Source of the DNA: Rhodocaloribacter litoris
Lineage (GTDB): Bacteria; Bacteroidota; Rhodothermia; Rhodothermales; ISCAR-4553
Length of the DNA stretch: 64,000 nt
Reading direction: 5' to 3'
Assembly: GCF_011682235.2 (NCBI RefSeq)
Contig: NZ_CP076718.1
Coordinates: 3,830,400 to 3,894,399, forward strand
The first letter of the stretch is position 1; every line of letters starts with the position of its first letter. Position numbers and translations under genes: made by a program. The notes below the pieces were generated by a model. It searched no databases, had not been told where the DNA came from, and worked only from the letters and a program-made list of their open reading frames with translations. This document shows, in pieces, positions 1 through 64,000 of this stretch.

Positions 1-1416
1 CTGCTGGAGGCTCATGGTAAGGTGCCCGGCCAGGCTGTCGAGGGTGTTGCCCGTTCCCTCGGCGATGATGTGCCCGTAGAGGGCGGTACGGAGCGCCGGG
101 CGTCTCAGGAGCCGGCCCAGGTTCAGGGCTTCGGCGTACAGGTTGGCCGCGAAGCCGGGGGGGCGGCCGGGGTCTTGCCGCAGGCCGAGGGTGCCCACCA
201 CCTTGCCGGTGCGGCTCTGGAGGTCTACGGTGGCGTTGACCCGGACCGGCGTCCGGTGGTCCGTCTTCCGGAGTGGCACCACCCCCACGGTATAGAGCTC
301 GGCCACCAGGCTGTCGAGCCGGATCTGTCGCCAGAGGGACATGCCGGGCAGCACGGCCTGCAGGTCGCGGGTACGCAGCACGTTCCGCCGGAAAGCCAGT
401 TCGAAGTCGAGCGAATCCGGCAGGCCGAAGAGGGTGCCCCCGCCGGCGATGCGGGTCCGTCCGCGTTCGAGGGTGAACCGCTCGACGACGAGTGCCGGCA
501 CCGGCCCTTGCAGCCGGGCTTCCATGCGGACCGCGTCGGCCAGGGGCAGGGACGGAAAGAGGCGACGGAGGGCATCGAAGTCGAGGCGGCCGGGTGCCAG
601 GTTCAGGTCCAGCGAGGCCTGCCGGAACGCCCCGCCGAGGAGGGCGGCCGGATCGTGCACGGCCCCGTCCAGGGACAGCTCGGTGCCCCCCGCCTTCAGC
701 TCGAACTGGGGGATCGCCAGCACGCTGTCCTGCCAGACGAACTGGCCGTCCATCGCGTCGATCGCGAAGCGCGGGGTGTCCAGCCGGGCGTGCAGGTGAA
801 GCAGGTCGATCTGCCGGAGGCCAGGTCGCCAGTCGATGGTGGCCTGCAGCGCCAGCGTGTCGATGACGGCGCGGGTGTAGTCGAAGACGTCGCCCCGGCG
901 GACGGCGGGCGGGGGCGGGCCGTCGCGCGTGGTGAAGACCCGCCCGTCGACCACGCGCAGGTCGGCCGAAGAGAAGTCCCAGGGAGGGGCGGCCGTCGTG
1001 TCGGGTCGGCGCGGGCGCAGGGCGGCGGCCACGTTCCACGTGCCGTCTTCGGCGCGGTGCAGCCGGGCCACCGGCCGGAAGAGTTCGAGCATGCCCAGGC
1101 CCACCGCGCGACGAAACAACTGGCGCAGGCGCGGGCGTGCCACCACCGAGTCGACCGCGAGCACGAGCCGGCCCTCGGGGTCGTAGAGCCGCACGTCGCG
1201 GGCCCACAGGGTGTTGACCAGGTTGCCGGTGAGCTTGCCGATGTAGAGCCGCCCCTCGAACGTGGCGGCAAAGCGCATCTCGATGGCCCGGCGTACCGCA
1301 TCCCGCCCGACTTCGGTTCGGGTCAGAGCGAAGAAGAGGACGATGAGGCCCAGCACCGCATACAGCGCGAGGGCGAGCACCTTGCGCGGGATATGTATCA
1401 GCAGGCGGAAGGGCAA
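1..1416 (-). CDS. TamB/AsmA-like large envelope protein, N-terminal part (3' end outside window)
   Basis: Reading the minus strand gives an unbroken frame that runs off the left edge, so only the first ~470 residues are visible. An N-terminal membrane anchor (VLALALYAVLGLIVLFFAL) is followed by the text EGRLYIGKLTGN and then long amphipathic beta-strand repeats such as ARDVRLYDPEGRLVLAVDS. This is the pattern of AsmA/TamB proteins, which bridge the inner and outer membranes in lipid transport or outer-membrane protein assembly. An in-frame stop lies at 1498-1500 and there is no ATG, so TTG at 1416 is the likeliest start; GTG at 1380 would also keep the anchor. The long open frame on the opposite strand is a GC-rich shadow. 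I infer the family from architecture alone; the diagnostic C-terminal domain is not in the window. Confidence 0.72.
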   Translation of the reverse strand, partial: MPFRLLIHIPRKVLALALYAVLGLIVLFFALTRTEVGRDAVRRAIEMRFAATFEGRLYIGKLTGNLVNTLWARDVRLYDPEGRLVLAVDSVVARPRLRQLFRRAVGLGMLELFRPVARLHRAEDGTWNVAAALRPRRPDTTAAPPWDFSSADLRVVDGRVFTTRDGPPPPAVRRGDVFDYTRAVIDTLALQATIDWRPGLRQIDLLHLHARLDTPRFAIDAMDGQFVWQDSVLAIPQFELKAGGTELSLDGAVHDPAALLGGAFRQASLDLNLAPGRLDFDALRRLFPSLPLADAVRMEARLQGPVPALVVERFTLERGRTRIAGGGTLFGLPDSLDFELAFRRNVLRTRDLQAVLPGMSLWRQIRLDSLVAELYTVGVVPLRKTDHRTPVRVNATVDLQSRTGKVVGTLGLRQDPGRPPGFAANLYAEALNLGRLLRRPALRTALYGHIIAEGTGNTLDSLAGHLTMSLQQ

Positions 1417-1756
1417 GGCGTATGGGCGTGTGGTGGCGAAGGCGGGGCCTTCCGGGAAGCAGGCGGGTTGCCCGGAGCGGCGGGACGCGGGGCCGCATCA
1501 CGCCGTGGTTCTCCCGGCACCGCGGGCGGGGGGCTTCAGGGACGCGTCCCTCCCCCGGTCGTAGACCGCTCACCCGGAGGGCGGTGGAGGCCGGTAACTG
1601 AAATCCGGATGACCCGCTGCCGGATTTCTTGCGAGAAGCGATCAGGAGACGGCACCGGTGGGTGAACGTTCCCTTGAACGAGGAAAACGGACCGGGGTGC
1701 CGCAAAGGCGGGGGATAAAACGGGATTTCTCCGGATCTTCCTGCCCCGGCCCGGCC
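1417..1756. other. Intergenic region with weak hairpins
   Basis: No convincing gene lies between the TamB-like start and the aroB stop. Two inverted repeats are visible: a 14-bp perfect palindrome (AGGGACGCGTCCCT) near 1537-1550, and AAATCCGG/CCGGATTT at 1601-1608 and 1620-1627. The second lies about 130 bases beyond the aroB stop on the minus strand and could help end its transcript, but it lacks a clear T run. Confidence 0.4.
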
Positions 1757-2860
1757 TCAGGACGGCATGGTGCGGGCAAAGGTCCAGGCGGCCTCCACGG
1801 CCGCCGGGGGAACGGTGCCGGTCACGTAGGCCGCCCCGATGCGGCGGAGCACGACGAAGTGCACCGTGCCGGCCTCGACCTTTTTGTCCACCCGCATCGC
1901 AGCCAGGAGTTTCTCGATCGGATAGGTTGCCAGCCCCTCCGGCACCGGGATGCGGCGGACGAGTGCGTCCGCTACGTCCAGGGGAAAGTCGGGATGGAGG
2001 GTATGGGACAGGTGGAGGGCGGCCCGCATGCCCAGGGCCACGGCCTCGCCGTGGGTGAAGTGCCCGTAGCCGGTCACCTTTTCGATGGCGTGGCCGAACG
2101 TGTGGCCGAAGTTGAGCAGGGCGCGCCGGCCGTGCTCCCGCTCGTCCTCGCTGACGATGGCCGCCTTGATGGCCGCTGCACGGTGCACGGTCCGGGCGAC
2201 CACGTCGGGCCGGCGTTCAAGCAGGGGGTGCCAGTGATCCTGGAGGAAGGTGAAGAAGGCGGCGTCGGCGATGAGGGCGTGCTTGACGACTTCGGCCAGG
2301 CCGCTCGTCCACTCGCGTTCGGGGAGGGTGTCGAGCGTCCGGAGGTCGGCACAGACGAACACCGGCTGGTGAAAGGCCCCGATGAGGTTTTTGCCGAGTG
2401 GGTGGTTGATGCCGGTCTTACCGCCCAGGGCGCTGTCCACCTGGGCGATGAGGGTGGTCGGGAGCTGGACGAAGGGGAGGCCCCGGAGCAGGGTGGCGGC
2501 CACATACCCGGCCAGGTCGCCCACGACGCCGCCGCCCAGGGCCAGCACGGGGGTCTTGCGGTCGATGCCGTGGGCGAGCGCCAGGTCGTAGAGCCGGTGC
2601 AGGTGTTCGGCGGACTTGGTCGTCTCGCCGGGGGGGAGCACCGCCGTCAGCGGGCTCCAGCCGGCCGCGACCAGGGCTGCTTCGAGCGGGGCGCGGTAGT
2701 GGGCCGCCACGTGCTCGTCCGTGACCACGAGGCAGCGCCCCGGTCGCAGCCCGGCCGCCGCCATCCGTTCCGGCACCTCCTCGAGCGGTTGGAAGACGAC
2801 GTCGTATCCTCGCTGCGGGCCCAGGTCGATACGGATCGGCGAGAGGTCGGGGTGCGTCAT
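1757..2860 (-). CDS. aroB: 3-dehydroquinate synthase
   Basis: This 367-residue protein has the usual AroB length. It catalyses the NAD- and metal-dependent cyclisation of DAHP to 3-dehydroquinate, the second step of the shikimate pathway, in the cytosol. Visible signatures are the NAD-binding GGGVVGDLAGYVAATLLRG, the PTTLIAQVDSALGGKTGIN segment, GLAEVVKHALI, and the metal-binding NFGHTFGHAIE followed by HGEAVALGM. I start at the ATG giving MTHPDLSPIRIDLG because upstream residues look like random GC-rich translation. A lipoprotein gene lies upstream on the same strand, about 105 bases away. All expected catalytic motifs are present. Confidence 0.97.
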   Translation of the reverse strand: MTHPDLSPIRIDLGPQRGYDVVFQPLEEVPERMAAAGLRPGRCLVVTDEHVAAHYRAPLEAALVAAGWSPLTAVLPPGETTKSAEHLHRLYDLALAHGIDRKTPVLALGGGVVGDLAGYVAATLLRGLPFVQLPTTLIAQVDSALGGKTGINHPLGKNLIGAFHQPVFVCADLRTLDTLPEREWTSGLAEVVKHALIADAAFFTFLQDHWHPLLERRPDVVARTVHRAAAIKAAIVSEDEREHGRRALLNFGHTFGHAIEKVTGYGHFTHGEAVALGMRAALHLSHTLHPDFPLDVADALVRRIPVPEGLATYPIEKLLAAMRVDKKVEAGTVHFVVLRRIGAAYVTGTVPPAAVEAAWTFARTMPS

Positions 2861-2914
2861 GGGAACGAGAGACCGGCTGGGGAGGGTCGTGCCGGCGGCA
2901 CAGGGGTAAGATAC

Positions 2915-2942
2915 GGCCTCCGGTGCCGCATCGCCGGAGGCC
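2915..2942. repeat. Short palindromic intergenic repeat, copy 1
   Basis: GGCCTCCGG and CCGGAGGCC form a 9-bp perfect stem with a 10-base loop, preceded by GATAC. The same 14-base start (GATACGGCCTCCGG) recurs at 14411-14424 with a matching right arm, so this is probably a dispersed REP-like palindrome rather than a gene-specific signal. It lies between aroB and the lipoprotein gene. Confidence 0.55.
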
Positions 2943-2966
2943 GGCGCAAAGGATCGACGAAAAAGC

Positions 2967-3422
2967 TCAGGGTTCCACGATGAGATAGGCCCGGTATTCC
3001 TCCTGCGTGATCGGCGGCCGGTTGTGCTCCGGATAGGGATCGAGCTGGACGAGTTGAAAGCGCAGCGCACGGTGCTGCACGACGGTGTTCTGCAGGTACG
3101 GTACCGGCACAAGCCCGGGAATGGACAGGATGAACTGCACCGGCCGTTCCTCCTCGTCGAGGGTGCGCAACAGGATGCTGGCCGAGCCGGCCGTCGGGCA
3201 GTTCACGTTCCGGGGGCAGCGGCTGTCTTCCGTGACGAGAAGGAAACGGAGTCGCAGGCCGGTGCCTTCGATGCCGGTTTCTTCGCCCTGGGCGAGCACG
3301 AACGTTTCTCCGATACGGACCACGTCGAGGAGAGGGTCCTCTTGCAATGCGGTGAACTGGCGCCCGCATCCCCCCAGGACAAGCGGCAAGAGAAACCAGA
3401 GCACGGCCGGGCGACAGGACAT
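2967..3422 (-). CDS. Hypothetical lipoprotein
   Basis: The 151-residue product starts MSCRPAVLWFLLPLVLGGCG, a signal peptide with a lipobox (LGGC, Cys 19), so it should be lipid-anchored outside the cytoplasm. The mature part is a predicted beta-rich domain with two further cysteines in SRCPRNVNCP that could form a disulfide. No known catalytic motif is visible. It lies upstream of aroB on the same strand, separated by about 105 bases containing the palindrome at 2915, so co-transcription is possible but not shown. I do not recognise the family. Confidence 0.75.
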   Translation of the reverse strand: MSCRPAVLWFLLPLVLGGCGRQFTALQEDPLLDVVRIGETFVLAQGEETGIEGTGLRLRFLLVTEDSRCPRNVNCPTAGSASILLRTLDEEERPVQFILSIPGLVPVPYLQNTVVQHRALRFQLVQLDPYPEHNRPPITQEEYRAYLIVEP

Positions 3423-3506
3423 GGTACCTCCAAAAGGATTCCTTTCCGGCCCAAATAAGGGGGCGCGAGAAGACCACGCAAGGCAAAAAATGCGTGCCCG
3501 GCCGGA

Positions 3507-3884
3507 TCAGTTCCCCGGCGAGCTTCGGAGGTAGTCGTCGGTTTTGTCAAGCCAGTCCTGGCGGGGCGGGCTGAAAATGTCCACGTCCAGCGTGTCTTCG
3601 AGCGCCTCGGCTTTGTGGGGCACGTTCGACGGGATGTGCAGTACCTCCCCCGCGTGCACGATCACCTCCTCGCGTTCGTCTTCCCCGATCCAGAAGCGCA
3701 GCGCCCCCTCCAGGACGTAGGTGATCTGCTCGTTCACGTGCCGGTGTTTCGGGACGATGCAGCCTTTCTTGAGGTAGACGTGGGCCAGCATGACGCGTTC
3801 ACCGGTGATCAGGCGCCGGTCGAGCAGGTCGTTGACCCGTTCCCGTTCCAGGTCGTCCCAGCGATAGAAGGATACAAGGCTCAT
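3507..3884 (-). CDS. Small cupin-domain protein
   Basis: This is a 125-residue single-domain cupin starting MSLVSFYRWDDLE. The first cupin motif is KHRHVNEQITYVLEG, with two His and a Glu as likely metal ligands, and the second is AGEVLHIPSNVPHKAEA, whose His would complete the site. Members of this group are small metal-binding beta-barrels with varied or unknown roles (sugar or keto-acid binding, dioxygenase, isomerase), so no reaction is assigned. A longer in-frame extension is possible but has no family resemblance. Confidence 0.85.
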   Translation of the reverse strand: MSLVSFYRWDDLERERVNDLLDRRLITGERVMLAHVYLKKGCIVPKHRHVNEQITYVLEGALRFWIGEDEREEVIVHAGEVLHIPSNVPHKAEALEDTLDVDIFSPPRQDWLDKTDDYLRSSPGN

Positions 3885-4127
3885 GGGGGAGAGGGCTGAA
3901 TGAAGGGGCGAGGGGAAAACAAGGTACACCGGGAGGCGGATGCATGCAACGCACTCGTGCTCAGCAAAATCCCAAAGGGGACCGGGAACTGATAGGAAAC
4001 TCGTCCACACACCGCGGGTCTTCGTCGCTCTTCAGGCATGCGGGGTTCAGGCGTGACGGCAGTCGCTGGCTGCTGGAGATCATCTCATCGTGATTTTTCA
4101 GGGCGGGATGATCACACACCTCTTCTG
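3885..4127. other. Intergenic region, no gene seen
   Basis: This forms the left part of an 865-base non-coding stretch between the cupin and the sigma-factor gene. I see only a short inverted repeat (GATCAT near 4076 and ATGATC near 4108) around an AT-richer stretch, and no coding signal. Confidence 0.4.
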
Positions 4128-4594
4128 CTTCCCGGGTACCGGTTGACAAGGGTAGGTATTCACAGAAAGTGGCTTTTGAGACCCATAGAGCCCTTTCGAT
4201 CTGTCATCCCCAACTTGATTGGGGATCTGGAAAACGGAGCCTACGGACGGGCGTCCCGCCTTCGCGGAAACCGGAGGCTTCCGCAGGAACTGACGATGTC
4301 TTTTTCCTGAACGTGGTCTACAGCGGAGGTCGTGGTTATGGAGGGCATGGCTGCCTTTGCGAACGGCCCACATGTAGCCGCGGATCTGGACGCGTTGCGC
4401 GTCCCGTTAGCCCGGGCTGCCCACGTGTAGCCGCGGATCTGGACGCGTTGCGCGTCCCGTCGGCCCGGGCTCTCCAGTGGGCTGGGGGGCGCACCCATAA
4501 AGGGTGCGGCTACATTGCGCTGCACAACGACGCCTTCAGCAGCATGGACCAACGCTATATGAATACCTACCCCTGTCAAGGGTACCGGGGAAGA
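4128..4594. mobile_element. Putative MITE-like element with ~34-bp imperfect inverted repeats
   Basis: The sequence at 4128-4162, read in reverse complement, closely matches 4560-4594. They share TGAATACCTACCC, then TGTCAA, then GGTACC and GGGAAG, with a few mismatches and a one-base gap. The ~400 bases between hold no gene but several repeats: an inverted TCCCCAACTTGATTGGGGA near 4207, two 53-bp tandem units, and CACCCATAAAGGGTG. Terminal inverted repeats around a short non-coding core are typical of non-autonomous transposable elements. No flanking target duplication was confirmed and no matching transposase is in the window. Confidence 0.5.
4366..4471. repeat. 53-bp tandem repeat, two copies
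   Basis: Units 4366-4418 and 4419-4471 are nearly identical. Each begins GCCCACRTGTAGCCGCGGA, contains a perfect hairpin (GGACGCG-TTG-CGCGTCC) and ends in the palindrome AGCCCGGGCT or its near match. A related unit in reverse orientation sits at about 4492-4518, where the complement reads TGTAGCCGC followed by a different hairpin (ACCC-TTTAT-GGGT). The repeat lies inside the putative MITE. Confidence 0.8.
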
Positions 4595-4749
4595 CAACCG
4601 GCGAGAAAGAAGCGATCAGGTGGAGAAAGTTGTACCTGAAGACGTAGAAAACCGTCCGACGTGCTGGATGTGGGTGGAGGTCCCCGCCGGGGCGACATCA
4701 CTCAGATCCACCCCCGTATACCATCCACCGAACCCTCGGGCTGGCAGGA

Positions 4750-5331
4750 ATGACCGAACGAGAGCACGAGCCGGTATGGCTCCATGTACTCGATGGCCTG
4801 CGAAACTTCGTCGCTCGGCGCGTTCCGGCCGGGGAGGTTGACGACGTGCTCCAGGACATCCTCCTCCGCCTCCACCGTGCCGCTGCCTCGCTTCGCGACG
4901 ACCGGCGGGTCGAGGCGTGGATCTACGGTATCGCCCGTCATGCCATCGCTGACTTCTATCGAAAGCGCGAACCGGTCTCCGGGAAGGCAACGGGTGTGGT
5001 TGAGGAGGCAGATCCGGACGCGCAGCCGCCGGAGAACCTTGCGGCCTACGACGGCGATCATGTCGTTCACGAGGAAGTGCTCTCATGGCTCCGTCCCATG
5101 GCGGAGGAGTTGCCCGAGGCATACGGCCGTGCACTTATCATGGCCGACTTCGAAGGGCGCACCCTGCAGGAGGTCGCCGATGCTCTCGGCCTTTCGCTGA
5201 GCGGAGCGAAGTCGCGGGTCCGGCGTGCCCGTGCCCTGCTTGGGAAGGCGCTTCGGTCGTGTTGCGCGATCGAGTTCGGTCCCGATGCCCGCGTGACGGC
5301 GTTCCGGCGTCTCAGGCGCGATCCGCGCTGA
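4750..5331 (+). CDS. sigZ: ECF RNA polymerase sigma factor, SigZ-like
   Basis: This 193-residue protein has the two ECF sigma domains. Region 2 (about residues 14-80) includes GEVDDVLQDILLRLHRA and RRVEAWIYGIARHAIADFYR. Region 4 (about 115-165) includes LPEAYGRALIMADFEGRTL and an HTH in LGLSLSGAKSRVRRARALL. It would direct RNA polymerase to a small regulon. No anti-sigma gene follows; the next gene is an ArsI/CadI-type metalloenzyme 188 bases downstream, which suggests a metal-linked role, but this is inference. The SigZ label rests on overall resemblance. The AGGA upstream sits very close to the ATG. Confidence 0.85.
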   Translation: MTEREHEPVWLHVLDGLRNFVARRVPAGEVDDVLQDILLRLHRAAASLRDDRRVEAWIYGIARHAIADFYRKREPVSGKATGVVEEADPDAQPPENLAAYDGDHVVHEEVLSWLRPMAEELPEAYGRALIMADFEGRTLQEVADALGLSLSGAKSRVRRARALLGKALRSCCAIEFGPDARVTAFRRLRRDPR

Positions 5332-5434
5332 GGTCAACTCCCTTCAAATGAGCGCAGCGAACGCAGGCTCGCTTCGGACAACCCTCGTTTGAAAGATGCG
5401 TGTGAAGATTTTGTGAGGGTTGCGTCCTTTTTTC

Positions 5435-5456
5435 CGCCCCTGCGACTACAGGGGCG
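5435..5456. promoter_or_regulatory. Hairpin in the arsI leader
   Basis: CGCCCCTG and CAGGGGCG form a perfect 8-bp stem with a six-base loop (CGACTA), just after a run of T. The T run precedes the stem on the plus strand, so it is not a standard terminator. It lies 64 bases before the ArsI-like start and could be a leader structure or operator. A second inverted repeat (CTTCAAATGAG / CTCGTTTGAAAG) lies near 5342-5396. Confidence 0.35.
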
Positions 5457-5519
5457 AGCAGTGCACGGTGCCTGTTCGACGACAACACCAACTAGCCGCA
5501 GGTTCAGCCTGGCAGACTC

Positions 5520-5942
5520 ATGAAACGGATGCACGTCATGCTGCGCGTCAAGAACATCGACGAGGCTGTTGCCTTCTACTCCGCCCTGTTCGGAACCGAA
5601 CCAACGAAGCGAAAACCGGACTATGCGAAGTGGATGCTTGATGATCCCCGGGTGAACTTCTCCGTGGCTGAGAAAGAAGACGCCTTCGGAATCGAACACC
5701 TCGGCATTCAGGCCGAAACGCCGGAAGAGCTGGAGGAACTCCGGGAGCGGGTCGGCCGGGCCGGGGGCACGGTCAACAATGAGGGGGAGACGACGTGCTG
5801 CTATGCGAACTCGGACAAGACGTGGGTGGTGGACCAGCAGGGCGTCGCGTGGGAGGTGTTCTACACGCGTGGTGAGGCGAAGACGTACTTCGCCGTGAAG
5901 GCTCCTGCCGTGGAGGGTACACAAGAGGCGGTGTGCTGTTAG
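5520..5942 (+). CDS. arsI: ArsI/CadI-family metalloenzyme (VOC fold)
   Basis: The 140-residue protein is a vicinal-oxygen-chelate domain. Likely metal ligands are His5 (MKRMHVMLRV), His60 (FGIEHLGIQ) and Glu112 (AWEVFY). A vicinal cysteine pair, Cys93-Cys94 in GETTCCYAN, is the signature of ArsI, the C-As lyase that demethylates trivalent organoarsenicals, and of related CadI proteins. The chain ends in a second Cys-Cys pair (139-140), which could add thiol metal binding. The SigZ-like gene lies upstream on the same strand; no arsR, arsB or arsM gene is in the window. Substrate (organoarsenical versus cadmium) cannot be settled from sequence. Confidence 0.85.
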   Translation: MKRMHVMLRVKNIDEAVAFYSALFGTEPTKRKPDYAKWMLDDPRVNFSVAEKEDAFGIEHLGIQAETPEELEELRERVGRAGGTVNNEGETTCCYANSDKTWVVDQQGVAWEVFYTRGEAKTYFAVKAPAVEGTQEAVCC

Positions 5943-6029
5943 GGCGGTAGCTCCCGTCGCTGCAGGTCGGTACGGGGCGCCGGCGTTCCGGCTCGTCCGA
6001 ACGCCGGTGCTCCCGTAGCCCCGTCCGGC

Positions 6030-6277
6030 GGGCGACTTTCCGTCATTTCGTTCGACCTGCTTGGAGGGGCGGAGATTGCGGATGTTGCCTGCCGAAACGT
6101 CAGGCTTGTTCGTCATGCTACCAGCCTCGGAGCGTCAACAATTGAACGGAGAGCTAGCGATGCCGGGACAGGAACACTTGCCACCTTCACTCCTGCGACT
6201 GACTCGGCGTTGGTATTGAAGACCCGGAAGACCTGTGGGCTGACCTCGACTCGGCAATGCGCGCTGCTGTACGTTGA
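6030..6277 (+). pseudogene. Decayed C-terminus of a cystathionine gamma-synthase/lyase-type PLP enzyme
   Basis: Three frames together give a recognisable C-terminal end of a Cys/Met-metabolism PLP enzyme. Frame one (from about 6033) reads RLSVISFDLLGGAEIADVAC and then LVRHATSLGASTIERRAS; frame two (from 6163) PGQEHLPPSLLRL; frame three (from 6206) GVGIEDPEDLWADLDSAM and a stop at 6275. The matching family elements are the SF-L-GG-E start, ATSLGG-ES-IE and LLRLSVGIEDPEDL. Two +1 shifts and the lack of the PLP-binding body mean it cannot be functional. It differs clearly from the C-terminus of the intact metY in this window, so it derives from another paralogue or donor. Confidence 0.8.
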
Positions 6278-6514
6278 TTCCGTGGACAGTTAAAGACTGT
6301 TTCGGAATGAGGCGAGACGTCTGATCATCGACGCTCCTTACCGGGAGGTCGAGTCTCCGTTCTGGCTGCGCTGGTGCTTCGGCGTGGTGCTGCTCGAAGT
6401 GCTGGCATAGGCTGTCGATACCGGTCGATGGGTCATGAGGGCAGGCAGAGCACTGCTCGTCACAAAGTCTCTTCGGGCATGAGCCATCAAGGGCTTCGGT
6501 GCCGGTGTCCGGGG
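6278..6514. other. Non-coding stretch after the pseudogene
   Basis: No convincing gene. A short open stretch (about 6295-6410) encodes RLIIDAPYREVESPFWLR and a hydrophobic tail, but it has no start signal or recognisable family and may be another gene remnant. Confidence 0.35.
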
Positions 6515-7459
6515 TCAGCGTGCGTCCACTTGGAGCGCCAGCTCCCAGTACTCGCCCACGAGATCCTGGCCAAAGCTGTGGTGGGATTCTTCTTTAAGCA
6601 ATCGGTAGCCTTCTCGTTCGTAGATGTGCCGCGCCGCCGTGAGCACGTTGTTGGTCCACAGCACAATCTTGCTGTAGCCGGCCTGTCGTGCGAATCGTGT
6701 GCATTCCTGTACCAGACGCCTGCCGATGCCCAGCCCGCGCGCTTTGGGCTCCACCAGCAGTAGCCGCAACTGGGCCGTCGTATCGGTCTTTTTCACGAGA
6801 AAGACCGAGCCTACGTTTTCGCCGTTCATCTCGGCGATCCAGCAGCGTTCGCGCACCGGATCGAAGTTTTGAACGAATCGGGCGACGATCTCGGCGACCA
6901 GTGCTTCGAATTCTTCATTCCACCCGTATTCCTCGCGATAGAGCACGCCGTGGCGATGGACCACCCAACCCAGATCGCCGGAATAAGGAGGGCGCAAAAT
7001 GTAGGACGCCCGATGCTCAGGAGGAGCACCGAGCAGGGTCTCGACGGTCTTCATGGCCTGCACCAGGCGTCGTTGCTCTTCGTCCGACAGCTTGCTCAAC
7101 AACCGCTCGATGTCGCTCCGGGAAGCTGCATTCAGCCCGGCGAAGGCCTTTTGCCCTTTCTCGGTCAGGGAAACCAGGTATTGCCGGGCGTCGTGCTCGG
7201 AGGGTCGTTTTTCGACGAAGCCCTGTCGCTTCAGCCTGCGCAAGATCCGGCTCATGTAGCCCGGGTCCATGCCCAGTTCCTGGCAAAGACGGCTTGCTGT
7301 CGTCTCTTCGTGCTGGGCCAGTTCGTAGACCACACGAGCTTCAGGCAGAGAAAAAGGACTCTGCAGAAAACTATCCTGTAGCAGTCCGAGCTGTCGGGTA
7401 TAGAAACGATTGAATCGCCGGACCGTGTTGACACGCGCTGCAAGTGCCTCTGTATTCAT
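6515..7459 (-). CDS. MarR-type regulator fused to a GNAT acetyltransferase
   Basis: The 314-residue protein has two domains. Residues 1-145 form a MarR winged helix, with TASRLCQELGMDPGYMSRIL as recognition segment and EKRPSEHDARQYLVSLTEKG as wing. Residues 160-314 form a GNAT domain with the acetyl-CoA loop ARGLGIGRRLVQECTRFAR and the strand IVLWTNNVLTAARHIYEREG. MarR-GNAT fusions are a known family whose substrate is often unknown. The gene is divergent from an MhqO-like dioxygenase, and its promoter overlaps a palindrome, so it may repress itself and the neighbour. A very similar length in other MarR-GNAT proteins supports the ATG chosen. Confidence 0.9.
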   Translation of the reverse strand: MNTEALAARVNTVRRFNRFYTRQLGLLQDSFLQSPFSLPEARVVYELAQHEETTASRLCQELGMDPGYMSRILRRLKRQGFVEKRPSEHDARQYLVSLTEKGQKAFAGLNAASRSDIERLLSKLSDEEQRRLVQAMKTVETLLGAPPEHRASYILRPPYSGDLGWVVHRHGVLYREEYGWNEEFEALVAEIVARFVQNFDPVRERCWIAEMNGENVGSVFLVKKTDTTAQLRLLLVEPKARGLGIGRRLVQECTRFARQAGYSKIVLWTNNVLTAARHIYEREGYRLLKEESHHSFGQDLVGEYWELALQVDAR

Positions 7460-7495
7460 GGGGGCCTCCGTGGATTGGACGATCTATTTGTTGAC

Positions 7496-7525
7496 ATTGT
7501 AAACAGAATAATTGACTTCGTCAAT
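7496..7525 (-). promoter_or_regulatory. Sigma70-type promoter with overlapping palindromic operator
   Basis: On the minus strand TTGACG (7519-7524) and TACAAT (7496-7501) are separated by 17 bases, an almost ideal -35/-10 pair, about 40 bases before the MarR-GNAT start. The perfect palindrome ATTGAC-TTC-GTCAAT (7511-7525) covers the -35 box and is a strong candidate MarR operator. The region is AT-rich compared with its surroundings. Confidence 0.65.
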
Positions 7526-7644
7526 AAAAATTCGAACACTTCCCGGTCCGGCCAGGCTCAGCCATTTCTCCGGGGTGTTCTGCTCCGGAAGGAACCGGGT
7601 GAGGTCCGATCTGGTCTGTCTCCCTGTATCCGAAGGAGCGCCTC

Positions 7645-8589
7645 ATGCAGAAAACCATCGTTCACGGTCTTCATCATGTGACGGCCATCGCCGGCGACGC
7701 CCGGGAGAACCTGGCCTTCTACACCGGGGTGCTGGGGATGCGGCTGGTCAAGAAGAGCGTCAACCAGGACGCACCGGACACCTACCACCTCTTCTATGCC
7801 GACGGCGCGGGGACCCCCGGAACGGACCTGACGTTCTTCCCGTGGCCGGACCTGCCGCGCGCCCGTCCGGGGACCGGCCAGATCGTCGAAGTGATGCTGG
7901 CCGTGCCGCCCGGCAGCCTGGCCTACTGGCAGGCACGCCTCAGAGCAAGCGGGAGGGCATTCTCCGAGCCGGAGACCCGCTTCGGCGAGACGGCCCTGCC
8001 CTTCGAGGACCCGCACGGCCTGCGCCTGGCCCTCGTCGAGACGGGCGACCCGCGCGACTTCACGCCCTGGGCTCAGGGGCCGGTGCCGCCGGAGCGACAG
8101 GTGCGGGGGTTGCATGCCGTGCGGATGTGGGAACGGGACCTGGCGCCGACCGAAGCGCTGTTGACGGGACTGATGGGTTTCGAGAAGCGCGGCACCGAGG
8201 CGGGGTGGCATCGCTATGGCGTCGAGGGCGGCGGGTCCGGGGCACTCGTCGACGTGAGGGTCGTGCCGGAGGGACCCCGGGGGCGCGGCGGGGCCGGGGG
8301 CGTCCACCACGCCGCCTGGCGGGTCCGGGACGACGAGGAAGAACAGGCACTCCGGCGCCGGATCGAGGCGGCCGGGCTGCAACCCACCCCGCCGATCGAC
8401 CGGTTCTGGTTTCGGTCGGTCTATTTCCGCGAGCCCGGCGGGGTGCTCTTCGAACTGGCCACGGACGGGCCGGGCTTCGCCGTGGATGAGGCCCCGGAGC
8501 ATCTGGGCACGTCGCTGGTCCTGCCACCCTGGCTGGAGGCACGCCGCCGCGAGATCGAGGCCACCCTGCCGTCCCTGCCGGCTCCGTAA
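7645..8589 (+). CDS. MhqO-like ring-cleaving dioxygenase (two VOC domains)
   Basis: The 314-residue protein contains two vicinal-oxygen-chelate domains. The N-terminal one has GLHHVTAIAGDARENLAFYT and LRLVKKSVNQDAPDTYHLFY; the C-terminal one has GVHHAAWRVRDDEEEQALRR and VYFREPGGVLFELATDGPGF. Likely Fe(II) ligands are His in LHHVT, His in VHHAAW and Glu in FELATD. The family opens aromatic rings of hydroquinone- or catechol-like compounds and is usually under MarR control, as in the Bacillus mhq system. The divergent MarR-GNAT gene and the flavodoxin-fold reductase 57 bases downstream fit a quinone-stress unit. The exact substrate is unknown. Confidence 0.87.
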   Translation: MQKTIVHGLHHVTAIAGDARENLAFYTGVLGMRLVKKSVNQDAPDTYHLFYADGAGTPGTDLTFFPWPDLPRARPGTGQIVEVMLAVPPGSLAYWQARLRASGRAFSEPETRFGETALPFEDPHGLRLALVETGDPRDFTPWAQGPVPPERQVRGLHAVRMWERDLAPTEALLTGLMGFEKRGTEAGWHRYGVEGGGSGALVDVRVVPEGPRGRGGAGGVHHAAWRVRDDEEEQALRRRIEAAGLQPTPPIDRFWFRSVYFREPGGVLFELATDGPGFAVDEAPEHLGTSLVLPPWLEARRREIEATLPSLPAP

Positions 8590-8646
8590 CGAAGGCTGCC
8601 ATCGCTCGACGCACGTGCGACGCATCCGCTACCATCCCCAACGATC

Positions 8647-9405
8647 ATGCCGCTCAACGAAAAGCAACAGGCCCTCTGCGACGAAAGCCACTGGGACTTC
8701 TCGGACCTTCGCGCGCTCTTCCTGAACTGTACACTCAAGCCGTCGCCGCAGCGGTCGCACACCGAACTCTTGCTCGACGTGTCGCGGGCCATCATGGAGG
8801 CCAACGGCGTCGCGACGGAGATGCTGCGACCCGTCGACTACGACATCGCCTTCGGGGTCTATCCCGACATGACCGGGCACGGATGGGAACAGGACGACTG
8901 GCCGTCTCTCTTCAGAAAGGTAATGGCGGCGGACATCCTTGTGATCGGATCACCGATCTGGCTGGGCGAGCGCTCGTCCGTGTGCTCGATGGTGATCGAA
9001 CGGCTCTATGGGATGTCCGGCCGGCTCAATGAGAAGGGGCAATACCTGTACTACGGCAAGGTGGGCGGCTGCATCATCACGGGCAACGAGGACGGTATCA
9101 AGCACTGCTCGATGAGCATCCTCTATGCCCTGCAACACCTCGGCTATACGATTCCCCCGCAGGCCGATGCCGGATGGATCGGCGAGGCCGGACCCGGTCC
9201 CAGCTACGGCGACGAACTCCCGGACGGCTCCCGGGCCGGCTTCGACAATGATTTCACCCGGCGCAACACCACGTTCATGACGTGGAACCTGATGCATCTG
9301 GCCCGGATGCTCAAAGACGCCGGTGGCATTCCCGCCCATGGCAACCAGCGCTCGGTGTGGGATGCCGGCTGCCGGTTCGATCACCCCAACCCCGAGCACC
9401 GGTGA
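8647..9405 (+). CDS. Flavodoxin-fold NAD(P)H:FMN/quinone reductase-like protein
   Basis: This 252-residue protein has a flavodoxin-like core: ALFLNCTLKPSPQRSHTE (phosphate-binding loop), DILVIGSPIWLGERSSVCSM (flavin-binding loop) and KVGGCIITGNEDG. This resembles the NADPH-dependent FMN reductase family. It sits 57 bases after the ring-cleaving dioxygenase on the same strand and probably shares its transcript. A quinone or nitro-compound reductase in the same stress response is a reasonable inference; the substrate cannot be read from sequence. Confidence 0.85.
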   Translation: MPLNEKQQALCDESHWDFSDLRALFLNCTLKPSPQRSHTELLLDVSRAIMEANGVATEMLRPVDYDIAFGVYPDMTGHGWEQDDWPSLFRKVMAADILVIGSPIWLGERSSVCSMVIERLYGMSGRLNEKGQYLYYGKVGGCIITGNEDGIKHCSMSILYALQHLGYTIPPQADAGWIGEAGPGPSYGDELPDGSRAGFDNDFTRRNTTFMTWNLMHLARMLKDAGGIPAHGNQRSVWDAGCRFDHPNPEHR

Positions 9406-9449
9406 AGGGTCGGCGCTTCCGGTTTTTGGAAGGGGCTCGTTAAGTTCTC

Positions 9450-9480
9450 TTGAAATGCGGGGTGCCTTGTCGTAGTTTTC
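9450..9480 (+). promoter_or_regulatory. Possible Bacteroidota-type promoter before susC
   Basis: TTG at 9450-9452, a 20-base spacer and TAGTTTTC at 9473-9480 resemble the -33 TTTG and -7 TAnnTTTG boxes of Bacteroidota. The rest of the 337-base gap before the SusC start holds no gene that I can see. The same TTG-N20-TAnnTT arrangement is seen at 53586. Confidence 0.35.
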
Positions 9481-9742
9481 GGGTGGGAGTGCTCTGCAAC
9501 CCTGCATCGTAAGACCCCACCACGCTTCCTGCCCCTTAGCTGCCGGAGGACCTCTGTGTGCGCGCCACGTCAGCTTGCTCGCCGTTCTTTTCGACCTTCA
9601 GGGTCGTTCTCGGTCCGCCTGCCGTTCGAGGGGGCCAGGCTATATCCGGGTGATGGTGTGTGGTTCGAGCGATGTGCCTGCACGGAGCACACTGCTTAGG
9701 CCGATTCGCTTTTACCACCTGGACAAGCTTTGGAGGTGTCAG

Positions 9743-12700
9743 ATGAAAGGACGGATACTACCTTTGTGTGCCCTGCTGTGGTTGTACCTGCCGGTGGCCG
9801 GATGGGCACAGGGGACGCTGGAAGGGACCGTGCGGGAAGGCGGCACCGGAGAGGTACTTCCCGGGGCACAGGTCCTGCTCGTGAACCTGAATATGGGCGC
9901 CGTCACAAACCTCGACGGCGCGTTTCTCATCGAGAACGTTCCGGCCGGGACGCATGCCCTGGAGGTGCGCTTCGTGGGCTACCGTACCCACCGCGCCCAG
10001 GTGACCGTCCTGGACGGGCAGGCCACGACGCTCGACATCACGCTCGATGAGGCGGCGATCAACCTGGACGAGGTCGTCGTGACGGGGGCCGGCGGCCCGG
10101 TCGAGAAACGCAAGCTGGGCAACTCGATTGCCACGATCGACGCCGCGGCGCTGCAGGCCGCACCCATCCAGACCTTCTCGGATATCTTGCAGGGGCGTGA
10201 GCCCGGTCTCGTCGGCCTGCCCTCGGGCGGGCAGACGGGGGAGGGCGCCCGCATCCGCATCCGGGGGTCGGCCAGCCTCTCGCAGAGCAACGAACCCATC
10301 ATCTACATCGACGGCGTGCGGGCCAACAACGGCGGCGGCCTCACGTTCAACGAGGGCGGTTCGCCCTCCCGCCTGGACGACATCAACCCCGAGGCCATCG
10401 AGCGCGTCGAGGTCCTGAAAGGCGCCGCCGCCGCCACGCTCTACGGCTCGGAGGCCTCCAACGGCGTCATCCAGATCTTCACCAAGCGCGGCAACGTGGG
10501 ACCGCCGCGCTTCAACTTCACCATCCAGCAGGTCGCCAGCGCCTATCCGAAGGTCTATGACCCGAACACCGGCTTCGCCCGGACCCAGGCCCAGGCGGAC
10601 ACCATGGCCAAGTGGCTGGACATCCCCGGCCTGCGTCCCTACCAGCTCGTCGAACGCGAGTTCATGGAAGAGCTCTACGAGACCGGCTACGGGCAAACCT
10701 ACGCGGCCTCGGTCAGCGGCGGATCGCCGGGCATCACCTACTTCGCCAGCGTGCGCTGGTTCGGGGAGGACGGGCCGTTCGGCGGCAAGGACGGGCGGCG
10801 CTATCCGCCGGGCGCCTTCACGCGCGTCGAGGACGTCGTCAAGCGGGCCCAGGCCTCCGCCAGCCTGAACATCTTCCCCACAGATCGTCTCCAGTTCCGG
10901 ATCACCTCGAACTACACGGACTTCTTCATGGAGACGATGGACTCGAACAACAACATCTACGGCGTGCCCTCGCTGGCCCAGTTCAGCAAGCCGGAGCTGG
11001 TCCGCTACAACAACCAGACCGGCACGGTGGCCTTCGCCACGGTCAACGAGGCCATGCAGCAGGAACTGCAGCAGCACGTCAAACGGTTCGTCGGGACGCT
11101 GGGCGCCAACTACCGGCCCCTCGACTTCCTGACGCTCGACGGCACCTTCGGCGTCGACTTCACCACGCAGAAGGACACCGACGTGCGCCCCTTCGGGTGG
11201 AACATCGACGGCTTCTCGGGCAGCGAGCCCGACGGCAGCCGCGACAACCGGACCACCAACACGCTGCAACTGACCTTCGACGTCAAGGGGACGATGCAGC
11301 ACCAGCTCACCGAGAAGATCGAGTCCACGTTCCTGTTCGGGTCGCAGGGCTTCATCACCAACCAGGACATCCTCCAGGGCAGCGGGGTCAACTTCCCCGG
11401 TCCCGGCTTTAACGTGGCCGGGGCGGCCGCCGTCGAGGACGTCTTCGAGTTCTTCTCCGAGATCGTCAACGTGGGCGTCTTCTTCCAGGAGCAGATCGGC
11501 CTGAACAACTACATCTACCTCACGGCCGGCGGGCGCCTCGATGCCAACTCGGCCTTCGGCTCCGACTTCAGCACGATCTTCTATCCGAAGCTCTCGGCCT
11601 CGTTCATCCCGTCGGACGCCGCATTCTGGCGCCCGATCGGGCCGATCTCGTCCCTCCGGTTCCGGACGGCCATCGGGCAGTCGGGCCTGCAGCCCGGTGC
11701 CTTCGACGCCCTGACGACCTACGGCGCGATCTCCTCGCAGAACGGCGCCGGCATCGTGCCGAGCAACCTGGGCAACCCCGAGCTGAAGCCGGAGATCGCC
11801 ACCGAGTGGGAGCTCGGCATGGAGGCGGGCCTGTTCAACGATCGCCTCGGCCTGGAAACCACCTACTGGGACCGCACCGTCAAGGATGCCCTCATCGACC
11901 GGCAGTTTCCCGTCTCGGGCGGCTTCCGGGCACGCCAGCTCGACAACATCGGCGAGTTGAAGGCCAAGGGCCTGGAGCTGGAGGTCAACGCCCTGGTCTA
12001 CAATACCCCCCAGACGTCGGTCAACGTGTTCGCCAACGCGGCCTACCTGTGGGAGCAGGTCACCGACATGGGCGGGGCGCCCCCGATCAAAGTGGGTGGG
12101 AGCTACCCCCGCTACCGGAACTACATCGTCGAGGGCTACGCGCCCGGCACCAACTTCGGCGCGAAACTGCTGGAGGTACCGGCCGGCTCTCTCCCCGTCG
12201 ACTTCAACGGCGATGGCAGCCCGGACACCGAGGCCCAGGTGCTCGACTACCTGGCCGGCCTGACCCCGAGCAGTGCCCGCCTGCCCAACACGACGACCGT
12301 CGTCCTCCTGGCTGACGACCCCAACCCGGATGACGCCCTCACGGGGAACCTGACCCACTTCCTGGGCAAGCCGACGCCGGACTGGTCCGGCTCCTTCGGG
12401 GCCTCGGTCAAGTTCCTGGGCAACTTCACCTTCTACACCCTCTTCGAGTACAAGACGGGCAACTACTACGTCAACAACCTGACCGGGGCCTTCCGAAACG
12501 CCAACCCGGTCATCGGCCGCAACACGCCGAAGTCCGCCAAAGTGGAACTGGACTATATCACCGGCGGGGTGGACGCCAACGGCAACCCGCAGAACGATCC
12601 GAACGTGCGGCTCGAGGCGCTCAAGGTGTGGCTCAACGAGCTGCTGGCTCTCTCGCCCTTCAGCGGGCTCAACACCATCAAGCCGGCCGACTTTGTTCGC

Positions 12701-12952
12701 TGGCGCGAGGCGAGCCTGACGTACAACTTCCCGCGTTCGATTACGGACCGGCTGCGGGTGCGGAACCTCTCGCTCTCGATCGCCGCCCGTAACCTGGCCC
12801 TGTGGACGAAGTACGACGGCGTCGATCCCGAGTTGAACGCCGTCGGGCGGGGTGCCGGCAGCCAGCTCGACCAGAACTTCCTGGACGGTGTCGAGGCCTT
12901 CGGCTTTGCCATCCCGCGCACCTTCGTCTTCACCCTCCGCATGGGCCTGTAG
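9743..12952 (+). CDS. SusC/RagA-family TonB-dependent outer-membrane receptor
   Basis: The 1069-residue protein starts MKGRILPLCALLWLYL, a signal peptide ending near GWAQG, after a TGGAGG ribosome site. Domains in order: carboxypeptidase-regulatory-like domain (about 25-105, LEGTVREGGTGEVLPGAQVL), TonB plug (about 115-240, with RIRIRGSASLS, IIYIDGVRANN and IERVEVLKGAAAATLYGS), then a large beta-barrel ending in FVFTLRMGL with a terminal aromatic pattern. SusC proteins import large nutrients such as glycans or peptides with a SusD lipoprotein lid, which follows 119 bases later. No glycoside hydrolase or peptidase gene lies in the cluster, so the substrate is open. Confidence 0.95.
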   Translation: MKGRILPLCALLWLYLPVAGWAQGTLEGTVREGGTGEVLPGAQVLLVNLNMGAVTNLDGAFLIENVPAGTHALEVRFVGYRTHRAQVTVLDGQATTLDITLDEAAINLDEVVVTGAGGPVEKRKLGNSIATIDAAALQAAPIQTFSDILQGREPGLVGLPSGGQTGEGARIRIRGSASLSQSNEPIIYIDGVRANNGGGLTFNEGGSPSRLDDINPEAIERVEVLKGAAAATLYGSEASNGVIQIFTKRGNVGPPRFNFTIQQVASAYPKVYDPNTGFARTQAQADTMAKWLDIPGLRPYQLVEREFMEELYETGYGQTYAASVSGGSPGITYFASVRWFGEDGPFGGKDGRRYPPGAFTRVEDVVKRAQASASLNIFPTDRLQFRITSNYTDFFMETMDSNNNIYGVPSLAQFSKPELVRYNNQTGTVAFATVNEAMQQELQQHVKRFVGTLGANYRPLDFLTLDGTFGVDFTTQKDTDVRPFGWNIDGFSGSEPDGSRDNRTTNTLQLTFDVKGTMQHQLTEKIESTFLFGSQGFITNQDILQGSGVNFPGPGFNVAGAAAVEDVFEFFSEIVNVGVFFQEQIGLNNYIYLTAGGRLDANSAFGSDFSTIFYPKLSASFIPSDAAFWRPIGPISSLRFRTAIGQSGLQPGAFDALTTYGAISSQNGAGIVPSNLGNPELKPEIATEWELGMEAGLFNDRLGLETTYWDRTVKDALIDRQFPVSGGFRARQLDNIGELKAKGLELEVNALVYNTPQTSVNVFANAAYLWEQVTDMGGAPPIKVGGSYPRYRNYIVEGYAPGTNFGAKLLEVPAGSLPVDFNGDGSPDTEAQVLDYLAGLTPSSARLPNTTTVVLLADDPNPDDALTGNLTHFLGKPTPDWSGSFGASVKFLGNFTFYTLFEYKTGNYYVNNLTGAFRNANPVIGRNTPKSAKVELDYITGGVDANGNPQNDPNVRLEALKVWLNELLALSPFSGLNTIKPADFVRWREASLTYNFPRSITDRLRVRNLSLSIAARNLALWTKYDGVDPELNAVGRGAGSQLDQNFLDGVEAFGFAIPRTFVFTLRMGL

Positions 12953-13071
12953 TGAGGCGTTGCACGTTAACCCCTGGACGTGATGGTACGTGACCTTACG
13001 GATCCGAATGTCATCCCTGCGAACGGACCGGGGGCGTGTACCATGAACCGAACGAAAAACACGGTTTTGTC

Positions 13072-14358
13072 ATGAATAGATGGATCAAAGGCGCGGCACC
13101 GGTGCTGAGCACGCTGCTGCTGGCCGCTTTCCTGTGGACCGGGTGCGACATCCTCGATGTCGAGAACCCGAACAACCTGATCGAGGACGACCTCAACAAC
13201 CCGGCGGCGGCGGGTCCGATGGCCAACGGGGCCGAGGCGGCCGTGGCCCGGGCCCTCTCTTTCGTCTACGCACCCTACTCGGTGGCCACCGACGAGATGA
13301 CGTGGGTCGGCTCCCGCGACGCCTGGGGCCAGCTCGACAACGGCGTCATCGACTTCCCCGGCAACGAGTTCTCGGACCAGGCCTATCCCTATGTGGGAGA
13401 GGCCCGCTGGATGACGGACGAGTTCGCGAAGCGGCTCGAAGCCTTCCGCGAGCAGGGCGCCGGAAATTCACCGGCCCAGATGCGGGTCTACCTCTACAAG
13501 GCAATCATCTATACGACGATTGCCGACATGTTCGATGACTTCACCATCTCGGACCGGACGGAGCCGGGGCCGCCCGTCGGGCCGCAGAACATGGGCACGC
13601 TCTACGACGAGGCCCTCAGTGCCGTCAACAAGGCGCTGGCGCTGGGGCCGACGGGTGAACTCGAAGCGGCCCTGCTGGGCATGAAGGCCCGCATCGTGCA
13701 TGGCAAGGCCGTCTGGCAGAAGGTCAACCCGGTCGACACCGCCAACCCGCTCGTCAGTGCCGGGGCCGCTGAGGCGGCTGCCGCCCTGGCCAAGATGGAC
13801 CCCGACTTCCGCTACCAGATGGTCTTCGACGGGGGCTTCCAGCTTGCGAACTACATGGCCAGCGAGGTCAACAACCGCCTCGAGTTCACCTTCACCGACA
13901 CGTGGGTGCGGCGTAACGCGGCCGGCAACAAGGTGGAGGAGGTCACCTATCCGGACATGATCGACGGCGTGGTGCATCCTTACCTCCAGGAAGTCATCGA
14001 AACGTACGTGGCCGAGCGGGAATACTCGGACATCACGGTCGTCTCGGCCCGTGAAATGCACCTGATCCTGGCCGAAGCCGCCCTGGCCGGGGGCGACATG
14101 AACGGCTTCACCACCCACATCAACAACCTGCGGGCGCTCGACGGCCTCTCGCCCTACAGCGGTCAGGTCGATGCCCGCCAGTTGCTGATCGAGTCGCGGG
14201 CGGTGAACCTGTTCCTGCAGGGCCGTCGCCTGGCCGACCTCTACCGCTTCGGCCTGCGCTCGCCCGAGTGGGTCGATACGGCGCCGGCCGTCACCCGGCC
14301 CGGCACGTTCCTCCCGATCACCAGGATCGAGATCGAAGCCAACCCGCTCGTGCAGTAG
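13072..14358 (+). CDS. SusD/RagB-like surface lipoprotein
   Basis: The 428-residue protein starts MNRWIKGAAPVLSTLLLAAF with lipobox LWTGC (Cys 25), then the typical mature N-terminus DILDVENPNNL. TPR-like helices in the middle (YLYKAIIYTTIADMFDDF, YDEALSAVNKALAL) and the C-terminal EIEANPLVQ match short SusD-like proteins. It would sit on the cell surface as the substrate-binding lid of the preceding SusC receptor. The start chosen puts the signal peptide first; an in-frame ATG 36 bases upstream adds only non-signal residues. Confidence 0.92.
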   Translation: MNRWIKGAAPVLSTLLLAAFLWTGCDILDVENPNNLIEDDLNNPAAAGPMANGAEAAVARALSFVYAPYSVATDEMTWVGSRDAWGQLDNGVIDFPGNEFSDQAYPYVGEARWMTDEFAKRLEAFREQGAGNSPAQMRVYLYKAIIYTTIADMFDDFTISDRTEPGPPVGPQNMGTLYDEALSAVNKALALGPTGELEAALLGMKARIVHGKAVWQKVNPVDTANPLVSAGAAEAAAALAKMDPDFRYQMVFDGGFQLANYMASEVNNRLEFTFTDTWVRRNAAGNKVEEVTYPDMIDGVVHPYLQEVIETYVAEREYSDITVVSAREMHLILAEAALAGGDMNGFTTHINNLRALDGLSPYSGQVDARQLLIESRAVNLFLQGRRLADLYRFGLRSPEWVDTAPAVTRPGTFLPITRIEIEANPLVQ

Positions 14359-14414
14359 ACCCGGTCTGCGCAGCGTACAGACCCCGCGTGAATCACCTGC
14401 CTGCGGCGTGATAC

Positions 14415-14460
14415 GGCCTCCGGCGTTTTTCCCGTCCGGGAACGCCCAGCGCCGGAGGCC
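14415..14460. repeat. Palindromic repeat, copy 2 / possible terminator
   Basis: GGCCTCCGGCG (14415-14425) and CGCCGGAGGCC (14450-14460) form a perfect 11-bp stem whose loop holds TTTTT and a smaller CCCG/CGGG hairpin. It lies 57 bases after the SusD stop and could weaken read-through into the next lipoprotein gene. The left arm with its GATAC prefix matches the palindrome at 2915. Confidence 0.6.
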
Positions 14461-14493
14461 AGCACGTCGCAGGGCCGGACAAGGCGGATGGGC

Positions 14494-14961
14494 ATGCAAC
14501 GGCATACCGGGACCCGGGCGCTGGCCGGCTTCGTGCTGGCCGGCCTGCTGGCAGGGTGCGGCCTCTTCGGCACGGACCCGCCTACCGAGGCACGCCTGCG
14601 CCTCGACGGAACGACGGGCACCGGCACCGTGCTCGTCGTCTCCACCAACTTTCTCTCGCAACGCCAGGCCCTCTTCGACGCCGACGGCCTCTACCGGGGC
14701 GACACCCTGCTCGTCCAGCTTTTCGAGGCCGACACGTTCAACGTCGTCCTCCCGTTTGAGCAAACCTACGACATCCGCACGTTCAGCCAGTTTTTCGCCC
14801 ATATTCGCCGGCTCGATCCGCAGGGCGACAGCCTGCGGGCCCGCCTCTGGATCGACGGCCGGCTCCGGAGCGATCAGCAACCCGGAACCCATCAGGATTC
14901 CGTCCTCATCGTCTACAACTTCCGGAGCCGGATCATCGAGCCGGATGACGACAACTTTTAA
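14494..14961 (+). CDS. Hypothetical lipoprotein in the SusCD cluster
   Basis: The 155-residue product has a signal peptide (RALAGFVLAGLLAGCGLFG) with a clear lipobox LAGC. The mature part is beta-rich (LRLDGTTGTGTVLVVSTNFL, DTLLVQLFEADTFNVVLPF) and ends in an acidic EPDDDNF. An ATG six bases upstream is also possible, but AAGG is better spaced for 14494. It lies 135 bases after susD and just before a second tiny lipoprotein. I do not recognise a family. Confidence 0.72.
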   Translation: MQRHTGTRALAGFVLAGLLAGCGLFGTDPPTEARLRLDGTTGTGTVLVVSTNFLSQRQALFDADGLYRGDTLLVQLFEADTFNVVLPFEQTYDIRTFSQFFAHIRRLDPQGDSLRARLWIDGRLRSDQQPGTHQDSVLIVYNFRSRIIEPDDDNF

Positions 14962-14979
14962 CCAGATGGAGCGTCAGGC

Positions 14980-15141
14980 ATGCGTCGGTTGTGGATCGTG
15001 CTGCTGATGGTGGCCGTGCTGGCCGGTGCCGGCTGTGACTTCTTCGGGTCGGACCGGGAAGGCGGTTCGGGTGATCCCGAGGGCGGGGACGGCGGCAGCG
15101 ACCAGACGCTCGTGGAACAACGTCCCGGAGCGGGAACCTGA
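14980..15141 (+). CDS. 53-residue lipoprotein
   Basis: This small gene encodes MRRLWIVLLMVAVLAGAGC, a compact signal peptide with lipobox GAGC (Cys 19), followed by a short low-complexity tail rich in Gly, Asp and Glu. A GGAG ribosome site precedes the ATG by nine bases. It starts 18 bases after the previous lipoprotein stop, so the two are probably co-transcribed. Function unknown; it may be an accessory lipoprotein of the SusCD locus. Confidence 0.6.
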   Translation: MRRLWIVLLMVAVLAGAGCDFFGSDREGGSGDPEGGDGGSDQTLVEQRPGAGT

Positions 15142-15219
15142 GCCTGCACCCCGGATCGCGCGATCGCTTCGGACATACAAACCGCAAGCGGTACCGGCCG
15201 GTAAAGCGGCAGGAAGGTC

Positions 15220-18200
15220 ATGAACGGATGGCGCATCGTATGGATCGGAGCCTGGCTGCTCGGAGCCGGGGTGCTCGCGGCACAGGCCCAGCCGCAGCTC
15301 CGCGCCTACGGTACGCTCACGGGGCAGGTCTATGACGCCGAGACGGGCGAGCCCCTCTCCGGCGCCAGCGTGTTTCTCGCCGGCACGCTGGCCGGTGCGG
15401 CTACCGACGCCCGGGGCGGCTTCATCCTCGAGAACGTTCCGGCGGGGACCTACGAGCTGGTCGCCTCGTTCGTGGGCTACGCGGCCGAAGCGCAGCCGGT
15501 ACGGCTGGCCGGCGCCGACACGCTCGCCTTCACCTTTCGCCTGGAGCCCCGCCCCGTCGAGGCCGGTGCCGTGGAGGTCGTCGCCCTCTCCGACCGCACG
15601 CGCCGGCGCTGGTTCGAGCGGTTCCGCCGGTTCTTCCTGGGCGTCTCGGAGAACGCGTCGAAGTGCGAGATCCTCAACCCCGAGGTGCTGGCGTACGAGG
15701 TCGCCGAGGATGAGCGGGAACGCTTCATCGTGCGGGCACAGGCCCCGCTGCTGATCGAAAACCGGGCCCTCGGCTACCGGCTCCATTTCGTCCTGGACGA
15801 GTTCGAACTGCGCGAGCGGCAGCGCTTCGTGAAGTACCGCGGGCGGGTGGGCTTCACCGAGCTGACGCCGGCCGACGAGGAGGAGCGGAAAGCCTGGGCG
15901 CGCCGCCGGCGAGCGGCCTATGAAGGCTCCTTTCGCCATTTTCTGACGGCCCTCGTGCGGGATCGCCTCTGGGATGAGGGCTTCATGTTGCTCTCGGAAG
16001 AGAAAGCCCGGCAGTCGCTCTATGCCGGGGTGCCCGGCGGCCGGCCCGCCCCCCGCGTCAGCGGCGTCGAACCGCACGAGATCCTCTTTCCCGGCGACCT
16101 GCCCTTCGAACGACGGCTCGACTTTCCGGGCTACCTGAAGGTCGTCTATTTCAGGGAACGGCCTGCAGCCCCGTACCTGAAGTTCCGGGAGTTCGCCGCC
16201 CGGCGTATGCCCACCAGCGACGACGAGCAGATCTCCTACATTGCCCTCAACCGGCCCGGCGTTCTCGTGACGACCGACGGGATCGTGGAGGATACGTACG
16301 CCGTGACGAAGTTCGGTTACTGGTACTTCGAGCGGGTGGCGGAGATGCTGCCGCGGGAGTATCATCCGGAAGGCGCGGAGGTGCCGGTGGCCGGGGCGGA
16401 TCTGACGGAGGCCGCGCTCCAGGCGGCCGTCGCCGCGGGGGTGCGGGCGGTGGCGCAGGAGGCCTATGAGGAGGCCGTGGGGCATCTGGCCCCCGTGCTG
16501 GCCACGGCCCCCGGCTTTTTCACCGGGGAGGCCGGGGCCGCGGCCTACTGGCTCGGGGTCGCCTACGAAGCCCTGGACCGCCCCGCCGCGGCCCGCCGGG
16601 CCTGGCAACAGGGCCTCGACGGCCTGGCCGGGCGGCAACGCTTCGAGATCCGCATGGCCGATGCGTTCATCCGCAACGTCTTCACCCGGCAGGACCGCGA
16701 CGCCTATGAACAGGCGGCCGGGGCCTACCTGACCCTGCTCGAACGCGCCGGACAGGACCTGCCCCCTGCCGAGGCCGGGATCGTCCGCCGGCACGTGGCC
16801 CAGATGCTGCCCGTCCTCTCCGACGAGGAGCGCCGCCGGGTGGTCGAGGGGACGCCGGGGCCACTCGGGCAGGGCCTGCGGCTGCATCCGGACGCCGGCG
16901 CGTTCCTGGCCACCTGGTGGCGGCGGCAGGATCCGCTGCCGGCCACAGCGCTCAACGAACGCGTGGCCGAACACCTGGCCCGCGTGGCCTATGCCCTCCG
17001 GCATTTTGCCTTCGACGGGGCCCTCGCGGGCTTCGACGACCGGGGGACGGCCTACGTGCGCTACGGGCCCCCCTACTCGAAGAACGCGATCGTCGTGGAC
17101 GTGGCCCGGGCCACCCAGGTGCTGCGCATGAACGGCTATGCCCTGCCCGGCCCGCTCATCCCTCCGGTGAACGAACTCTGGACCTATCGCCACGTCGACG
17201 ACCGGATCTACTATCTCTTCGTCCAGAAGGAGGGGCGTTACCAGGAGGCTTCGTCCGAAGACCTCATCCCGGAGACGTTGCGGGATGCGCACAAGCGCCG
17301 GGGGGTCGGGCACACGAATCCCATCACGATCAGTAACCCTTCGGGCGATCAGCTGCCGGCCAACCAGGTGATGGCCGAGGCCCTGTTTGCGCTCTGGAAG
17401 GAAGTGTATGCCCAGCTGGCCCTTTATCACCCCGACTTCGAGCGGCCGTATGAGGAACTGGAGCGGCAGGAGGCGGACATCCGGGCCACGCGGGCCGGCA
17501 GTGCCCGGACGATCTCGGCTTCGGCCCTCTCGTTCGTGAACAGCACCGAAGCCCGTTTCGAGGCACAGGCCCGGGAGGCCCGGCGCCGGCGTGAAGCGGA
17601 AGCGCCCCGCTTCCACTCCCGGATCGGCGGCATGCTGGAGCCACTCTCCGTCGCGTACCGCACGGCCCGCTTCCTCGATCCCGACGGCACCACCCGCACC
17701 GAACTGTACTGGAGCCACGTGCCCGGGACCCTGCCGATGAGCCGTCGCCTGCGCCAGGAGCACTGGCCCGGGGAAGCCGCCCCCCCCGGCCGCTTCTACC
17801 TCACGATGACGATGACCCTCTTCTCCGAGGACTATCGCCGCCGGGTACCTACCGAAGCCCGCTACCTCGCCGCCGACCTCCCGGCCGGCGCCCCGGCACC
17901 CGTCCAGATCGCCACCGTCACCGGCGTGACCGCGCCCTATCACCTGGCCGTACAGTGGGATCAGTACCTGCCGGGGAACGTCGCCGAAGGCGGCCAGCCC
18001 GGCGCCTATCTCCGGACCGCCACCGCCCGGTTCGACGGGCTCCAGCCCCTGCAGGCCGATCCCGCCGTGCTCGAGATGAGTGACCTCAAACCCGTCTACC
18101 TGGAAGCCCCGGACCGGCCCGTGGCGCTGGAAAACGCCGGCGACGCCACGGCACCGGTGCCGTTCCCGTTCCGCACGCTCCACCCCGGCATGGACCTGGC

Positions 18201-18474
18201 GCTGGCCTTCGAGGTGTACCACCTGGCCTATGGCGACGACGAGCAGGTGCACTATGACATCGAAGTCGAAGTCGTGACCGACCCCGGGGGGCGTGCCGTG
18301 CGTCGCACCTCGGCCCGGACCCGGAACACCGGCTCCGACACGACGGCCCGTGAACTCATCGGGATCGACCTGCGCCGCGTCGATACGGGGCCCGTGCGCC
18401 TCGTCGTGCGGGTGACGGACACGGTGACCGGCCGCACGGTGGAGCGGTCCATCGACTTCGACCTGGCACGCTGA
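15220..18474 (+). CDS. GWxTD-domain protein with N-terminal carboxypeptidase-regulatory-like domain
   Basis: The 1084-residue protein has a signal peptide (MNGWRIVWIGAWLLGAGVLA, cleavage near AQAQP). Next comes a regulatory-like beta-sandwich (about 30-105, LTGQVYDAETGEPLSGASVF), then helical TPR-like segments (about 400-560). The GWxTD module follows (about 565-640), with WWRRQDPLPATALNE and GFDDRGTAYVRYGPP, and a C-terminal beta-rich region closes the chain. GWxTD domains are known from Bacteroidota and Acidobacteriota; their function is unsettled. An AGGAAGG ribosome site precedes the ATG. It follows SusC, SusD and two lipoproteins in the same direction and may help handle the transported material at the envelope. 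Confidence 0.85.
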   Translation: MNGWRIVWIGAWLLGAGVLAAQAQPQLRAYGTLTGQVYDAETGEPLSGASVFLAGTLAGAATDARGGFILENVPAGTYELVASFVGYAAEAQPVRLAGADTLAFTFRLEPRPVEAGAVEVVALSDRTRRRWFERFRRFFLGVSENASKCEILNPEVLAYEVAEDERERFIVRAQAPLLIENRALGYRLHFVLDEFELRERQRFVKYRGRVGFTELTPADEEERKAWARRRRAAYEGSFRHFLTALVRDRLWDEGFMLLSEEKARQSLYAGVPGGRPAPRVSGVEPHEILFPGDLPFERRLDFPGYLKVVYFRERPAAPYLKFREFAARRMPTSDDEQISYIALNRPGVLVTTDGIVEDTYAVTKFGYWYFERVAEMLPREYHPEGAEVPVAGADLTEAALQAAVAAGVRAVAQEAYEEAVGHLAPVLATAPGFFTGEAGAAAYWLGVAYEALDRPAAARRAWQQGLDGLAGRQRFEIRMADAFIRNVFTRQDRDAYEQAAGAYLTLLERAGQDLPPAEAGIVRRHVAQMLPVLSDEERRRVVEGTPGPLGQGLRLHPDAGAFLATWWRRQDPLPATALNERVAEHLARVAYALRHFAFDGALAGFDDRGTAYVRYGPPYSKNAIVVDVARATQVLRMNGYALPGPLIPPVNELWTYRHVDDRIYYLFVQKEGRYQEASSEDLIPETLRDAHKRRGVGHTNPITISNPSGDQLPANQVMAEALFALWKEVYAQLALYHPDFERPYEELERQEADIRATRAGSARTISASALSFVNSTEARFEAQAREARRRREAEAPRFHSRIGGMLEPLSVAYRTARFLDPDGTTRTELYWSHVPGTLPMSRRLRQEHWPGEAAPPGRFYLTMTMTLFSEDYRRRVPTEARYLAADLPAGAPAPVQIATVTGVTAPYHLAVQWDQYLPGNVAEGGQPGAYLRTATARFDGLQPLQADPAVLEMSDLKPVYLEAPDRPVALENAGDATAPVPFPFRTLHPGMDLALAFEVYHLAYGDDEQVHYDIEVEVVTDPGGRAVRRTSARTRNTGSDTTARELIGIDLRRVDTGPVRLVVRVTDTVTGRTVERSIDFDLAR

Positions 18475-18536
18475 GGCCACCCGGACGCCACCTTCCCCTT
18501 CCCGCTCACCGGCCTACTTCCACACCGCCCTACGGC

Positions 18537-20630
18537 TCACCTTCTCTCGGAGAGCCGGTTCAGGAAAGCCCGGGCGTGGGTGTTACCGGGGTCGAGTTCG
18601 AGCACTTTCTCGAACATCTGACGGGCTTCGCGGGGCCGGCCGGCCTGCAGGTAGACGAGGCCCAGGCTGCCGTAGCCGGCCGGATGGTCCGGTGCCGCCA
18701 CGATGGCCCGGTAGAACTGGGCCGCCGCCTCGTCCAGCTCGTTCCGGGCCAGATGGAAGGACCCCAGCTGGATGAACGCGTCGGCCAGGTCCGGGTCGAG
18801 CCGGGCGGCTTCGGCGAAGGCCTGTGCGGCGTCGTCGGGGCGGCGGGCTTCGAGGTAGAGCAACCCCAGGTTGTACCAGGCCTTCGGGCGATGCACCGGG
18901 TCGAGTCGGACGACGGTTTCCAGCCGGGAGCGGGCCTGTTCCTTGAACCCGGCTTTCAGGAGGGCGTCGGCGAGCTTGACCTGTGCCTCGATGAGTTTCG
19001 GCTGGAGGGCGACGGCCCGTTCGTAGGCGGCGATGGCGGCGTCTTCCCGGCCGCGTGCCTCCAGGACGGCGCCGTGCCAGAAGTGGACCCAGGCGTGCTC
19101 CGGGTAGGCCCGGGCGGCGTCGTCCAGGACGCGGGCGGCAGCTTCGAGAGAGTCGATCTCGGCCAGTGCACGCCCCAGGGCGATGCGTGCCTCGACGTGG
19201 TCGGCACCCGCCCGGAAGCCGCGCCGGGCATAGAGCCGCACGGAGTCCAGGTAGGCCGGAACCCGGTGCATCGTTTCGTAGAAGTCGAAGTAGGCGATGG
19301 CCGTCTCCAGGTCAGTCGCCGGTGTGCGGCGGGTGCGCGGGATGAGGAGATGCTCGCTCCGGTCGGCTTCGAGCAGGGCCGTCAGGCGCAGGGGCGCGGG
19401 GCTGTCGAAGGCGGGGCGGGCGGTCGCGGGATCCCGGGGCGGTCCGGGTCGCCGGCGGATCCAGTGGTCGGTGAAGACCACGTGGGGCACGTTGGTGGTG
19501 CCGCCCTGCTGCATGTGGCACCCGACGCAGTTGCCCGAAGCGGCCCGGGCGGGCGCGTCGGCCTCCGGCCGGGTGCAGATGGCCTCGTGACCGGCATCGT
19601 GGCACTGGAGGCAGGCGCGGTTGTAGTGGTCGGGGGGGAGCAGGGCTTTCGGCCGGTGCGGGTCGTGACAGGTCGTGCAGGTCATCGCGCTCTGCCGGTA
19701 GCAGGCGCTCTTCGCCAGCCGCACCGGATGGGAGTCGATCCCGACGGCTTCCGGGTCGGTCAGCTCCGTTTCCGGGACGAAAACGGTGCGGTGTGCGGCC
19801 AGCGGCGTCCCGGGGCGGTAGGTGGTCGGGTCCTCGCCGGGCTTGAAGACGAGCACACCGGCCAGATGGCACTGCAGGCAGGTTGAGAGCTGCCCGCCCC
19901 GGTCGAGGTGGGCGGGGTTGACGATGGTGGGATCGGGCGTGCCGGGCTCCGCCGGGGCTGCCTCGCGCCACCGGGCGACGTGGCGCGAGGCCGGGCCGTG
20001 GCACCGCTCGCACGTGATGCCCGTCGGCACCTCGGTGTAGTGGTTCTGGGTGAAGGGGGTGTGGGTCACCGGCCCGTTATGGCAGGTGATGCAGGCCACG
20101 TTGATCTGGCGTTCGAACCGGTCGTTGGCTTCGGCATAGCCCGGGCTCATGTCCCATCGCCCGGCATGGACGTACCACGTCAGCGGCATCTCGGTCAGGT
20201 AGCCGTTCACCTCCATGAGGTAGGAGCGGGTCGCGTTGCCCGAGCCGATGACGTAGGCAGCGGCGTGTGCGCGCTCGTGCAGGACGTTGCCGTCCGCGTC
20301 GGTGCGAAGCTCGCGCTGGTAGAGGGTGTCCTGCCGGACGAAGGCCTCGTAGGCCAGGCGGGAGGCGGGATGTGGCACGCGGGTGCCGTCGAAGCGCTCG
20401 GGTGCCGCGGCCGGGTCGAAGCGTGCGACGGAACGGGCCTTGTTCGTCCGGGCATAGGCCGCCGCGATGTCCGGATGGCAGGACGCACAGGCGGCATCGC
20501 CCACGTAGGCGCCGCCGGCAGGCAGGGACGCCGGCGTCGTCGGAGCCGGGGGGGGCACCGGATCGCCGGGGGTGCAGCCCGGGGGCCACAGCAGGGCCAG
20601 AAGGAGGACGAAACCGGATAAACGACCCAT
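18537..20630 (-). CDS. Seven-haem c-type cytochrome fused to TPR repeats (lipoprotein)
   Basis: The 697-residue protein starts MGRLSGFVLLLALLWPPGC, a signal peptide with a lipobox-like PPGC. Seven CXXCH haem sites follow: CASCH, CITCH, CERCH, CLQCH, CTTCH, CLQCH and CVGCH, all in the first ~420 residues. The C-terminal ~270 residues are tandem TPR repeats (ALAEIDSLEAAARVLDDAAR, AWYNLGLLYLEARRPDDAAQ, GYGSLGLVYLQAGRPREARQ). The haem domain resembles cytochrome c554/NrfA-like multihaem proteins. It is probably a periplasmic or surface electron carrier or a reductase-like enzyme held in a larger complex by the TPR. No cytochrome maturation or quinol oxidase gene is adjacent. Confidence 0.88.
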   Translation of the reverse strand: MGRLSGFVLLLALLWPPGCTPGDPVPPPAPTTPASLPAGGAYVGDAACASCHPDIAAAYARTNKARSVARFDPAAAPERFDGTRVPHPASRLAYEAFVRQDTLYQRELRTDADGNVLHERAHAAAYVIGSGNATRSYLMEVNGYLTEMPLTWYVHAGRWDMSPGYAEANDRFERQINVACITCHNGPVTHTPFTQNHYTEVPTGITCERCHGPASRHVARWREAAPAEPGTPDPTIVNPAHLDRGGQLSTCLQCHLAGVLVFKPGEDPTTYRPGTPLAAHRTVFVPETELTDPEAVGIDSHPVRLAKSACYRQSAMTCTTCHDPHRPKALLPPDHYNRACLQCHDAGHEAICTRPEADAPARAASGNCVGCHMQQGGTTNVPHVVFTDHWIRRRPGPPRDPATARPAFDSPAPLRLTALLEADRSEHLLIPRTRRTPATDLETAIAYFDFYETMHRVPAYLDSVRLYARRGFRAGADHVEARIALGRALAEIDSLEAAARVLDDAARAYPEHAWVHFWHGAVLEARGREDAAIAAYERAVALQPKLIEAQVKLADALLKAGFKEQARSRLETVVRLDPVHRPKAWYNLGLLYLEARRPDDAAQAFAEAARLDPDLADAFIQLGSFHLARNELDEAAAQFYRAIVAAPDHPAGYGSLGLVYLQAGRPREARQMFEKVLELDPGNTHARAFLNRLSERR

Positions 20631-20789
20631 GGCGGTGAGAGAAAGGCACAACGACCCCGCCAATCTAACCTTTGCAGGGTGTCTTCCACAAACGAAACCG
20701 GAGGCATCACCGGGTCGGGGCAGGGTGCGCCGGAAGCCCGCGTTCCGTATTTTCTGATCCCCACCGGTCGTCATCGTTCAGAACCCGCC

Positions 20790-21965
20790 ATGCTCGACTT
20801 TCATCGCCTGCAATCCCAGCTTGCCGACTTCAGCGCGTACCAGACCCGGGAGGCGGCGCTGACGGCCTCGCGGTTGCGACGGGCGCTGGCGGCGCTGGAA
20901 GCGTGCCGCCCGGCGTGGGAGGGGCTGCGGGAGAAGGTGGCCGCCGCCCGTCCGAAGTGGCTCGTGGCCGGCCTGCGGGCCGATCCGGGCGGGGTGCACC
21001 ACTGCGGTCCCCGCCCCACCCCGGTGACCGTCGTCGCCACCGACGGCTCCCAGATCTTCCCCGATCGTCACGTGGAGCCGACGTGTTACCTGCTCAACGT
21101 CAGCCGGATCGCCTTTCAGTACGGCACCCGCGAGCGCCCGCTGATGGAAGCCGTGCCCGTGTTCCGCTACCGCCGCACCGAGCTCGACGCGCTCGAAGAC
21201 CCGCTCCTGGACGGCGCCACGGCCGAGGTCGTCTCTGCCCTCCGCGACGAGATCGAGCTGCGCGAGCTGCTGGATACCGCGAAGGCCGCGCGCCTGCCAG
21301 GCCGGCCGCTGGTCGCCCTGGCCGACGGGACGCTCATCCGCTGGATGATCCGGCGCATGCAGAACCGCGCGCTCGAGGCGCAACTCATCGAACGCTACAC
21401 CGAAATTCTGAGCGGTTTCCGGGACGAGGGCCTGCCCCTGTGCTCCTACATCAGCATGCCCGCCAACACCGAGGTGGTCAATCTGCTGCGCCTCTTTCTC
21501 GACGAACCCGAGGAGACAGGCGATGGGACAACGCCGCCGGACCCCGAACAGACCCTCGCCGGGCTGACCGACCGGCGCCTCTTCGAGGCCGTGCTGCCGC
21601 CCGGAGCCCGCTCGGCCACGTTCGAGTCGGCCTCGCACATCCAGCGCGAATACGGGGAGGACCGCATCTGCTATTTCTACCTCCACGTGCCCCTGCCCGG
21701 CGGCGGAGAGATCGGCCGGGTGGAGATCCCCTGCTGGGTGGCCGACGACGAGCGCCTCGTGGACCTCGTTCACGCCGTCGTGCTCAGCGAGTGCGAGAAG
21801 GGGAACGGCTACCCCATGATCCTTTCGGAAGCCCACGAACGCGCCGTCATCCGGGCCCAGGAGAAGGCGCTGTTCTATGAGCTGATCGAGCGCGAGATGC
21901 GGGGGAAAGGGCTCTCGTACGCCGGTTCGCGCAAGCAGGCCTCGAAGCGGCGGCCGGTCGTGTGA
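20790..21965 (+). CDS. nurA: NurA-domain nuclease
   Basis: The 391-residue protein matches the NurA fold, an RNase H-like 5'-3' nuclease that works with the HerA translocase on DNA ends. Key acidic motifs are ATDGSQIFPDRH (Asp 85), VALADGTLI (Asp 179) and, near the C-terminus, EIPCWVADDERL; these fit the catalytic carboxylates. I start at MLDFHRLQSQL because upstream residues are not family-like. A HAS-barrel gene follows 69 bases later on the same strand, and a HerA-type ATPase is encoded at 39870-41528. It diverges from the cytochrome gene across about 160 bases. Confidence 0.88.
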   Translation: MLDFHRLQSQLADFSAYQTREAALTASRLRRALAALEACRPAWEGLREKVAAARPKWLVAGLRADPGGVHHCGPRPTPVTVVATDGSQIFPDRHVEPTCYLLNVSRIAFQYGTRERPLMEAVPVFRYRRTELDALEDPLLDGATAEVVSALRDEIELRELLDTAKAARLPGRPLVALADGTLIRWMIRRMQNRALEAQLIERYTEILSGFRDEGLPLCSYISMPANTEVVNLLRLFLDEPEETGDGTTPPDPEQTLAGLTDRRLFEAVLPPGARSATFESASHIQREYGEDRICYFYLHVPLPGGGEIGRVEIPCWVADDERLVDLVHAVVLSECEKGNGYPMILSEAHERAVIRAQEKALFYELIEREMRGKGLSYAGSRKQASKRRPVV

Positions 21966-22034
21966 GGGAACGGCGCTTTTCCGCCCCGTCTTCATGGTCC
22001 GCCCCCGGTTCGTGCGTGTATATTTCGGGCGCTG

Positions 22035-22655
22035 GTGGGATCAAGGCAGCAGATCGACGTGGAAAACAGGCTCGGCGAAGTGATCGCTTCGAACACCCGG
22101 TCGTGGGAGGCCGAGGTCTACCGGGAGGCGGAAGCTCCGGCGTTCGGGGCCTGGGTGAAGGTGGCCCATCCGGGCGGGACGGTGCTCTACGGGGTCGTGA
22201 GCCACGTCGAGATCGGCAGCTACGAGCCGCACCGGCGCGCCGTGGCCTTCGGGATGACGCCGGAGGAACTCGAGCGGGAGATGCCGCAGGTGCTGGCGCT
22301 GTTGCGCACCACGTTCCGGACCCAGGTGCTCGCCCACCGCGATGCACGGGGCCGGCTCCGCCAGACCTTCCCGCCGCATCCGGCACCCATCCACGGCTTC
22401 GTCCAGGCCTGCACGGCCGACGAGGTGCGGGCGCTCGGCCCGCCGTTCGATTACCTCCGCACCCTCATCCAGAGCCCCGACCCCGCCGTGCCGGTGGACG
22501 ACCTCGTCGTGGCCGTCCTGCGCGGTCGCTACGACGCCTTCGGCGAGGGCCCCGACGGCGAAGCCGACCTCATCGCCGCCGGACGGGTGCTCAGCCGCCT
22601 CCTGGACGACGACCACGAACGCCTCCAGTCCATCCTCCGCCGCATCGTGGACTGA
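22035..22655 (+). CDS. Stand-alone HAS-barrel-domain protein, NurA partner candidate
   Basis: The ~206-residue product starts at GTG 22035, or at a second GTG at 22059; neither has a strong ribosome site. The N-terminal ~65 residues (LGEVIASNTRSWEAEVY, FGAWVKVAHPGGTVLYGVVS) look like a HAS-barrel, the small beta-barrel found at the N-terminus of HerA and of ATP synthase alpha/beta subunits. The remainder (AFGMTPEELEREMPQVLALL, PFDYLRTLIQ, AAGRVLSRLLDDDHERLQSI) resembles a protein family I recall from cyanobacteria. Its position right after nurA suggests it docks NurA or DNA to the HerA machine. The HAS call is from pattern memory, not a search. Confidence 0.65.
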   Translation: MGSRQQIDVENRLGEVIASNTRSWEAEVYREAEAPAFGAWVKVAHPGGTVLYGVVSHVEIGSYEPHRRAVAFGMTPEELEREMPQVLALLRTTFRTQVLAHRDARGRLRQTFPPHPAPIHGFVQACTADEVRALGPPFDYLRTLIQSPDPAVPVDDLVVAVLRGRYDAFGEGPDGEADLIAAGRVLSRLLDDDHERLQSILRRIVD

Positions 22656-22748
22656 CCACGCTGCCACATGCGGGTTGAAAAGGGAAGGGTTGAGGACGGC
22701 CCCGTCACGGCTCGGACCCGACCTGTTCAAACCGCCGGCTGCAACCCG

Positions 22749-23279
22749 TCAAAAGATCAGCCCGATGCGGAAGGGCAGGGCAAATTCGACGTTTTCCTCC
22801 CCGATGATGAGGGCCGGGTTCAACTCGTAGAAGAGGGAGGTTTCGTGCAGGGCGCGCACCCACCCGATGCCCAGGTGGAGAGTCGGGCCGGAGACGGTGC
22901 GGCGCCGGTCGTTGAGGGGGATGTAGCCGCCGACGCCGCCCAGAACGTAGGGGGCGCTCCGCACCCCCGGCAGCGTGACGATGGCCGACACCTGCGGGTT
23001 GAAGATGTACGTGGCCTCGTCCCGTCCTTCCAGGATGAAGCCGGCGAAGCCCAGGTCGAGGGCAAACGACAGGTCGGCGTTCACCGGTGCCGAGGCGCGG
23101 CCGATGAACCCGAGCCCGAGCCCGTCCTCGGTGCTGAGCATGGTGTTGAAGCCGAGGCCGAGGCGTGGGGTCATGGGTTGTGCCATCGACGCGGCGGGGC
23201 GGCTCGCACACGCGAGCAGCACGACCGTCGTCAGCAGGAGGCCCCGGATCACGTGCCGGTCTATCATCGAAGCGTGCAT
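22749..23279 (-). CDS. Outer-membrane beta-barrel-like secreted protein
   Basis: This ~176-residue protein starts MHASMIDRHVIRGLLLTTVV (or at the ATG 12 bases later) with a signal peptide ending near ASMAQP. The mature part alternates hydrophobic and polar residues (LGLGFIGRASAPVNADLSFA, APYVLGGVGGYIPL, FALPFRIGLIF) and ends in Phe, the usual sign of an outer-membrane barrel. About eight strands are plausible. It stands alone, convergent with the HAS-barrel gene. No specific function is evident. Confidence 0.7.
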   Translation of the reverse strand: MHASMIDRHVIRGLLLTTVVLLACASRPAASMAQPMTPRLGLGFNTMLSTEDGLGLGFIGRASAPVNADLSFALDLGFAGFILEGRDEATYIFNPQVSAIVTLPGVRSAPYVLGGVGGYIPLNDRRRTVSGPTLHLGIGWVRALHETSLFYELNPALIIGEENVEFALPFRIGLIF

Positions 23280-23583
23280 GGCGTCGAAGGATGCGTCAAG
23301 AATGCAGCGTGCGGGTACGACCCGTACCTGTCGTTTCACCCACGGCCGGGCGTAAGGCCCCGTGTCACCGCGCCGTGAGCCTGCGCGAAAATCGGAAAAC
23401 ACGGGGCGTAAAAAAAGGGCTTTGCAGATTTTATACCGGCGCGCCCGGGAGGGGTGGGGCCGGGCGGGGGCGCTTTACGCAAATTTCGAATCTTGCCAGA
23501 CGCACGTTTTGTAAGTTGGCCGCACGAACCGGCCTGAAAAGCGCTTGCGTGGTCCGAAAACAGGGATTTTCCCGGGAGGCTCG

Positions 23584-24324
23584 ATGATCAAGTTTTGCGT
23601 CTGTATCAAGCAGGTGCCCGATGTGAGCGCGCCGGTCCACACCGGGCGGATGGTGCTCAACGCGTACGATGCTTCCGCCGTCGAAGAAGCATTGGTCCTC
23701 ACGGAGCGATACGGGGGAGAGATCGACCTGGTGCTCATCGGGCCGGCGTCGGCGGCCGAGACGATCCGCAAGGCGCTGGCCATGGGTGCGGACCGGGCCA
23801 CCCACCTCGTCATCGGCGATGACGAGCGCCCCGACTCGATGGCCGTGGCGAAGATGCTGGCCGACTACCTGGCGAACAAGGACTACGACGTCATCGCCAC
23901 GGGCAAGCAGGCACAGGACACCGACGCCGGCCTGACGGGCAGCATGCTCGCCGAGCGGCTGGGGCTGCCCTATGCCTCGAACGCTGTCGGCCTGGCCTAC
24001 GAGGCGGAGACGCGGCAGCTTGTCGTCACCCGCCAGGGTGACGCCGGCCAGGAGATCATCGCGCTGCCGATGCCGTGCCTGGTCACGTGTTCGAACGACA
24101 TGAACGATCCGCGCATTCCCACCCTCAAGGGCATCATGGGGGCCAAGCGGAAGCCCATCGACACCCGGGAGGTGGCCGTACCCGCCGAAGGCCTGCCGGT
24201 GACGAAGGTGCTGGCTTTTGAGCCGGTGCCCGAGCGCGAGCCGGGGCAACGCCTGGAAGGAGAACCGGAAGAGGTGGCCCGGCTGCTCTGCAAGAAACTC
24301 GCCGAAGAAGCCCGGGTCCTCTGA
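23584..24324 (+). CDS. fixA: Electron transfer flavoprotein beta subunit (FixA)
   Basis: The 246-residue protein shows the EtfB/FixA pattern: MIKFCVCIKQVPDVSAPVHT, LNAYDASAVEEALVLTERYG, KQAQDTDAGLTGSMLAERLG and the signature PCLVTCSNDMNDPRIPTLKG. It binds AMP or, in bifurcating systems, a second FAD, and pairs with EtfA. The ATG follows GGGAGGCTCG, a good ribosome site. It heads a same-strand run etfB-etfA-fixC-fixX, so it probably belongs to a FixABCX-type membrane electron-transfer complex rather than a stand-alone ETF. Confidence 0.95.
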   Translation: MIKFCVCIKQVPDVSAPVHTGRMVLNAYDASAVEEALVLTERYGGEIDLVLIGPASAAETIRKALAMGADRATHLVIGDDERPDSMAVAKMLADYLANKDYDVIATGKQAQDTDAGLTGSMLAERLGLPYASNAVGLAYEAETRQLVVTRQGDAGQEIIALPMPCLVTCSNDMNDPRIPTLKGIMGAKRKPIDTREVAVPAEGLPVTKVLAFEPVPEREPGQRLEGEPEEVARLLCKKLAEEARVL

Positions 24325-24391
24325 CGGTGCCGCCCGGCATCCCGGCACGTGGACGCCGAATGTCCGTGCCGTCTCGAACCTTCGACGCTCT

Positions 24392-25366
24392 ATGGCAAAG
24401 ATCCTCACGTGTATCTCCATCCAGGATGGAAAGGTCCGGCGGTCGTCGCTGGAGGTGCTGACGCGGTGCCGGCAGCTGGCTGCCGCCGGCGGGCACACGC
24501 TCGAAGCGGCCATCGTCGACGCCGATGCGGCGGCTCACCTGGATACGGTGAAGGCCTATGGCCCGCAGACGATCTATACGGTCAGCCATCCGGTCTTCCG
24601 CCGGCACCTGAACACCCCGGTGCTGGCGGCGCTCACGGCCGTCATCGAGCACGCCCGGCCCGACGTGGTGGCCTTCGCCTCGACGGAGGCCGTGAAAGAC
24701 GTGCTCGGGGCGCTGGCCGTGCGGGTCGGCGCCGCCGCCCTGCCCGACGTGTCCTCGTTCGAGCTGGTCGACGGCGGGGTGGAGGCCCTGCGCCCGGTGA
24801 TGGCCGCGAAGATGCTGGCCCGGACGGAGGCCCGGGCGCCCCGGGTGCTCGTCTCGGTGCGGTCCGGCTCCTACACCGCCGAGGAGGCACCCGCCGGCGC
24901 TGCCGTGGAGGCGATCCCGTTCACCTTCGACGAGGCTTCGCTCCGGCAGACGCTCCGTGAGGTCGTCACGGCGGCGGGCGGGGCGGTGGACCTGTCCGAG
25001 GCCCGGGTGGTGGTGGCCGCCGGGCGCGGGGTGAAGGATGAGGCCGGCAAGCAACTCGTCGAGCGCCTGGCCGGGGTGCTCGGCGCGGCCATCGGGGCCT
25101 CGCGGGCCGTCGTCGAGAGCGGCCTCTTTCCCGCCACCGCCCAGATCGGACAGACGGGCAAGGTGGTCTCGCCCGACCTCTACGTCGCCGTCGGCATCTC
25201 GGGGGCCATCCAGCACGTGGCCGGCATGCAGAACAGCCGCGTCATCGTGGCCATCAACAAGGATCCGGACGCCCCCATCTTCAAGTACGCCACGTACGGG
25301 ATCGTGGGCGACCTCTACAAGATCCTGCCGGTGCTTGCCGAGGAACTCGAACGGGTCAAGGCCTGA
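24392..25366 (+). CDS. fixB: Electron transfer flavoprotein alpha subunit (FixB)
   Basis: The 324-residue protein is EtfA/FixB. The C-terminal FAD domain is well kept: [59 protein letters not shown] and [20 protein letters not shown]. The N-terminal domain pairs with EtfB. I start at [17 protein letters not shown], 67 bases after the EtfB stop; upstream in-frame residues are spurious. It passes electrons between the beta subunit and the FixC flavoprotein encoded 26 bases downstream. Confidence 0.95.
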
Positions 25367-25392
25367 GACCGCTCGCCGGGGGCGAACACCTG

Positions 25393-26712
25393 ATGGACGA
25401 AAAGTTCGACTGCATCATCGTCGGCGGCGGGATCGCCGGGCTGAGCGCCGCCATGATCCTGGCGCGGGCCAACGTGCGCTTCCTGCTCATCGAGCGGGGC
25501 GAGTTCTGCGGGGCGAAGAACGTCTCCGGCGGCGTCCTCTGGGGGCGCGACCTGGCCCGCCTCGTGCCCGAATACCACGAGGAGGACGGCTTTGAGCGGT
25601 TCGTCAACCACCGGCGGCTGACGTTCATGGACGCGCAGTCCGCCTTTACGATCGACTTCAAGTCCAGCCATTTCGACGCGCCGCCCTACAGCGGCGTCAC
25701 CGTCCTCCGCGCCCGCTTCGACGCCTGGCTGGCCGAGAAGGTGCAGGCCGCCATCGACGCCAGCGACGTGGCCGACGAATCGTTCCTGGCCACAAACATC
25801 CTCGTCGAGGAGGTGCTCATGGAAGACGGCCGGGCCGTGGGCATCCGCGCGGGCGAGGAGAAGTTCTACGCCGACGTGGTCTTGCTGGCCGAGGGCGTCA
25901 ACAACCTGCTGACCCGCCAGGTGGGCCTGCAGGCGGACTACGTCCCGGCCGACTACGTGGCCGTCGGGGTCAAGGAGGTCATCGGCTTCGACCGCAACGT
26001 GCTGGAGGACCGCTTCCAGCTCCGCGGGCGCAGCGGCCTGACGAACGAGTTCGTCGGCTATGCCAGCGGCGGCGTCGAGGGCGGGGGCTTCCTGTACACG
26101 AACACCGAATCGGTCTCCCTCGGCCTCGTGCTCGGGATGAAAGACCTGCGCGAGAAGGGGAGAAAACCCTACGATCTCCTCAACGAGTTCAAGGCACACC
26201 CTGTGGTGGCGGACATGATCCGGGGCGGGGAGGTGCTCGAGTATTCGGCGCACGTCGTCTCGGTGGGCGACCTGCGGGGCATGCCGCGGGAGGTCTACGC
26301 GGACGGCGTGCTCATCGCGGGCGAGGCCGCCGGGCTGCTGCTCAACGCGGGCAGGGCCATCCAGGGGATGGACTACGCCATGCGCTCGGGCATCCTGGCC
26401 GCCGAGACGGTCATCGCCGCCCGGGAGCGGGGCGACTTCTCGGCGGCGACGCTGAAAAACTACCGCACGGCGCTGGAGAACAGCTACGTGATGAAGGACC
26501 TGCGCACGTTCCAGGACGCCGTCCACCTGCTGCACAGCCCGATGATGTTCGGCCCGGTGCCGGAGCTGATCTGCGACTTCGGGCGGCAGTTCTTCACCGT
26601 GGACAGCGCCCCGACGCCCAGGGCCGGCCAGATGCTGCGGGCCGCCATCAAACGCCACGCCTCCTACTGGGACCTCATCAAACTCGGGATCAAGGCGGCC
26701 CGGGCGCTGTAG
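25393..26712 (+). CDS. fixC: FixC-like ETF:quinone oxidoreductase flavoprotein
   Basis: The 439-residue protein opens with a dinucleotide-binding motif (DCIIVGGGIAGLSAAMILA) and continues with ERGEFCGAKNVSGGVLWGRD, typical of FixC and ETF-QO. A second FAD segment, DGVLIAGEAAGLLLNAGRAI, is followed by QGMDYAMRSGILAAETVIAA, a membrane-associating helix in this family. It oxidises the ETF and reduces quinone with the FixX ferredoxin encoded 77 bases downstream. It is shorter than eukaryotic ETF-QO because the iron-sulphur domain is a separate protein here. Confidence 0.94.
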   Translation: MDEKFDCIIVGGGIAGLSAAMILARANVRFLLIERGEFCGAKNVSGGVLWGRDLARLVPEYHEEDGFERFVNHRRLTFMDAQSAFTIDFKSSHFDAPPYSGVTVLRARFDAWLAEKVQAAIDASDVADESFLATNILVEEVLMEDGRAVGIRAGEEKFYADVVLLAEGVNNLLTRQVGLQADYVPADYVAVGVKEVIGFDRNVLEDRFQLRGRSGLTNEFVGYASGGVEGGGFLYTNTESVSLGLVLGMKDLREKGRKPYDLLNEFKAHPVVADMIRGGEVLEYSAHVVSVGDLRGMPREVYADGVLIAGEAAGLLLNAGRAIQGMDYAMRSGILAAETVIAARERGDFSAATLKNYRTALENSYVMKDLRTFQDAVHLLHSPMMFGPVPELICDFGRQFFTVDSAPTPRAGQMLRAAIKRHASYWDLIKLGIKAARAL

Positions 26713-26743
26713 ACTGACGCGGTACACGGCCGGAAACGCTTGG

Positions 26744-26779
26744 CGCCGAACGTGAAACGTTCAGCGCGCAACGCACCAA
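26744..26779. repeat. Intergenic CGTTGCACGTTGAA-type repeat fragment
   Basis: The fixC-fixX gap carries short units related to the 14-bp repeat at 57741, such as CCGAACGTGAAACGTTCAGC and GCGCAACGCACCAAC, in inverted order. The same word family occurs at 35424-35459 and 39815-39870. Confidence 0.5.
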
Positions 26780-26789
26780 CAGGATCCTC

Positions 26790-27092
26790 ATGCAGAAGCT
26801 CTCGATCTCGGAACGGCTCGGGCTGGTCAACTACCGCAACCAGGGGCGGAGCCAGGCGACCCCGCACATTCTCGTCGACACGTCGATCTGCAACAGCGTT
26901 TGCCCGCACAAGTGCACCACGTATGTGTGCCCGGCCAACTGCTACACGCTCGACGATGAAGGCCACGTGCATTTCCAGTTCGAGGACTGCATCGAGTGCG
27001 GCACGTGCCTGTATGCCTGCGATCAGGGGGCGGTCACCTGGCGCTTCCCCGATCCGGAAACCGGGCGCGGGGTGAACTGGAGCCTGGGTTGA
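26790..27092 (+). CDS. fixX: FixX-like ferredoxin
   Basis: This 100-residue protein is cysteine-rich. Cys67, Cys70, Cys73 and Cys77 in CIECGTCLYACDQGAVTW form a 4Fe-4S site, and Cys34, 38, 42, 47 and 51 lie in the upstream NSVCPHKCTTYVCPANCYTL segment usual for FixX and the ETF-QO iron-sulphur domain. It accepts electrons for quinone reduction or delivers low-potential electrons, as the terminal member of FixABCX. It follows fixC on the same strand. Confidence 0.95.
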   Translation: MQKLSISERLGLVNYRNQGRSQATPHILVDTSICNSVCPHKCTTYVCPANCYTLDDEGHVHFQFEDCIECGTCLYACDQGAVTWRFPDPETGRGVNWSLG

Positions 27093-27142
27093 AGACGGCC
27101 CTCGGTGCCTGCACAGGCAGATCGGGATATCGACGCACCGTT

Positions 27143-27682
27143 ATGCTGCACGAGAAGATACCGGTGCCGGCTCCCGGGGAATACGCCCCGTTCTATGCCG
27201 GCTACGTCGAGGCGGTCGCCGGGGAGGACGTGGCGGAGGTCCTGCGGAGCCAGCCTGTGGAACTGCGGGCGCTGCTGGGGAGCCTCTCGGATGAGGCCGC
27301 CCGGTACCGGTATGCGCCCGGCAAGTGGAGCGTGAAGGAGGTGGTCGGCCACCTGACCGACGCCGAGCGGATTCTGGCCTGCCGCCTCCTGCGCATCGCC
27401 CGGGGCGACGCAACGCCCCTGCCCGGCTTCGATGAGCAGGCCTATGTGGCCGCCGCCGGGTTCGACCGCCTCCCGCTGGCGTCGTTGCTCGACGGTTTCG
27501 AGACGGCGCGCGCCGCCACGCTGGCGCTCGTGGAGACGCTGGCGCCGGAGGACGGGACGCGGCAGGGCACGGCGAACGGAACACCGGTGAGCGTACGTGC
27601 GCTGCTCTACATCCTGGCCGGGCACGTCCGGCATCACCAGCGCATCCTGCGCGAACGCTACGCGGCCGTCGTGGCGGGCTGA
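27143..27682 (+). CDS. DinB-like four-helix-bundle protein
   Basis: The 179-residue protein has the DinB pattern: YAPGKWSVKEVVGHLTDAER near the middle and GHVRHHQRILRERY at the C-terminus, giving His residues that could hold a metal ion. DinB/YfiT-like proteins include thiol-S-transferases and uncharacterised stress proteins. It starts 50 bases after fixX and may be co-transcribed, but a functional link to FixABCX is not evident. Confidence 0.87.
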   Translation: MLHEKIPVPAPGEYAPFYAGYVEAVAGEDVAEVLRSQPVELRALLGSLSDEAARYRYAPGKWSVKEVVGHLTDAERILACRLLRIARGDATPLPGFDEQAYVAAAGFDRLPLASLLDGFETARAATLALVETLAPEDGTRQGTANGTPVSVRALLYILAGHVRHHQRILRERYAAVVAG

Positions 27683-27689
27683 GCCGGGC

Positions 27690-27902
27690 CTACTTCTTCT
27701 TGCGTCGGCTCACGTATTCGTCGTACATCGCCCGGATCTCGTCGAGGTCGCTGCTGTTGATGAGCCGGAGGTAGCTCGATTTGACGTGGGAGATCTTGTT
27801 CCGGTCGAGCATCCGCTGGAGCCAGTCCATCGGGACGCCGGTTTGGCGGCATACTTCCACCGGGGTGAGCGGTTCGACCGGGTCCAGAACGGTCACCTTC
27901 AT
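27690..27902 (-). CDS. Small helix-turn-helix-like protein
   Basis: This 70-residue protein reads TPVEVCRQTGVPMDWLQRML followed by LRLINSSDLDEIRAMYDEYV and a basic tail SRRKKK. The spacing resembles a MerR/excisionase-type winged helix that binds DNA, but no exact family is recognised. It is convergent with the DinB gene, with only seven bases between stops. The upstream 180 bases, shared with the P-ATPase side, are AT-richer (GGATAAAATC) and may hold its promoter. Confidence 0.6.
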   Translation of the reverse strand: MKVTVLDPVEPLTPVEVCRQTGVPMDWLQRMLDRNKISHVKSSYLRLINSSDLDEIRAMYDEYVSRRKKK

Positions 27903-28086
27903 GGTATGCGCCCCCTGCGTGCGTTTGAAGAATTCCAGGCGTATCGGATAAAATCTGGTACGAGGGGCGGGGGGATAAGTTCTGAAAAGAGGGGATTTGA
28001 GGGAAGCTGGCCGTATGGTGTGTTTCGTGGTGCGTGGTCCGGGGTATGTGGGATCGTCCCCCCGCGAACGGCCACAACCGGCGCGG

Positions 28087-30423
28087 TCAGGCGTGGTACT
28101 TGAAGCCGAGCAGGCGCAGGCCGTTGAGCGAGACGAGCACGGTGCTGCCCTCATGCCCGACGACGGCCAGCGGTAGTGGCAGGCCGGTCCACAGGATGCC
28201 GGCGACCATCGACACGATCACAGCCAGGGCGAAGGTGAGGTTGACCACCAGGGTGCGGCGGGTGGCACGGCTGAGGGCGAAAACGTAGGGGATCTTGTCG
28301 AGGGCATCGGCCATGAGCACGATGTCGGCCGTTTCGAGGGCCACGTCGGTGCCGGCGGCCCCCATGGCGATGCCGAGGGTGGCGGTGGCCAGCGCCGGTG
28401 CGTCGTTGACCCCGTCCCCGACCATGGCGACGGGGCCGTGCCGGGCTTCGAGGTCGCGGAGCAGGCGCTGCTTGTCCTCGGGGAGCAGGCCGGCATGGAA
28501 GGCGTCTAGGCCGGCCTCGGCGGCGATGCGGGCGGCCACGCGCTCGTTGTCGCCGGTGAGCATGACGAGGTGCCGGATACCCAGCCGCCGGAGTTCGCGG
28601 ATGACGCCGGGGACGCCGGGCCGGAGCACATCGGCGTAGGCGAGCAGCCCCAGCAGGCGCGCCGTGCCGTTTGGCTCGTCTACCTCGGCCACGACCACAC
28701 ACGTCTTGCCCCCGGCCTCCAGACGTTCGACCTCCGCCGCGACGGCCGCGCGGTCCGGCACCGCCAGGTCGTCGAAGAAGCGCACGTTGCCGATGCGATA
28801 GGTGCGGCCGTCGACCTCGCCCCGCACGCCGCGTCCGGTGACGGCCTGAAACGCCGCCGCCTCGCCGTGGGCCAGCCCGCGTCCGGCCGCCGCCTCACAG
28901 GTGGCGCGGGCCAGCGGGTGCTCGGAGCGAGCCTGGAGGGTGGCCGCCACGCGCAGGAGTTCGTCCTCGGCGACTCCATACGGCTGCACGTCGGTCAGGC
29001 GGGGGCGGCCGGCCGTCAGCGTTCCGGTCTTGTCGAAGGCGATCACCCTGACCTCGGCCGCCTTCTCCACGTAGACGCCACCCTTGAACAGCACGCCCCG
29101 CCGGGCCGCGTTGCCGATGGCCGAGAGGATGGTGGCCGGGGTACTGATGACGAGCGCGCACGGCGAGGCCGCCACCAGCAGCGTCATGGCGCGGTAGAAG
29201 GCCGTTCCGAACGCCTCGCCCAGGAAGACCAGGGGGATCACCACGGCCAGGGCCGTCATCACGACCACCCCGGTGGCATAATACCGCTCGGCGGTGTCGA
29301 TGAAACGCTGCGTTTCGGCCTTCTCCGCCTGGGCTTCCTCGACGAGTGCGATGAGACGGGCCAGGGTCGATTCCCCGGCCCGGCGGGTGACCCGGACCTC
29401 CAGCGCGCCGTCCACGGCGAGGGTGCCGGCGAAGACGGGGTCTCCCGGGGCTTTCTGTACGGGCATCGACTCGCCCGTGACGGAAGCCTGGTCGACGGCG
29501 CTCGTGCCGGCCACCACCGTGCCGTCGAGCGGGATACGGTCGCCCGGGCGCAGCACGACGATCTCGCCCACCTCCACCGCCTCGACGGGAAGCGTCTCGG
29601 TGGCCGGGCCGCGTCGCACGACTGCCGTGTCCGGGCGGAGCTGCATGAGGGCTTCGATGGCCCGGCGCGTGCGCCGCATCGCGGCATGTTGCAGCACGTT
29701 CGAGAGCGAGAAGAGAAACAGGAGGAGGGCGCCCTCGAACGGTGCCCCCACGACGACGGCTCCCAGGGCGGCCAGCACCATCAGCAGGTCGATGTCGATC
29801 GTGCCGTGCCGCAGCGAGGCCAGCCCGGCCCGCACGCCAAAGTACCCGCCGGCCGCGTAGGCGGCGGCAAAGAGCAGGGCCGCGAGCACCGGGGCACCGC
29901 GCTTCTCGGCGAGGAGCCCGCCCACCATCGCCACGAACGTAACGGCCGTCAGCAGGACCTCCAGCCGGATCGGGGTGAGCCAGGCCCACAGGCCACGTGA
30001 AGGACCGGCTTCGCCGGGTCGCCGGTCCGTGATCACCTGCACGCCCAGCGCCTCCACCTGTTCGCGCAGGTGCTCCGGCGTGACCTGCGCCGCGTCGAAG
30101 GTCACCTTGAGGACGCCGCTCCGGAAGCTCGCCGAAACCTCGCGGACGCCCGGATGCCGGCCCAGGTTGCGCTCGAAGGTGCGGGCACACGACTCACACG
30201 CCCGCCCGCGCGGGGGGACGATCCGCACCAGGCGGGTGCGCAGGTTCCCGGTCGCCATGTCCGTTGCATGCCGGCCGGTCTTGCCGGGACCGTCTTCGGT
30301 GCCGCCCGGCTCCTGTGTGCAGGTTGGCGCGGGGGCTTCGATGCACGGGCCGTCCTCGCACGCGCAGGCATCGGCGGCAAGGCCGGCGTCGGTAGGCTGC
30401 TGGTCGGGACGGGGGCGATGCAT
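28087..30423 (-). CDS. Heavy-metal P1B-type ATPase, ZntA/CadA-like
   Basis: The 778-residue protein exports divalent soft metals (Zn, Cd or Pb) across the inner membrane. It has an N-terminal Cys-rich tail (DACACEDGPC), a heavy-metal domain with CESCA (Cys76, Cys79), and a TGES actuator motif. The transmembrane metal site is the SPC motif in LVAASPCALVISTP. The phosphorylated Asp lies in DKTGTLT, SEHPLA supplies the nucleotide-domain HP pair, and GDGVNDAPAL is the hinge. The last helix ends HEGSTVLVSLNGLRLL, typical of ZntA/CadA. It is divergent from glutaryl-CoA dehydrogenase across 271 bases. Copper is less likely because CPC is absent. Confidence 0.95.
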   Translation of the reverse strand: MHRPRPDQQPTDAGLAADACACEDGPCIEAPAPTCTQEPGGTEDGPGKTGRHATDMATGNLRTRLVRIVPPRGRACESCARTFERNLGRHPGVREVSASFRSGVLKVTFDAAQVTPEHLREQVEALGVQVITDRRPGEAGPSRGLWAWLTPIRLEVLLTAVTFVAMVGGLLAEKRGAPVLAALLFAAAYAAGGYFGVRAGLASLRHGTIDIDLLMVLAALGAVVVGAPFEGALLLFLFSLSNVLQHAAMRRTRRAIEALMQLRPDTAVVRRGPATETLPVEAVEVGEIVVLRPGDRIPLDGTVVAGTSAVDQASVTGESMPVQKAPGDPVFAGTLAVDGALEVRVTRRAGESTLARLIALVEEAQAEKAETQRFIDTAERYYATGVVVMTALAVVIPLVFLGEAFGTAFYRAMTLLVAASPCALVISTPATILSAIGNAARRGVLFKGGVYVEKAAEVRVIAFDKTGTLTAGRPRLTDVQPYGVAEDELLRVAATLQARSEHPLARATCEAAAGRGLAHGEAAAFQAVTGRGVRGEVDGRTYRIGNVRFFDDLAVPDRAAVAAEVERLEAGGKTCVVVAEVDEPNGTARLLGLLAYADVLRPGVPGVIRELRRLGIRHLVMLTGDNERVAARIAAEAGLDAFHAGLLPEDKQRLLRDLEARHGPVAMVGDGVNDAPALATATLGIAMGAAGTDVALETADIVLMADALDKIPYVFALSRATRRTLVVNLTFALAVIVSMVAGILWTGLPLPLAVVGHEGSTVLVSLNGLRLLGFKYHA

Positions 30424-30694
30424 GGCAGGCTACGTCGTTCGGATGCGAAGGTGATACAGGCGCCGGGCGTGCAGGTTCGGCCCGCCATGGAATTCGTACC
30501 TGGATCAAGTCAAGGCAAAACATGCCCGGTGCAGCGGCATAAAATGAACGGAAGTTCACAGTCCGGTGCGGCCCGGCCGGTGTGCGGCGCGGCCCGGATG
30601 CGTATCTTCTCCGGAAGCGCTACGCCGTATGGGGTCATGCGCGGCGATGAGGCGAGACACTCCGCAAGCTCAATCGATCATTCGAAAAGACGAG
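30424..30694. other. Divergent promoter region between the P-ATPase and gcdH
   Basis: This 271-base gap contains no credible gene. On the minus strand a CCTTGACTTGATCC stretch near 30505 could hold a -35 box for the ATPase, but no clear -10 or MerR-type operator was identified. Confidence 0.35.
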
Positions 30695-31951
30695 ATGCCC
30701 GGATTTGCCTTCAATGCAGATGATGCTTTCCTCTTCGAAGAGCTGCTCGGCGAAGAGGACCGGCTGGTGATGGAGTCCGCGCGCGAGTATGCGCAGGCGA
30801 AGCTCGAACCGCGTGCCCTGGAGGGCAACCAGAACGAGGTCTTTCACCCGGAGATCCCGCGTGAGATGGGGGAACTCGGGTTGCTGGGGCCAACGATCCC
30901 GCCCGAGTACGGCGGGGCCGGCGTGAGCTACACGGCCTACGGCCTCGTTGCCCGCGAACTGGAGCGCGTCGATTCGGCCTACCGGTCGTTCTGCTCGGTG
31001 CAGTCGTCGCTGGTGATGCACCCGATCCACAAGTTCGGCACCGAGGAGCAGCGCCGCCGCTTCCTGCCGCGCCTGGCCACGGGCGAGCTCATCGGGTGTT
31101 TCGGCCTCACCGAGCCCGACCACGGCTCCGACCCCGGGTCCATGAAGACGACGGCCCTCCGGGTCGAGGGCGGCTGGGTGCTCAACGGCGCCAAGATGTG
31201 GATCACCAACTCGCCCATCGCCGACGTGGCCGTCGTCTGGGCCAAGGCGAAGGAGCGCAAGGAGGAGGAAGGCGTCATCCGGGGCTTTCTCGTCGAGCGG
31301 GGTATGGAGGGCTTCTCCACGCCGAAGACGCACAACAAGATGTCGCTCCGCGCCTCGATCACCGGCGAGATCGTGCTGGAGGACTGCTTCGTGCCGGATG
31401 CGAACGTCTTTCCCGACATCCGGGGGCTGAGGGGGCCCTTCGACTGCCTGAACAATGCCCGGTACGGGATCGTCTGGGGCGCACTCGGTGCGGCGGAGGA
31501 CTGCTACCGCCGGGCGCGGCAGTACGTCCTCGAACGCGAGCAGTTCGGCTACCCGCTCGCCGCCATGCAGCTGATCCAGACGAAGCTGGCCAACATGCTG
31601 ACCGACATCACCCAGATGCAGCTGCTGGCCTGGCGCCTGGGTGTGCTCAAGGACCAGGGGCGGGCCACGCCGGCCATGGTGTCGCTGGCCAAACGGAACA
31701 ACTGCGGCAAGGCCCTCGAGATCGCCCGCATCGCGCGCGACATGCACGGCGGCAACGGCATCACCGGCGAGTACCGCGTCATCCACCACATGGTCAACCT
31801 CGAAAGCGTCAACACCTACGAGGGCACCTACGACATTCACGGCCTCATCCTGGGCCGCGAGCTGACCGGCATCCAGGCCTTCATCCCGCGCGGCAATGAC
31901 CTGCCGGAGAAAGCCCCGCAGGCCGAAAAGAAGGCAGTCGAGGCGGAGTGA
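30695..31951 (+). CDS. gcdH: Glutaryl-CoA dehydrogenase
   Basis: The 418-residue acyl-CoA dehydrogenase carries the glutaryl-CoA dehydrogenase signatures [39 protein letters not shown] and [20 protein letters not shown]. The catalytic Glu is in [20 protein letters not shown]. It oxidises and decarboxylates glutaryl-CoA to crotonyl-CoA in lysine or aromatic breakdown, passing electrons to ETF; the FixABCX genes lie 3.6 kb away. The start [12 protein letters not shown] is chosen over upstream in-frame ATGs that add unrelated residues. A strong terminator follows. Confidence 0.95.
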
Positions 31952-31980
31952 TCCCCCTGCGCCCGGCGCGAGCCAAACGA

Positions 31981-32005
31981 AAAAGCCGGCTCCGAGCCGG
32001 CTTTT
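31981..32005. terminator. Rho-independent terminator, bidirectional
   Basis: AAAAGCCGGCT and AGCCGGCTTTT form a perfect 11-bp stem with a CCG loop, flanked by A on one side and T on the other. It lies 30 bases after gcdH (plus) and 32 bases after the fmdB-like stop (minus), so it can end both convergent transcripts. Confidence 0.92.
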
Positions 32006-32036
32006 CTGTCGTCTTCCCCGGTAGCGGCGCCGGGGG

Positions 32037-32315
32037 TCAGGTAGAGGCCGTTTCGCTCTTTTTCGACGCCGCCGGTTCGCCGCCGGTGCTCGGCCGGGTA
32101 TCCCCTTTTGCGTTACCGTTTGCGGCGCCGTTGCCCTTGCGGGCATAGTCGGTCAGGTAGAAGCCGTTGCCCTTGAAGATGAGCCCGGCGCCGCCGGTGA
32201 TCAGGCGTGTGACCGGCTGGCCCGTGGTCGGGCAGGTCGTCAGGGCCGGTTCGCTGATGCGCTGTTCGATCTCGAAGGTGGTTCCGTCTGCGCGTTTGTA
32301 GACGTAGGTCGGCAT
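32037..32315 (-). CDS. FmdB-family zinc-ribbon-like protein lacking most cysteines
   Basis: The 92-residue protein begins MPTYVYKRADGTTFEIEQRI and continues with GGAGLIFKGNGFYLTDYARK, the conserved frame of FmdB-type small regulators. Typical members carry two Cys pairs for zinc; here only one Cys remains (ALTTCPTTGQPV), so the zinc ribbon is probably lost. The C-terminal tail is low-complexity (Gly, Asn, Ser). Its role is unknown. It ends near a shared terminator. Confidence 0.8.
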   Translation of the reverse strand: MPTYVYKRADGTTFEIEQRISEPALTTCPTTGQPVTRLITGGAGLIFKGNGFYLTDYARKGNGAANGNAKGDTRPSTGGEPAASKKSETAST

Positions 32316-32434
32316 CGCTGCTTCCGGGTTGGTTGATCCATATGACATTCTGGCGCATGCCGCAGCTCGGATGCAGCCGGTTTAGCCTGCCGGACAAATA
32401 ATGTTCCATTCCAGTCGAGACTTTCGGTGCAAGT

Positions 32435-35338
32435 TCACTCGGTGGCGTACGTGCCCGGCGGGGTTGGCAGGAGGGGGCGCGGCGGCGTTTCGCGGATGGC
32501 CTGGGCGGCAAGGTCGGCCAGTGCAGCGCGTACGGTCCGGTGCCGCTGGTTCTCGCGGGTCGGATAGACCCGGTTCGAGAGCAGGATGACGAAGAGTTGC
32601 TGGTCGGGGTCGATCCAGAGCGAGGTGCCGGTGAAGCCGGTATGGCCGAAGCTGCGGGGGCCGAAGTACTGGCCGGCGGAGGAGTAGCCTTCCGGGCTTT
32701 TCGTGTCCCAGCCGAGGGCACGGGTGCTCTCGCCGGTGGCGTCGGCGCGGGTGGTGAAGAGGCGGATCGTCTCGGGCTGGAGGAACGCCCGCCCGTGGAT
32801 GCGTCCTTCGTGGAGGAGCATGTAGGCGAACGTTGCCAGGTCCTCCACCGTGGAAAAGAGGCCCGCATGCCCGGCGACGCCGTCCAGCAGGTAGGCCGTC
32901 TCGTCATGGACCTCGCCCTGCACGAGCCGCTTGCGGAAGTCGCGGTCGTACTCGGTGGGAACGGCGGTCGTGTCCGGGCCGTGCCCGGCCGCGATGAAGC
33001 CGGTGTTGTGCATGCCGAGGGGTTCGAAGATGGCTTCCCGGGTGAAGGTGGCGAAGTCCTGTCCGGTGATCTGCTCGATGACGAGGGCCAGCACGATCAT
33101 GTTGAAGTCGCTGTAGCGCGTCTCGGTGCCGGGGGGGTAGACGAGGCTGTCCGCCAGAATGGCTTTCAGGACCTGCTCCCGCGTGGTGAAGCCCATCCGG
33201 TGGAAGGGGCGGAAGGGGATCAGGCCGCTCGTGTGCGTGAGGAGCTGCCGGATGGTGACGTGCCCCTTCCCGTTCTGGCCGAATTCGGGCAGGTAGGTGG
33301 CCACCGGCGCGTCGAGGTCGAGCCGCCCGTCTTCATAGAGCAGCATCGCCGCTGTGGTGGTGGCGACGACCTTGGTGAGCGAGGCGAGATCGAAGCGGGA
33401 TTGCGGGGTGACGCGCTGCCCGGCGGCATAGGTGTGGTAGCCATAGCCCTCGCTTTTGACCAGGACGCCGTCCCGCCCGATGGCGACGGCGGCGCCGGGA
33501 AACGCGCGGGTCTCGATGGCGGCATGCAGGAGCGAGTCCACGCGGTCGAGCGCGTCGCCGTCCATGCCGGCCTCTTCCGGGAAGCCGGGCCGCAGGGCGA
33601 CCTGCTCCAGGGAGAGGCCTTCGCCATAGGCATAATGGCCGGGGATCGTGACGGGCAGGCGCCCGCCGACGGGGCTCATGCCGAAGAGCGCCTGCGCGGC
33701 GGCCTTCTGCGACGCCTCGGCGCCCCCGTAGGCCGCCAGGTAGACCTCCGGCTGCCGGGCCAGGCCCATCACGATGTAGGGGTTGCCGAAGGAGAGCAGC
33801 ACCACGGGCGGGTCGAGGGCCAGCAGGCGGTCGAGGAAGGCGCGCTGATCGTCCGGCAGGTTGATGCGCCCGCTCCAGGAACGCACGCGCACGAAGGCCG
33901 GGACGAGGACGGCGTCGTACCCGGCGGCTTCGCGGAGGAAACGCTCCCGCTCGGCGTCCGAGGTGCGGCGGTCGACGAGGCGGTGGGTGACGACGGCGCC
34001 CCGGGCGAGCTCGCGTATCGTCCGGGCGAAGGCGGCGCCCGTGTCGGGGTCGTCGTCGTCGCTGAGGGTGAGGATGAACAGGCGTCCGGGAGGCGGCAGA
34101 AGGGGTAACAGGTCGTGCTCGTTGCGGAGGAGCGTCAGCGAGGCGCGGGCGATGGTTTCGCTGAGCACCCGGTGCGGGCGTGTGGCGACGTGGTGGCGCA
34201 CGGCCTCCAGGTCCACGGTCCGGTTCAGGTGAAGGCCCAGGCGGGCCTTGGCCCGGAGGATGCGGTACACCGAGCGGTCGATCCGTGCCTCGCTCAGGCG
34301 TCCCTCGGTCACGGCGCGGAGGACGGCGGCCCGGGCGGCATAAACGTCTTCGGACATGAGCACCATATCCGCCCCGGCGGCGATGGCCCGGACGGCCGCT
34401 TCGCCGGGTTCGAAGTGCTTCGTCACCCCGGCCATGTTCATCGCGTCGGTGACGACGAGCCCGTCGAAGCCGAGTGCTTCCCGCAGCAGCCCCGTCGTGA
34501 TGGCCGGCGAGAGGGTGCCGGGGACGCGGGGGTCGGTTTCGAGCCGGGGGAAGGCGATATGGGCCGTCATGATGCTGCCGATGCCGGCCTGCACCGCGGC
34601 CCGGAACGGGATCAGCTCGACGTGATCGAGGCGATCCCGGTCGTGAAGGATGACGGGCAGATCGGCGTGCGAGTCGGTGGCCGTGTCGCCGTGGCCGGGG
34701 AAATGCTTGGCCGTGGCGATGACGCCGCCGTCCTGGGCGCCGCGGACGAACGCGGCCACCATCTCGGCCACCAGTGCCGGGTCTTCCCCAAAGGAGCGGA
34801 CGTTGATGATCGGGTTGTTCGGGTTGTTGTTGACGTCCGCGACGGGGGCAAAGATCTGGTGGACGCCCAGCGCGCGGGCTTCCCGGGCCGTCATGTAGCC
34901 GGCTGTGTAGGCCAGCGCCGGGTCTCGTGTGGCCCCGAGCGCCATCGTGCGCGGCAGGGTGGTCGTGTGCTCGAGCCGCATCCCCGGTCCCCATTCCATG
35001 TCCTGCGAAACCAGCAGCGGCAGCCGGGCCCGGGATTGCAGGTCGTTGGCCAGCATCGCCTGCGCCAGGGGCTCACCCTGGAAAAAGATGACGCCGCCGA
35101 CCCCGACCTGCTCGACCAGTTCGACCAGTTCTGCATAGGCCGGATCATCCGTACTCCGGAAATAGCCATAGGCGGGTACGGCAAACAGCTGGGCGACTTT
35201 CTGTTCCAGCGTCAACGCTTCCAGGGTCTGGCCGACCCACGGCACCGTGCCGTCTTCGCCGGTCTCGACGGTGCGTGGTGCCGCACAGGCCAGGCTGAGA
35301 AAGGCGGGAAGGCACAGGAGAAGCCAGGTGCGGAACAT
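32435..35338 (-). CDS. GH3 beta-N-acetylhexosaminidase fused to a class C beta-lactamase-like hydrolase
   Basis: The 967-residue protein starts MFRTWLLLCLPAFLSLACA, a signal peptide with a lipobox-like LACA. Residues ~30-380 form a GH3 NagZ-type domain, with KHFPGHGDTATDSHADLP (catalytic His loop) and GLVVTDAMNMAGVTKHFEPG (nucleophile Asp). The GH3 C-terminal domain follows to about 590. The last ~370 residues are a serine hydrolase with SxxK in FDLASLTKVVAT, the Tyr motif RYSDFN and the third motif FGHTGFTGT. Such fusions are known in Bacteroidota and probably act on peptidoglycan outside the cytoplasm. True antibiotic resistance is not implied. Confidence 0.93.
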   Translation of the reverse strand: MFRTWLLLCLPAFLSLACAAPRTVETGEDGTVPWVGQTLEALTLEQKVAQLFAVPAYGYFRSTDDPAYAELVELVEQVGVGGVIFFQGEPLAQAMLANDLQSRARLPLLVSQDMEWGPGMRLEHTTTLPRTMALGATRDPALAYTAGYMTAREARALGVHQIFAPVADVNNNPNNPIINVRSFGEDPALVAEMVAAFVRGAQDGGVIATAKHFPGHGDTATDSHADLPVILHDRDRLDHVELIPFRAAVQAGIGSIMTAHIAFPRLETDPRVPGTLSPAITTGLLREALGFDGLVVTDAMNMAGVTKHFEPGEAAVRAIAAGADMVLMSEDVYAARAAVLRAVTEGRLSEARIDRSVYRILRAKARLGLHLNRTVDLEAVRHHVATRPHRVLSETIARASLTLLRNEHDLLPLLPPPGRLFILTLSDDDDPDTGAAFARTIRELARGAVVTHRLVDRRTSDAERERFLREAAGYDAVLVPAFVRVRSWSGRINLPDDQRAFLDRLLALDPPVVLLSFGNPYIVMGLARQPEVYLAAYGGAEASQKAAAQALFGMSPVGGRLPVTIPGHYAYGEGLSLEQVALRPGFPEEAGMDGDALDRVDSLLHAAIETRAFPGAAVAIGRDGVLVKSEGYGYHTYAAGQRVTPQSRFDLASLTKVVATTTAAMLLYEDGRLDLDAPVATYLPEFGQNGKGHVTIRQLLTHTSGLIPFRPFHRMGFTTREQVLKAILADSLVYPPGTETRYSDFNMIVLALVIEQITGQDFATFTREAIFEPLGMHNTGFIAAGHGPDTTAVPTEYDRDFRKRLVQGEVHDETAYLLDGVAGHAGLFSTVEDLATFAYMLLHEGRIHGRAFLQPETIRLFTTRADATGESTRALGWDTKSPEGYSSAGQYFGPRSFGHTGFTGTSLWIDPDQQLFVILLSNRVYPTRENQRHRTVRAALADLAAQAIRETPPRPLLPTPPGTYATE

Positions 35339-35423
35339 GATCGGCAAGCGGGTGCAGGGGATGCGAAGCGTTCGGGGCCGGCGGGGATGCCGGTGTTTTC
35401 CCAAACTAAGAATCCAACGGGGG

Positions 35424-35459
35424 TCTTGCACGTTGCGTGCCGAACGTTGCGCGTTGAAC
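35424..35459. repeat. CGTTGCACGTTGAA-type repeat, degenerate
   Basis: TCTTGCACGTTGCGTGCCGA and GAACGTTGCGCGTTGAACC lie upstream of the GH3 gene and match the 14-bp unit at 57741 with a few changes. Confidence 0.6.
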
Positions 35460-35531
35460 CTGCCCGCCTGCACATTTTTTTCACGATAAAAGGGTCGGGG
35501 TTGAGAGCGGCGGAAGCCCACGCGTTTTAAA

Positions 35532-36866
35532 GGCCGCGTAACGCGGCCCAACGTGGGAGGAAGCCGCCTCCGGGAATAAGCGAATCCGCTCCGGCCAGGA
35601 GCTTTCGCAACGACACATAATACGTTGTGAAGCCTGTTGCCTACATGCCCACCGTTCGTTACCGATACCGCTTCTACCCCAACGCCGAGCAGCGACAGAT
35701 GCTCGCCCGGCAGTTCGGGTGCGTTCGCTACGTCTACAACTGGGCACTGGCAATGAAGCAGGATGCGTTCCGCGAGCGAGGCGAGAAGATCGGCTACGCC
35801 GAGACGGATCGCCGTCTGACGCAGTTGAAGCGGGAGCCTGATCATGCGTGGCTTCGTGAAGTCTCCAGCGTTCCGCTCCAGCAGGCCCTTCGGCATCTCG
35901 ACAAAGCGTACACGGCGTTCTTCAAGGGCGCTTCCCGGTTTCCTCGCTTCAAGGCGAAGAAGCACCGGCAGAGCGCCACGTACACCCGGCGCGGCTTCTC
36001 GCTCAAGGATAGCGGAGTGCCGGGGCAGCCCATCGTGACGCTCGCCAGGATGAGCACCCCGCTCAAAATCCGGTGGAGCCGCCCGCTCCCGAGCGATCCG
36101 TCGAGCTTGACGGTGGTTCAGGAGCCCGACGGGACGTACTACATCAGCTTCGTCGTCGAGGTGGAGCACAAACCTCTCCCGAGAACCAAGAGAGAGGGGG
36201 GTATCGATCTCGGCGTGAAGGACGTAGTGGTAACCTCCGACGGTTGGCGTAGCGGTAATAAGGGCCGTGTAACACGGCCAAAGCATCTCAAACGCGCTCC
36301 GTCGCCTTGCCCGCGAGCAGCGAAAGCTCGCTCGCAAACAGAAGGGATCCGCCAACTGGCACAAGCAGCGCCGGAAGGTGGCAAAGCTGCACGCGAAGGT
36401 CAGCAACCAGCGGCAGGATTTCCTGCACCAGCTTTCGACGCGGCTCGTGCGGCGGTACGACGTGATCTACACTGAGTCGCTCTGCGTCAGGGGCATGGTC
36501 AAGAACCACAGCCTCGCCCGGGCGATCAGCGATGCCGGTTGGAGCGCGTTCGTCGGGATGCTCTCGTACAAGACGAACCTGTACTGCAAGCAGCTGGTGC
36601 AGATCGATCGATGGTACCCAAGCAGCAAGACGTGTTCGAGGTGTAGTTATACGATGGAGACGCTCCCGCTGGGTGTGCGGGCATGGGTATGCCCTCGCTG
36701 CGGGGAGGAACACGACCGCGATATCAACGCGGCACAGAATATTCTGGCGGTAGGACATACCGTGTCAGCTTGTGGAGACGGTGTAAGACCTGCGCTAGCT
36801 CTGGTTAGCGGCGGCGACTGTCGATGAAGCAAGAATCTCACGTGCCCAGAGCCGTGGGAGTGTCAA
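35532..36866 (+). mobile_element. IS200/IS605-superfamily element carrying only tnpB (IS1341-type)
   Basis: A tnpB-like reading frame is bracketed by non-coding ends. The left side carries a hairpin GGCCGCG-TAA-CGCGGCC at 35532-35548. The right end after the stop reads GAAGCAAGAATCTCACG, then CGTGGGAGTGTCAAG, close to the usual right end of tnpB-only elements; I place the end near 36866. No Y1 transposase TnpA is present, so the element would need one in trans. The left boundary is uncertain and may lie somewhat further left. Confidence 0.65.
35645..36827 (+). pseudogene. tnpB: TnpB (RuvC-type RNA-guided nuclease family), frameshifted
   Basis: The first frame (35645 to about 36298) gives the N-terminal HTH-like part (YRYRFYPNAEQRQMLARQFG) and the first RuvC motif GGIDLGVKDVVVTSDG. 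Downstream of position 36298 it loses family resemblance. From 36300 the next frame continues RRLAREQRKLARKQKGSANW, VIYTESLCVRGMVKN (RuvC Glu), a four-Cys zinc finger (CSRCSYT...CPRC) and EEHDRDINAAQNI (last Asp). One extra C near 36299 explains the break. All three catalytic acids remain, so the loss is recent or bypassed by frameshifting. Genes of this family act with a guide RNA from the element's right end. Confidence 0.88.
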
Positions 36867-37013
36867 GAAGGTATCGGGCTGGAGGGACAGGTGCTTCGGG
36901 AGAGGTGCGCGGCGATAATTGGCCGGAATCTCATCGTTTATCCGGAAACGAGGCTTGCCGGGCCGGGTACCGGCGCCTAAACTCCGAAGCTTTGGTTTTT
37001 GAAAAGCCAGACC

Positions 37014-38399
37014 ATGCCGGTTTTGACGGATCGTACTTCACCCGGACGGCTGCTGGCCGTACTGTTTCTCGGCGTGTTGATGGCAGCGCTGGACATTGCC
37101 CTGGTCGGGCCGGCACTGCCGGCTATCGGCGAGCATTTCGGTGTCAGCGAGCGCACGCTGGCCTGGGTGTTCAACACGTTTGTGCTGTTCAACCTGGTGG
37201 GGGTGCCGCTGATGGCGAAGCTTTCCGACGTGTTCGGACGCCGGGCGGTGTATGCAGCCGATGTGGCCCTGTTTGCCGCCGGGTCGCTGGTGGTGGCGCT
37301 GGCACCGACGTTCGCCGTCCTGCTGGCCGGGCGGGCGGTGCAGGGGCTGGCAGCCTCCGGCATCTTTCCCGTAGCGAGTGCCGTCGTCGGCGACGCGTTC
37401 CCGCCGGAGCGGCGGGGACGTGCGCTCGGGGTGCTGGGCGCCGTCTTCGGGCTGGCCTTCATCATCGGGCCGGTCATCGGCGGCGTCCTGTTGCTCTTCG
37501 GCTGGCCGTGGCTCTTTGTGGCCAACTTGCCGCTGGCGGCCGTCGTTTTCGTGGCGACGCTGCGGACCCTGCCCGGCCCGGCACCGGGGGCCGCCCGGCG
37601 GATCGACTGGGGCGGGCTGCTCACGCTCGGAGCGATGCTGCTGGCGCTGGCCTATGGCATCAACCAGATCGATACCGGCCGGTTCGTGGAAAGCCTGCGG
37701 GCACCGCGTCTCTGGCTGGCGCTGGGCCTGGTGGGGGGGCTCTTTCCGCTTTTTCTGCGCCTCGAACGCCGGGCGCCGGAGCCGCTGGTCCGGCTCGGGC
37801 TTTTCGAAAGCCGGCAGGTGATCCTGGCCGGCCTGCTCGCCGCCGGGGCCGGGATGACCGAGGCGGCGTTCATCTTCTTTCCGGCCCTGGCCGTTGCCGC
37901 CTTCGGCGTGACGAAGTCGGCGGCCTCGTTCATGCTGCTGCCGCTGGTGCTGGCCGTCGCGCTGGCTTCCCCGGTGGCCGGGCGGGTGCTCGACCGCGTC
38001 GGCTCGAAGGCCGTCGTGCTGGCCGGCACCACCCTGCTCACCCTGGGGATGACGACGGTGGGACTGGCGGGGGATCTGCGGCTCTTTTTCTACACCGGGT
38101 CGGTGCTCATCGGGCTGGGGCTTGCCGGGTTGCTCGGTTCGGCCCTGGCCTACATCCTGTTGCACGAGTCGAAGGCGTCCGAGCGGGCCGTGGCCCAGGG
38201 TATCATCACCCTCTTTATCAGTATCGGCCAGATGACCGGCAGCGCCTTCATCGGTGCCGTCGCGGCGTCGGGCGGGGGGACGGCGGCTGGCTACCAGCGT
38301 GCCCTTCTCGTGATCGCGGCCGTCGCCTGTGTCCTGACGCTGCTCGCTACCGGGCTGAAAAGCCGGGCCGCCGAACGGGCCGCCCTGCACGAGCATTGA
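37014..38399 (+). CDS. MFS transporter, DHA2/EmrB-like drug exporter
   Basis: The 461-residue protein has about 14 hydrophobic helices. Visible MFS motifs are AKLSDVFGRRAVY after helix 2 and, in helix 5, GAVFGLAFIIGPVIGGVLLL, the proton-antiport motif C of exporters. The N-terminal ALDIALVGPALPAIGEHFGV is typical of the DHA2 family. It would export drugs or metabolites by proton exchange; the substrate is unknown. I use ATG 37014; an upstream TTG adds only five residues. It begins about 150 bases right of the tnpB element. Confidence 0.9.
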   Translation: MPVLTDRTSPGRLLAVLFLGVLMAALDIALVGPALPAIGEHFGVSERTLAWVFNTFVLFNLVGVPLMAKLSDVFGRRAVYAADVALFAAGSLVVALAPTFAVLLAGRAVQGLAASGIFPVASAVVGDAFPPERRGRALGVLGAVFGLAFIIGPVIGGVLLLFGWPWLFVANLPLAAVVFVATLRTLPGPAPGAARRIDWGGLLTLGAMLLALAYGINQIDTGRFVESLRAPRLWLALGLVGGLFPLFLRLERRAPEPLVRLGLFESRQVILAGLLAAGAGMTEAAFIFFPALAVAAFGVTKSAASFMLLPLVLAVALASPVAGRVLDRVGSKAVVLAGTTLLTLGMTTVGLAGDLRLFFYTGSVLIGLGLAGLLGSALAYILLHESKASERAVAQGIITLFISIGQMTGSAFIGAVAASGGGTAAGYQRALLVIAAVACVLTLLATGLKSRAAERAALHEH

Positions 38400-38500
38400 A
38401 ACCCACCCGTTCGAGCCCGAAATTGGAGCCGCCCCGCGGTGGGTGCCGCGTTGCCCGTTCGACGCCTGAACAACCCTGAAAACCAACCGAAACGACGATC

Positions 38501-38872
38501 ATGCCTGTTGTGACGATTGAAGGATACGGACCGTGTACGGTGGAGGCCGGCGTACGTCTCGTGCGGGCCATCGAAAGCTGTGGGGTGGATATCGGGCATC
38601 GCTGCGGCGGCTTCGCCCGCTGCACCACGTGCCGCGTCCGGTTTCACGACGGCGAGCCCGAAAAGATGACACGGGCGGAGTACGAGAAGCTCAAAAGCGC
38701 CGGGCTGCTCGGCGAGGTGCGCCTGGCCTGCCAGATCGTGGTGGACCGGGACATGCACGTGGAGCCGCTCATGCGGGTATCGGAGATGGGCTGGAGCGAT
38801 CCCGGGCCGGAGCCGGCCCCCGGGGTCGAGCCGGAAGCGGTCTGGTTCGACCGGGACACCCTGGAAACCTGA
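38501..38872 (+). CDS. [2Fe-2S] plant/adrenodoxin-type ferredoxin
   Basis: The 123-residue protein has cluster ligands Cys35, Cys41 and Cys44 in HRCGGFARCTTCRVRF and Cys77 in VRLACQIV, the C-x5-C-x2-C-x32-C pattern of 2Fe-2S ferredoxins. A ~35-residue acidic, Pro-rich tail follows the domain. It lies between an MFS exporter and an aldo/keto reductase on the same strand. Its redox partner is not evident. Confidence 0.92.
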   Translation: MPVVTIEGYGPCTVEAGVRLVRAIESCGVDIGHRCGGFARCTTCRVRFHDGEPEKMTRAEYEKLKSAGLLGEVRLACQIVVDRDMHVEPLMRVSEMGWSDPGPEPAPGVEPEAVWFDRDTLET

Positions 38873-38930
38873 ACGTATCGTTCCTGCATCGTCCAAAGAC
38901 AAACGGCGTGTCCAACAGATCCTCTGGCTC

Positions 38931-39806
38931 ATGGAAACGATCCAACTGGATAAGACCGGCCTGCGGGTGGGGGTGATCGGCTTCGGAGCGATGCAGCTCT
39001 CCATCCAGGGACGCCCGGAGCGGGCGCAGGCGCTCGCCGTGCTCCATCGCGCCCTCGACCTCGGCGTCACGTTCATCGACACGGCCGACGCTTACTGCCT
39101 CGACGAAACCGACAAACACCACAACGAGGAGCTCATCCGGGAAGCCCTGGCAACGTATCCGGGTCCTGCGGAGGCCGTCGTGGTTGCCACGAAAGGCGGG
39201 TTCATGCGGCCCTCCGGCCAGTGGATCCGCGACAGCCACCCGGACCACCTGCGGCAGGCCATCCGGCGGAGCCACGAAGCCCTGGGCGGTGAGCGGCCGA
39301 TCCCGCTGTGGCAGCACCACGCGCCGGATCCGCGCCTCCCCGTCGAGGTGTCGCTCGCCGTGGTCAAGTCTGCCGTGGAGGAGGGGCTGATCCGGTACGT
39401 CGGCGTCTCGAACTACAGCGTCGACGAGATCCGGCGGGCCCGGCGCGTGATCGACATCGTCTCGGTACAGAACCAGTACAACCCCTGGCACCGCCAGCCC
39501 GAGCGCGACGGCGTGCTCGCCTACTGCGAGCGGGAAGGGCTCACGTTCCTGCCGTGGAGCCCCTTCGGCGGGCGCGGCCGGGCCGGTCGGCTCGGCGAGA
39601 TCCCCGCTCTGGCGGCGATGGCCCGGGAGAAAGGGCGCTCGCCCCAGCAACTCGTGCTGGCCTGGATGCGGGCCAAGAGCCCGTGCATCCTGCCCATCCC
39701 CGGCGCCTCCCGCCTCGAGACGCTCGAAGATTGCCTGGCCGCCGCCGACCTGACGCTCACCCCCGACGAGGTCGCCCGCCTCGACGCGGCCTTCGACGCG
39801 CTCTGA
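38931..39806 (+). CDS. Aldo/keto reductase
   Basis: The 291-residue protein is a TIM-barrel AKR. The catalytic tetrad is Asp50 and Tyr55 in FIDTADAYCLDETD, Lys88 in VVVATKGG, and His in PLWQHHAPDP. NADPH contacts lie in ILPIPGASRLETLEDCLAAA. The HHNEELIREAL segment is usual for the group that includes YdbC-like reductases. It reduces aldehydes or ketones; substrate unknown. It starts 58 bases after the ferredoxin and could share its transcript. Confidence 0.92.
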   Translation: METIQLDKTGLRVGVIGFGAMQLSIQGRPERAQALAVLHRALDLGVTFIDTADAYCLDETDKHHNEELIREALATYPGPAEAVVVATKGGFMRPSGQWIRDSHPDHLRQAIRRSHEALGGERPIPLWQHHAPDPRLPVEVSLAVVKSAVEEGLIRYVGVSNYSVDEIRRARRVIDIVSVQNQYNPWHRQPERDGVLAYCEREGLTFLPWSPFGGRGRAGRLGEIPALAAMAREKGRSPQQLVLAWMRAKSPCILPIPGASRLETLEDCLAAADLTLTPDEVARLDAAFDAL

Positions 39807-39814
39807 ACCGGGCC

Positions 39815-39870
39815 GCGTTTCGCGTTGCACGTTTCGCGTTCAACATTCAACGCACCAACGTTCAACGCAT
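39815..39870. repeat. CGTTGCACGTTGAA-type repeat cluster
   Basis: Between the convergent aldo/keto reductase and herA stops lies GCGTTTCGCGTTGCACGTTT followed by several CGTTCAAC-type units. It is the complementary form of the repeat at 57741 and reaches the herA stop codon. Confidence 0.7.
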
Positions 39871-41528
39871 CAGAACAGGTCGCTGATTTCCGAACGGGCC
39901 TCTTTGAAGGAGCGGGGGGCATCGTCGCCGCGCAGAGCCCGGTAGAAGGCCTCGTCGTAGGAGCGGGTGCGGATGACCACCGGCATCGGCACGGCGTGGC
40001 CGAGGACGAGCGCCTGCTGCCGCGAGTCGAGCGAGGCCAGCACCTGCCGGAGCGAGGACGCTCCGCTGACGCCCACGAGGGCGGCGCCGATGTCCTTCTC
40101 GTCGTTGAGCTGGGCGATGATCTTCGTGCCGATCTGGCTGAGCACCTCCTCGTCGATGGCGCTCGGCCGCTGGTCCACCACCAGGAGCGAGACGAAGAAC
40201 TTGCGCATCTCGCGGGCGATCTTGCCGAAGGGCGTCTCGTGCGCGATGCCCGGCGCCAGGAATTTGTGCGCTTCTTCGATGGTGATGATGAGCGGCCGGG
40301 GGGCGTCGGCTTCGTTGCGCGTCTGCAGGTAGTGCAGGGTCTTCTCCTCGTAGCGGTCGCGCAGGCGCCGCGTGATGACGTTGGCCACGAGCAGGTAGAC
40401 GCGCAGGTCGTCGAACTTGCCGAACTCGAAGACGACCGACTTGCCGGCGTCGAGCGTTTCCATCAGGTCCTCGATCACGTCCTGCCTGCCGGCCGAGGGC
40501 TCGGTGCGGAAGAAGTCGTAGCCCTCGAAGACGCGGAGCTTGCGTTGCAGCGCGGCGACGGCGTTCTCGTGCGCCCCGCACGCTTCGGCGATGTCGGCCG
40601 GGTCGCCGTCGAGAAGGGTCGTCAGCCATTGCCGGCCGAAGCGGTTCTGGAGGGCGTAGGTGCTCTCGGCGGCGGTGGCCGTCAGGTTGAGCGTGTCGCG
40701 CAGCGGGAGGATGTCGCCGGGTTCGATCTGGTCGGCGTAGAGGTAGACCTCGCAGTCGGGCGAGACGCCGGTACGCTTGCGGGTGCCGGCCGGGTCGAGG
40801 GAGAAGATCTGCACCCGGGCGGGGAACAGGTCGCGCAGGCCGCGCACGAAGCCGCCTCCCTCTTTACGGGCGCTGAGGCCGTACTCCGAGTGCATGTCGA
40901 AGATGAGGTTGACGGCGCGGCCCGTCTGGATGGTGCCGGCCAGGAGCAGGCGCGTGATGAACGTCTTGCCGGTGCCGGTCTTGCCGAAGACGGCGTTCGA
41001 GCGCTCGACGAAGCGCTGCAGGTCCAGGCACACCGGGATGCCGTCCATCCCCAGCGGCTCGCCGATGTGGAAGTAGACCTGCCGGCCCTCGTCGTCCCGG
41101 TTGGCTTCGTGCCCGAAGACACGGGCCACGTCTTCCTCAGTCGCCCGGGCCACCACGGAAAAGTGGGCCGGGACGGTTTTGACGGGCCGCACCTCGGCGA
41201 ACTCTGCGTTCACCCGGTTCTCCATCATGAGCATCGGCCGGAGGGTGACCGTGGCGTAGGTCCCCGTACCCTGCAGGATGCGCCGGAGCAGGTGCGCGCG
41301 CACCGGGGGGGGATGGAGCAGGATGTCCTCGTTGGCGGCGTCGATGGTCACGTCCGTGATCATCGAGAAGAAGTCGTACCGCTGGCCCTGGATGACCACG
41401 AACGTGCCGGCGACCACGCTTTCGATGGACTCGGCCGGGTCCAGCTTCATCTCCACGCCCTTGTTCAGGGAGCCGTGCGTGATGATGCCGATCTTGTCGG
41501 GCCGGTCGTTGGGCTGGAGGGCTTGCAT
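39870..41528 (-). CDS. herA: HerA-type hexameric DNA translocase ATPase
   Basis: The 552-residue protein opens with a HAS-barrel (about 10-80, PDKIGIITHGSLNKGVEMKL, FVVIQGQRYDFFSMITDV). A FtsK/HerA ATPase domain follows, with Walker A GKTGTGKT (182-189) and Walker B LIITIEEAHKFLAP (Glu418-Glu419). HerA pumps DNA through a hexamer and works with NurA to resect ends. The nurA gene of this window lies 18 kb away on the other strand rather than adjacent as in archaea. The start at MQALQPNDRP matches the HAS-barrel beginning; upstream in-frame residues are not conserved-looking. Confidence 0.9.
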   Translation of the reverse strand: MQALQPNDRPDKIGIITHGSLNKGVEMKLDPAESIESVVAGTFVVIQGQRYDFFSMITDVTIDAANEDILLHPPPVRAHLLRRILQGTGTYATVTLRPMLMMENRVNAEFAEVRPVKTVPAHFSVVARATEEDVARVFGHEANRDDEGRQVYFHIGEPLGMDGIPVCLDLQRFVERSNAVFGKTGTGKTFITRLLLAGTIQTGRAVNLIFDMHSEYGLSARKEGGGFVRGLRDLFPARVQIFSLDPAGTRKRTGVSPDCEVYLYADQIEPGDILPLRDTLNLTATAAESTYALQNRFGRQWLTTLLDGDPADIAEACGAHENAVAALQRKLRVFEGYDFFRTEPSAGRQDVIEDLMETLDAGKSVVFEFGKFDDLRVYLLVANVITRRLRDRYEEKTLHYLQTRNEADAPRPLIITIEEAHKFLAPGIAHETPFGKIAREMRKFFVSLLVVDQRPSAIDEEVLSQIGTKIIAQLNDEKDIGAALVGVSGASSLRQVLASLDSRQQALVLGHAVPMPVVIRTRSYDEAFYRALRGDDAPRSFKEARSEISDLF

Positions 41529-41544
41529 GGGTGCCCGGAGGGCG

Positions 41545-42045
41545 TCAGTTACCGAGGCTGAAGAGCAATCCGACGGCGAGCGTAAACAGGTCGACGTCGC
41601 CGAGGCTGATTTGGGCCTGTGCAAAGGGTTTGAGTGCGCCGGCGTTGAAGGTGGTTCCGCCGATGAGGTTTACCCCCACGCTGGTGTCGCTGGCGCTGGA
41701 GTTCCTAAAGTCGCCGAAGTCTGCATCGACCGAGGTACGGTTGATGCCCAGTCCACCCCCGACGTACAGGTCAATCGTGGGTGCGTTGAGCGGGTAGAGC
41801 ACGTTCAGGCCTAGCTGCCAGAAGGTGAGGGGATCGTCTGTGAAGTAGAAGTCGAAGACCGGGTTGAGCAGGACGGGCAAAGTGACCACGCTGATCCGGG
41901 CATCGGCGCCGATGAACAGTTCTTCAATGTCGCCGCCGACATCAATGCCGAGGCGCGGGCCGAGCTCGATGCGGGCCTGGGCCAGGCTGTTCGAGACAGA
42001 CAGCAGGGTCAAAACAATGAAGGCGAGTGCTGTGATGCGTTTCAT
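41545..42045 (-). CDS. Outer-membrane beta-barrel-like protein
   Basis: The 166-residue protein starts MKRITALAFIVLTLLSVSNS with cleavage near LAQA. The mature part has alternating strands (IELGPRLGIDVGGDIEELFI, LYVGGGLGINRTSVDADFGD, LFTLAVGLLFSLGN), suggesting an eight-strand barrel of the OmpX/opacity type. It lies just upstream of herA on the same strand (16 bases), but a shared role is unlikely. No specific function is evident. Confidence 0.8.
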   Translation of the reverse strand: MKRITALAFIVLTLLSVSNSLAQARIELGPRLGIDVGGDIEELFIGADARISVVTLPVLLNPVFDFYFTDDPLTFWQLGLNVLYPLNAPTIDLYVGGGLGINRTSVDADFGDFRNSSASDTSVGVNLIGGTTFNAGALKPFAQAQISLGDVDLFTLAVGLLFSLGN

Positions 42046-42103
42046 TAGATTTGGTGTTGAATTGAACGAAAGGTGAGTTAAGTGAAGAGCCGTGCCTTCT
42101 GTA

Positions 42104-42361
42104 TTACGACCCGTGAGCGTTCGGCAAGGACGTGTGCGTTCCCTCCGGCGCCCGGCTGAGCCATTCGACAAACTTCTCGGTCAGCAGACCCATCGTGACG
42201 AAGAGGAGAACCTGCCCCAGGATACGCGTGAGGACCCGTCGCAGAAAATACTTGACGGCCCGGGGAAGGAGCAGGAACGCGGCGACGGCACCGAAGAAGC
42301 CGAGGAGCCACCGCGTCAGGCTGTCACCGAGGCTGGGCCGGGGAGCTTGGGGCGGTTGCAT
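42104..42361 (-). CDS. Small membrane protein of unknown function
   Basis: This 85-residue protein starts MQPPQAPRPSLGDSLTRWLL and has one long hydrophobic stretch (LLGFFGAVAAFLLLP), then a basic segment (RAVKYFLRRVLTRI) and a second weaker helix (LGQVLLFVTMGLLTE). It is probably an inner-membrane protein. It stands between the barrel-like gene and rlmN. No family is recognised. Confidence 0.55.
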   Translation of the reverse strand: MQPPQAPRPSLGDSLTRWLLGFFGAVAAFLLLPRAVKYFLRRVLTRILGQVLLFVTMGLLTEKFVEWLSRAPEGTHTSLPNAHGS

Positions 42362-42687
42362 GGCGCAACACGAGGAGGGTTCGAACACGTTGCCGGAATA
42401 TAGGCGGTGCACGGGAAAGACGCTACGGGAGGCAGGGCGAGCGTGTGCTAAATTTCAGCATGTGCTCCATGAACGATTCCGGTGAGCAATCTTCGGCGTT
42501 TGCGGGCCGGCTTGGTCAGCGGTTCCACGACGCCGCGTCACGCCGGCCTCTCCAACGGCAATCACACGGAAAGGCCGGGCGAAGGGTCAGGCAAACGGTG
42601 AAGAACGTGTGATGATGTGCTCCCCGCCACGTCTGCGAGGGGGACCCGGGCATGGTGCGACCGCCGTGCGCCGGCCGGCCCGCGTCC
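42362..42687. other. Intergenic region, no gene seen
   Basis: About 326 bases upstream of the small membrane gene and downstream of rlmN. It is less GC-rich around CTAAATTTCAGCATG (42450-42465), which may hold a promoter for the minus-strand gene. No RNA gene or repeat was recognised. Confidence 0.35.
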
Positions 42688-43773
42688 TCACGTTTCCCGG
42701 ACGGCCAGTTGCCCGCAGGCGGCGTCGATGTCCCGGCCCCGGCTCCGCCGCACGGTGACGGTCACGCCGTGGGCCACCAGAAGGCGGATGAACCGGTTGA
42801 GTTGTTCCTCGCTCGTCGGGGCAAAGTCGAGTCCCGCGACGGGGTTGTACTGGATCAGGTTCACTTTGCCCGGCGCCCGGGCCACGATGCGGGCCAGCGC
42901 GTGGGCGTCCTCGTCGGTGTCGTTGACCCCGGCGAACAGGCAGTATTCGTAGGTGATGCGTCGTCTCGTCTTCCGGATGTAATACCGGATGGCCTCTTCG
43001 AGGGCGTCGAGGTCGGTGGCGGCCCGCCGGTTGACGGGCATGATGGCGCTGCGCTTCTCGTCGGTGGGGGCGTGCAGCGAGACGGCCAGGTTGAAGCGGG
43101 TGCCGTCGTCGGCCAGTTGCCGGATGCGCCGGGCCAGGCCGACGGTCGAGACCGTGATGCGCCGGGGCGAGAGGCCGGGCCCGTCAGGGTCGGTGAGCAG
43201 GTCCACGCTGCGGAGCACGTTGTCATAGTTGAGCAGGGGCTCGCCCATCCCCATGTAGACGATGTTGGTGATGGACCGGCCGTAGCGTCGCCGGGCCTCC
43301 TCGTTCATGAACCGGACCTGCTCGAAGATTTCGCCGGCGGAGAGGTTTTGCCGGAAGCCCATCAGGCCGGTGGCGCAGAAGGTGCAGCCCATGGCACAGC
43401 CGACCTGGCTGGAGACGCACACGGTCAGCCGCTTTGCCGTGCCGTCGTCGTCGAAGTCGGGGATGAGGACCGTCTCGATGCGGTGGCCGGAAGCCAGTGA
43501 GAAGAGGCCTTTGACGGTGCCGTCCCGGGACGTGTGCAGGGCTTCGAGACGGAGCGGGGCGAGGTCGGCGCTTTCTGCGAGCTGCATGCGCAGGGTCTTC
43601 GGCAGGTCGGTCATTTCCTCGAAGGTGGTGGCACCCTTGCCGAAGAGCCACTTGAAGAGCTGTCGTCCCCGGAAGCGCGGCTGGCCGAGCCGCTCGGCGA
43701 GGGCTTCGAGCTCGTCCCGGCGCATCGACTTGAGGTCGAGCCGGTCGGTGAGGAGATCGCGTACGGGTTCCAT
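42688..43773 (-). CDS. rlmN: Dual-specificity 23S rRNA/tRNA adenosine-C2 methyltransferase
   Basis: The 361-residue radical-SAM enzyme methylates A2503 of 23S rRNA and A37 of some tRNAs. The radical-SAM cluster motif is GCAMGCTFCATGLMG (C-x3-C-x2-C), and the catalytic C-terminal Cys is in RDIDAACGQLA. Other family marks are NIVYMGMGEPLLNYDNV and NLAVSLHAPTDEKRSAIMPV. It starts 46 bases after the ABC permease and may be last in the ctaA-ctaB-ABC run. Confidence 0.96.
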   Translation of the reverse strand: MEPVRDLLTDRLDLKSMRRDELEALAERLGQPRFRGRQLFKWLFGKGATTFEEMTDLPKTLRMQLAESADLAPLRLEALHTSRDGTVKGLFSLASGHRIETVLIPDFDDDGTAKRLTVCVSSQVGCAMGCTFCATGLMGFRQNLSAGEIFEQVRFMNEEARRRYGRSITNIVYMGMGEPLLNYDNVLRSVDLLTDPDGPGLSPRRITVSTVGLARRIRQLADDGTRFNLAVSLHAPTDEKRSAIMPVNRRAATDLDALEEAIRYYIRKTRRRITYEYCLFAGVNDTDEDAHALARIVARAPGKVNLIQYNPVAGLDFAPTSEEQLNRFIRLLVAHGVTVTVRRSRGRDIDAACGQLAVRET

Positions 43774-43819
43774 AGCGCGGCTTGAACGAGGAAAGCGGGG
43801 CCGGCGTTTCCCGGCGGCA

Positions 43820-44614
43820 TCAACGCGCGAAGAGGGGGCGGCGCACGGTCCGCGCGGCCAGCAGGAGCATGGCGAGGGCGAAGACGAGGCAGAGCCCGAA
43901 AGCCACCGGGGGGGAGACGAGGACGTCCGGCGCGGGGGCGGGCCGGTAGAGGGCATGCCGCAGTGCCGCCACGCCATAGGTCACCGGGTTGAACACCATG
44001 ATCCAGCGGAGAACCCCCGGCACCCCGGTGACGGGAAAGACGGCGCCCGAGAGCAGCCACATCGGCAGGAGCACCAGGTTCATCACGGCATGGAAACCGC
44101 GCGTTGTGTCCGTGCGCCACGCGATGAGCACGCCGAGCGCGGTGAAGGCGAGCCCGATGAGCACGCACGCCACGGCCAGCAGCAGCAGCCCCCCCGGCGA
44201 CGGGCGTAGCCCGGCCACCGGGAGCAGTGTCAGGAACAGCAGGACCTGCACGAGCGCGAGCGTGGTGCCGCCCAGCGTGGTGCCGAAGACGAGCGCCAGG
44301 CGCGGCACCGGGGCGACGAGCGCCGCCTGAAGAAACCCCTGCCTCCGCTCGTCCACGATGGAGATCGTGGAGAAGAGGGCGGTGAAGAGGATCACCAGGG
44401 CGATGACGCCGGGGAAGAGGAAGGTCAGGTAGCCCGCCGGCGGCCCGGTGCCGGGCATCTGGAAAACGCCCTGAAAGCCGAAACCCAGCAGCAGCCAGAA
44501 AAGCAGCGGCTGCCCCAGCGCTCCGACGATCCGGCTCCGGTCCCGGACGAACTTGAGCATCTCGCGCTTCCACAGGGCGGTTACGGCATGCATGGCGGTT
44601 CGGTAGCGTTTCAT
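43820..44614 (-). CDS. ABC-2 type transporter permease
   Basis: The 264-residue protein has about six hydrophobic helices and the ABC-2 family layout, including FQMPGTGPPAGYLTFLFPGV and the segment PMWLLSGAVFPVTGVPGVLR, typical of ABC-2 exporters. It overlaps the upstream ATPase gene by ATGA (44611-44614), showing translational coupling. Together they form an exporter beside the haem A synthesis genes; cargo is unknown. Confidence 0.92.
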   Translation of the reverse strand: MKRYRTAMHAVTALWKREMLKFVRDRSRIVGALGQPLLFWLLLGFGFQGVFQMPGTGPPAGYLTFLFPGVIALVILFTALFSTISIVDERRQGFLQAALVAPVPRLALVFGTTLGGTTLALVQVLLFLTLLPVAGLRPSPGGLLLLAVACVLIGLAFTALGVLIAWRTDTTRGFHAVMNLVLLPMWLLSGAVFPVTGVPGVLRWIMVFNPVTYGVAALRHALYRPAPAPDVLVSPPVAFGLCLVFALAMLLLAARTVRRPLFAR

Positions 44615-45549
44615 CCGGCCTCGCCGGGTTCGTCCAGCCGGTGGCCGGTGTGGACCATGAACACGTCTTCGAGGGTGGGAGGGCGCACGGTGGCGCTGCG
44701 GATGGTGCTTCCGAAGGCATCGTAGAGCGTGGCGAGGAGGGTATGGGCCTCCGGATGCGAGAGCTGCACCTGCCCGCCGACGGGGCGGGCCGCGAGGCCG
44801 AAGCGCTCGCGGATCCGTGCGCAAAGGGCGACGGGGTCGTCCGCGGCCAGCCAGAGCGTCTCGGCGCCGAGGGCCGCCTTGAGGTCGGCGGGGGTGCCGA
44901 GGGCGACGAGCCGGCCCCGGTCCAGGAGGGCCAGGCGGTCGCAGGTCTCGGCTTCTTCGAGCAGGTGGGTTGCCAGAAGGATCGTGGTGTGCTCGTCGTG
45001 TCTGAGCCGGTCGATGGCGTTCCAGAAGGCGTGCCGGGCAGCGGGATCGAGGCCGGTGGAGGGCTCGTCCAGCAGGAGCAGACGCGGGGCGTGCAGCAAC
45101 CCCCGCACCAGGTCGACGCGGCGCCGGAGGCCGCCCGAGAGGGTCCCGGCCCGGTCACCGGCCCGGTCGGCCAGCCCGAAGCGGTTCAGCAGGGTGTCGA
45201 TCCGCCGGGTGCGGGTGTTGCCCCGGAGGCCGTAGAGGGCGGCGTGGAAGCGCAGGTTCTCGGTCACCGTCAGTTCGTCGTCGAGGGCGGGCTGCTGGAA
45301 GACCACGCCGAGCCGTCGCCGCACCGCATCCGGCCGGTGCACGCAGTCGAAGCCCAGGACGGATGCGGTGCCCTCGGTGGGAGGCAGGAGGGTCGAGAGG
45401 ATGCGGAAAAGCGTGGTCTTGCCGCTGCCGTTCGGGCCGAGCAGCCCGAACCGCTCACCTTCTTTCACCGAGAACGTCACATCGTTCAGGGCCGGGTGCT
45501 CTCCGTATCGGTGAGCGATGTGCTTGCATTCGACGGCCCACGCCGGCAT
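44611..45549 (-). CDS. ABC transporter ATPase (ABC-2 type exporter)
   Basis: The 312-residue protein has Walker A LLGPNGSGKTTLFRIL, Q-loop VVFQQPALDD, signature TLSGGLRRRVDLVRG, Walker B LLLLDEPSTGLDP and an H-loop ATHLLEEAE. A C-terminal ~90-residue extension with ETLWLAADDPVALCARIRER is common in DrrA/CcmA-like ATPases. It powers the permease whose gene overlaps it by four bases. It lies 39 bases after ctaB, suggesting a role tied to cytochrome oxidase assembly. Confidence 0.94.
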   Translation of the reverse strand: MPAWAVECKHIAHRYGEHPALNDVTFSVKEGERFGLLGPNGSGKTTLFRILSTLLPPTEGTASVLGFDCVHRPDAVRRRLGVVFQQPALDDELTVTENLRFHAALYGLRGNTRTRRIDTLLNRFGLADRAGDRAGTLSGGLRRRVDLVRGLLHAPRLLLLDEPSTGLDPAARHAFWNAIDRLRHDEHTTILLATHLLEEAETCDRLALLDRGRLVALGTPADLKAALGAETLWLAADDPVALCARIRERFGLAARPVGGQVQLSHPEAHTLLATLYDAFGSTIRSATVRPPTLEDVFMVHTGHRLDEPGEAG

Positions 45550-45588
45550 CGGCAGAACGCGTTGTGTTGCGCGACGGAAAACGGCAGG

Positions 45589-46557
45589 TTACAGGAGCCA
45601 GGCCAGCAACCGGTCCAGGACGATACACCCGACGAGGAGGGGGATGTAGCGTATCGAGGCCAGGAGCACGCTCCGGGCGTGGGCGCTGGTGGGAGCGGCA
45701 TAGAAGCGGAAGACGGGCCGCAGGAAGCCGAGGCCGAGCAGGAAGGCACCTGCAAAGTAGGGCCATCCGGCGGCGCCCATCAGGGGAGGGGCCAGGCTGG
45801 CAAGCAGCATGAGGAGGGAAAAGAACAGGGTCTGCCGCACCGTCGAGCGCCCGCCCGGCTCGACGACGGGGAGCATCGCGTAGCCCGCGCGGGCGTAGTC
45901 CTTGCGATACATCCAGGCCAGGGCGAAGAAGTGGGGCATCTGCCAGCAGACCAGCACGGCGAAGAGGGCCCAGCCGGCCGCGCCCGGATGGCCGGTCGCC
46001 GCCGTGTAGCCTCCCAGGGCGGGCAGGGCGCCGGGCAAGGTGCCGACCAGGGTGTTGTACTTCGTGACCCGCTTGAGCGGGGTGTAGACGTACAGATAGA
46101 GGACAACCGTCAGGGCGGCCAGGACGCCCGTGAGCGGGTTCGTCAGCGGGCAGAGGATGGCCAGCCCGGCCGCCACGAGCACGGTGCCGAACGTACGGGC
46201 CCTCTCCGGGGCGATGCGTCCCGTAACCAGCGGGCGCCGGGCCGTGCGCCGCATCCGGGCATCGAGGTCCCGTTCCAGGTAGTGGTTGAGCACCCCGCTG
46301 CCCCCGGCGGTGAGGGATACCCCTGCCAGGGTGGCCAGCAGCCGCCAGCCGTCGAGCGTCTCCGGAGAGCCCAGGAAGAAGCCCGCGAGGGCGGAGACGG
46401 CCACCAGAAAGGTGATCTCCGGCTTCGTCAGCGCCAGGTAGTCCCGCCAGAGGGGGACGGCGGCATCGAGGGAGGTGCCGTCGGTCAGGGCGGAAACCGC
46501 CGGAACAGCCCCTTCAGAGGGGAGGTCGGGCTCGTAGCGTCGCGATAACGTGGGCAT
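45589..46557 (-). CDS. ctaB: Protoheme IX farnesyltransferase (haem O synthase)
   Basis: The protein is ~322 residues from ATG 46557; an upstream ATG at 46596 would add 13. It is a UbiA-type prenyltransferase with Asp-rich motif NHYLERDLDARMRRTARRPL and YTPLKRVTKYNTLVGTLPGA, plus the CWQMPHFFALAWMYRKDY segment specific to CtaB/CyoE. About nine helices are visible. It farnesylates haem B to haem O, the precursor of haem A made by the neighbouring ctaA product. Confidence 0.95.
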   Translation of the reverse strand: MPTLSRRYEPDLPSEGAVPAVSALTDGTSLDAAVPLWRDYLALTKPEITFLVAVSALAGFFLGSPETLDGWRLLATLAGVSLTAGGSGVLNHYLERDLDARMRRTARRPLVTGRIAPERARTFGTVLVAAGLAILCPLTNPLTGVLAALTVVLYLYVYTPLKRVTKYNTLVGTLPGALPALGGYTAATGHPGAAGWALFAVLVCWQMPHFFALAWMYRKDYARAGYAMLPVVEPGGRSTVRQTLFFSLLMLLASLAPPLMGAAGWPYFAGAFLLGLGFLRPVFRFYAAPTSAHARSVLLASIRYIPLLVGCIVLDRLLAWLL

Positions 46558-46621
46558 GCGGGAGGGTTCGGGTAAGGTGGAGCCCAAGGTAAGCATCCGG
46601 GAAACAAGAGGAAAGCCCGGC

Positions 46622-47578
46622 TCATCCGGCGCTCCGGGGCTGGAGGGCCGGAGGAACCGGTTCGACGGCCGGGGTGGCCAGGGTCGCGGCCCCCAGCAAC
46701 ACCAGGGCGATCCAGAGCAGATCCGCCACGAACAGGTGGACGAGCTGCATCCAGACGGGCGCGAGCAGATAGACGTTAATCAACCCACCGAGAAACTGGA
46801 TCGAAAAAAGCAACAGCACGGCGCGCACCAGGCGCTGGACGGCGGGGCCGGGATGCACCAGCACCAGGTGCCGGGCCAGAAACAGGAGGTAGGCACCGAA
46901 AAGGACGGCCAGCAGCGGATGCCAGAGGCGGAGCCGTTCCAGGAAGTGGGCCGTATCCGAAGTGTGGCGCTGGAGGCCCTCGGCGAGCGACTCGGGGCGG
47001 AACAGGGTGTCGCCCAGCGCCGTGACGGCACCCGTGGTGCCGAGCACCAGCATACCGGCCACGGCCGCACCCAGGAGCCATGCCGTCTCCCCCTGCCCGC
47101 GCAGCCGGAGCGGCGGGCCGCCGGAGGCCCACCAGGCCGTCAGCACGAGCACGGCCACCAGGATGAGCGTGTTGTTCAGATGGAGCGCCATCGAGATCAC
47201 CCGGCCCAGCGAGGCGTCGTGCGCCACCCACTCGAAAAGTACGAGCGCGGCCCCGATGGCGCCTTCGAGCAGCATGAAGACCAGCGAGAGCACCGCCCCG
47301 TGCCGCACCCGGTGCCCCCTCGGATACCGGCGGAAGGCCCATACCAGCAGCCCGATCACGAGTAACCCCGAAAACGCGCTCGTCAGGCGGTGTGAGAGTT
47401 CGATGAGCGTCTCCACCTCCGGGGCCCGGGGCACCACCTCCCCGTTGCACAGCGGCCAGTGGCTCCCGCAGCCCGCCCCCGACCCCGTGGCCCGTACGAA
47501 GGCCCCCCACAGGATCACCAGCAGGACATAACCCACCACGGCCCAGGCATACCTGGCAAACCCGTTGCCCTTCCTCAT
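46622..47578 (-). CDS. ctaA: Haem A synthase (COX15/CtaA)
   Basis: The 318-residue membrane protein has eight hydrophobic helices and the four conserved haem-ligand histidines in IELSHRLTSAFSG, ALHLNNTLIL, RLWHPLLAV and QLVHLFVADL. CGSHWPLCNGEVVP supplies the typical external Cys pair. It oxidises haem O to haem A for aa3-type oxidases, after the haem O synthase encoded 64 bases downstream. It heads the minus-strand run ending in rlmN. Confidence 0.95.
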   Translation of the reverse strand: MRKGNGFARYAWAVVGYVLLVILWGAFVRATGSGAGCGSHWPLCNGEVVPRAPEVETLIELSHRLTSAFSGLLVIGLLVWAFRRYPRGHRVRHGAVLSLVFMLLEGAIGAALVLFEWVAHDASLGRVISMALHLNNTLILVAVLVLTAWWASGGPPLRLRGQGETAWLLGAAVAGMLVLGTTGAVTALGDTLFRPESLAEGLQRHTSDTAHFLERLRLWHPLLAVLFGAYLLFLARHLVLVHPGPAVQRLVRAVLLLFSIQFLGGLINVYLLAPVWMQLVHLFVADLLWIALVLLGAATLATPAVEPVPPALQPRSAG

Positions 47579-47830
47579 GACCCCCGGCGCGGCTGAAGAT
47601 GAACGCAGACAAGACGCGGAAAAACCGGCACGGTAGACCGCCCTTCGCATCAGCGCGGAAGGTACGGAGGGACCGCCGGGCTGTTCCGTTAAAAGGTGTT
47701 GAACCGGAGGGATGGATGGTGGATCACGATGCGCTGCAGCACGGGGTCCATCTCGCGCCGTTAAAAGGTGTTGAACCGGAGGGATGGATGGTGGGGGGTG
47801 AGGCGGGAAGGCGGCGCGTATTTCGCGGCG
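47579..47830. other. Intergenic region with a direct repeat
   Basis: Upstream of ctaA this stretch contains the 37-bp direct repeat described separately and no convincing coding region. It is likely to hold the ctaA promoter. Confidence 0.35.
47686..47794. repeat. 37-bp direct repeat, two copies, 72-bp period
   Basis: Identical 37-base copies at 47686-47722 and 47758-47794 start CCGTTAAAAGGTGTTGAACC and end GGATGGATGGTGG. The 35-base spacer is unrelated. Period 72 keeps a reading frame (plus-strand text LKGVEPEGWMV), and GGAGGGATGG looks like a ribosome site, but neither strand shows a clear gene. Confidence 0.8.
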
Positions 47831-48046
47831 TCAGGCCACGCTCCCCCTGCTCGCCCGGTGCATGGCGTGCAGCAGCAGGGCGTTGGTCGAACAGGGAACC
47901 GGTTCGCCGGGCATATGGTGCCGGAAGGACGGGGCCGTCCGGCGATCTTCGAGCGGGACCTGCGGCGGGGGTACCCGGATCGAAGCCGCGAGGTCGGCCA
48001 GGGCACCCGGCAGCAGGGCGGCAAGGTGGAAGCAGCCTGTCTTCAT
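47831..48046 (-). CDS. Possible small protein, 71 residues
   Basis: A minus-strand frame starting MKTGCFHLAALLPGALADLA has the high third-position GC of genuine genes here, but no family is recognised and no ribosome site is obvious. A longer version could start at the ATG at 48160. It lies between the direct repeat and the metY terminator. Treat as tentative. Confidence 0.3.
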   Translation of the reverse strand: MKTGCFHLAALLPGALADLAASIRVPPPQVPLEDRRTAPSFRHHMPGEPVPCSTNALLLHAMHRASRGSVA

Positions 48047-48184
48047 GGGCGTGGCGGGAAAGAATGAAAAAGAACCTCGCCGCAAGGTAGGCGGGGGGCG
48101 TGACAGCCATACGTCACAGGTGGTCACCGGACCTTGCGAATTTTGAACTTCGTTTTCCATGCAGGACCCGCGTTCCCTGAAGCA

Positions 48185-48217
48185 GAAAGGGACGGGCTGC
48201 CGGAGCCCGTCCCTTTC
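48185..48217 (-). terminator. Rho-independent terminator of metA-metY
   Basis: GAAAGGGACGGGCT (48185-48198) and AGCCCGTCCCTTTC (48204-48217) make a perfect 14-bp stem with a five-base loop. It lies 27 bases beyond the metY stop on the minus strand. The T run is inside the stem end (CCCTTTC), so it should also act on plus-strand transcripts. Confidence 0.85.
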
Positions 48218-48243
48218 GTGCGATGCGTTGCGGGTATGTGAGA

Positions 48244-49521
48244 TCAGGACTGCGATGCGGCCAGCGCCTGTTCCAGGTCGGCCAGGAGGTCGTCGATGTG
48301 CTCGATGCCGATGCACAGGCGAATCATGTCCGGCGTGACCCCGGCGGCCCGCTGCTCCTCCTCGTTCAGCTGGCGGTGCGTCGTCGAGGCCGGGTGAGCG
48401 GCCAGCGAGCGTACGTCCCCGATGTTCACCAGGCGCTTGAAGAGCTTGAGCGCGTCATAGCACTTGACGCCTGCTTCGTAGCCTCCTTTCACCCCGAAGG
48501 AGAGCAGGGCCGAGGGGCGGCCGTTCGTGTACTTTTTCGCCAGTTCGTAGTAGGGCGAGTCCGGCAGGCCGGCGTACTGCACCCAGGCTACGGCCGGGTG
48601 GTCGTTGAGATAGCGGGCCACGGCCAGCGCGTTGTCGACGTGGCGCTCCATGCGCAGCGGCAGCGTCTCGATGCCCTGCAGGATCAGGAAGGCGTTAAAG
48701 GGGCTGATGGCCGAGCCGGTGTTGCGCAGCGGCACGGTCCGGGCCCGGGCGATGTAGGCCGCCGGGCCGAACGCTTCCGTGTAGACGACCCCGTGGTAGG
48801 CCGGCTCGGGCCGGGTGAGCATCGGGTAGCGGTCGGCGTGGTCGGCCCACGGGAACGTGCCGCCGTCGACGATGACGCCGCCGAGCGACGTGCCGTGCCC
48901 GCCCATGTACTTGGTCAGCGAGTGCACGACGATGTCGGCGCCGTAGTCGATGGGCTTGATGAGCACGGGCGTGGCGACGGTGTTGTCCACGATGAGCGGC
49001 ACGCCGTTGCGGTGCGCCATCGCGGCCAGCGCTTCGAGGTCCACGATGTTGCCGGCCGGGTTGCCGATGCTCTCGCAGTAGACCGCCGCCGTCTTCTCGT
49101 CGATGAGCCGCTCGAGGCTTTCGGGGCGGTCGTCATCGGCGAAGCGCACCTCGATGCCCTGCTTGGGCAGCATGCCGGCGAAGAGGGTGTAGGTGCCGCC
49201 GTAGAGCAGCGGCACGGTCACGATGTTGCTGCCCGCCTCGGCGATGGTGAGGATGGCATAGTTGACGGCGGCGCTGCCGGCGCTGGTAGCCAGGGCCGCC
49301 ACACCGTGTTCGAGCTGCGCCACCCGCTCCTCCAGCACCGCCTGCGTCGGGTTCATGATGCGGGTGTAGATGTTGCCGGGCACCTCCAGGTTGAAGAGCG
49401 CGGCCCCGTGAGCGGCATCGTCGAAGGCGTAGGCGACGGTCTGGTAGATGGGAACGGCGATGGCGTTGGTAGCCTGGTCGTGCTCCCATCCGCCGTGGAT
49501 GGAGATCGTCTCGTCGTGCAT
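48244..49521 (-). CDS. metY: O-acetylhomoserine sulfhydrylase (MetY)
   Basis: The 425-residue PLP enzyme carries the active-site Lys in VVHSLTKYMGGHGTSLGG and the family marks IYTRIMNPTQAVLEERVAQL and SIGNPAGNIVDLEALAAMAH. The C-terminus AAHPASTTHRQLNEEEQRAA and IGIEHIDDLLADLEQAL is typical of MetY. It makes homocysteine from O-acetylhomoserine and sulphide. It lies 21 bases after metA, forming a methionine operon closed by a strong terminator. Confidence 0.95.
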   Translation of the reverse strand: MHDETISIHGGWEHDQATNAIAVPIYQTVAYAFDDAAHGAALFNLEVPGNIYTRIMNPTQAVLEERVAQLEHGVAALATSAGSAAVNYAILTIAEAGSNIVTVPLLYGGTYTLFAGMLPKQGIEVRFADDDRPESLERLIDEKTAAVYCESIGNPAGNIVDLEALAAMAHRNGVPLIVDNTVATPVLIKPIDYGADIVVHSLTKYMGGHGTSLGGVIVDGGTFPWADHADRYPMLTRPEPAYHGVVYTEAFGPAAYIARARTVPLRNTGSAISPFNAFLILQGIETLPLRMERHVDNALAVARYLNDHPAVAWVQYAGLPDSPYYELAKKYTNGRPSALLSFGVKGGYEAGVKCYDALKLFKRLVNIGDVRSLAAHPASTTHRQLNEEEQRAAGVTPDMIRLCIGIEHIDDLLADLEQALAASQS

Positions 49522-49542
49522 GCGGTTTTCGGTTTGAGGGGG

Positions 49543-50637
49543 TTATCGGGATGTTCCTCCGGGTTTGCGTCGTTGCCGGAGGCCGAGCGGGTCCTCCGGG
49601 TCGATCCCCGGCTTGAAGGGCGTGTGTCGGTCGAGGTCGGTCACGCGGTAGACCAGGCCCAGCCAGTTGTTGAAAAGGGCCTTGGCCGTGTCGCCCCAGG
49701 TGTTATCGAGGTGGGGCAGGAACGCGTCCTCGGGGAAGGGCGGCGGTTCGATACCCAGCCGCCGGGCGCGTTCCGCCTCCTCGCGGTACCGGTCGGCGAG
49801 GGCGGCGGCTTCGGGGGGGAAGTAGTGTTCGGGATAGGGCGGGTAGTCGTCCCGCTCCCGGCGGACGTAGCGGAAGACCTCGCGCTTGTATTCCTTGAGC
49901 AGGCTGTTGGTGTCGTACTCCGGGTGTCCCTGCAGGTAGACGAAGCGCAGGTGGTCCGGGCTGACGGCCATGTGGACGCCCGCCTCGGCGCTTTCAACCA
50001 GCACCACCAGCCCCGCCGCCTCGAGCTGTGCCCGCGTGACCTCGTTCCAGCGGGAGTGGGGCACGTCGAACCGCGTGTTGACGTCGGCCAGAAGGGGATG
50101 CCGGCCCGTGATGCGGTGCGCGTACACGCCCCATTGCTTGCGGGGCAGCCGCTGCCGGTCGATGCCGTGGAAAACCTTCAGCAGGGCGTGGGTGGCCAGG
50201 CAGGAACACAGCACGGAGGTGACGTGCTCGCGGGCCCAGGCGATGACCTCCACGAGCGGCTCCCAGAACGGCTCCTGGTCCAGCAGGGGCCGCGCCACGT
50301 TGGCGCCGGTGATGATGAGCGCGTCCAGCCCTTCTTCCTTCAGGGTCTCAAAGTCTTCGTAGTAGGCGTCGAGGTAGGCGCGGGCCTCGGGGGAGCGGGG
50401 CAGCCCCGGCACCGTGAAGGGGTGCACGAAGAACTGCACGATCTTGTTACATCCCCCGATGAGCCGCATGAATTGCCGCTCGCTTACCTGCAGGGCCGCG
50501 TCGGGCATCATGTTCAGCAGCCCGATGTGCAACTCGCGGATGTCCTGGTGCAGGGCGTACTCCAGCGGCAGGACGTCCTGTCCGGCGTGACGCAGCTGGT
50601 CGAAGGTGGGCAGGGGGGAGTGGGCCACGAGCGGCAT
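49543..50637 (-). CDS. metA: Homoserine O-acyltransferase (MetA)
   Basis: The 364-residue protein is MetA-family: LHIGLLNMMPDAALQVSERQ, the catalytic Cys146 in SVLCSCLATHALLK, and YLQGHPEYDTNSLLKEYKRE with the catalytic His and Glu. Start ATG 50637 follows GGAGG. Alignment with E. coli MetA places Ala115 at the position that is Gly in succinyl- and Glu in acetyl-transferases, so the acyl donor is uncertain. The adjacent metY suggests acetylation, but MetY enzymes can be promiscuous. Confidence 0.92.
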   Translation of the reverse strand: MPLVAHSPLPTFDQLRHAGQDVLPLEYALHQDIRELHIGLLNMMPDAALQVSERQFMRLIGGCNKIVQFFVHPFTVPGLPRSPEARAYLDAYYEDFETLKEEGLDALIITGANVARPLLDQEPFWEPLVEVIAWAREHVTSVLCSCLATHALLKVFHGIDRQRLPRKQWGVYAHRITGRHPLLADVNTRFDVPHSRWNEVTRAQLEAAGLVVLVESAEAGVHMAVSPDHLRFVYLQGHPEYDTNSLLKEYKREVFRYVRRERDDYPPYPEHYFPPEAAALADRYREEAERARRLGIEPPPFPEDAFLPHLDNTWGDTAKALFNNWLGLVYRVTDLDRHTPFKPGIDPEDPLGLRQRRKPGGTSR

Positions 50638-50924
50638 AGCGGTGTCCTCCGGGAAGCCAGGAGAATACGGCACGGTTGTACCGGCGGAACCCTGCTCGTA
50701 GTCGCCGCAGGTAGGCGTGGAACGAATCAGGACCGGCCGGGCTCCACCGGTCTTGCGATGCTTCGGCCCGAAGATACGTATCGCGCTCCGGTCCGGAAGG
50801 CGCCGGTCGTTGAAGAGCGCGTAAACTAACCGGTTCGGTACCGCTTCCAGGGTTTCGGGGGCTTTTCAGGCTTCACCCGGGATCGGTTTCGCTCGTCACG
50901 CCGCCAGCGACGATGCCCCCGGCC

Positions 50925-52505
50925 CTATCGATGCTCCTTCGCCCGTGCGTAGATCGTGTAGGGGCCGTAGGCCAGGGGCGGTGGGGGCGCGCCCTCGGGA
51001 CAGGCGTAACCGGCGGCGTGCGGGCAGAAGGTGCCCAGCGAGGTAAGCCCGATGGCGCGGAGGCTGCTATCCGCCGTTTTGCCGAGCCGGTCGTGCTCGA
51101 ACACGGCGAAGTCGATCCGGTCGAACAGTTCGGTGAGGTGCCGGCGGGCGGCGGGATTGTTGCCCACGATTTCCCAGTTTGGGGCATAGAGGTGCCAGCC
51201 GAGGGGGCGCCCGGGGAAGTAGAGCGGGAAGGTGCGGTCCAGGTAGACGCGGTGTGGGCCTTCCCCGATGACCTCCCGGCTCATCCGGTAGAGGCCGGCC
51301 GGGTCGCGGGCGTCGGCCTGCCGGAACGTGAGGAGGGGACGGGCGACGAGGGAGACGGCGACGGCCCATCCTGTGAGCCCGAGGGCCGCGAGCCGGAGGC
51401 CCCGGCGGGTCGTCGTGGCGGCCGGGCTCTCGAAGGCGGGGGCGATCAGCAGCGCGGCCGCCGGGGCCAGGTAGGGCAGCAGGTAGAGGACGCGGCCGCT
51501 GTAGATGAGCGTCAGGGAGACGAGCACGTAGCCGCCCAGCAGGGCCAGGGCCATCCCACCCGCCCGGCGGACGAGCAAGCCGGCCAGGCCGGCCAGCACC
51601 AGCGGGGCCGATGGCAGGAGCACGCCGGCGACGTCGTCCACACGCAGCAGGCGCCGGAGCAGGCCCTGGAGCGGGGCGCCCGTGCCGGCGCTGGAGGCCA
51701 GGAACAGGCGGGCGTCCTCGATCAGCATCGCGGCGGTGGGGAGCAGGGGCAGCAGGGCCACGAGGGCGGCCAGCAGACTGCCGCCGGCGAAGGCGCCCAG
51801 CCGCCGGGTGACCCCGGCCGGTCCTTCCCGGCGGAGCGCGCCGTGCAGCAGGGGGATGAGTTCGAGCAAGATCAGCGGGTAGAGAATGACGGCCGACTGC
51901 CACAGGAGCGGCGCCAGCGCGGTCAGGGCACCGGCCAGGGCCAGGCGAGCCTGCGATCGGTACGGCGGAGCTTCATCCGCACGGCGGAGCAGCAGGCAGG
52001 CCGCCAGGGCAGCGGCCATGGCCCAGCCGTCCACCCGTCCCCCCTTGTAGCTCTTGACCATCAGCGGGTCGAGCAGGAAGGCCAGGGCAGTCATGAGCGC
52101 GGCCGCCGCGGGGAGGCGCCGGGCCAGGAGCCAGGCGAGCAGGGCCGAGGCCGCCAGGAACGCCCCCAGCAGGGCCGCCAGCCGTGAGCCCGCCGGAGAG
52201 CCCCCGGCCAGCCGGTAGCCGGCCTCGTGCACGAGCGGCGCCACGTAGGACCACACCCGGATGGGTCGCCCGGTCGTCGGCGACCACTTCGCCGACCAGG
52301 CGCTCTCCGGCTCCAGCACCAGCCGCCCGAAATCGACCTGCTGCACCTCGTCCTGCCATAGCGGGGGCGACGTCGTGAGCGTGAGCAGGTGGACGGCCAG
52401 CACGAGGGCCAGCAGGCCGGTCCAGAGGCGCCAGGGATGCCGCATCGTCCAGGGACCGGAGCGGACACCGCGCGCCGGGTGAAGAGGGCCGGAAGGGGCG
52501 TTCAT
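50925..52505 (-). CDS. GT39-like membrane glycosyltransferase
   Basis: The 526-residue protein has about eleven hydrophobic helices. After the first helix comes PPLWQDEVQQVDFGRL, whose Asp-Glu is the catalytic acidic pair of dolichol-phosphate-mannose-type (GT39/GT83) transferases. Later loops include DPLMVKSYKGGRVDG. Its ATG overlaps the stop of the upstream GT2 gene (ATGA), so the two are coupled. It probably transfers a sugar from a lipid-linked donor, made by the GT2 partner, to an acceptor outside the membrane. Acceptor unknown. Confidence 0.85.
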   Translation of the reverse strand: MNAPSGPLHPARGVRSGPWTMRHPWRLWTGLLALVLAVHLLTLTTSPPLWQDEVQQVDFGRLVLEPESAWSAKWSPTTGRPIRVWSYVAPLVHEAGYRLAGGSPAGSRLAALLGAFLAASALLAWLLARRLPAAAALMTALAFLLDPLMVKSYKGGRVDGWAMAAALAACLLLRRADEAPPYRSQARLALAGALTALAPLLWQSAVILYPLILLELIPLLHGALRREGPAGVTRRLGAFAGGSLLAALVALLPLLPTAAMLIEDARLFLASSAGTGAPLQGLLRRLLRVDDVAGVLLPSAPLVLAGLAGLLVRRAGGMALALLGGYVLVSLTLIYSGRVLYLLPYLAPAAALLIAPAFESPAATTTRRGLRLAALGLTGWAVAVSLVARPLLTFRQADARDPAGLYRMSREVIGEGPHRVYLDRTFPLYFPGRPLGWHLYAPNWEIVGNNPAARRHLTELFDRIDFAVFEHDRLGKTADSSLRAIGLTSLGTFCPHAAGYACPEGAPPPPLAYGPYTIYARAKEHR

Positions 52506-53494
52506 GGCAGGCCGGCGGCGTCGGTGGGAGCGGCTTCGGAGGCGGCGGGCAGGGAGGGCGACCGGGGCAGGGTCTCGCGGATGACGGACCGGGGCCGGCG
52601 TTTGACTTCCTCGTAGATCCGGGCCAGGTAGAGGCCAATGACGCCCAGGCTGAGCATCAGCAGGCTGCCGATGATTTCCAGCAGCAGGATGACCGTGGTG
52701 AAGCCTTCCACGGCCTGGCCCATCCACCATTGCACGAACACCTTCGTACCCAGGACCAGCGCGAAGACCAGAAAGAGCAGCCCCGCCAGGGTGATCAGCT
52801 GGAGCGGCAGCGTCGAGAACGACGTGATGGAACGGGTGAAGAAGGCCGCCAGCTTCGGGAAGCTCCACTTTGAGCGGCCCTGCGCACGTTCGGGCACGGA
52901 GAAGGGGATCTGGAGGCGTTCGAAACCCATCCAGGCCACCAGTCCCCGGAAGAACAGGTTGCGTTCTTCGAGCCGGAGGAGCTGGTCCACCGCACGGCGG
53001 TCCAGGAGCTTGAAGTCGGAGGAGCGTTCCAGGCCGAAGCCGGAGAGCCGGTTCATCAGGGTGTAGAAGGCCCGGGCGCCGAGGCGGTGAAGGAGTTTTT
53101 CGTTGCCGCGGTCCATCTTGATCGCCTCCACGACCTCGACCCCGGTCTGTTGCCACAGTTCGATCATACGGGGGATGAGGGCCGGCGGGTGCTGAAGGTC
53201 GCCGTCCATGACGAGCACGGCCTGCCCACGGGCCTGTGCGAGCCCGGCCCACAGGGCGGCCTCCTTGCCGAAATTGCGGGTCAGCCGGATCCCGCGCACA
53301 CCGGTGCGGTCGTCGCAGACCTGCCGGATGAAGGCCCAGGTGTCGTCCTGCGAGCCGTCGTCGACGAAGAGGATCTCGTGCGAGGGTGCGCAGGCCCGAA
53401 GGGGCGGCTCCACGGCGCGCAGCACATCCAGCACGCCGGCGCCCTCGTTGTACACCGGTATCACGACGGAAAGCAGGATGGACGGGGAAGGCAT
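52502..53494 (-). CDS. GT2 polyprenyl-phosphate sugar transferase with C-terminal helices
   Basis: The 330-residue protein has SVVIPVYNEGAGVLDVLRAV, EILFVDDGSQDDTW and VMDGDLQHPPALIPRM, the nucleotide-sugar and metal-binding motifs of DPM1/GtrB/ArnC-like enzymes. Two transmembrane helices near the C-terminus (residues ~230-300) match the GtrB type. It would make a polyprenyl-phosphate sugar for the GT39-like partner, whose start codon overlaps its stop. I start at MPSPSILLSVVI. Confidence 0.92.
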   Translation of the reverse strand: MPSPSILLSVVIPVYNEGAGVLDVLRAVEPPLRACAPSHEILFVDDGSQDDTWAFIRQVCDDRTGVRGIRLTRNFGKEAALWAGLAQARGQAVLVMDGDLQHPPALIPRMIELWQQTGVEVVEAIKMDRGNEKLLHRLGARAFYTLMNRLSGFGLERSSDFKLLDRRAVDQLLRLEERNLFFRGLVAWMGFERLQIPFSVPERAQGRSKWSFPKLAAFFTRSITSFSTLPLQLITLAGLLFLVFALVLGTKVFVQWWMGQAVEGFTTVILLLEIIGSLLMLSLGVIGLYLARIYEEVKRRPRSVIRETLPRSPSLPAASEAAPTDAAGLP

Positions 53495-53585
53495 CGGGCG
53501 GCGGGCGGAGAAACGACGGGACACGGGGGCGGGATCGGCAGGCCCACCGGTAAATATAATGCCCCGAACCTTCATCCGAAGGTCG

Positions 53586-53615
53586 TTGATCGAAGGGAAA
53601 AAACTTCATACCTTC
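53586..53615 (+). promoter_or_regulatory. Possible Bacteroidota-type promoter
   Basis: TTG at 53586-53588, a 20-base spacer and TACCTTC at 53609-53615 match the TTG-N20-TAnnTT arrangement also seen before susC. The surrounding stretch is AT-rich for this genome. It lies 43 bases before the secreted-protein start at 53659. Confidence 0.4.
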
Positions 53616-53658
53616 AAAAGCTATTTCGAAGGTGTACCGGGCACACGAGACGGGTTGC

Positions 53659-54213
53659 ATGCGTTGCCTGCGGTCGACATGGGTTTTGCGGCTGGTGGTC
53701 CTCTGCCTGGGGGTCAGCCTTTTGCCGGTGCTGCTGGCGCCGGTGGCGCAGGCATCCCGGCCCGTCGCCCTTCCGTTTTCGGACTGGCTCCGGAGCCTGG
53801 TGCGCGAGCCGGTCGATGAGGCGTTCGAGCAGGCGCTCGCCCAGGCGGAGGCCCGGCGGCCCCGGTCGCTCCACGCGTTTCTGACGGCGTTCGTCGAGGC
53901 CTACGAGGCCGGGCGGGGGGCAGCCGCTGTGGCGGTGGTGTTCACGGGGGAAGCCCTTTCGGCGGAGGCCCTCATCCTGTACCTGCAGCGGCGGTACCAG
54001 CGGCTGGTCGGAGAGGGTTTGCTGCCGCGCACCGAAGTGTCGTCGGCGGTTGCCCAAGGAAAGACGTCCGAGCGCTCCGGGTCGCTGCCGGTGTTTCAGC
54101 GGGAGCGCCGCTCCGGCGTGGTGGACCGGGTCGTCGCCCCGTGCCGCAGCGGGGCGCTCGGAGCGGAACGCGCCCGGCACCTGTGCTTGTCTGAGCAGCC
54201 GCTCGGTCCCTAG
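53659..54213 (+). CDS. Hypothetical secreted protein
   Basis: The 184-residue product begins MRCLRSTWVLRLVVLCLGVS, a signal peptide ending near PVAQASR. The mature part is helical (VDEAFEQALAQAEARRPRSL, AEALILYLQRRYQRLVGEGL) with a basic C-terminus. No family is recognised. It precedes secD on the same strand by about 140 bases. Confidence 0.6.
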   Translation: MRCLRSTWVLRLVVLCLGVSLLPVLLAPVAQASRPVALPFSDWLRSLVREPVDEAFEQALAQAEARRPRSLHAFLTAFVEAYEAGRGAAAVAVVFTGEALSAEALILYLQRRYQRLVGEGLLPRTEVSSAVAQGKTSERSGSLPVFQRERRSGVVDRVVAPCRSGALGAERARHLCLSEQPLGP

Positions 54214-54356
54214 CTTCTCTTCCGGCCCGCGCCGGCGGGCCTGCCCGTCTTTTCGTTTGACACCGGTCTCCGCCGGCAGGCGGGCCGGTGATCCCGCGCC
54301 GCCGGAGGTCCGGCAGGGCGGTTCACGCAGCTTTACCAATCGTCTCGATATCTGTC

Positions 54357-56219
54357 ATGCAAGGGAACGGGTTTAAGATTTTCGTCACCGTCTTCTTTCT
54401 GGTGCTCTGTGGCTACTACCTCTACCCGACGGCCAAGAGCTATTACTACAACCAGAAAATGGCCTCGATGACCGAGGAGGAGCGGGAGGCGTACCTGCAG
54501 GAGCATTTTCAGGAGATTCGCAGCGCACAGGAGCGGGCCCTCAAGCTGGGGCTGGACCTGCTGGGCGGGATGCACGTGACGCTCGAGGTGCGCGTCGATG
54601 AGCTGATCCGGGCGCTGGCCACCGATACGGACGAAACGTTCAACGAAGTGCTGGCGGCGGCGCGGCAGCGGGCCGTCTCGGGCGACGTCTCCGTCATCGA
54701 CGCTTTCGTCGAGGAGTTCGAGCGGCGGGATCCGCAGGCCCGCCTCTCCCGCTACTTCCGCAACGAGGAGGCCGGCATCACCCGCCGCTCCAGCAACGCC
54801 GAGGTGGCGGACTACCTGCGCCGCCAGGCCGAAGAGGCCGTCGACCGGGCCATCTCGATCGTGCGGGACCGCGTCGACCGCTACGGGGTCAGCGAGCCGT
54901 CCATCCAGAAGCAGGGCACGCGGCGCATCGTCGTCGAGTTGCCCGGCATTGACGACCCCGAGCGTATCCGCGGGCTGCTCAAAGGCACGGCCCGCCTGGA
55001 GTTCCGCCTCATGGCCGACCCGGCGGAGCTGCAACGGGCGCTCCAGCGCATCATCGAGCATTATGAAACAGGGCTCGACTCCAGCCTCGTCGACACGAGC
55101 GCCGTGGCCGAGGCCGACACCACGTTCGACCCCGCCTCCCTCATCGACGAGGACGAAGGGACCGGCAACCGGCTCCTCGATGTGATGCAGCCGGTGGGGC
55201 AGGGCGTCATCTTCGGCAGCGTCCTCGAACAGGATACGGCGAAGGTGAATGCCCTGCTGCGCGACCCGGCCGTCCGGGCCATGCTGCCTCCGAACGTGAC
55301 GCTCATGTACACGGCCTCGCCTCAGGGCACCACACCCGACGGGCACGAGGTCTATTACCTGCTCGGCGTGCGCGAGGAGGTCGAACTCGACGGCAGTGTC
55401 ATCACCGACGCCCGGGTGGACTTCGACCAGTTCACCAACCAGCCGGAGGTGACGATGACGATGAACTCGGAGGGCGCCCGCACCTGGTCCCGTCTGACCG
55501 GGGCTAACGTCGGGCGCAACATCGCCATCGTGCTCGACGGCGTGGTGTATTCGTATCCGACCGTCAACGAGCGCATTCCGAGCGGGCGTTCGAGCATCAC
55601 CGGGCTGGCCTCGCGGGCGGAGGCACAGGACATCGTGACGGTGCTCAAGTCCGGGGCGTTGCCCGCGCCGGTGGACATCGTCGAGGAGCGCACCGTCGGG
55701 CCGAGCCTGGGGCAGGCCTCCATCCGGGCCGGGTTCAACTCGGTCGTGATCGGTCTGCTGCTGGTGGCGCTCTTCATGATCTTCTACTACCGCACCGGCG
55801 GCATCGTGGCGGACCTGGCCCTCATCCTGAACATCATCTTCATCCTGGGGATCCTGGCGGCCTTCGGCGCTACGCTGACGCTGCCCGGCATCGCCGGCAT
55901 CGTGCTGACGATCGGTATGGCCGTCGACGCCAACGTGCTCATCTTCGAGCGCATCCGGGAGGAACAGACCACCGGCAAGACACTCAAGGCGGCCATCGAA
56001 GGCGGGTATTCGAAAGCCCTCAGCGCCATCTTCGACGCCAACATCACGACGTTCTTCGTGGGCGTGATCCTCTACTCGTTCGGCGTCGGGCCCATCCAGG
56101 GGTTTGCCGTCACGCTCATGGCGGGCATCCTCTCGTCCATGTTCACCGCCATCGTCTTCACCCGCATCATCTTCGACTACCTGGTGATCGAGCGCCGGAT
56201 GGCCGTCAGCTACGGCTGA
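54357..56219 (+). CDS. secD: Protein translocase subunit SecD
   Basis: The 620-residue protein has a first transmembrane helix (KIFVTVFFLVLCGYYLYPTA) and the family motif LKLGLDLLGGMHVTLEV. The large periplasmic P1 domain follows (RVDRYGVSEPSIQKQGTRRI), then a C-terminal RND-type helix set with IVLTIGMAVDANVLIFERIR. With SecF it uses the proton gradient to complete export through SecYEG. secF starts about 100 bases later. The start at MQGNGFKIFV puts the first helix right after the Met. Confidence 0.96.
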   Translation: MQGNGFKIFVTVFFLVLCGYYLYPTAKSYYYNQKMASMTEEEREAYLQEHFQEIRSAQERALKLGLDLLGGMHVTLEVRVDELIRALATDTDETFNEVLAAARQRAVSGDVSVIDAFVEEFERRDPQARLSRYFRNEEAGITRRSSNAEVADYLRRQAEEAVDRAISIVRDRVDRYGVSEPSIQKQGTRRIVVELPGIDDPERIRGLLKGTARLEFRLMADPAELQRALQRIIEHYETGLDSSLVDTSAVAEADTTFDPASLIDEDEGTGNRLLDVMQPVGQGVIFGSVLEQDTAKVNALLRDPAVRAMLPPNVTLMYTASPQGTTPDGHEVYYLLGVREEVELDGSVITDARVDFDQFTNQPEVTMTMNSEGARTWSRLTGANVGRNIAIVLDGVVYSYPTVNERIPSGRSSITGLASRAEAQDIVTVLKSGALPAPVDIVEERTVGPSLGQASIRAGFNSVVIGLLLVALFMIFYYRTGGIVADLALILNIIFILGILAAFGATLTLPGIAGIVLTIGMAVDANVLIFERIREEQTTGKTLKAAIEGGYSKALSAIFDANITTFFVGVILYSFGVGPIQGFAVTLMAGILSSMFTAIVFTRIIFDYLVIERRMAVSYG

Positions 56220-56318
56220 GCCGCCGCGGTGCCTCGAAACGACCCCTCCGGTGCTCACCGGGGGCGCACGAACCGGTTACACAGGCCGCTTCGGCGGCAA
56301 CAAGCATAGAGAAACGTC

Positions 56319-57227
56319 ATGCGTATCTTCGAAAACACCCAGTTTGATTTCATCCGGAGCCGGACGAAGGGATATCTCTTCTCGGGGGTGCTGTTGCTCA
56401 TCAGCGTCGTCTCGTTCTTCGTGCACGGGCTGGAGCTGGGGATCGACTTCAGGGGCGGCATGGAGTTCGTCGTCGAGAGCGACCAGGAGCTGTCCACCGT
56501 CCGGATCCGCGGGATCCTGGCCGATGCGCTGGGGGCGGATCCGGAGGTGAAGACCTTCGGGGAGAACGCGCTGCTCGTCCGGACGCTGGCCGAGGGAGAG
56601 ATCACCCAGAAGCAGCAGCAGATCATCGAGGCCATTGCCGGGGCCTATCCGGAGGCCAACCCGCGCGTGGTCAAGACGGACATCGTCGGGCCGCGCTTTG
56701 CCGAAGACCTCAAGCGGGGCGCCATCTATGCGGTGCTGGGCTCGCTGCTGGTGATCTTCCTCTACATCCTGATTCGCTTCGAATGGCGCTTCGGCGTCGG
56801 GGCGGTGGCCGCCCTTTTCCACGACGTGACGATCACGCTGGGCGTCTTCTCGCTGCTGCACGGCTTTCTGCCGTTCTCGCTGCAGATCGACCAGGCCATC
56901 ATCGCCGCCTTCCTGACGATCGTCGGCTACTCGCTCAACGACACCGTGGTCATTTTCGACCGCATCCGGGAGTACACCACCCTGTTCAAGACGGAGCCGT
57001 ACGATCAGGTCGTCAACCGGTCGATCAACAACACGCTCAGCCGCACGGTCATCACCTCCGGCACCACCTTGCTCGTCGTGGTGACGCTCTTTATATTCGG
57101 AGGCGAAGTGCTGCGCGGGTTCGCGTTTGCGCTGATCGTCGGCATCCTGATCGGTACGTACTCGTCGATCTTCGTTGCCTCGCCCATCGTCGTCGAACTG
57201 CGGCAGCAGTCGGCAACCCGCCGGTAA
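56319..57227 (+). CDS. secF: Protein translocase subunit SecF
   Basis: The 302-residue protein has FVHGLELGIDFRGGMEFVVE, the SecF form of the glycine motif, and later AFLTIVGYSLNDTVVIFDRI and NNTLSRTVITSGTTLLVVVT. Six helices are visible. It completes SecDF with the preceding gene. A STAS-domain gene follows 35 bases later. Confidence 0.96.
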   Translation: MRIFENTQFDFIRSRTKGYLFSGVLLLISVVSFFVHGLELGIDFRGGMEFVVESDQELSTVRIRGILADALGADPEVKTFGENALLVRTLAEGEITQKQQQIIEAIAGAYPEANPRVVKTDIVGPRFAEDLKRGAIYAVLGSLLVIFLYILIRFEWRFGVGAVAALFHDVTITLGVFSLLHGFLPFSLQIDQAIIAAFLTIVGYSLNDTVVIFDRIREYTTLFKTEPYDQVVNRSINNTLSRTVITSGTTLLVVVTLFIFGGEVLRGFAFALIVGILIGTYSSIFVASPIVVELRQQSATRR

Positions 57228-57262
57228 GCAACGTGTCCACTCCTATCAAGCCCGGAGGCCCA

Positions 57263-57607
57263 ATGAACTTTAGCGTTGACGAACGATACAACGCCGTCGT
57301 GATCACCCTCAAAGGCAACGTCATGGGCGGCCCCGACGGCGCCAAGCTGCATGAGACGTTGCACGAGCTGAAAGAGCAGGGCAAGACGAACGTGGTGGTG
57401 GACCTCTCGAAGGTGAAGTTCATGAACTCGAGCGGGCTGGGGATGCTCATCAGCGGGCTGACCACGATGCGCAACGCGGGCGGCGACCTGCGCCTGGCCA
57501 ACGTGGCCGACCGCATCCAGTCCCTCCTGGTCATCACGAAACTGATCACCGTCTTCAAGCACTACGACTCGGTGGAAGAAGCCGTGAAGAGCTACGAGGA
57601 GGCGTGA
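57263..57607 (+). CDS. STAS-domain anti-sigma factor antagonist-like protein
   Basis: The 114-residue protein is a single STAS domain. The phosphorylation-site segment is VVVDLSKVKFMNSSGLGMLI, with Ser-Ser at the usual position, so it resembles SpoIIAA/RsbV-type antagonists. A CGGAGGCCCA ribosome site precedes the ATG. It is 35 bases after secF, but no cognate kinase or phosphatase is adjacent. Its partner regulator is unknown. Confidence 0.88.
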   Translation: MNFSVDERYNAVVITLKGNVMGGPDGAKLHETLHELKEQGKTNVVVDLSKVKFMNSSGLGMLISGLTTMRNAGGDLRLANVADRIQSLLVITKLITVFKHYDSVEEAVKSYEEA

Positions 57608-57697
57608 TCCTTCGGCGGGGCACGGCGTAAGCTGTTCGGGGCGCGCCGGAGGTTCGGCCCGGACGATCCCGCCGAAACACCGGCCGTGAACAACGAC

Positions 57698-57727
57698 GAA
57701 GGCGGCGAGGTGGCCCTCGTCGCCTTC
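57698..57727 (+). terminator. Probable rho-independent terminator
   Basis: GAAGGCGGCGAGG (57698-57710) pairs with CCTCGTCGCCTTC (57715-57727) through a TGGC loop; one G-T pair is included. It is followed by TCTTGTG and lies 90 bases after the STAS stop, so it should end the secD-secF-STAS transcript. Confidence 0.7.
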
Positions 57728-57740
57728 TCTTGTGTGCATG

Positions 57741-57796
57741 CGTTGCGCGTTGAACGTTGCACGTTGAACGTTGCACGTTGAACGTTGCACGTTCGG
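57741..57796. repeat. Four tandem 14-bp units (CGTTGCACGTTGAA)
   Basis: Four units run head to tail at 57741, 57755, 57769 and 57783: the first has GCG for GCA and the last ends CGG. They fill the gap before purA, 34 bases upstream of its start. Related words occur at 26744, 35424 and 39815. Confidence 0.88.
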
Positions 57797-57829
57797 CGCT
57801 TTTTCGAATCAGCATCATTCCGGAGCATC

Positions 57830-59131
57830 ATGCCAGTCACCATCGTCATCGGGAGCCAGTGGGGCGACGAGGGCAAGGGGAAGATCGTCGACCTCTTGAG
57901 TGATCAGGTGGACATCGTGGCCCGCTATCAGGGCGGTGCCAATGCGGGGCATACCATCTGCTGGGGCGACGAGACGTTCGTGCTCCACCTCGTCCCGAGC
58001 GGCATCTTTCACGAGGGGGTCACGTGTGTGATCGGCAACGGGGTCGTGCTCGATCCGGTGGCCGTCCTCGACGAGATCCGCATGATCCGGGAGCTCGGCT
58101 ACGAGGTCGAGGGGCGGCTGCTCATCTCGCACAACGCCCACCTGATCATGCCGTATCACAAGCGGATCGAGGCGGCCCGCGAGCAGGCCCGCGACGCCGG
58201 CGCCATCGGCACGACCGGCCGCGGCATCGGTCCCGCCTATGTGGACAAGTTCGCCCGCACCGGCATCCGCGTCGTCGACCTGCTCGACCGGGACGTGCTG
58301 CGCGAGAAACTCCGGGTCGCCATCGAGGAAAAAAACGCGATCCTGCGCAGCATCTATGGCGCCGAGGAACTGGACGTGGAGGCGATCATCGAGGAGTACG
58401 TCGAGTTCGACCAGCTCATCGACCCGTATGTGACGGACACCACGGAATACCTGTGCCATGCCCTGCAGGAGGGCAAGCACATCCTGGCCGAGGGGGCCCA
58501 GGGCGCGCTGCTCGACGTGGACTTCGGGACGTACCCGTTCGTCACCTCCAGCCACCCCACGGCGGGAGGCTGCTGCACGGGGCTCGGCGTGCCGCCGACG
58601 GCCGTCCGCCGCAGCATCGGCATCGTCAAGGCCTACTGCACCCGGGTGGGCAACGGTCCCTTTCCCACGGAGCTGCACGACGAGACGGGCGAGCGGCTGC
58701 GGCGCGTCGGCCACGAGTTCGGCGCCACCACGGGCCGCCCGCGCCGCTGCGGCTGGCTCGACCTGGTCGCCCTGCGCTACACGTCGATGGTCAACGGCTT
58801 CACCGACTACGCCATCACCAAGCTGGACGTGCTCACCGGGCTCGACGAGATCAAGGTCTGCGTCCGCTACCGCTACGACGGCAAGGAGACGACCCGCTTC
58901 CCCGCCGAGGTGCAGACACTCAGCCGCGTCGAGCCGGTCTACGAGTCGCTGCCCGGCTGGAAGGAGGATATCACGGGCGCCGAGCGGGTGGAGGACCTGC
59001 CGGCCGCGGCGCAACGCTACCTGCAGTTCATCGCCGGGTATACGGGGGTGGACATCAGCCTGGTCTCCACCGGGCCCAAGCGTGAGCAAACGATCCACGG
59101 CGCGGGGGTTCGTATCCGCGCCGCCGTCTGA
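57830..59131 (+). CDS. purA: Adenylosuccinate synthetase
   Basis: The 433-residue protein shows IGSQWGDEGKGKIVDLLS (GTP-binding loop with catalytic Asp), GGANAGHTI (catalytic His), GTTGRGIGPAYVDKFARTGI and HILAEGAQGALLDVDFGTYP. It makes adenylosuccinate from IMP, Asp and GTP for AMP synthesis. The start is the ATG after CGGAG; an upstream in-frame ATG would run through the repeat. Confidence 0.97.
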   Translation: MPVTIVIGSQWGDEGKGKIVDLLSDQVDIVARYQGGANAGHTICWGDETFVLHLVPSGIFHEGVTCVIGNGVVLDPVAVLDEIRMIRELGYEVEGRLLISHNAHLIMPYHKRIEAAREQARDAGAIGTTGRGIGPAYVDKFARTGIRVVDLLDRDVLREKLRVAIEEKNAILRSIYGAEELDVEAIIEEYVEFDQLIDPYVTDTTEYLCHALQEGKHILAEGAQGALLDVDFGTYPFVTSSHPTAGGCCTGLGVPPTAVRRSIGIVKAYCTRVGNGPFPTELHDETGERLRRVGHEFGATTGRPRRCGWLDLVALRYTSMVNGFTDYAITKLDVLTGLDEIKVCVRYRYDGKETTRFPAEVQTLSRVEPVYESLPGWKEDITGAERVEDLPAAAQRYLQFIAGYTGVDISLVSTGPKREQTIHGAGVRIRAAV

Positions 59132-59253
59132 GGGGCGGCCGAACCGGGTCCGGGCGGGCGGGTTGAAGGGGAGCAGATGAGGCGCTGCGCCGCGGCCGGC
59201 GGTATCCACCCCGTACCCGCGTCGTTTTCCCGTTTCCCAACCCGCCGAAGAGC

Positions 59254-60627
59254 ATGCGAGCCTATCGCATATCCGTCAACCTCAAGCTCGGGCTGATCGT
59301 CTTTGCCGTGCTGATCGCCGTGGCGTCGCTGGCCTACACCAACCGGCTGGTGCGGCAACTCGGCGAGCGGGAGCAGTCGATCATGCAGCTGTGGGGGAAG
59401 GCCTACGAGCAACTCTCCAAGGCGGCCCAGCCGCAGGAGCTCAACCCCTACCTGCCCGAGTTGCGTGCCCTCGAAGCGTTGCTGCGCCGGTGGCAGGCCG
59501 GGGAGGGCGCCGGCCTGCCATCGCCCGAAACGATCGAGCGCTACCGGCGCGCCGTCCTGTGGGCACAGAGCATGCCACAGACGAGCGAGCTCAGTTTCAT
59601 CACCGACGCCATCCTCGTCCCGAACACGTTCGACATCCCGGCCATCGTGGTCGACGCCGAGACCGGGCGCCCTGTCAACTGGCGGAACGTGCCGGGAGTA
59701 CCCGATACCCTGTCGATACGCTCTGCGGAGGATTCGCTGCGCCTGATGCACCGGCTCGAAGCGCGTCTCGACGCCATGGCCGCCGCCTTCGAGCCCATCC
59801 CCATCCGGATCGACTACGGCGATCAGCGTCTCGAACAGCGCCTCTACTTCGACGAATCGAACCTGGTCAAGCAGCTCCGGGTCTTCCCGTACGTTCAGCT
59901 CCTCTTCGTGGGGCTGTTCATCCTGGTCGGTTACCTGGGCTTCTCTTACGTTCGCCGGAGCGAGCAGAGCAGCCTGTGGGTCGGTATGGCGAAGGAGGCG
60001 GCGCACCAGCTCGGCACGCCCATCTCCAGCCTCATGGGCTGGCTCGAGGTGCTTCGCCTGCCCGGCCTGCCGCCCGCCGAGCGGCAGGCGGCCCTCGACG
60101 AAGTCGAGCGCGACGTGGAGCGCCTGCGACGGGTGGCGAACCGCTTCTCGGACATCGGCTCGTTGCCGAAACTGGAGCGGATGGCGGTGGCGCCCGTGGT
60201 GGCCCACACGGCCGACTACATCCGCCGTCGCCTGCCGCAGCAGGGCAAGCGGGTCCGGCTCGAGGTCGACGTGCCGCCCGACCTGCAGGCCCCGCTCAAC
60301 CCCGAACTGTTCGAGTGGGTGGTGGAGAACCTGCTCAAGAATGCCCTCGATGCCATCGAGACGGACGAAGGCCGCATCGAGGTGCAGGGATGGGGAGAGA
60401 ACGGCAAGGTGCACCTCGAGGTGCGTGATACCGGCAAGGGCATCGACCGGCGGCAGTGGAAGAACGTTTTCCGGCCCGGTTACAGCACCAAGAAGCGGGG
60501 CTGGGGGCTGGGCCTGAGCCTGGCCAAGCGCATCGTGGAGGACTACCACGGCGGGACGCTCACGCTGGCGGCCTCGCGCCCGGGGCAGGGCACCACCTTC
60601 CACATCGAACTGCCGGCCGGGCGCTGA
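59254..60627 (+). CDS. Sensor histidine kinase
   Basis: The 457-residue protein has an N-terminal helix (10-28), a ~180-residue extracytoplasmic domain, a second helix (212-232), and a kinase core. The phosphorylated His251 lies in MAKEAAHQLGTPISSLMGWL. The N box is ENLLKNALDAI, followed by DTGKGID and RGWGLGLSLAKRIVEDYHGG. No response regulator is adjacent, so it is an orphan kinase. The extracytoplasmic domain is not recognised. Confidence 0.92.
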   Translation: MRAYRISVNLKLGLIVFAVLIAVASLAYTNRLVRQLGEREQSIMQLWGKAYEQLSKAAQPQELNPYLPELRALEALLRRWQAGEGAGLPSPETIERYRRAVLWAQSMPQTSELSFITDAILVPNTFDIPAIVVDAETGRPVNWRNVPGVPDTLSIRSAEDSLRLMHRLEARLDAMAAAFEPIPIRIDYGDQRLEQRLYFDESNLVKQLRVFPYVQLLFVGLFILVGYLGFSYVRRSEQSSLWVGMAKEAAHQLGTPISSLMGWLEVLRLPGLPPAERQAALDEVERDVERLRRVANRFSDIGSLPKLERMAVAPVVAHTADYIRRRLPQQGKRVRLEVDVPPDLQAPLNPELFEWVVENLLKNALDAIETDEGRIEVQGWGENGKVHLEVRDTGKGIDRRQWKNVFRPGYSTKKRGWGLGLSLAKRIVEDYHGGTLTLAASRPGQGTTFHIELPAGR

Positions 60628-60636
60628 GCGGCGGGG

Positions 60637-61854
60637 TCAGAAGGGGAAGCGGATGCGGTCGCGGAGGGTTTCGGCGTCGCCCGCGATGACGGCCACGAAG
60701 ATGTCGTCGCGGTGGCGCCAGACGAGCACCTGCCGGGTGCCGAGGTCGTGCAGGTCGAAGTGGTCCTCGCTGGCGATCTGGAGGAGGATGTCGCGTTCGA
60801 GCTGGATGCGGTTGCGGTGCTGCTCCAGGAAGGCGTAGTTGAAGGTGTAGATGGTGATCGGCGCCTCCGTCTCGACGTCCTCGAACAGCAGTACCGGGAC
60901 CTCGGCGCCCTCGACCAGGGCCTGTTGCCCGACGCCGAGGAGCACGGCATCGTCGATGGCGGGGATCGTGACGCGCCGGCCGAGGCGATCCCGGACGTAG
61001 CGTTCGGCCTGCTCGGGGCTCGGCGTGTGGAAGGCGGGCTCGACCGAGGCCGCCTGGCGTGCCGCGAGCAGGATCAGGCTGGTCTCCGGCGGTTCCGGAG
61101 CCGGCGCGAGCTTCGTGAGGCCGTAGCCCACGAGCCCGGCCGACACGATGAGGGCCGCAGCCACGAGCAGCGGGCGGAGACGACGCCGGAGACGGTGGGC
61201 GAACGATGCGGCGGACGCCGGCGTCCGGGCAGCGGGCCGGGGGCGGGCCTCGCCGGCCTCCGGGGATCCGGGCGGGGGCAGGCGTTCCGGCAGGGTCGGG
61301 GGGAGCGGTGCCAGTTCGGCCTTCATCAGGCGCTGCAGGGCGTCGGGGAGCCACTCGGCCGGATCGTCGGGGAGGTCGGCCAGCAGCCGGCGTTCGGTTT
61401 CGTCGGCGGCGGCGTGCACCATCCGGCTCAGCTGTTGCCGGGCCTCGGCCAGCTGCCGGCAGGCCGTCTCCGGATCCATCTCCAGCACCGGAGCGGCCTC
61501 CATGCACGAGAGCTGTTCCACGTCGCAGAGGGTCAGCAGCAGCCGCGGAGTCTCCGGCAGGGTGAAGAAGGCCGCCGGCAGCAGCCGGTCCACCACACGC
61601 CGGTTGTGCCGGGCACGGAGGGCCTCCGGCACGGCGGCATGGCCGGCGGGGCCGGTGGTGGACCGGTGGATCTGTAGCATCACGTGCAGCAGTCCCGCTT
61701 TCGTCAGGGGAACGGGTGAGGGCGAGGCGGTGGTGGCCCGCCGGAGCGTGGCCGCCACCAGGTCGGCCGCCTCCGTTTCGTCCGCCGTGAGTAGCTGGGC
61801 GAATGCGTAGAGGCGCTCCAGGTGCTCCTGATAAGCAGGTGGATAGGCCGTCAT
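60637..61854 (-). CDS. Membrane-anchored protein with degenerate ECF sigma-like N-terminus
   Basis: The 405-residue protein has sigma region 2-like text (HLERLYAFAQLLTADETEAA) and a region 4-like helix pair (LPETPRLLLTLCDVEQLSCM, LEMDPETACRQLAEARQQL). A Pro-rich linker, one transmembrane helix (PLLVAAALIVSAGLVGYGL) and a ~140-residue C-terminal domain follow. Sigma activity is doubtful because the region 2 core is weak; it may be an anti-sigma-like or scaffolding relative. The ATG at 61854 is preferred over an upstream TTG. Convergent with the histidine kinase gene, nine bases between stops. Confidence 0.7.
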   Translation of the reverse strand: MTAYPPAYQEHLERLYAFAQLLTADETEAADLVAATLRRATTASPSPVPLTKAGLLHVMLQIHRSTTGPAGHAAVPEALRARHNRRVVDRLLPAAFFTLPETPRLLLTLCDVEQLSCMEAAPVLEMDPETACRQLAEARQQLSRMVHAAADETERRLLADLPDDPAEWLPDALQRLMKAELAPLPPTLPERLPPPGSPEAGEARPRPAARTPASAASFAHRLRRRLRPLLVAAALIVSAGLVGYGLTKLAPAPEPPETSLILLAARQAASVEPAFHTPSPEQAERYVRDRLGRRVTIPAIDDAVLLGVGQQALVEGAEVPVLLFEDVETEAPITIYTFNYAFLEQHRNRIQLERDILLQIASEDHFDLHDLGTRQVLVWRHRDDIFVAVIAGDAETLRDRIRFPF

Positions 61855-61902
61855 GGGTTGCAAGGCTCATGGGCGCCGGAGCGCCCGGTTCAGCGCTCCG
61901 GC

Positions 61903-62700
61903 TCAGACGAAGACCACATTGACCGGAGCGCCCTTTCGAATGCCCAGCAGCTCGGCCGCGTTCCCTGCATTGACGGCGATCTCGAGAAAATCGCTGCTGC
62001 CGAAGAGCACCAGCGGTTCGCCGGAAGCCACCTCGCCATAGGTGCGGTGCAGGCGTTGCAGGATCGTGTTGCCCACGAAGCATTTGATGGCGCGGCCGTT
62101 GCGGGCTTTCTCGAACGCCTGGCGCGGGATGTTGGTGATGCAGTTGCCGAAGCGGTCCACGTGGACGACCCAGCCCTGGATACCTTCCTCGTCGATGAGG
62201 GGGAGGGCCCAGTGCAGCGGCTGGAGTGTTTCGATGGGTGTGCCGACGTCGGCCAGGGTGCGCCCGGCCGTCAGGTGTGCCGCGACCGGGGCGAAGATGT
62301 CCCGCCCGTGGAACGTGTCGCTCGGCGAAGGGGTGCGCCAGAAGGCGGGCCGGTTCAGTTCCACGGCTTCGTCGGGCGGGCCGTCGAGCAGCAGGGGGAA
62401 GAGGCCGTTGTCGGCCCCCACGAACCAGTGGCCTCCCTTGCGGAGGGCGACGGCCCGGCGCCGGGTACCGACCCCGGGATCGACGACCACCAGGTGCACC
62501 GTGCCGTCCGGGAAGTACGGGACCGCGCCCCGGAGCACGAACGCGGCTTCCATGACGTCCTGCGGGGCGATCTCGTGCGTGATGTCGACCATCGTCACCG
62601 ACGGGTTGATGGACAGCACCGTGCCCTTCATGGCCGGGACGTAGGCGTCGCGCGTGCCGAAGTCGGTCGTGAGGGTGAGCAGGCGAGCAGGAGCAGTCAT
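61903..62700 (-). CDS. SAM hydrolase/chlorinase-fluorinase family protein (DUF62)
   Basis: The ~265-residue protein carries LTTDFGTRDAYVPAMKG, MVDITHEIAPQDVMEAAFVL, VDPGVGTRRRAVALR, DNGLFPLLL and FHGRDIFAPVAAHL, the signatures of S-adenosylmethionine hydroxide adenosyltransferases. Most members split SAM to adenosine and methionine with water; true halogenases are rare relatives. An in-frame ATG at 62712 is also possible. It is 48 bases upstream of the sigma-like gene on the same strand. Confidence 0.93.
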   Translation of the reverse strand: MTAPARLLTLTTDFGTRDAYVPAMKGTVLSINPSVTMVDITHEIAPQDVMEAAFVLRGAVPYFPDGTVHLVVVDPGVGTRRRAVALRKGGHWFVGADNGLFPLLLDGPPDEAVELNRPAFWRTPSPSDTFHGRDIFAPVAAHLTAGRTLADVGTPIETLQPLHWALPLIDEEGIQGWVVHVDRFGNCITNIPRQAFEKARNGRAIKCFVGNTILQRLHRTYGEVASGEPLVLFGSSDFLEIAVNAGNAAELLGIRKGAPVNVVFV

Positions 62701-62923
62701 AGACAGGTTCATCCGGGGCTGGAGGGACACGTTCGGGGCGTTACCCCGGTTTCTCTCCAGCGTTTCAAGGGCGGGAAGGCCGCCCCTGTTTTCAATGATC
62801 GTTGAAAAAAGGTGGAACAGCGCCGCATGGCGTCAGTCATAGAGGCATCACCATGGTCGGTGCCGGAGGCCGGGTACGCCGCAGGGGACGGTGCCGGCCC
62901 GTGGAAGATACGCCGTTTGGACG

Positions 62924-63547
62924 ATGAGCGAGCAACAGGATCCGCGTTCGAATCATGCCCTGGAGGCGCCCTCGCCTCGTTACCGGGAGGCGCTCGAGCG
63001 GTTCGTGCTCTTCTGGGGCGAGATGGCTTCCAACTGGGGCATCAACCGGACGATGGCGCAGATTCACGCGTTGCTCTATGCCTGTGAGGATCCGCTTGAC
63101 ACCGACGAGATCATGGCACGGCTGAAGATCAGCCGGGGCAACGCCAACATGAACCTGCGCTCGCTCATGAACTGGAACCTGGTTCGCAAGGTGCACCAGC
63201 CCGGCTCGCGCAAGGATTTCTATACGGCCGAGAAGGACGTCTGGCAGATCACGGCACAGATCATCAAGGAACGCGAGCGCCGGGAGATCAAGCCCGTCAA
63301 ACAGCAGCTCCGCGAATGCCGGGAGCTGCTCACCGGGGCCCGCGAGGAGGCCTCCTGTGCGGAGCTCGGCACCTATGAGCGTCGGCTCTGCGAGCGCATC
63401 GACAACCTGATGGAGCTCATGGAAGTGTTTGAGGGTTTCTCCCGGGCCCTGCTGCCGTTCATTCAGGAACAGAATGCCCCCATGATCCGGCAGTTCATCC
63501 AGATCGCAGAGGAGTTCCACAGTACGTCGTCGACCTCCGGTGAGTGA
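62924..63547 (+). CDS. GbsR/MarR-type transcriptional regulator
   Basis: The 207-residue protein has a winged helix with DEIMARLKISRGNANMNLRS as recognition part and NLVRKVHQPGSRKDFYTAEK as wing, the GbsR pattern of MarR relatives. A C-terminal coiled helical region follows (TYERRLCERIDNLMELMEVF). The ATG after CGCCGTTTGGACG lacks a strong ribosome site. It lies immediately before a GAF-domain gene on the same strand, with which it may be coupled. Confidence 0.9.
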   Translation: MSEQQDPRSNHALEAPSPRYREALERFVLFWGEMASNWGINRTMAQIHALLYACEDPLDTDEIMARLKISRGNANMNLRSLMNWNLVRKVHQPGSRKDFYTAEKDVWQITAQIIKERERREIKPVKQQLRECRELLTGAREEASCAELGTYERRLCERIDNLMELMEVFEGFSRALLPFIQEQNAPMIRQFIQIAEEFHSTSSTSGE

Positions 63548-63554
63548 CCGCGCC

Positions 63555-64000
63555 ATGCCTACCGGTACACGGGTAATGTTACCGTTCAACGAGGTGCTGC
63601 GGGCGTTGCGGGCAATTCATGCCAAGATCCTGCTCGAGCCCGACCGCGTCCGCATCCTGGAGCACATCGCCACCACGGCCATGACGATCTTCCGGGCGGA
63701 TGCCTGCCGCATCCACCGCTACGACGCGCAGACCGGGGCGTTCCAGCGCGAGGCCAGCGTGGGGCTCGGGGCCGAATGGAAACACCTGCCTCGCCGGGAC
63801 GGCACGGGGGCCCGGGCGCTGAAGACCGGCAGCCACGTCTGGGTGGACGATCCGGTCCGGCTCAACCCGGTGGTGCGCAAGGCCGGCATCACCCGTTCCG
63901 GCGTCTTCCCGCTCCACCCGAAAGGCGCCCGGCCCGTGGGGGTGCTCTACCTGCACTACCGCGAGCATCCCGGTTTCTCGGAAGAAGAACGCGACCTGGT
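63555..64000 (+). CDS. GAF-domain protein, 5' part (3' end outside window)
   Basis: The frame starting MPTGTRVMLPFNEVLRALRA is open to the window edge. It gives a GAF domain (ILEHIATTAMTIFRADACRI, ARALKTGSHVWVDDPVRLNP, GVFPLHPKGARPVGVLYLHY, FSEEERDL). GAF domains sense small molecules in kinases, phosphatases and cyclases; what follows here is unknown. It starts seven bases after the GbsR-like stop. ATG 63576 is an alternative start. Confidence 0.85.
   Translation, partial: MPTGTRVMLPFNEVLRALRAIHAKILLEPDRVRILEHIATTAMTIFRADACRIHRYDAQTGAFQREASVGLGAEWKHLPRRDGTGARALKTGSHVWVDDPVRLNPVVRKAGITRSGVFPLHPKGARPVGVLYLHYREHPGFSEEERDL

Follow-up and report, generated by a model that had tools for sequence, protein, structure and literature searches.

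Do some bacteria supplement NurA and HerA, which are described as a two-protein machine, with a third protein? The question is raised by a locus of Rhodocaloribacter litoris (assembly GCF_011682235.2, contig NZ_CP076718.1, forward strand, positions 3,830,400 to 3,894,399), a stretch of 64,000 nt called the window below. In this window, nurA is followed on the same strand by a gene encoding a small protein, and herA lies approximately 18 kb away on the opposite strand. The original prediction for this DNA held that the small protein starts with a HAS-barrel, as HerA does, and that it could be an adaptor that docks NurA, or a substitute for the HerA barrel in a fraction of the hexamers, within a three-component arrangement. 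The three genes are the following:

20790-21965, + strand: nurA, NurA-family nuclease of 391 aa (PF09376, E = 4.6e-24; invariant D85, E156, D179 and H349)
22059-22655, + strand: small protein of 198 aa, HAS-barrel at the N-terminus, helical at the C-terminus; proposed third component (start from alignment, PF09378, AlphaFold2, Foldseek)
39870-41528, - strand: herA, complete HerA-type DNA translocase of 552 aa with its own N-terminal HAS-barrel (DUF87, Walker A, HAS-barrel, Foldseek)

Both predicted partners were recovered. NurA matches PF09376 with 85.7 bits (cut-off 21) over positions 2-254 of 254, i.e., the full-length domain, and its four invariant residues, conserved in an alignment of 20 relatives, are those we take to be the acidic and histidine active-site residues of NurA, with a presumably catalytic role. 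The divergent neighbour of nurA (18537-20774, - strand) encodes a protein rich in CxxCH haem motifs, with TPR-like repeats after them. HerA presents a DUF87 ATPase domain (E = 1.4e-31), and its orthologues share an invariant Walker A motif TGTGK at 184-188 and the acidic pair E418-E419 in the alignment; its model retrieved the Thermococcus HerA-NurA complex with Foldseek (E = 9.4e-26). PF09378, the HAS-barrel profile, is matched by 24 of 28 HerA orthologues, the window HerA itself reaching only E = 0.01, and barrel strands are present at the N-terminus of the window HerA model.

The gene of the small protein had been placed 69 bases after nurA. An ORF at 22035-22655 indeed exists on the same strand at this distance from the nurA stop, but its start is more likely the GTG at 22059, which yields 198 aa and leaves 93 bases after nurA, because the alignments with relatives begin only at ORF residues 7-13 (mostly 9-13) and the start codons of the nearest relatives fall near residue 9. 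A start at 22035 is possible, but relatives give it no support. The family is kept at 34-77% identity in two classes and the small protein is therefore not a chance ORF. Two regions can be distinguished:

22068-22412, + strand: HAS-barrel-like domain, about residues 4-118 (DSSP on the model, alignment)
22413-22652, + strand: acidic helical C-terminal region, about residues 119-198 (secondary structure of the model, invariant residues)

The AlphaFold2 model, built with 47 relatives (mean pLDDT 95.2, pTM 0.89), contains the expected barrel fold, with six strands within residues 4-117 (4-11, 15-20, 32-36, 42-54, 82-94 and 114-117 according to DSSP) and two short helices, followed by a helical C-terminus. 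The match to PF09378 holds for the family, with 23 of 26 members recognised (best E = 8.3e-8), and not for the window protein alone, which scores 20.3 bits (E = 6e-4), under the curated Pfam cut-off of 25.2. All of the top 50 Foldseek matches of the model in the PDB are HerA-type ATPases, the best being the Thermococcus HerA-NurA complex (E = 4.6e-7), and Deinococcus HerA and TdpAB are among them. The predicted structure thus confirms the N-terminal HAS-barrel, whose invariant residues in the alignment are E7, G30, R59, E74, P76, P105 and H112. Where HerA has its ATPase domain, the small protein has an acidic helical region (pI 4.44) with invariant R134, D147, D184, D185, R188, L189 and R195; a P-loop ATPase domain is absent from this protein of 198 aa, which has a helical C-terminus and no ATPase match. 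The small protein matched none of the PADLOC or NCBIfam models and nothing under E = 0.001 in a viral fold library, and none of its relatives was found on plasmids or in viral contigs.

How close is this barrel to that of HerA? The first 140 residues of the HerA model, where pLDDT is about 50-85, show the same order of strands and helices as the small protein; past the barrel, the models continue into the ATPase domain in HerA and into helices in the small protein. HMM and profile-profile comparisons of the HerA N-terminus with the small protein gave a similarity not above that of shuffled or reversed controls. The kinship of both proteins hence rests on Pfam and on fold, and any common origin of the barrels should be old. 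A motif common to both that had been spotted by eye, T-x-P with the following helix, was dropped since controls did equally well.

Of 395 genomes surveyed in the phylum, 33 encode the small protein, a weak match in G014 being excluded as a fragment with a stop, unconfirmed by profile. NurA occurs in 37 genomes, namely 32 of these 33, G339 and four others. The exception among the 33 is G281, the barrel gene of which lies 2 kb from a contig end. G339, only 81% complete, has NurA and an orthologue of HerA with no small protein counted. One of the four others, G106, which has G052 as a close relative and lacks the triad, carries a defence-like locus (L073, 155-3821) in which the gene of a different NurA (455 aa) neighbours those of a DNA methylase and a short HerA-type ATPase. 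An orthologue of the window HerA (about 50-75% identity) is present in all 33 small-protein genomes and in G339. On the other side, 20 genomes of the same order without the small protein encode neither NurA (0/20) nor orthologous HerA (0/20), with weak partial ATPase matches at most, and a more sensitive profile search detected no small protein in them. Fisher tests for this co-occurrence (p = 1e-40 and 1e-12) ignore kinship, are inflated by related genomes and are descriptive only. In an unrooted RpoB tree of 58 genomes, the state of the triad changes at least six times, and within the order the whole triad is missing from three separate groups, each next to relatives in which it is complete. 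Such joint absence next to triad keepers argues for one functional unit. The partnership of the small protein, NurA and HerA is thus well supported, the original three-component idea gains in strength, and the joint keeping and loss in Rhodothermales and Chlorobiales relatives points to an unrecognised third part of a DNA repair machine.

All members of the family found by a scan of 84,980 species genomes, made with one C-terminal motif that may miss more distant relatives elsewhere, come from records that name Rhodothermia, Rhodothermales or one of their genera, Bacteroidetes/Bacteroidota, or Chlorobiales-like bacteria in the title. After correction for RpoB, the evolutionary distances of the small protein among 22 genomes follow those of NurA (partial r = 0.44) more closely than those of HerA (0.26), values that lack a null from unrelated proteins and lend weak support.

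The linkage with nurA is not confined to this genome and recurs among Rhodothermales and Chlorobiales-like bacteria. In 25 of 32 genomes, from two classes, the barrel gene follows nurA in the same orientation at a distance of no more than about 3 kb: 14 pairs are adjacent or nearly so, two are separated by about 2.4 kb and nine, all Chlorobiales-like, by about 2 kb. In two Chlorobiales-like loci (L060, 7988-9994; L063, 7926-9974), the space is taken by one lipoprotein-like gene of about 670-680 aa. The nurA stop and the barrel gene start overlap by four bases in L055, and in L061 the barrel gene start overlaps the preceding gene by four bases. Both genes are apart in the remaining seven genomes, and herA lies away from both in every genome. 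In one genome, an intact barrel gene is accompanied by another copy with a frameshift (G127:C61:8005-8572, L195).

What could the triad do? A search of long ORFs for a PDDEXK nuclease domain of AddAB/RecB type found it in 20 of 20 triad-less genomes of the order, whereas only 10 of the 23 genomes of the order with the triad have it and the Chlorobiales-like ones with the triad all lack it. The window genome itself has only a 189-aa match to this nuclease, two UvrD-type helicases and no AddA-like helicase. Every tested genome of the order has the triad or AddAB, the pattern to be expected from a triad that processes DNA ends, although a few AddAB calls may change (G227 shows a weak helicase match in a frame of 1358 aa, and G251 a weak nuclease match). 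Independent pairs on the tree show a trend in the same direction and are too few for significance. In one genus, AddAB-type genes are present in three genomes (G046, G054 and G151) and absent from two triad keepers (G003 and G008). The distribution of AddAB between triad-less and triad genomes suggests a role of the triad in DNA-end resection.

Since a stand-alone barrel of HerA type is made beside NurA, the small protein most simply binds NurA. We give about an even chance to a three-part system in which it serves as adaptor or regulatory subunit, attached to NurA by its HerA-like barrel. The HAS-barrels of Deinococcus HerA make up the exit pore as well as the face that carries the NurA dimer, each NurA contacting four barrels (PMC9960219). 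By analogy with the published NurA-HerA pairs, HerA would here be a hexameric translocase and NurA a nuclease docked on its HAS-barrel ring. The small protein, presumably a HerA-like barrel without the motor made next to NurA, would bind NurA through its HerA-like surface and hand it to the HerA ring or position it there, its helical C-terminal region providing an extra contact, and the trio would be used in double-strand-break resection. The barrel fold, the linkage to nurA and the joint presence or loss with nurA and herA were observed here; the docking of NurA on HerA barrels is carried over from the known pairs. More tentatively, the whole may be a three-protein resection machine restricted to Rhodothermia and Chlorobia, in which a motor-less copy of the HerA docking barrel connects the NurA dimer to the HerA ring as a separate adaptor. 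The NurA-HerA systems of Deinococcus and archaea are reported to work as two proteins, which counts against a third subunit, and the lack of linkage in 7 of 32 genomes likewise speaks against an adaptor.

Other readings of the small protein are less probable. It might mimic the docking face of HerA and keep a potentially harmful NurA inactive until HerA displaces it, which would fit a barrel that is HerA-like by fold, encoded with nurA and not with herA, in a protein whose closest rate tracking is with NurA. We nevertheless consider this unlikely, as the need for such an inhibitor is not known in other NurA-HerA systems, the invariant C-terminal residues hint at more than a decoy, and nurA and the barrel gene stand apart in seven genomes. 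Alternatively, barrel and helices might act outside the ring, binding DNA or another repair factor and recruiting NurA-HerA to breaks. Joint presence and loss would fit any member of the pathway, and the HAS-type barrels of BrxHI were proposed as DNA-binding modules (PMC12839542), but the C-terminal region, being acidic, is unlike a typical DNA-binding tail and no DNA-binding signature was found in the small protein, which makes such a role quite improbable. A mixed ring, in which the small protein would stand in for some of the barrels or subunits of HerA, was raised in the original prediction and agrees with the same strand order in both models. It is very unlikely, given that a subunit lacking the ATPase would disrupt the ATP sites that adjoining HerA subunits form between them (PMC9960219) and that similarity to HerA's own barrel is below detection in sequence. 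Finally, mere co-inheritance of three functionally unconnected genes in one lineage, for which one may invoke the relatedness of the genomes, the unlinked herA and the few independent contrasts of an unrooted RpoB tree, is hardly credible when all three are absent together in three separate groups adjoining groups that keep all three and when nurA and the barrel gene sit close together in both classes.

If the adaptor or regulatory reading is right, a conserved third protein resembling the HerA docking face would imply that the docking of NurA is regulated or mediated in these bacteria. G339 apart, every genome with triad-type NurA and HerA, in either of the two classes, also has the small protein, suggesting that these bacteria, many of them without AddAB or RecBCD, may rely on the trio for trimming broken DNA ends. 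Cultured thermophiles exist among the relatives of Rhodothermus, and their proteins suit biochemistry. NurA, HerA and HAS-barrels were already known; no description of a stand-alone HAS-barrel partner of NurA was found in the open-access literature searched, and the original FtsK-HerA survey, that of Iyer et al. in 2004, may mention related solos.

NurA and HerA are both encoded in the window genome and co-inherited across the survey, and they may form a 2:6 complex with resection activity. Among the closest known systems, the end-resection complex of Deinococcus radiodurans (PDB 7F6D), reported from bacteria without RecBCD, similarly combines NurA with a HerA bearing an N-terminal HAS-barrel, the barrel ring being the docking face of NurA (PMC9960219). 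Its two components are encoded in one operon, whereas the window has herA at a distance from nurA and pairs nurA with the gene of a stand-alone barrel protein. The archaeal HerA-NurA systems provide the best fold matches of the HerA model and of the small protein (Sulfolobus HerA, 4D2I; Thermococcus, 9X1M), but a separate barrel protein is not described for them; in most hyperthermophilic archaea, nurA and herA are reported to be linked to rad50-mre11 (PMC2288612). The defence complexes HerA-SIR2, HerA-DUF4297 and TdpAB also associate a HerA-type ATPase ring with an effector and are among the fold matches. Unlike them, NurA and the small protein match no PADLOC model, no gene of the defence kind was seen among the immediate neighbours, and the triad is stable within whole genome families. 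BrxHI shares with the small protein a HAS-type barrel outside HerA (PMC12839542), but this barrel is one domain of a large helicase, whereas here it forms a stand-alone protein linked to NurA.
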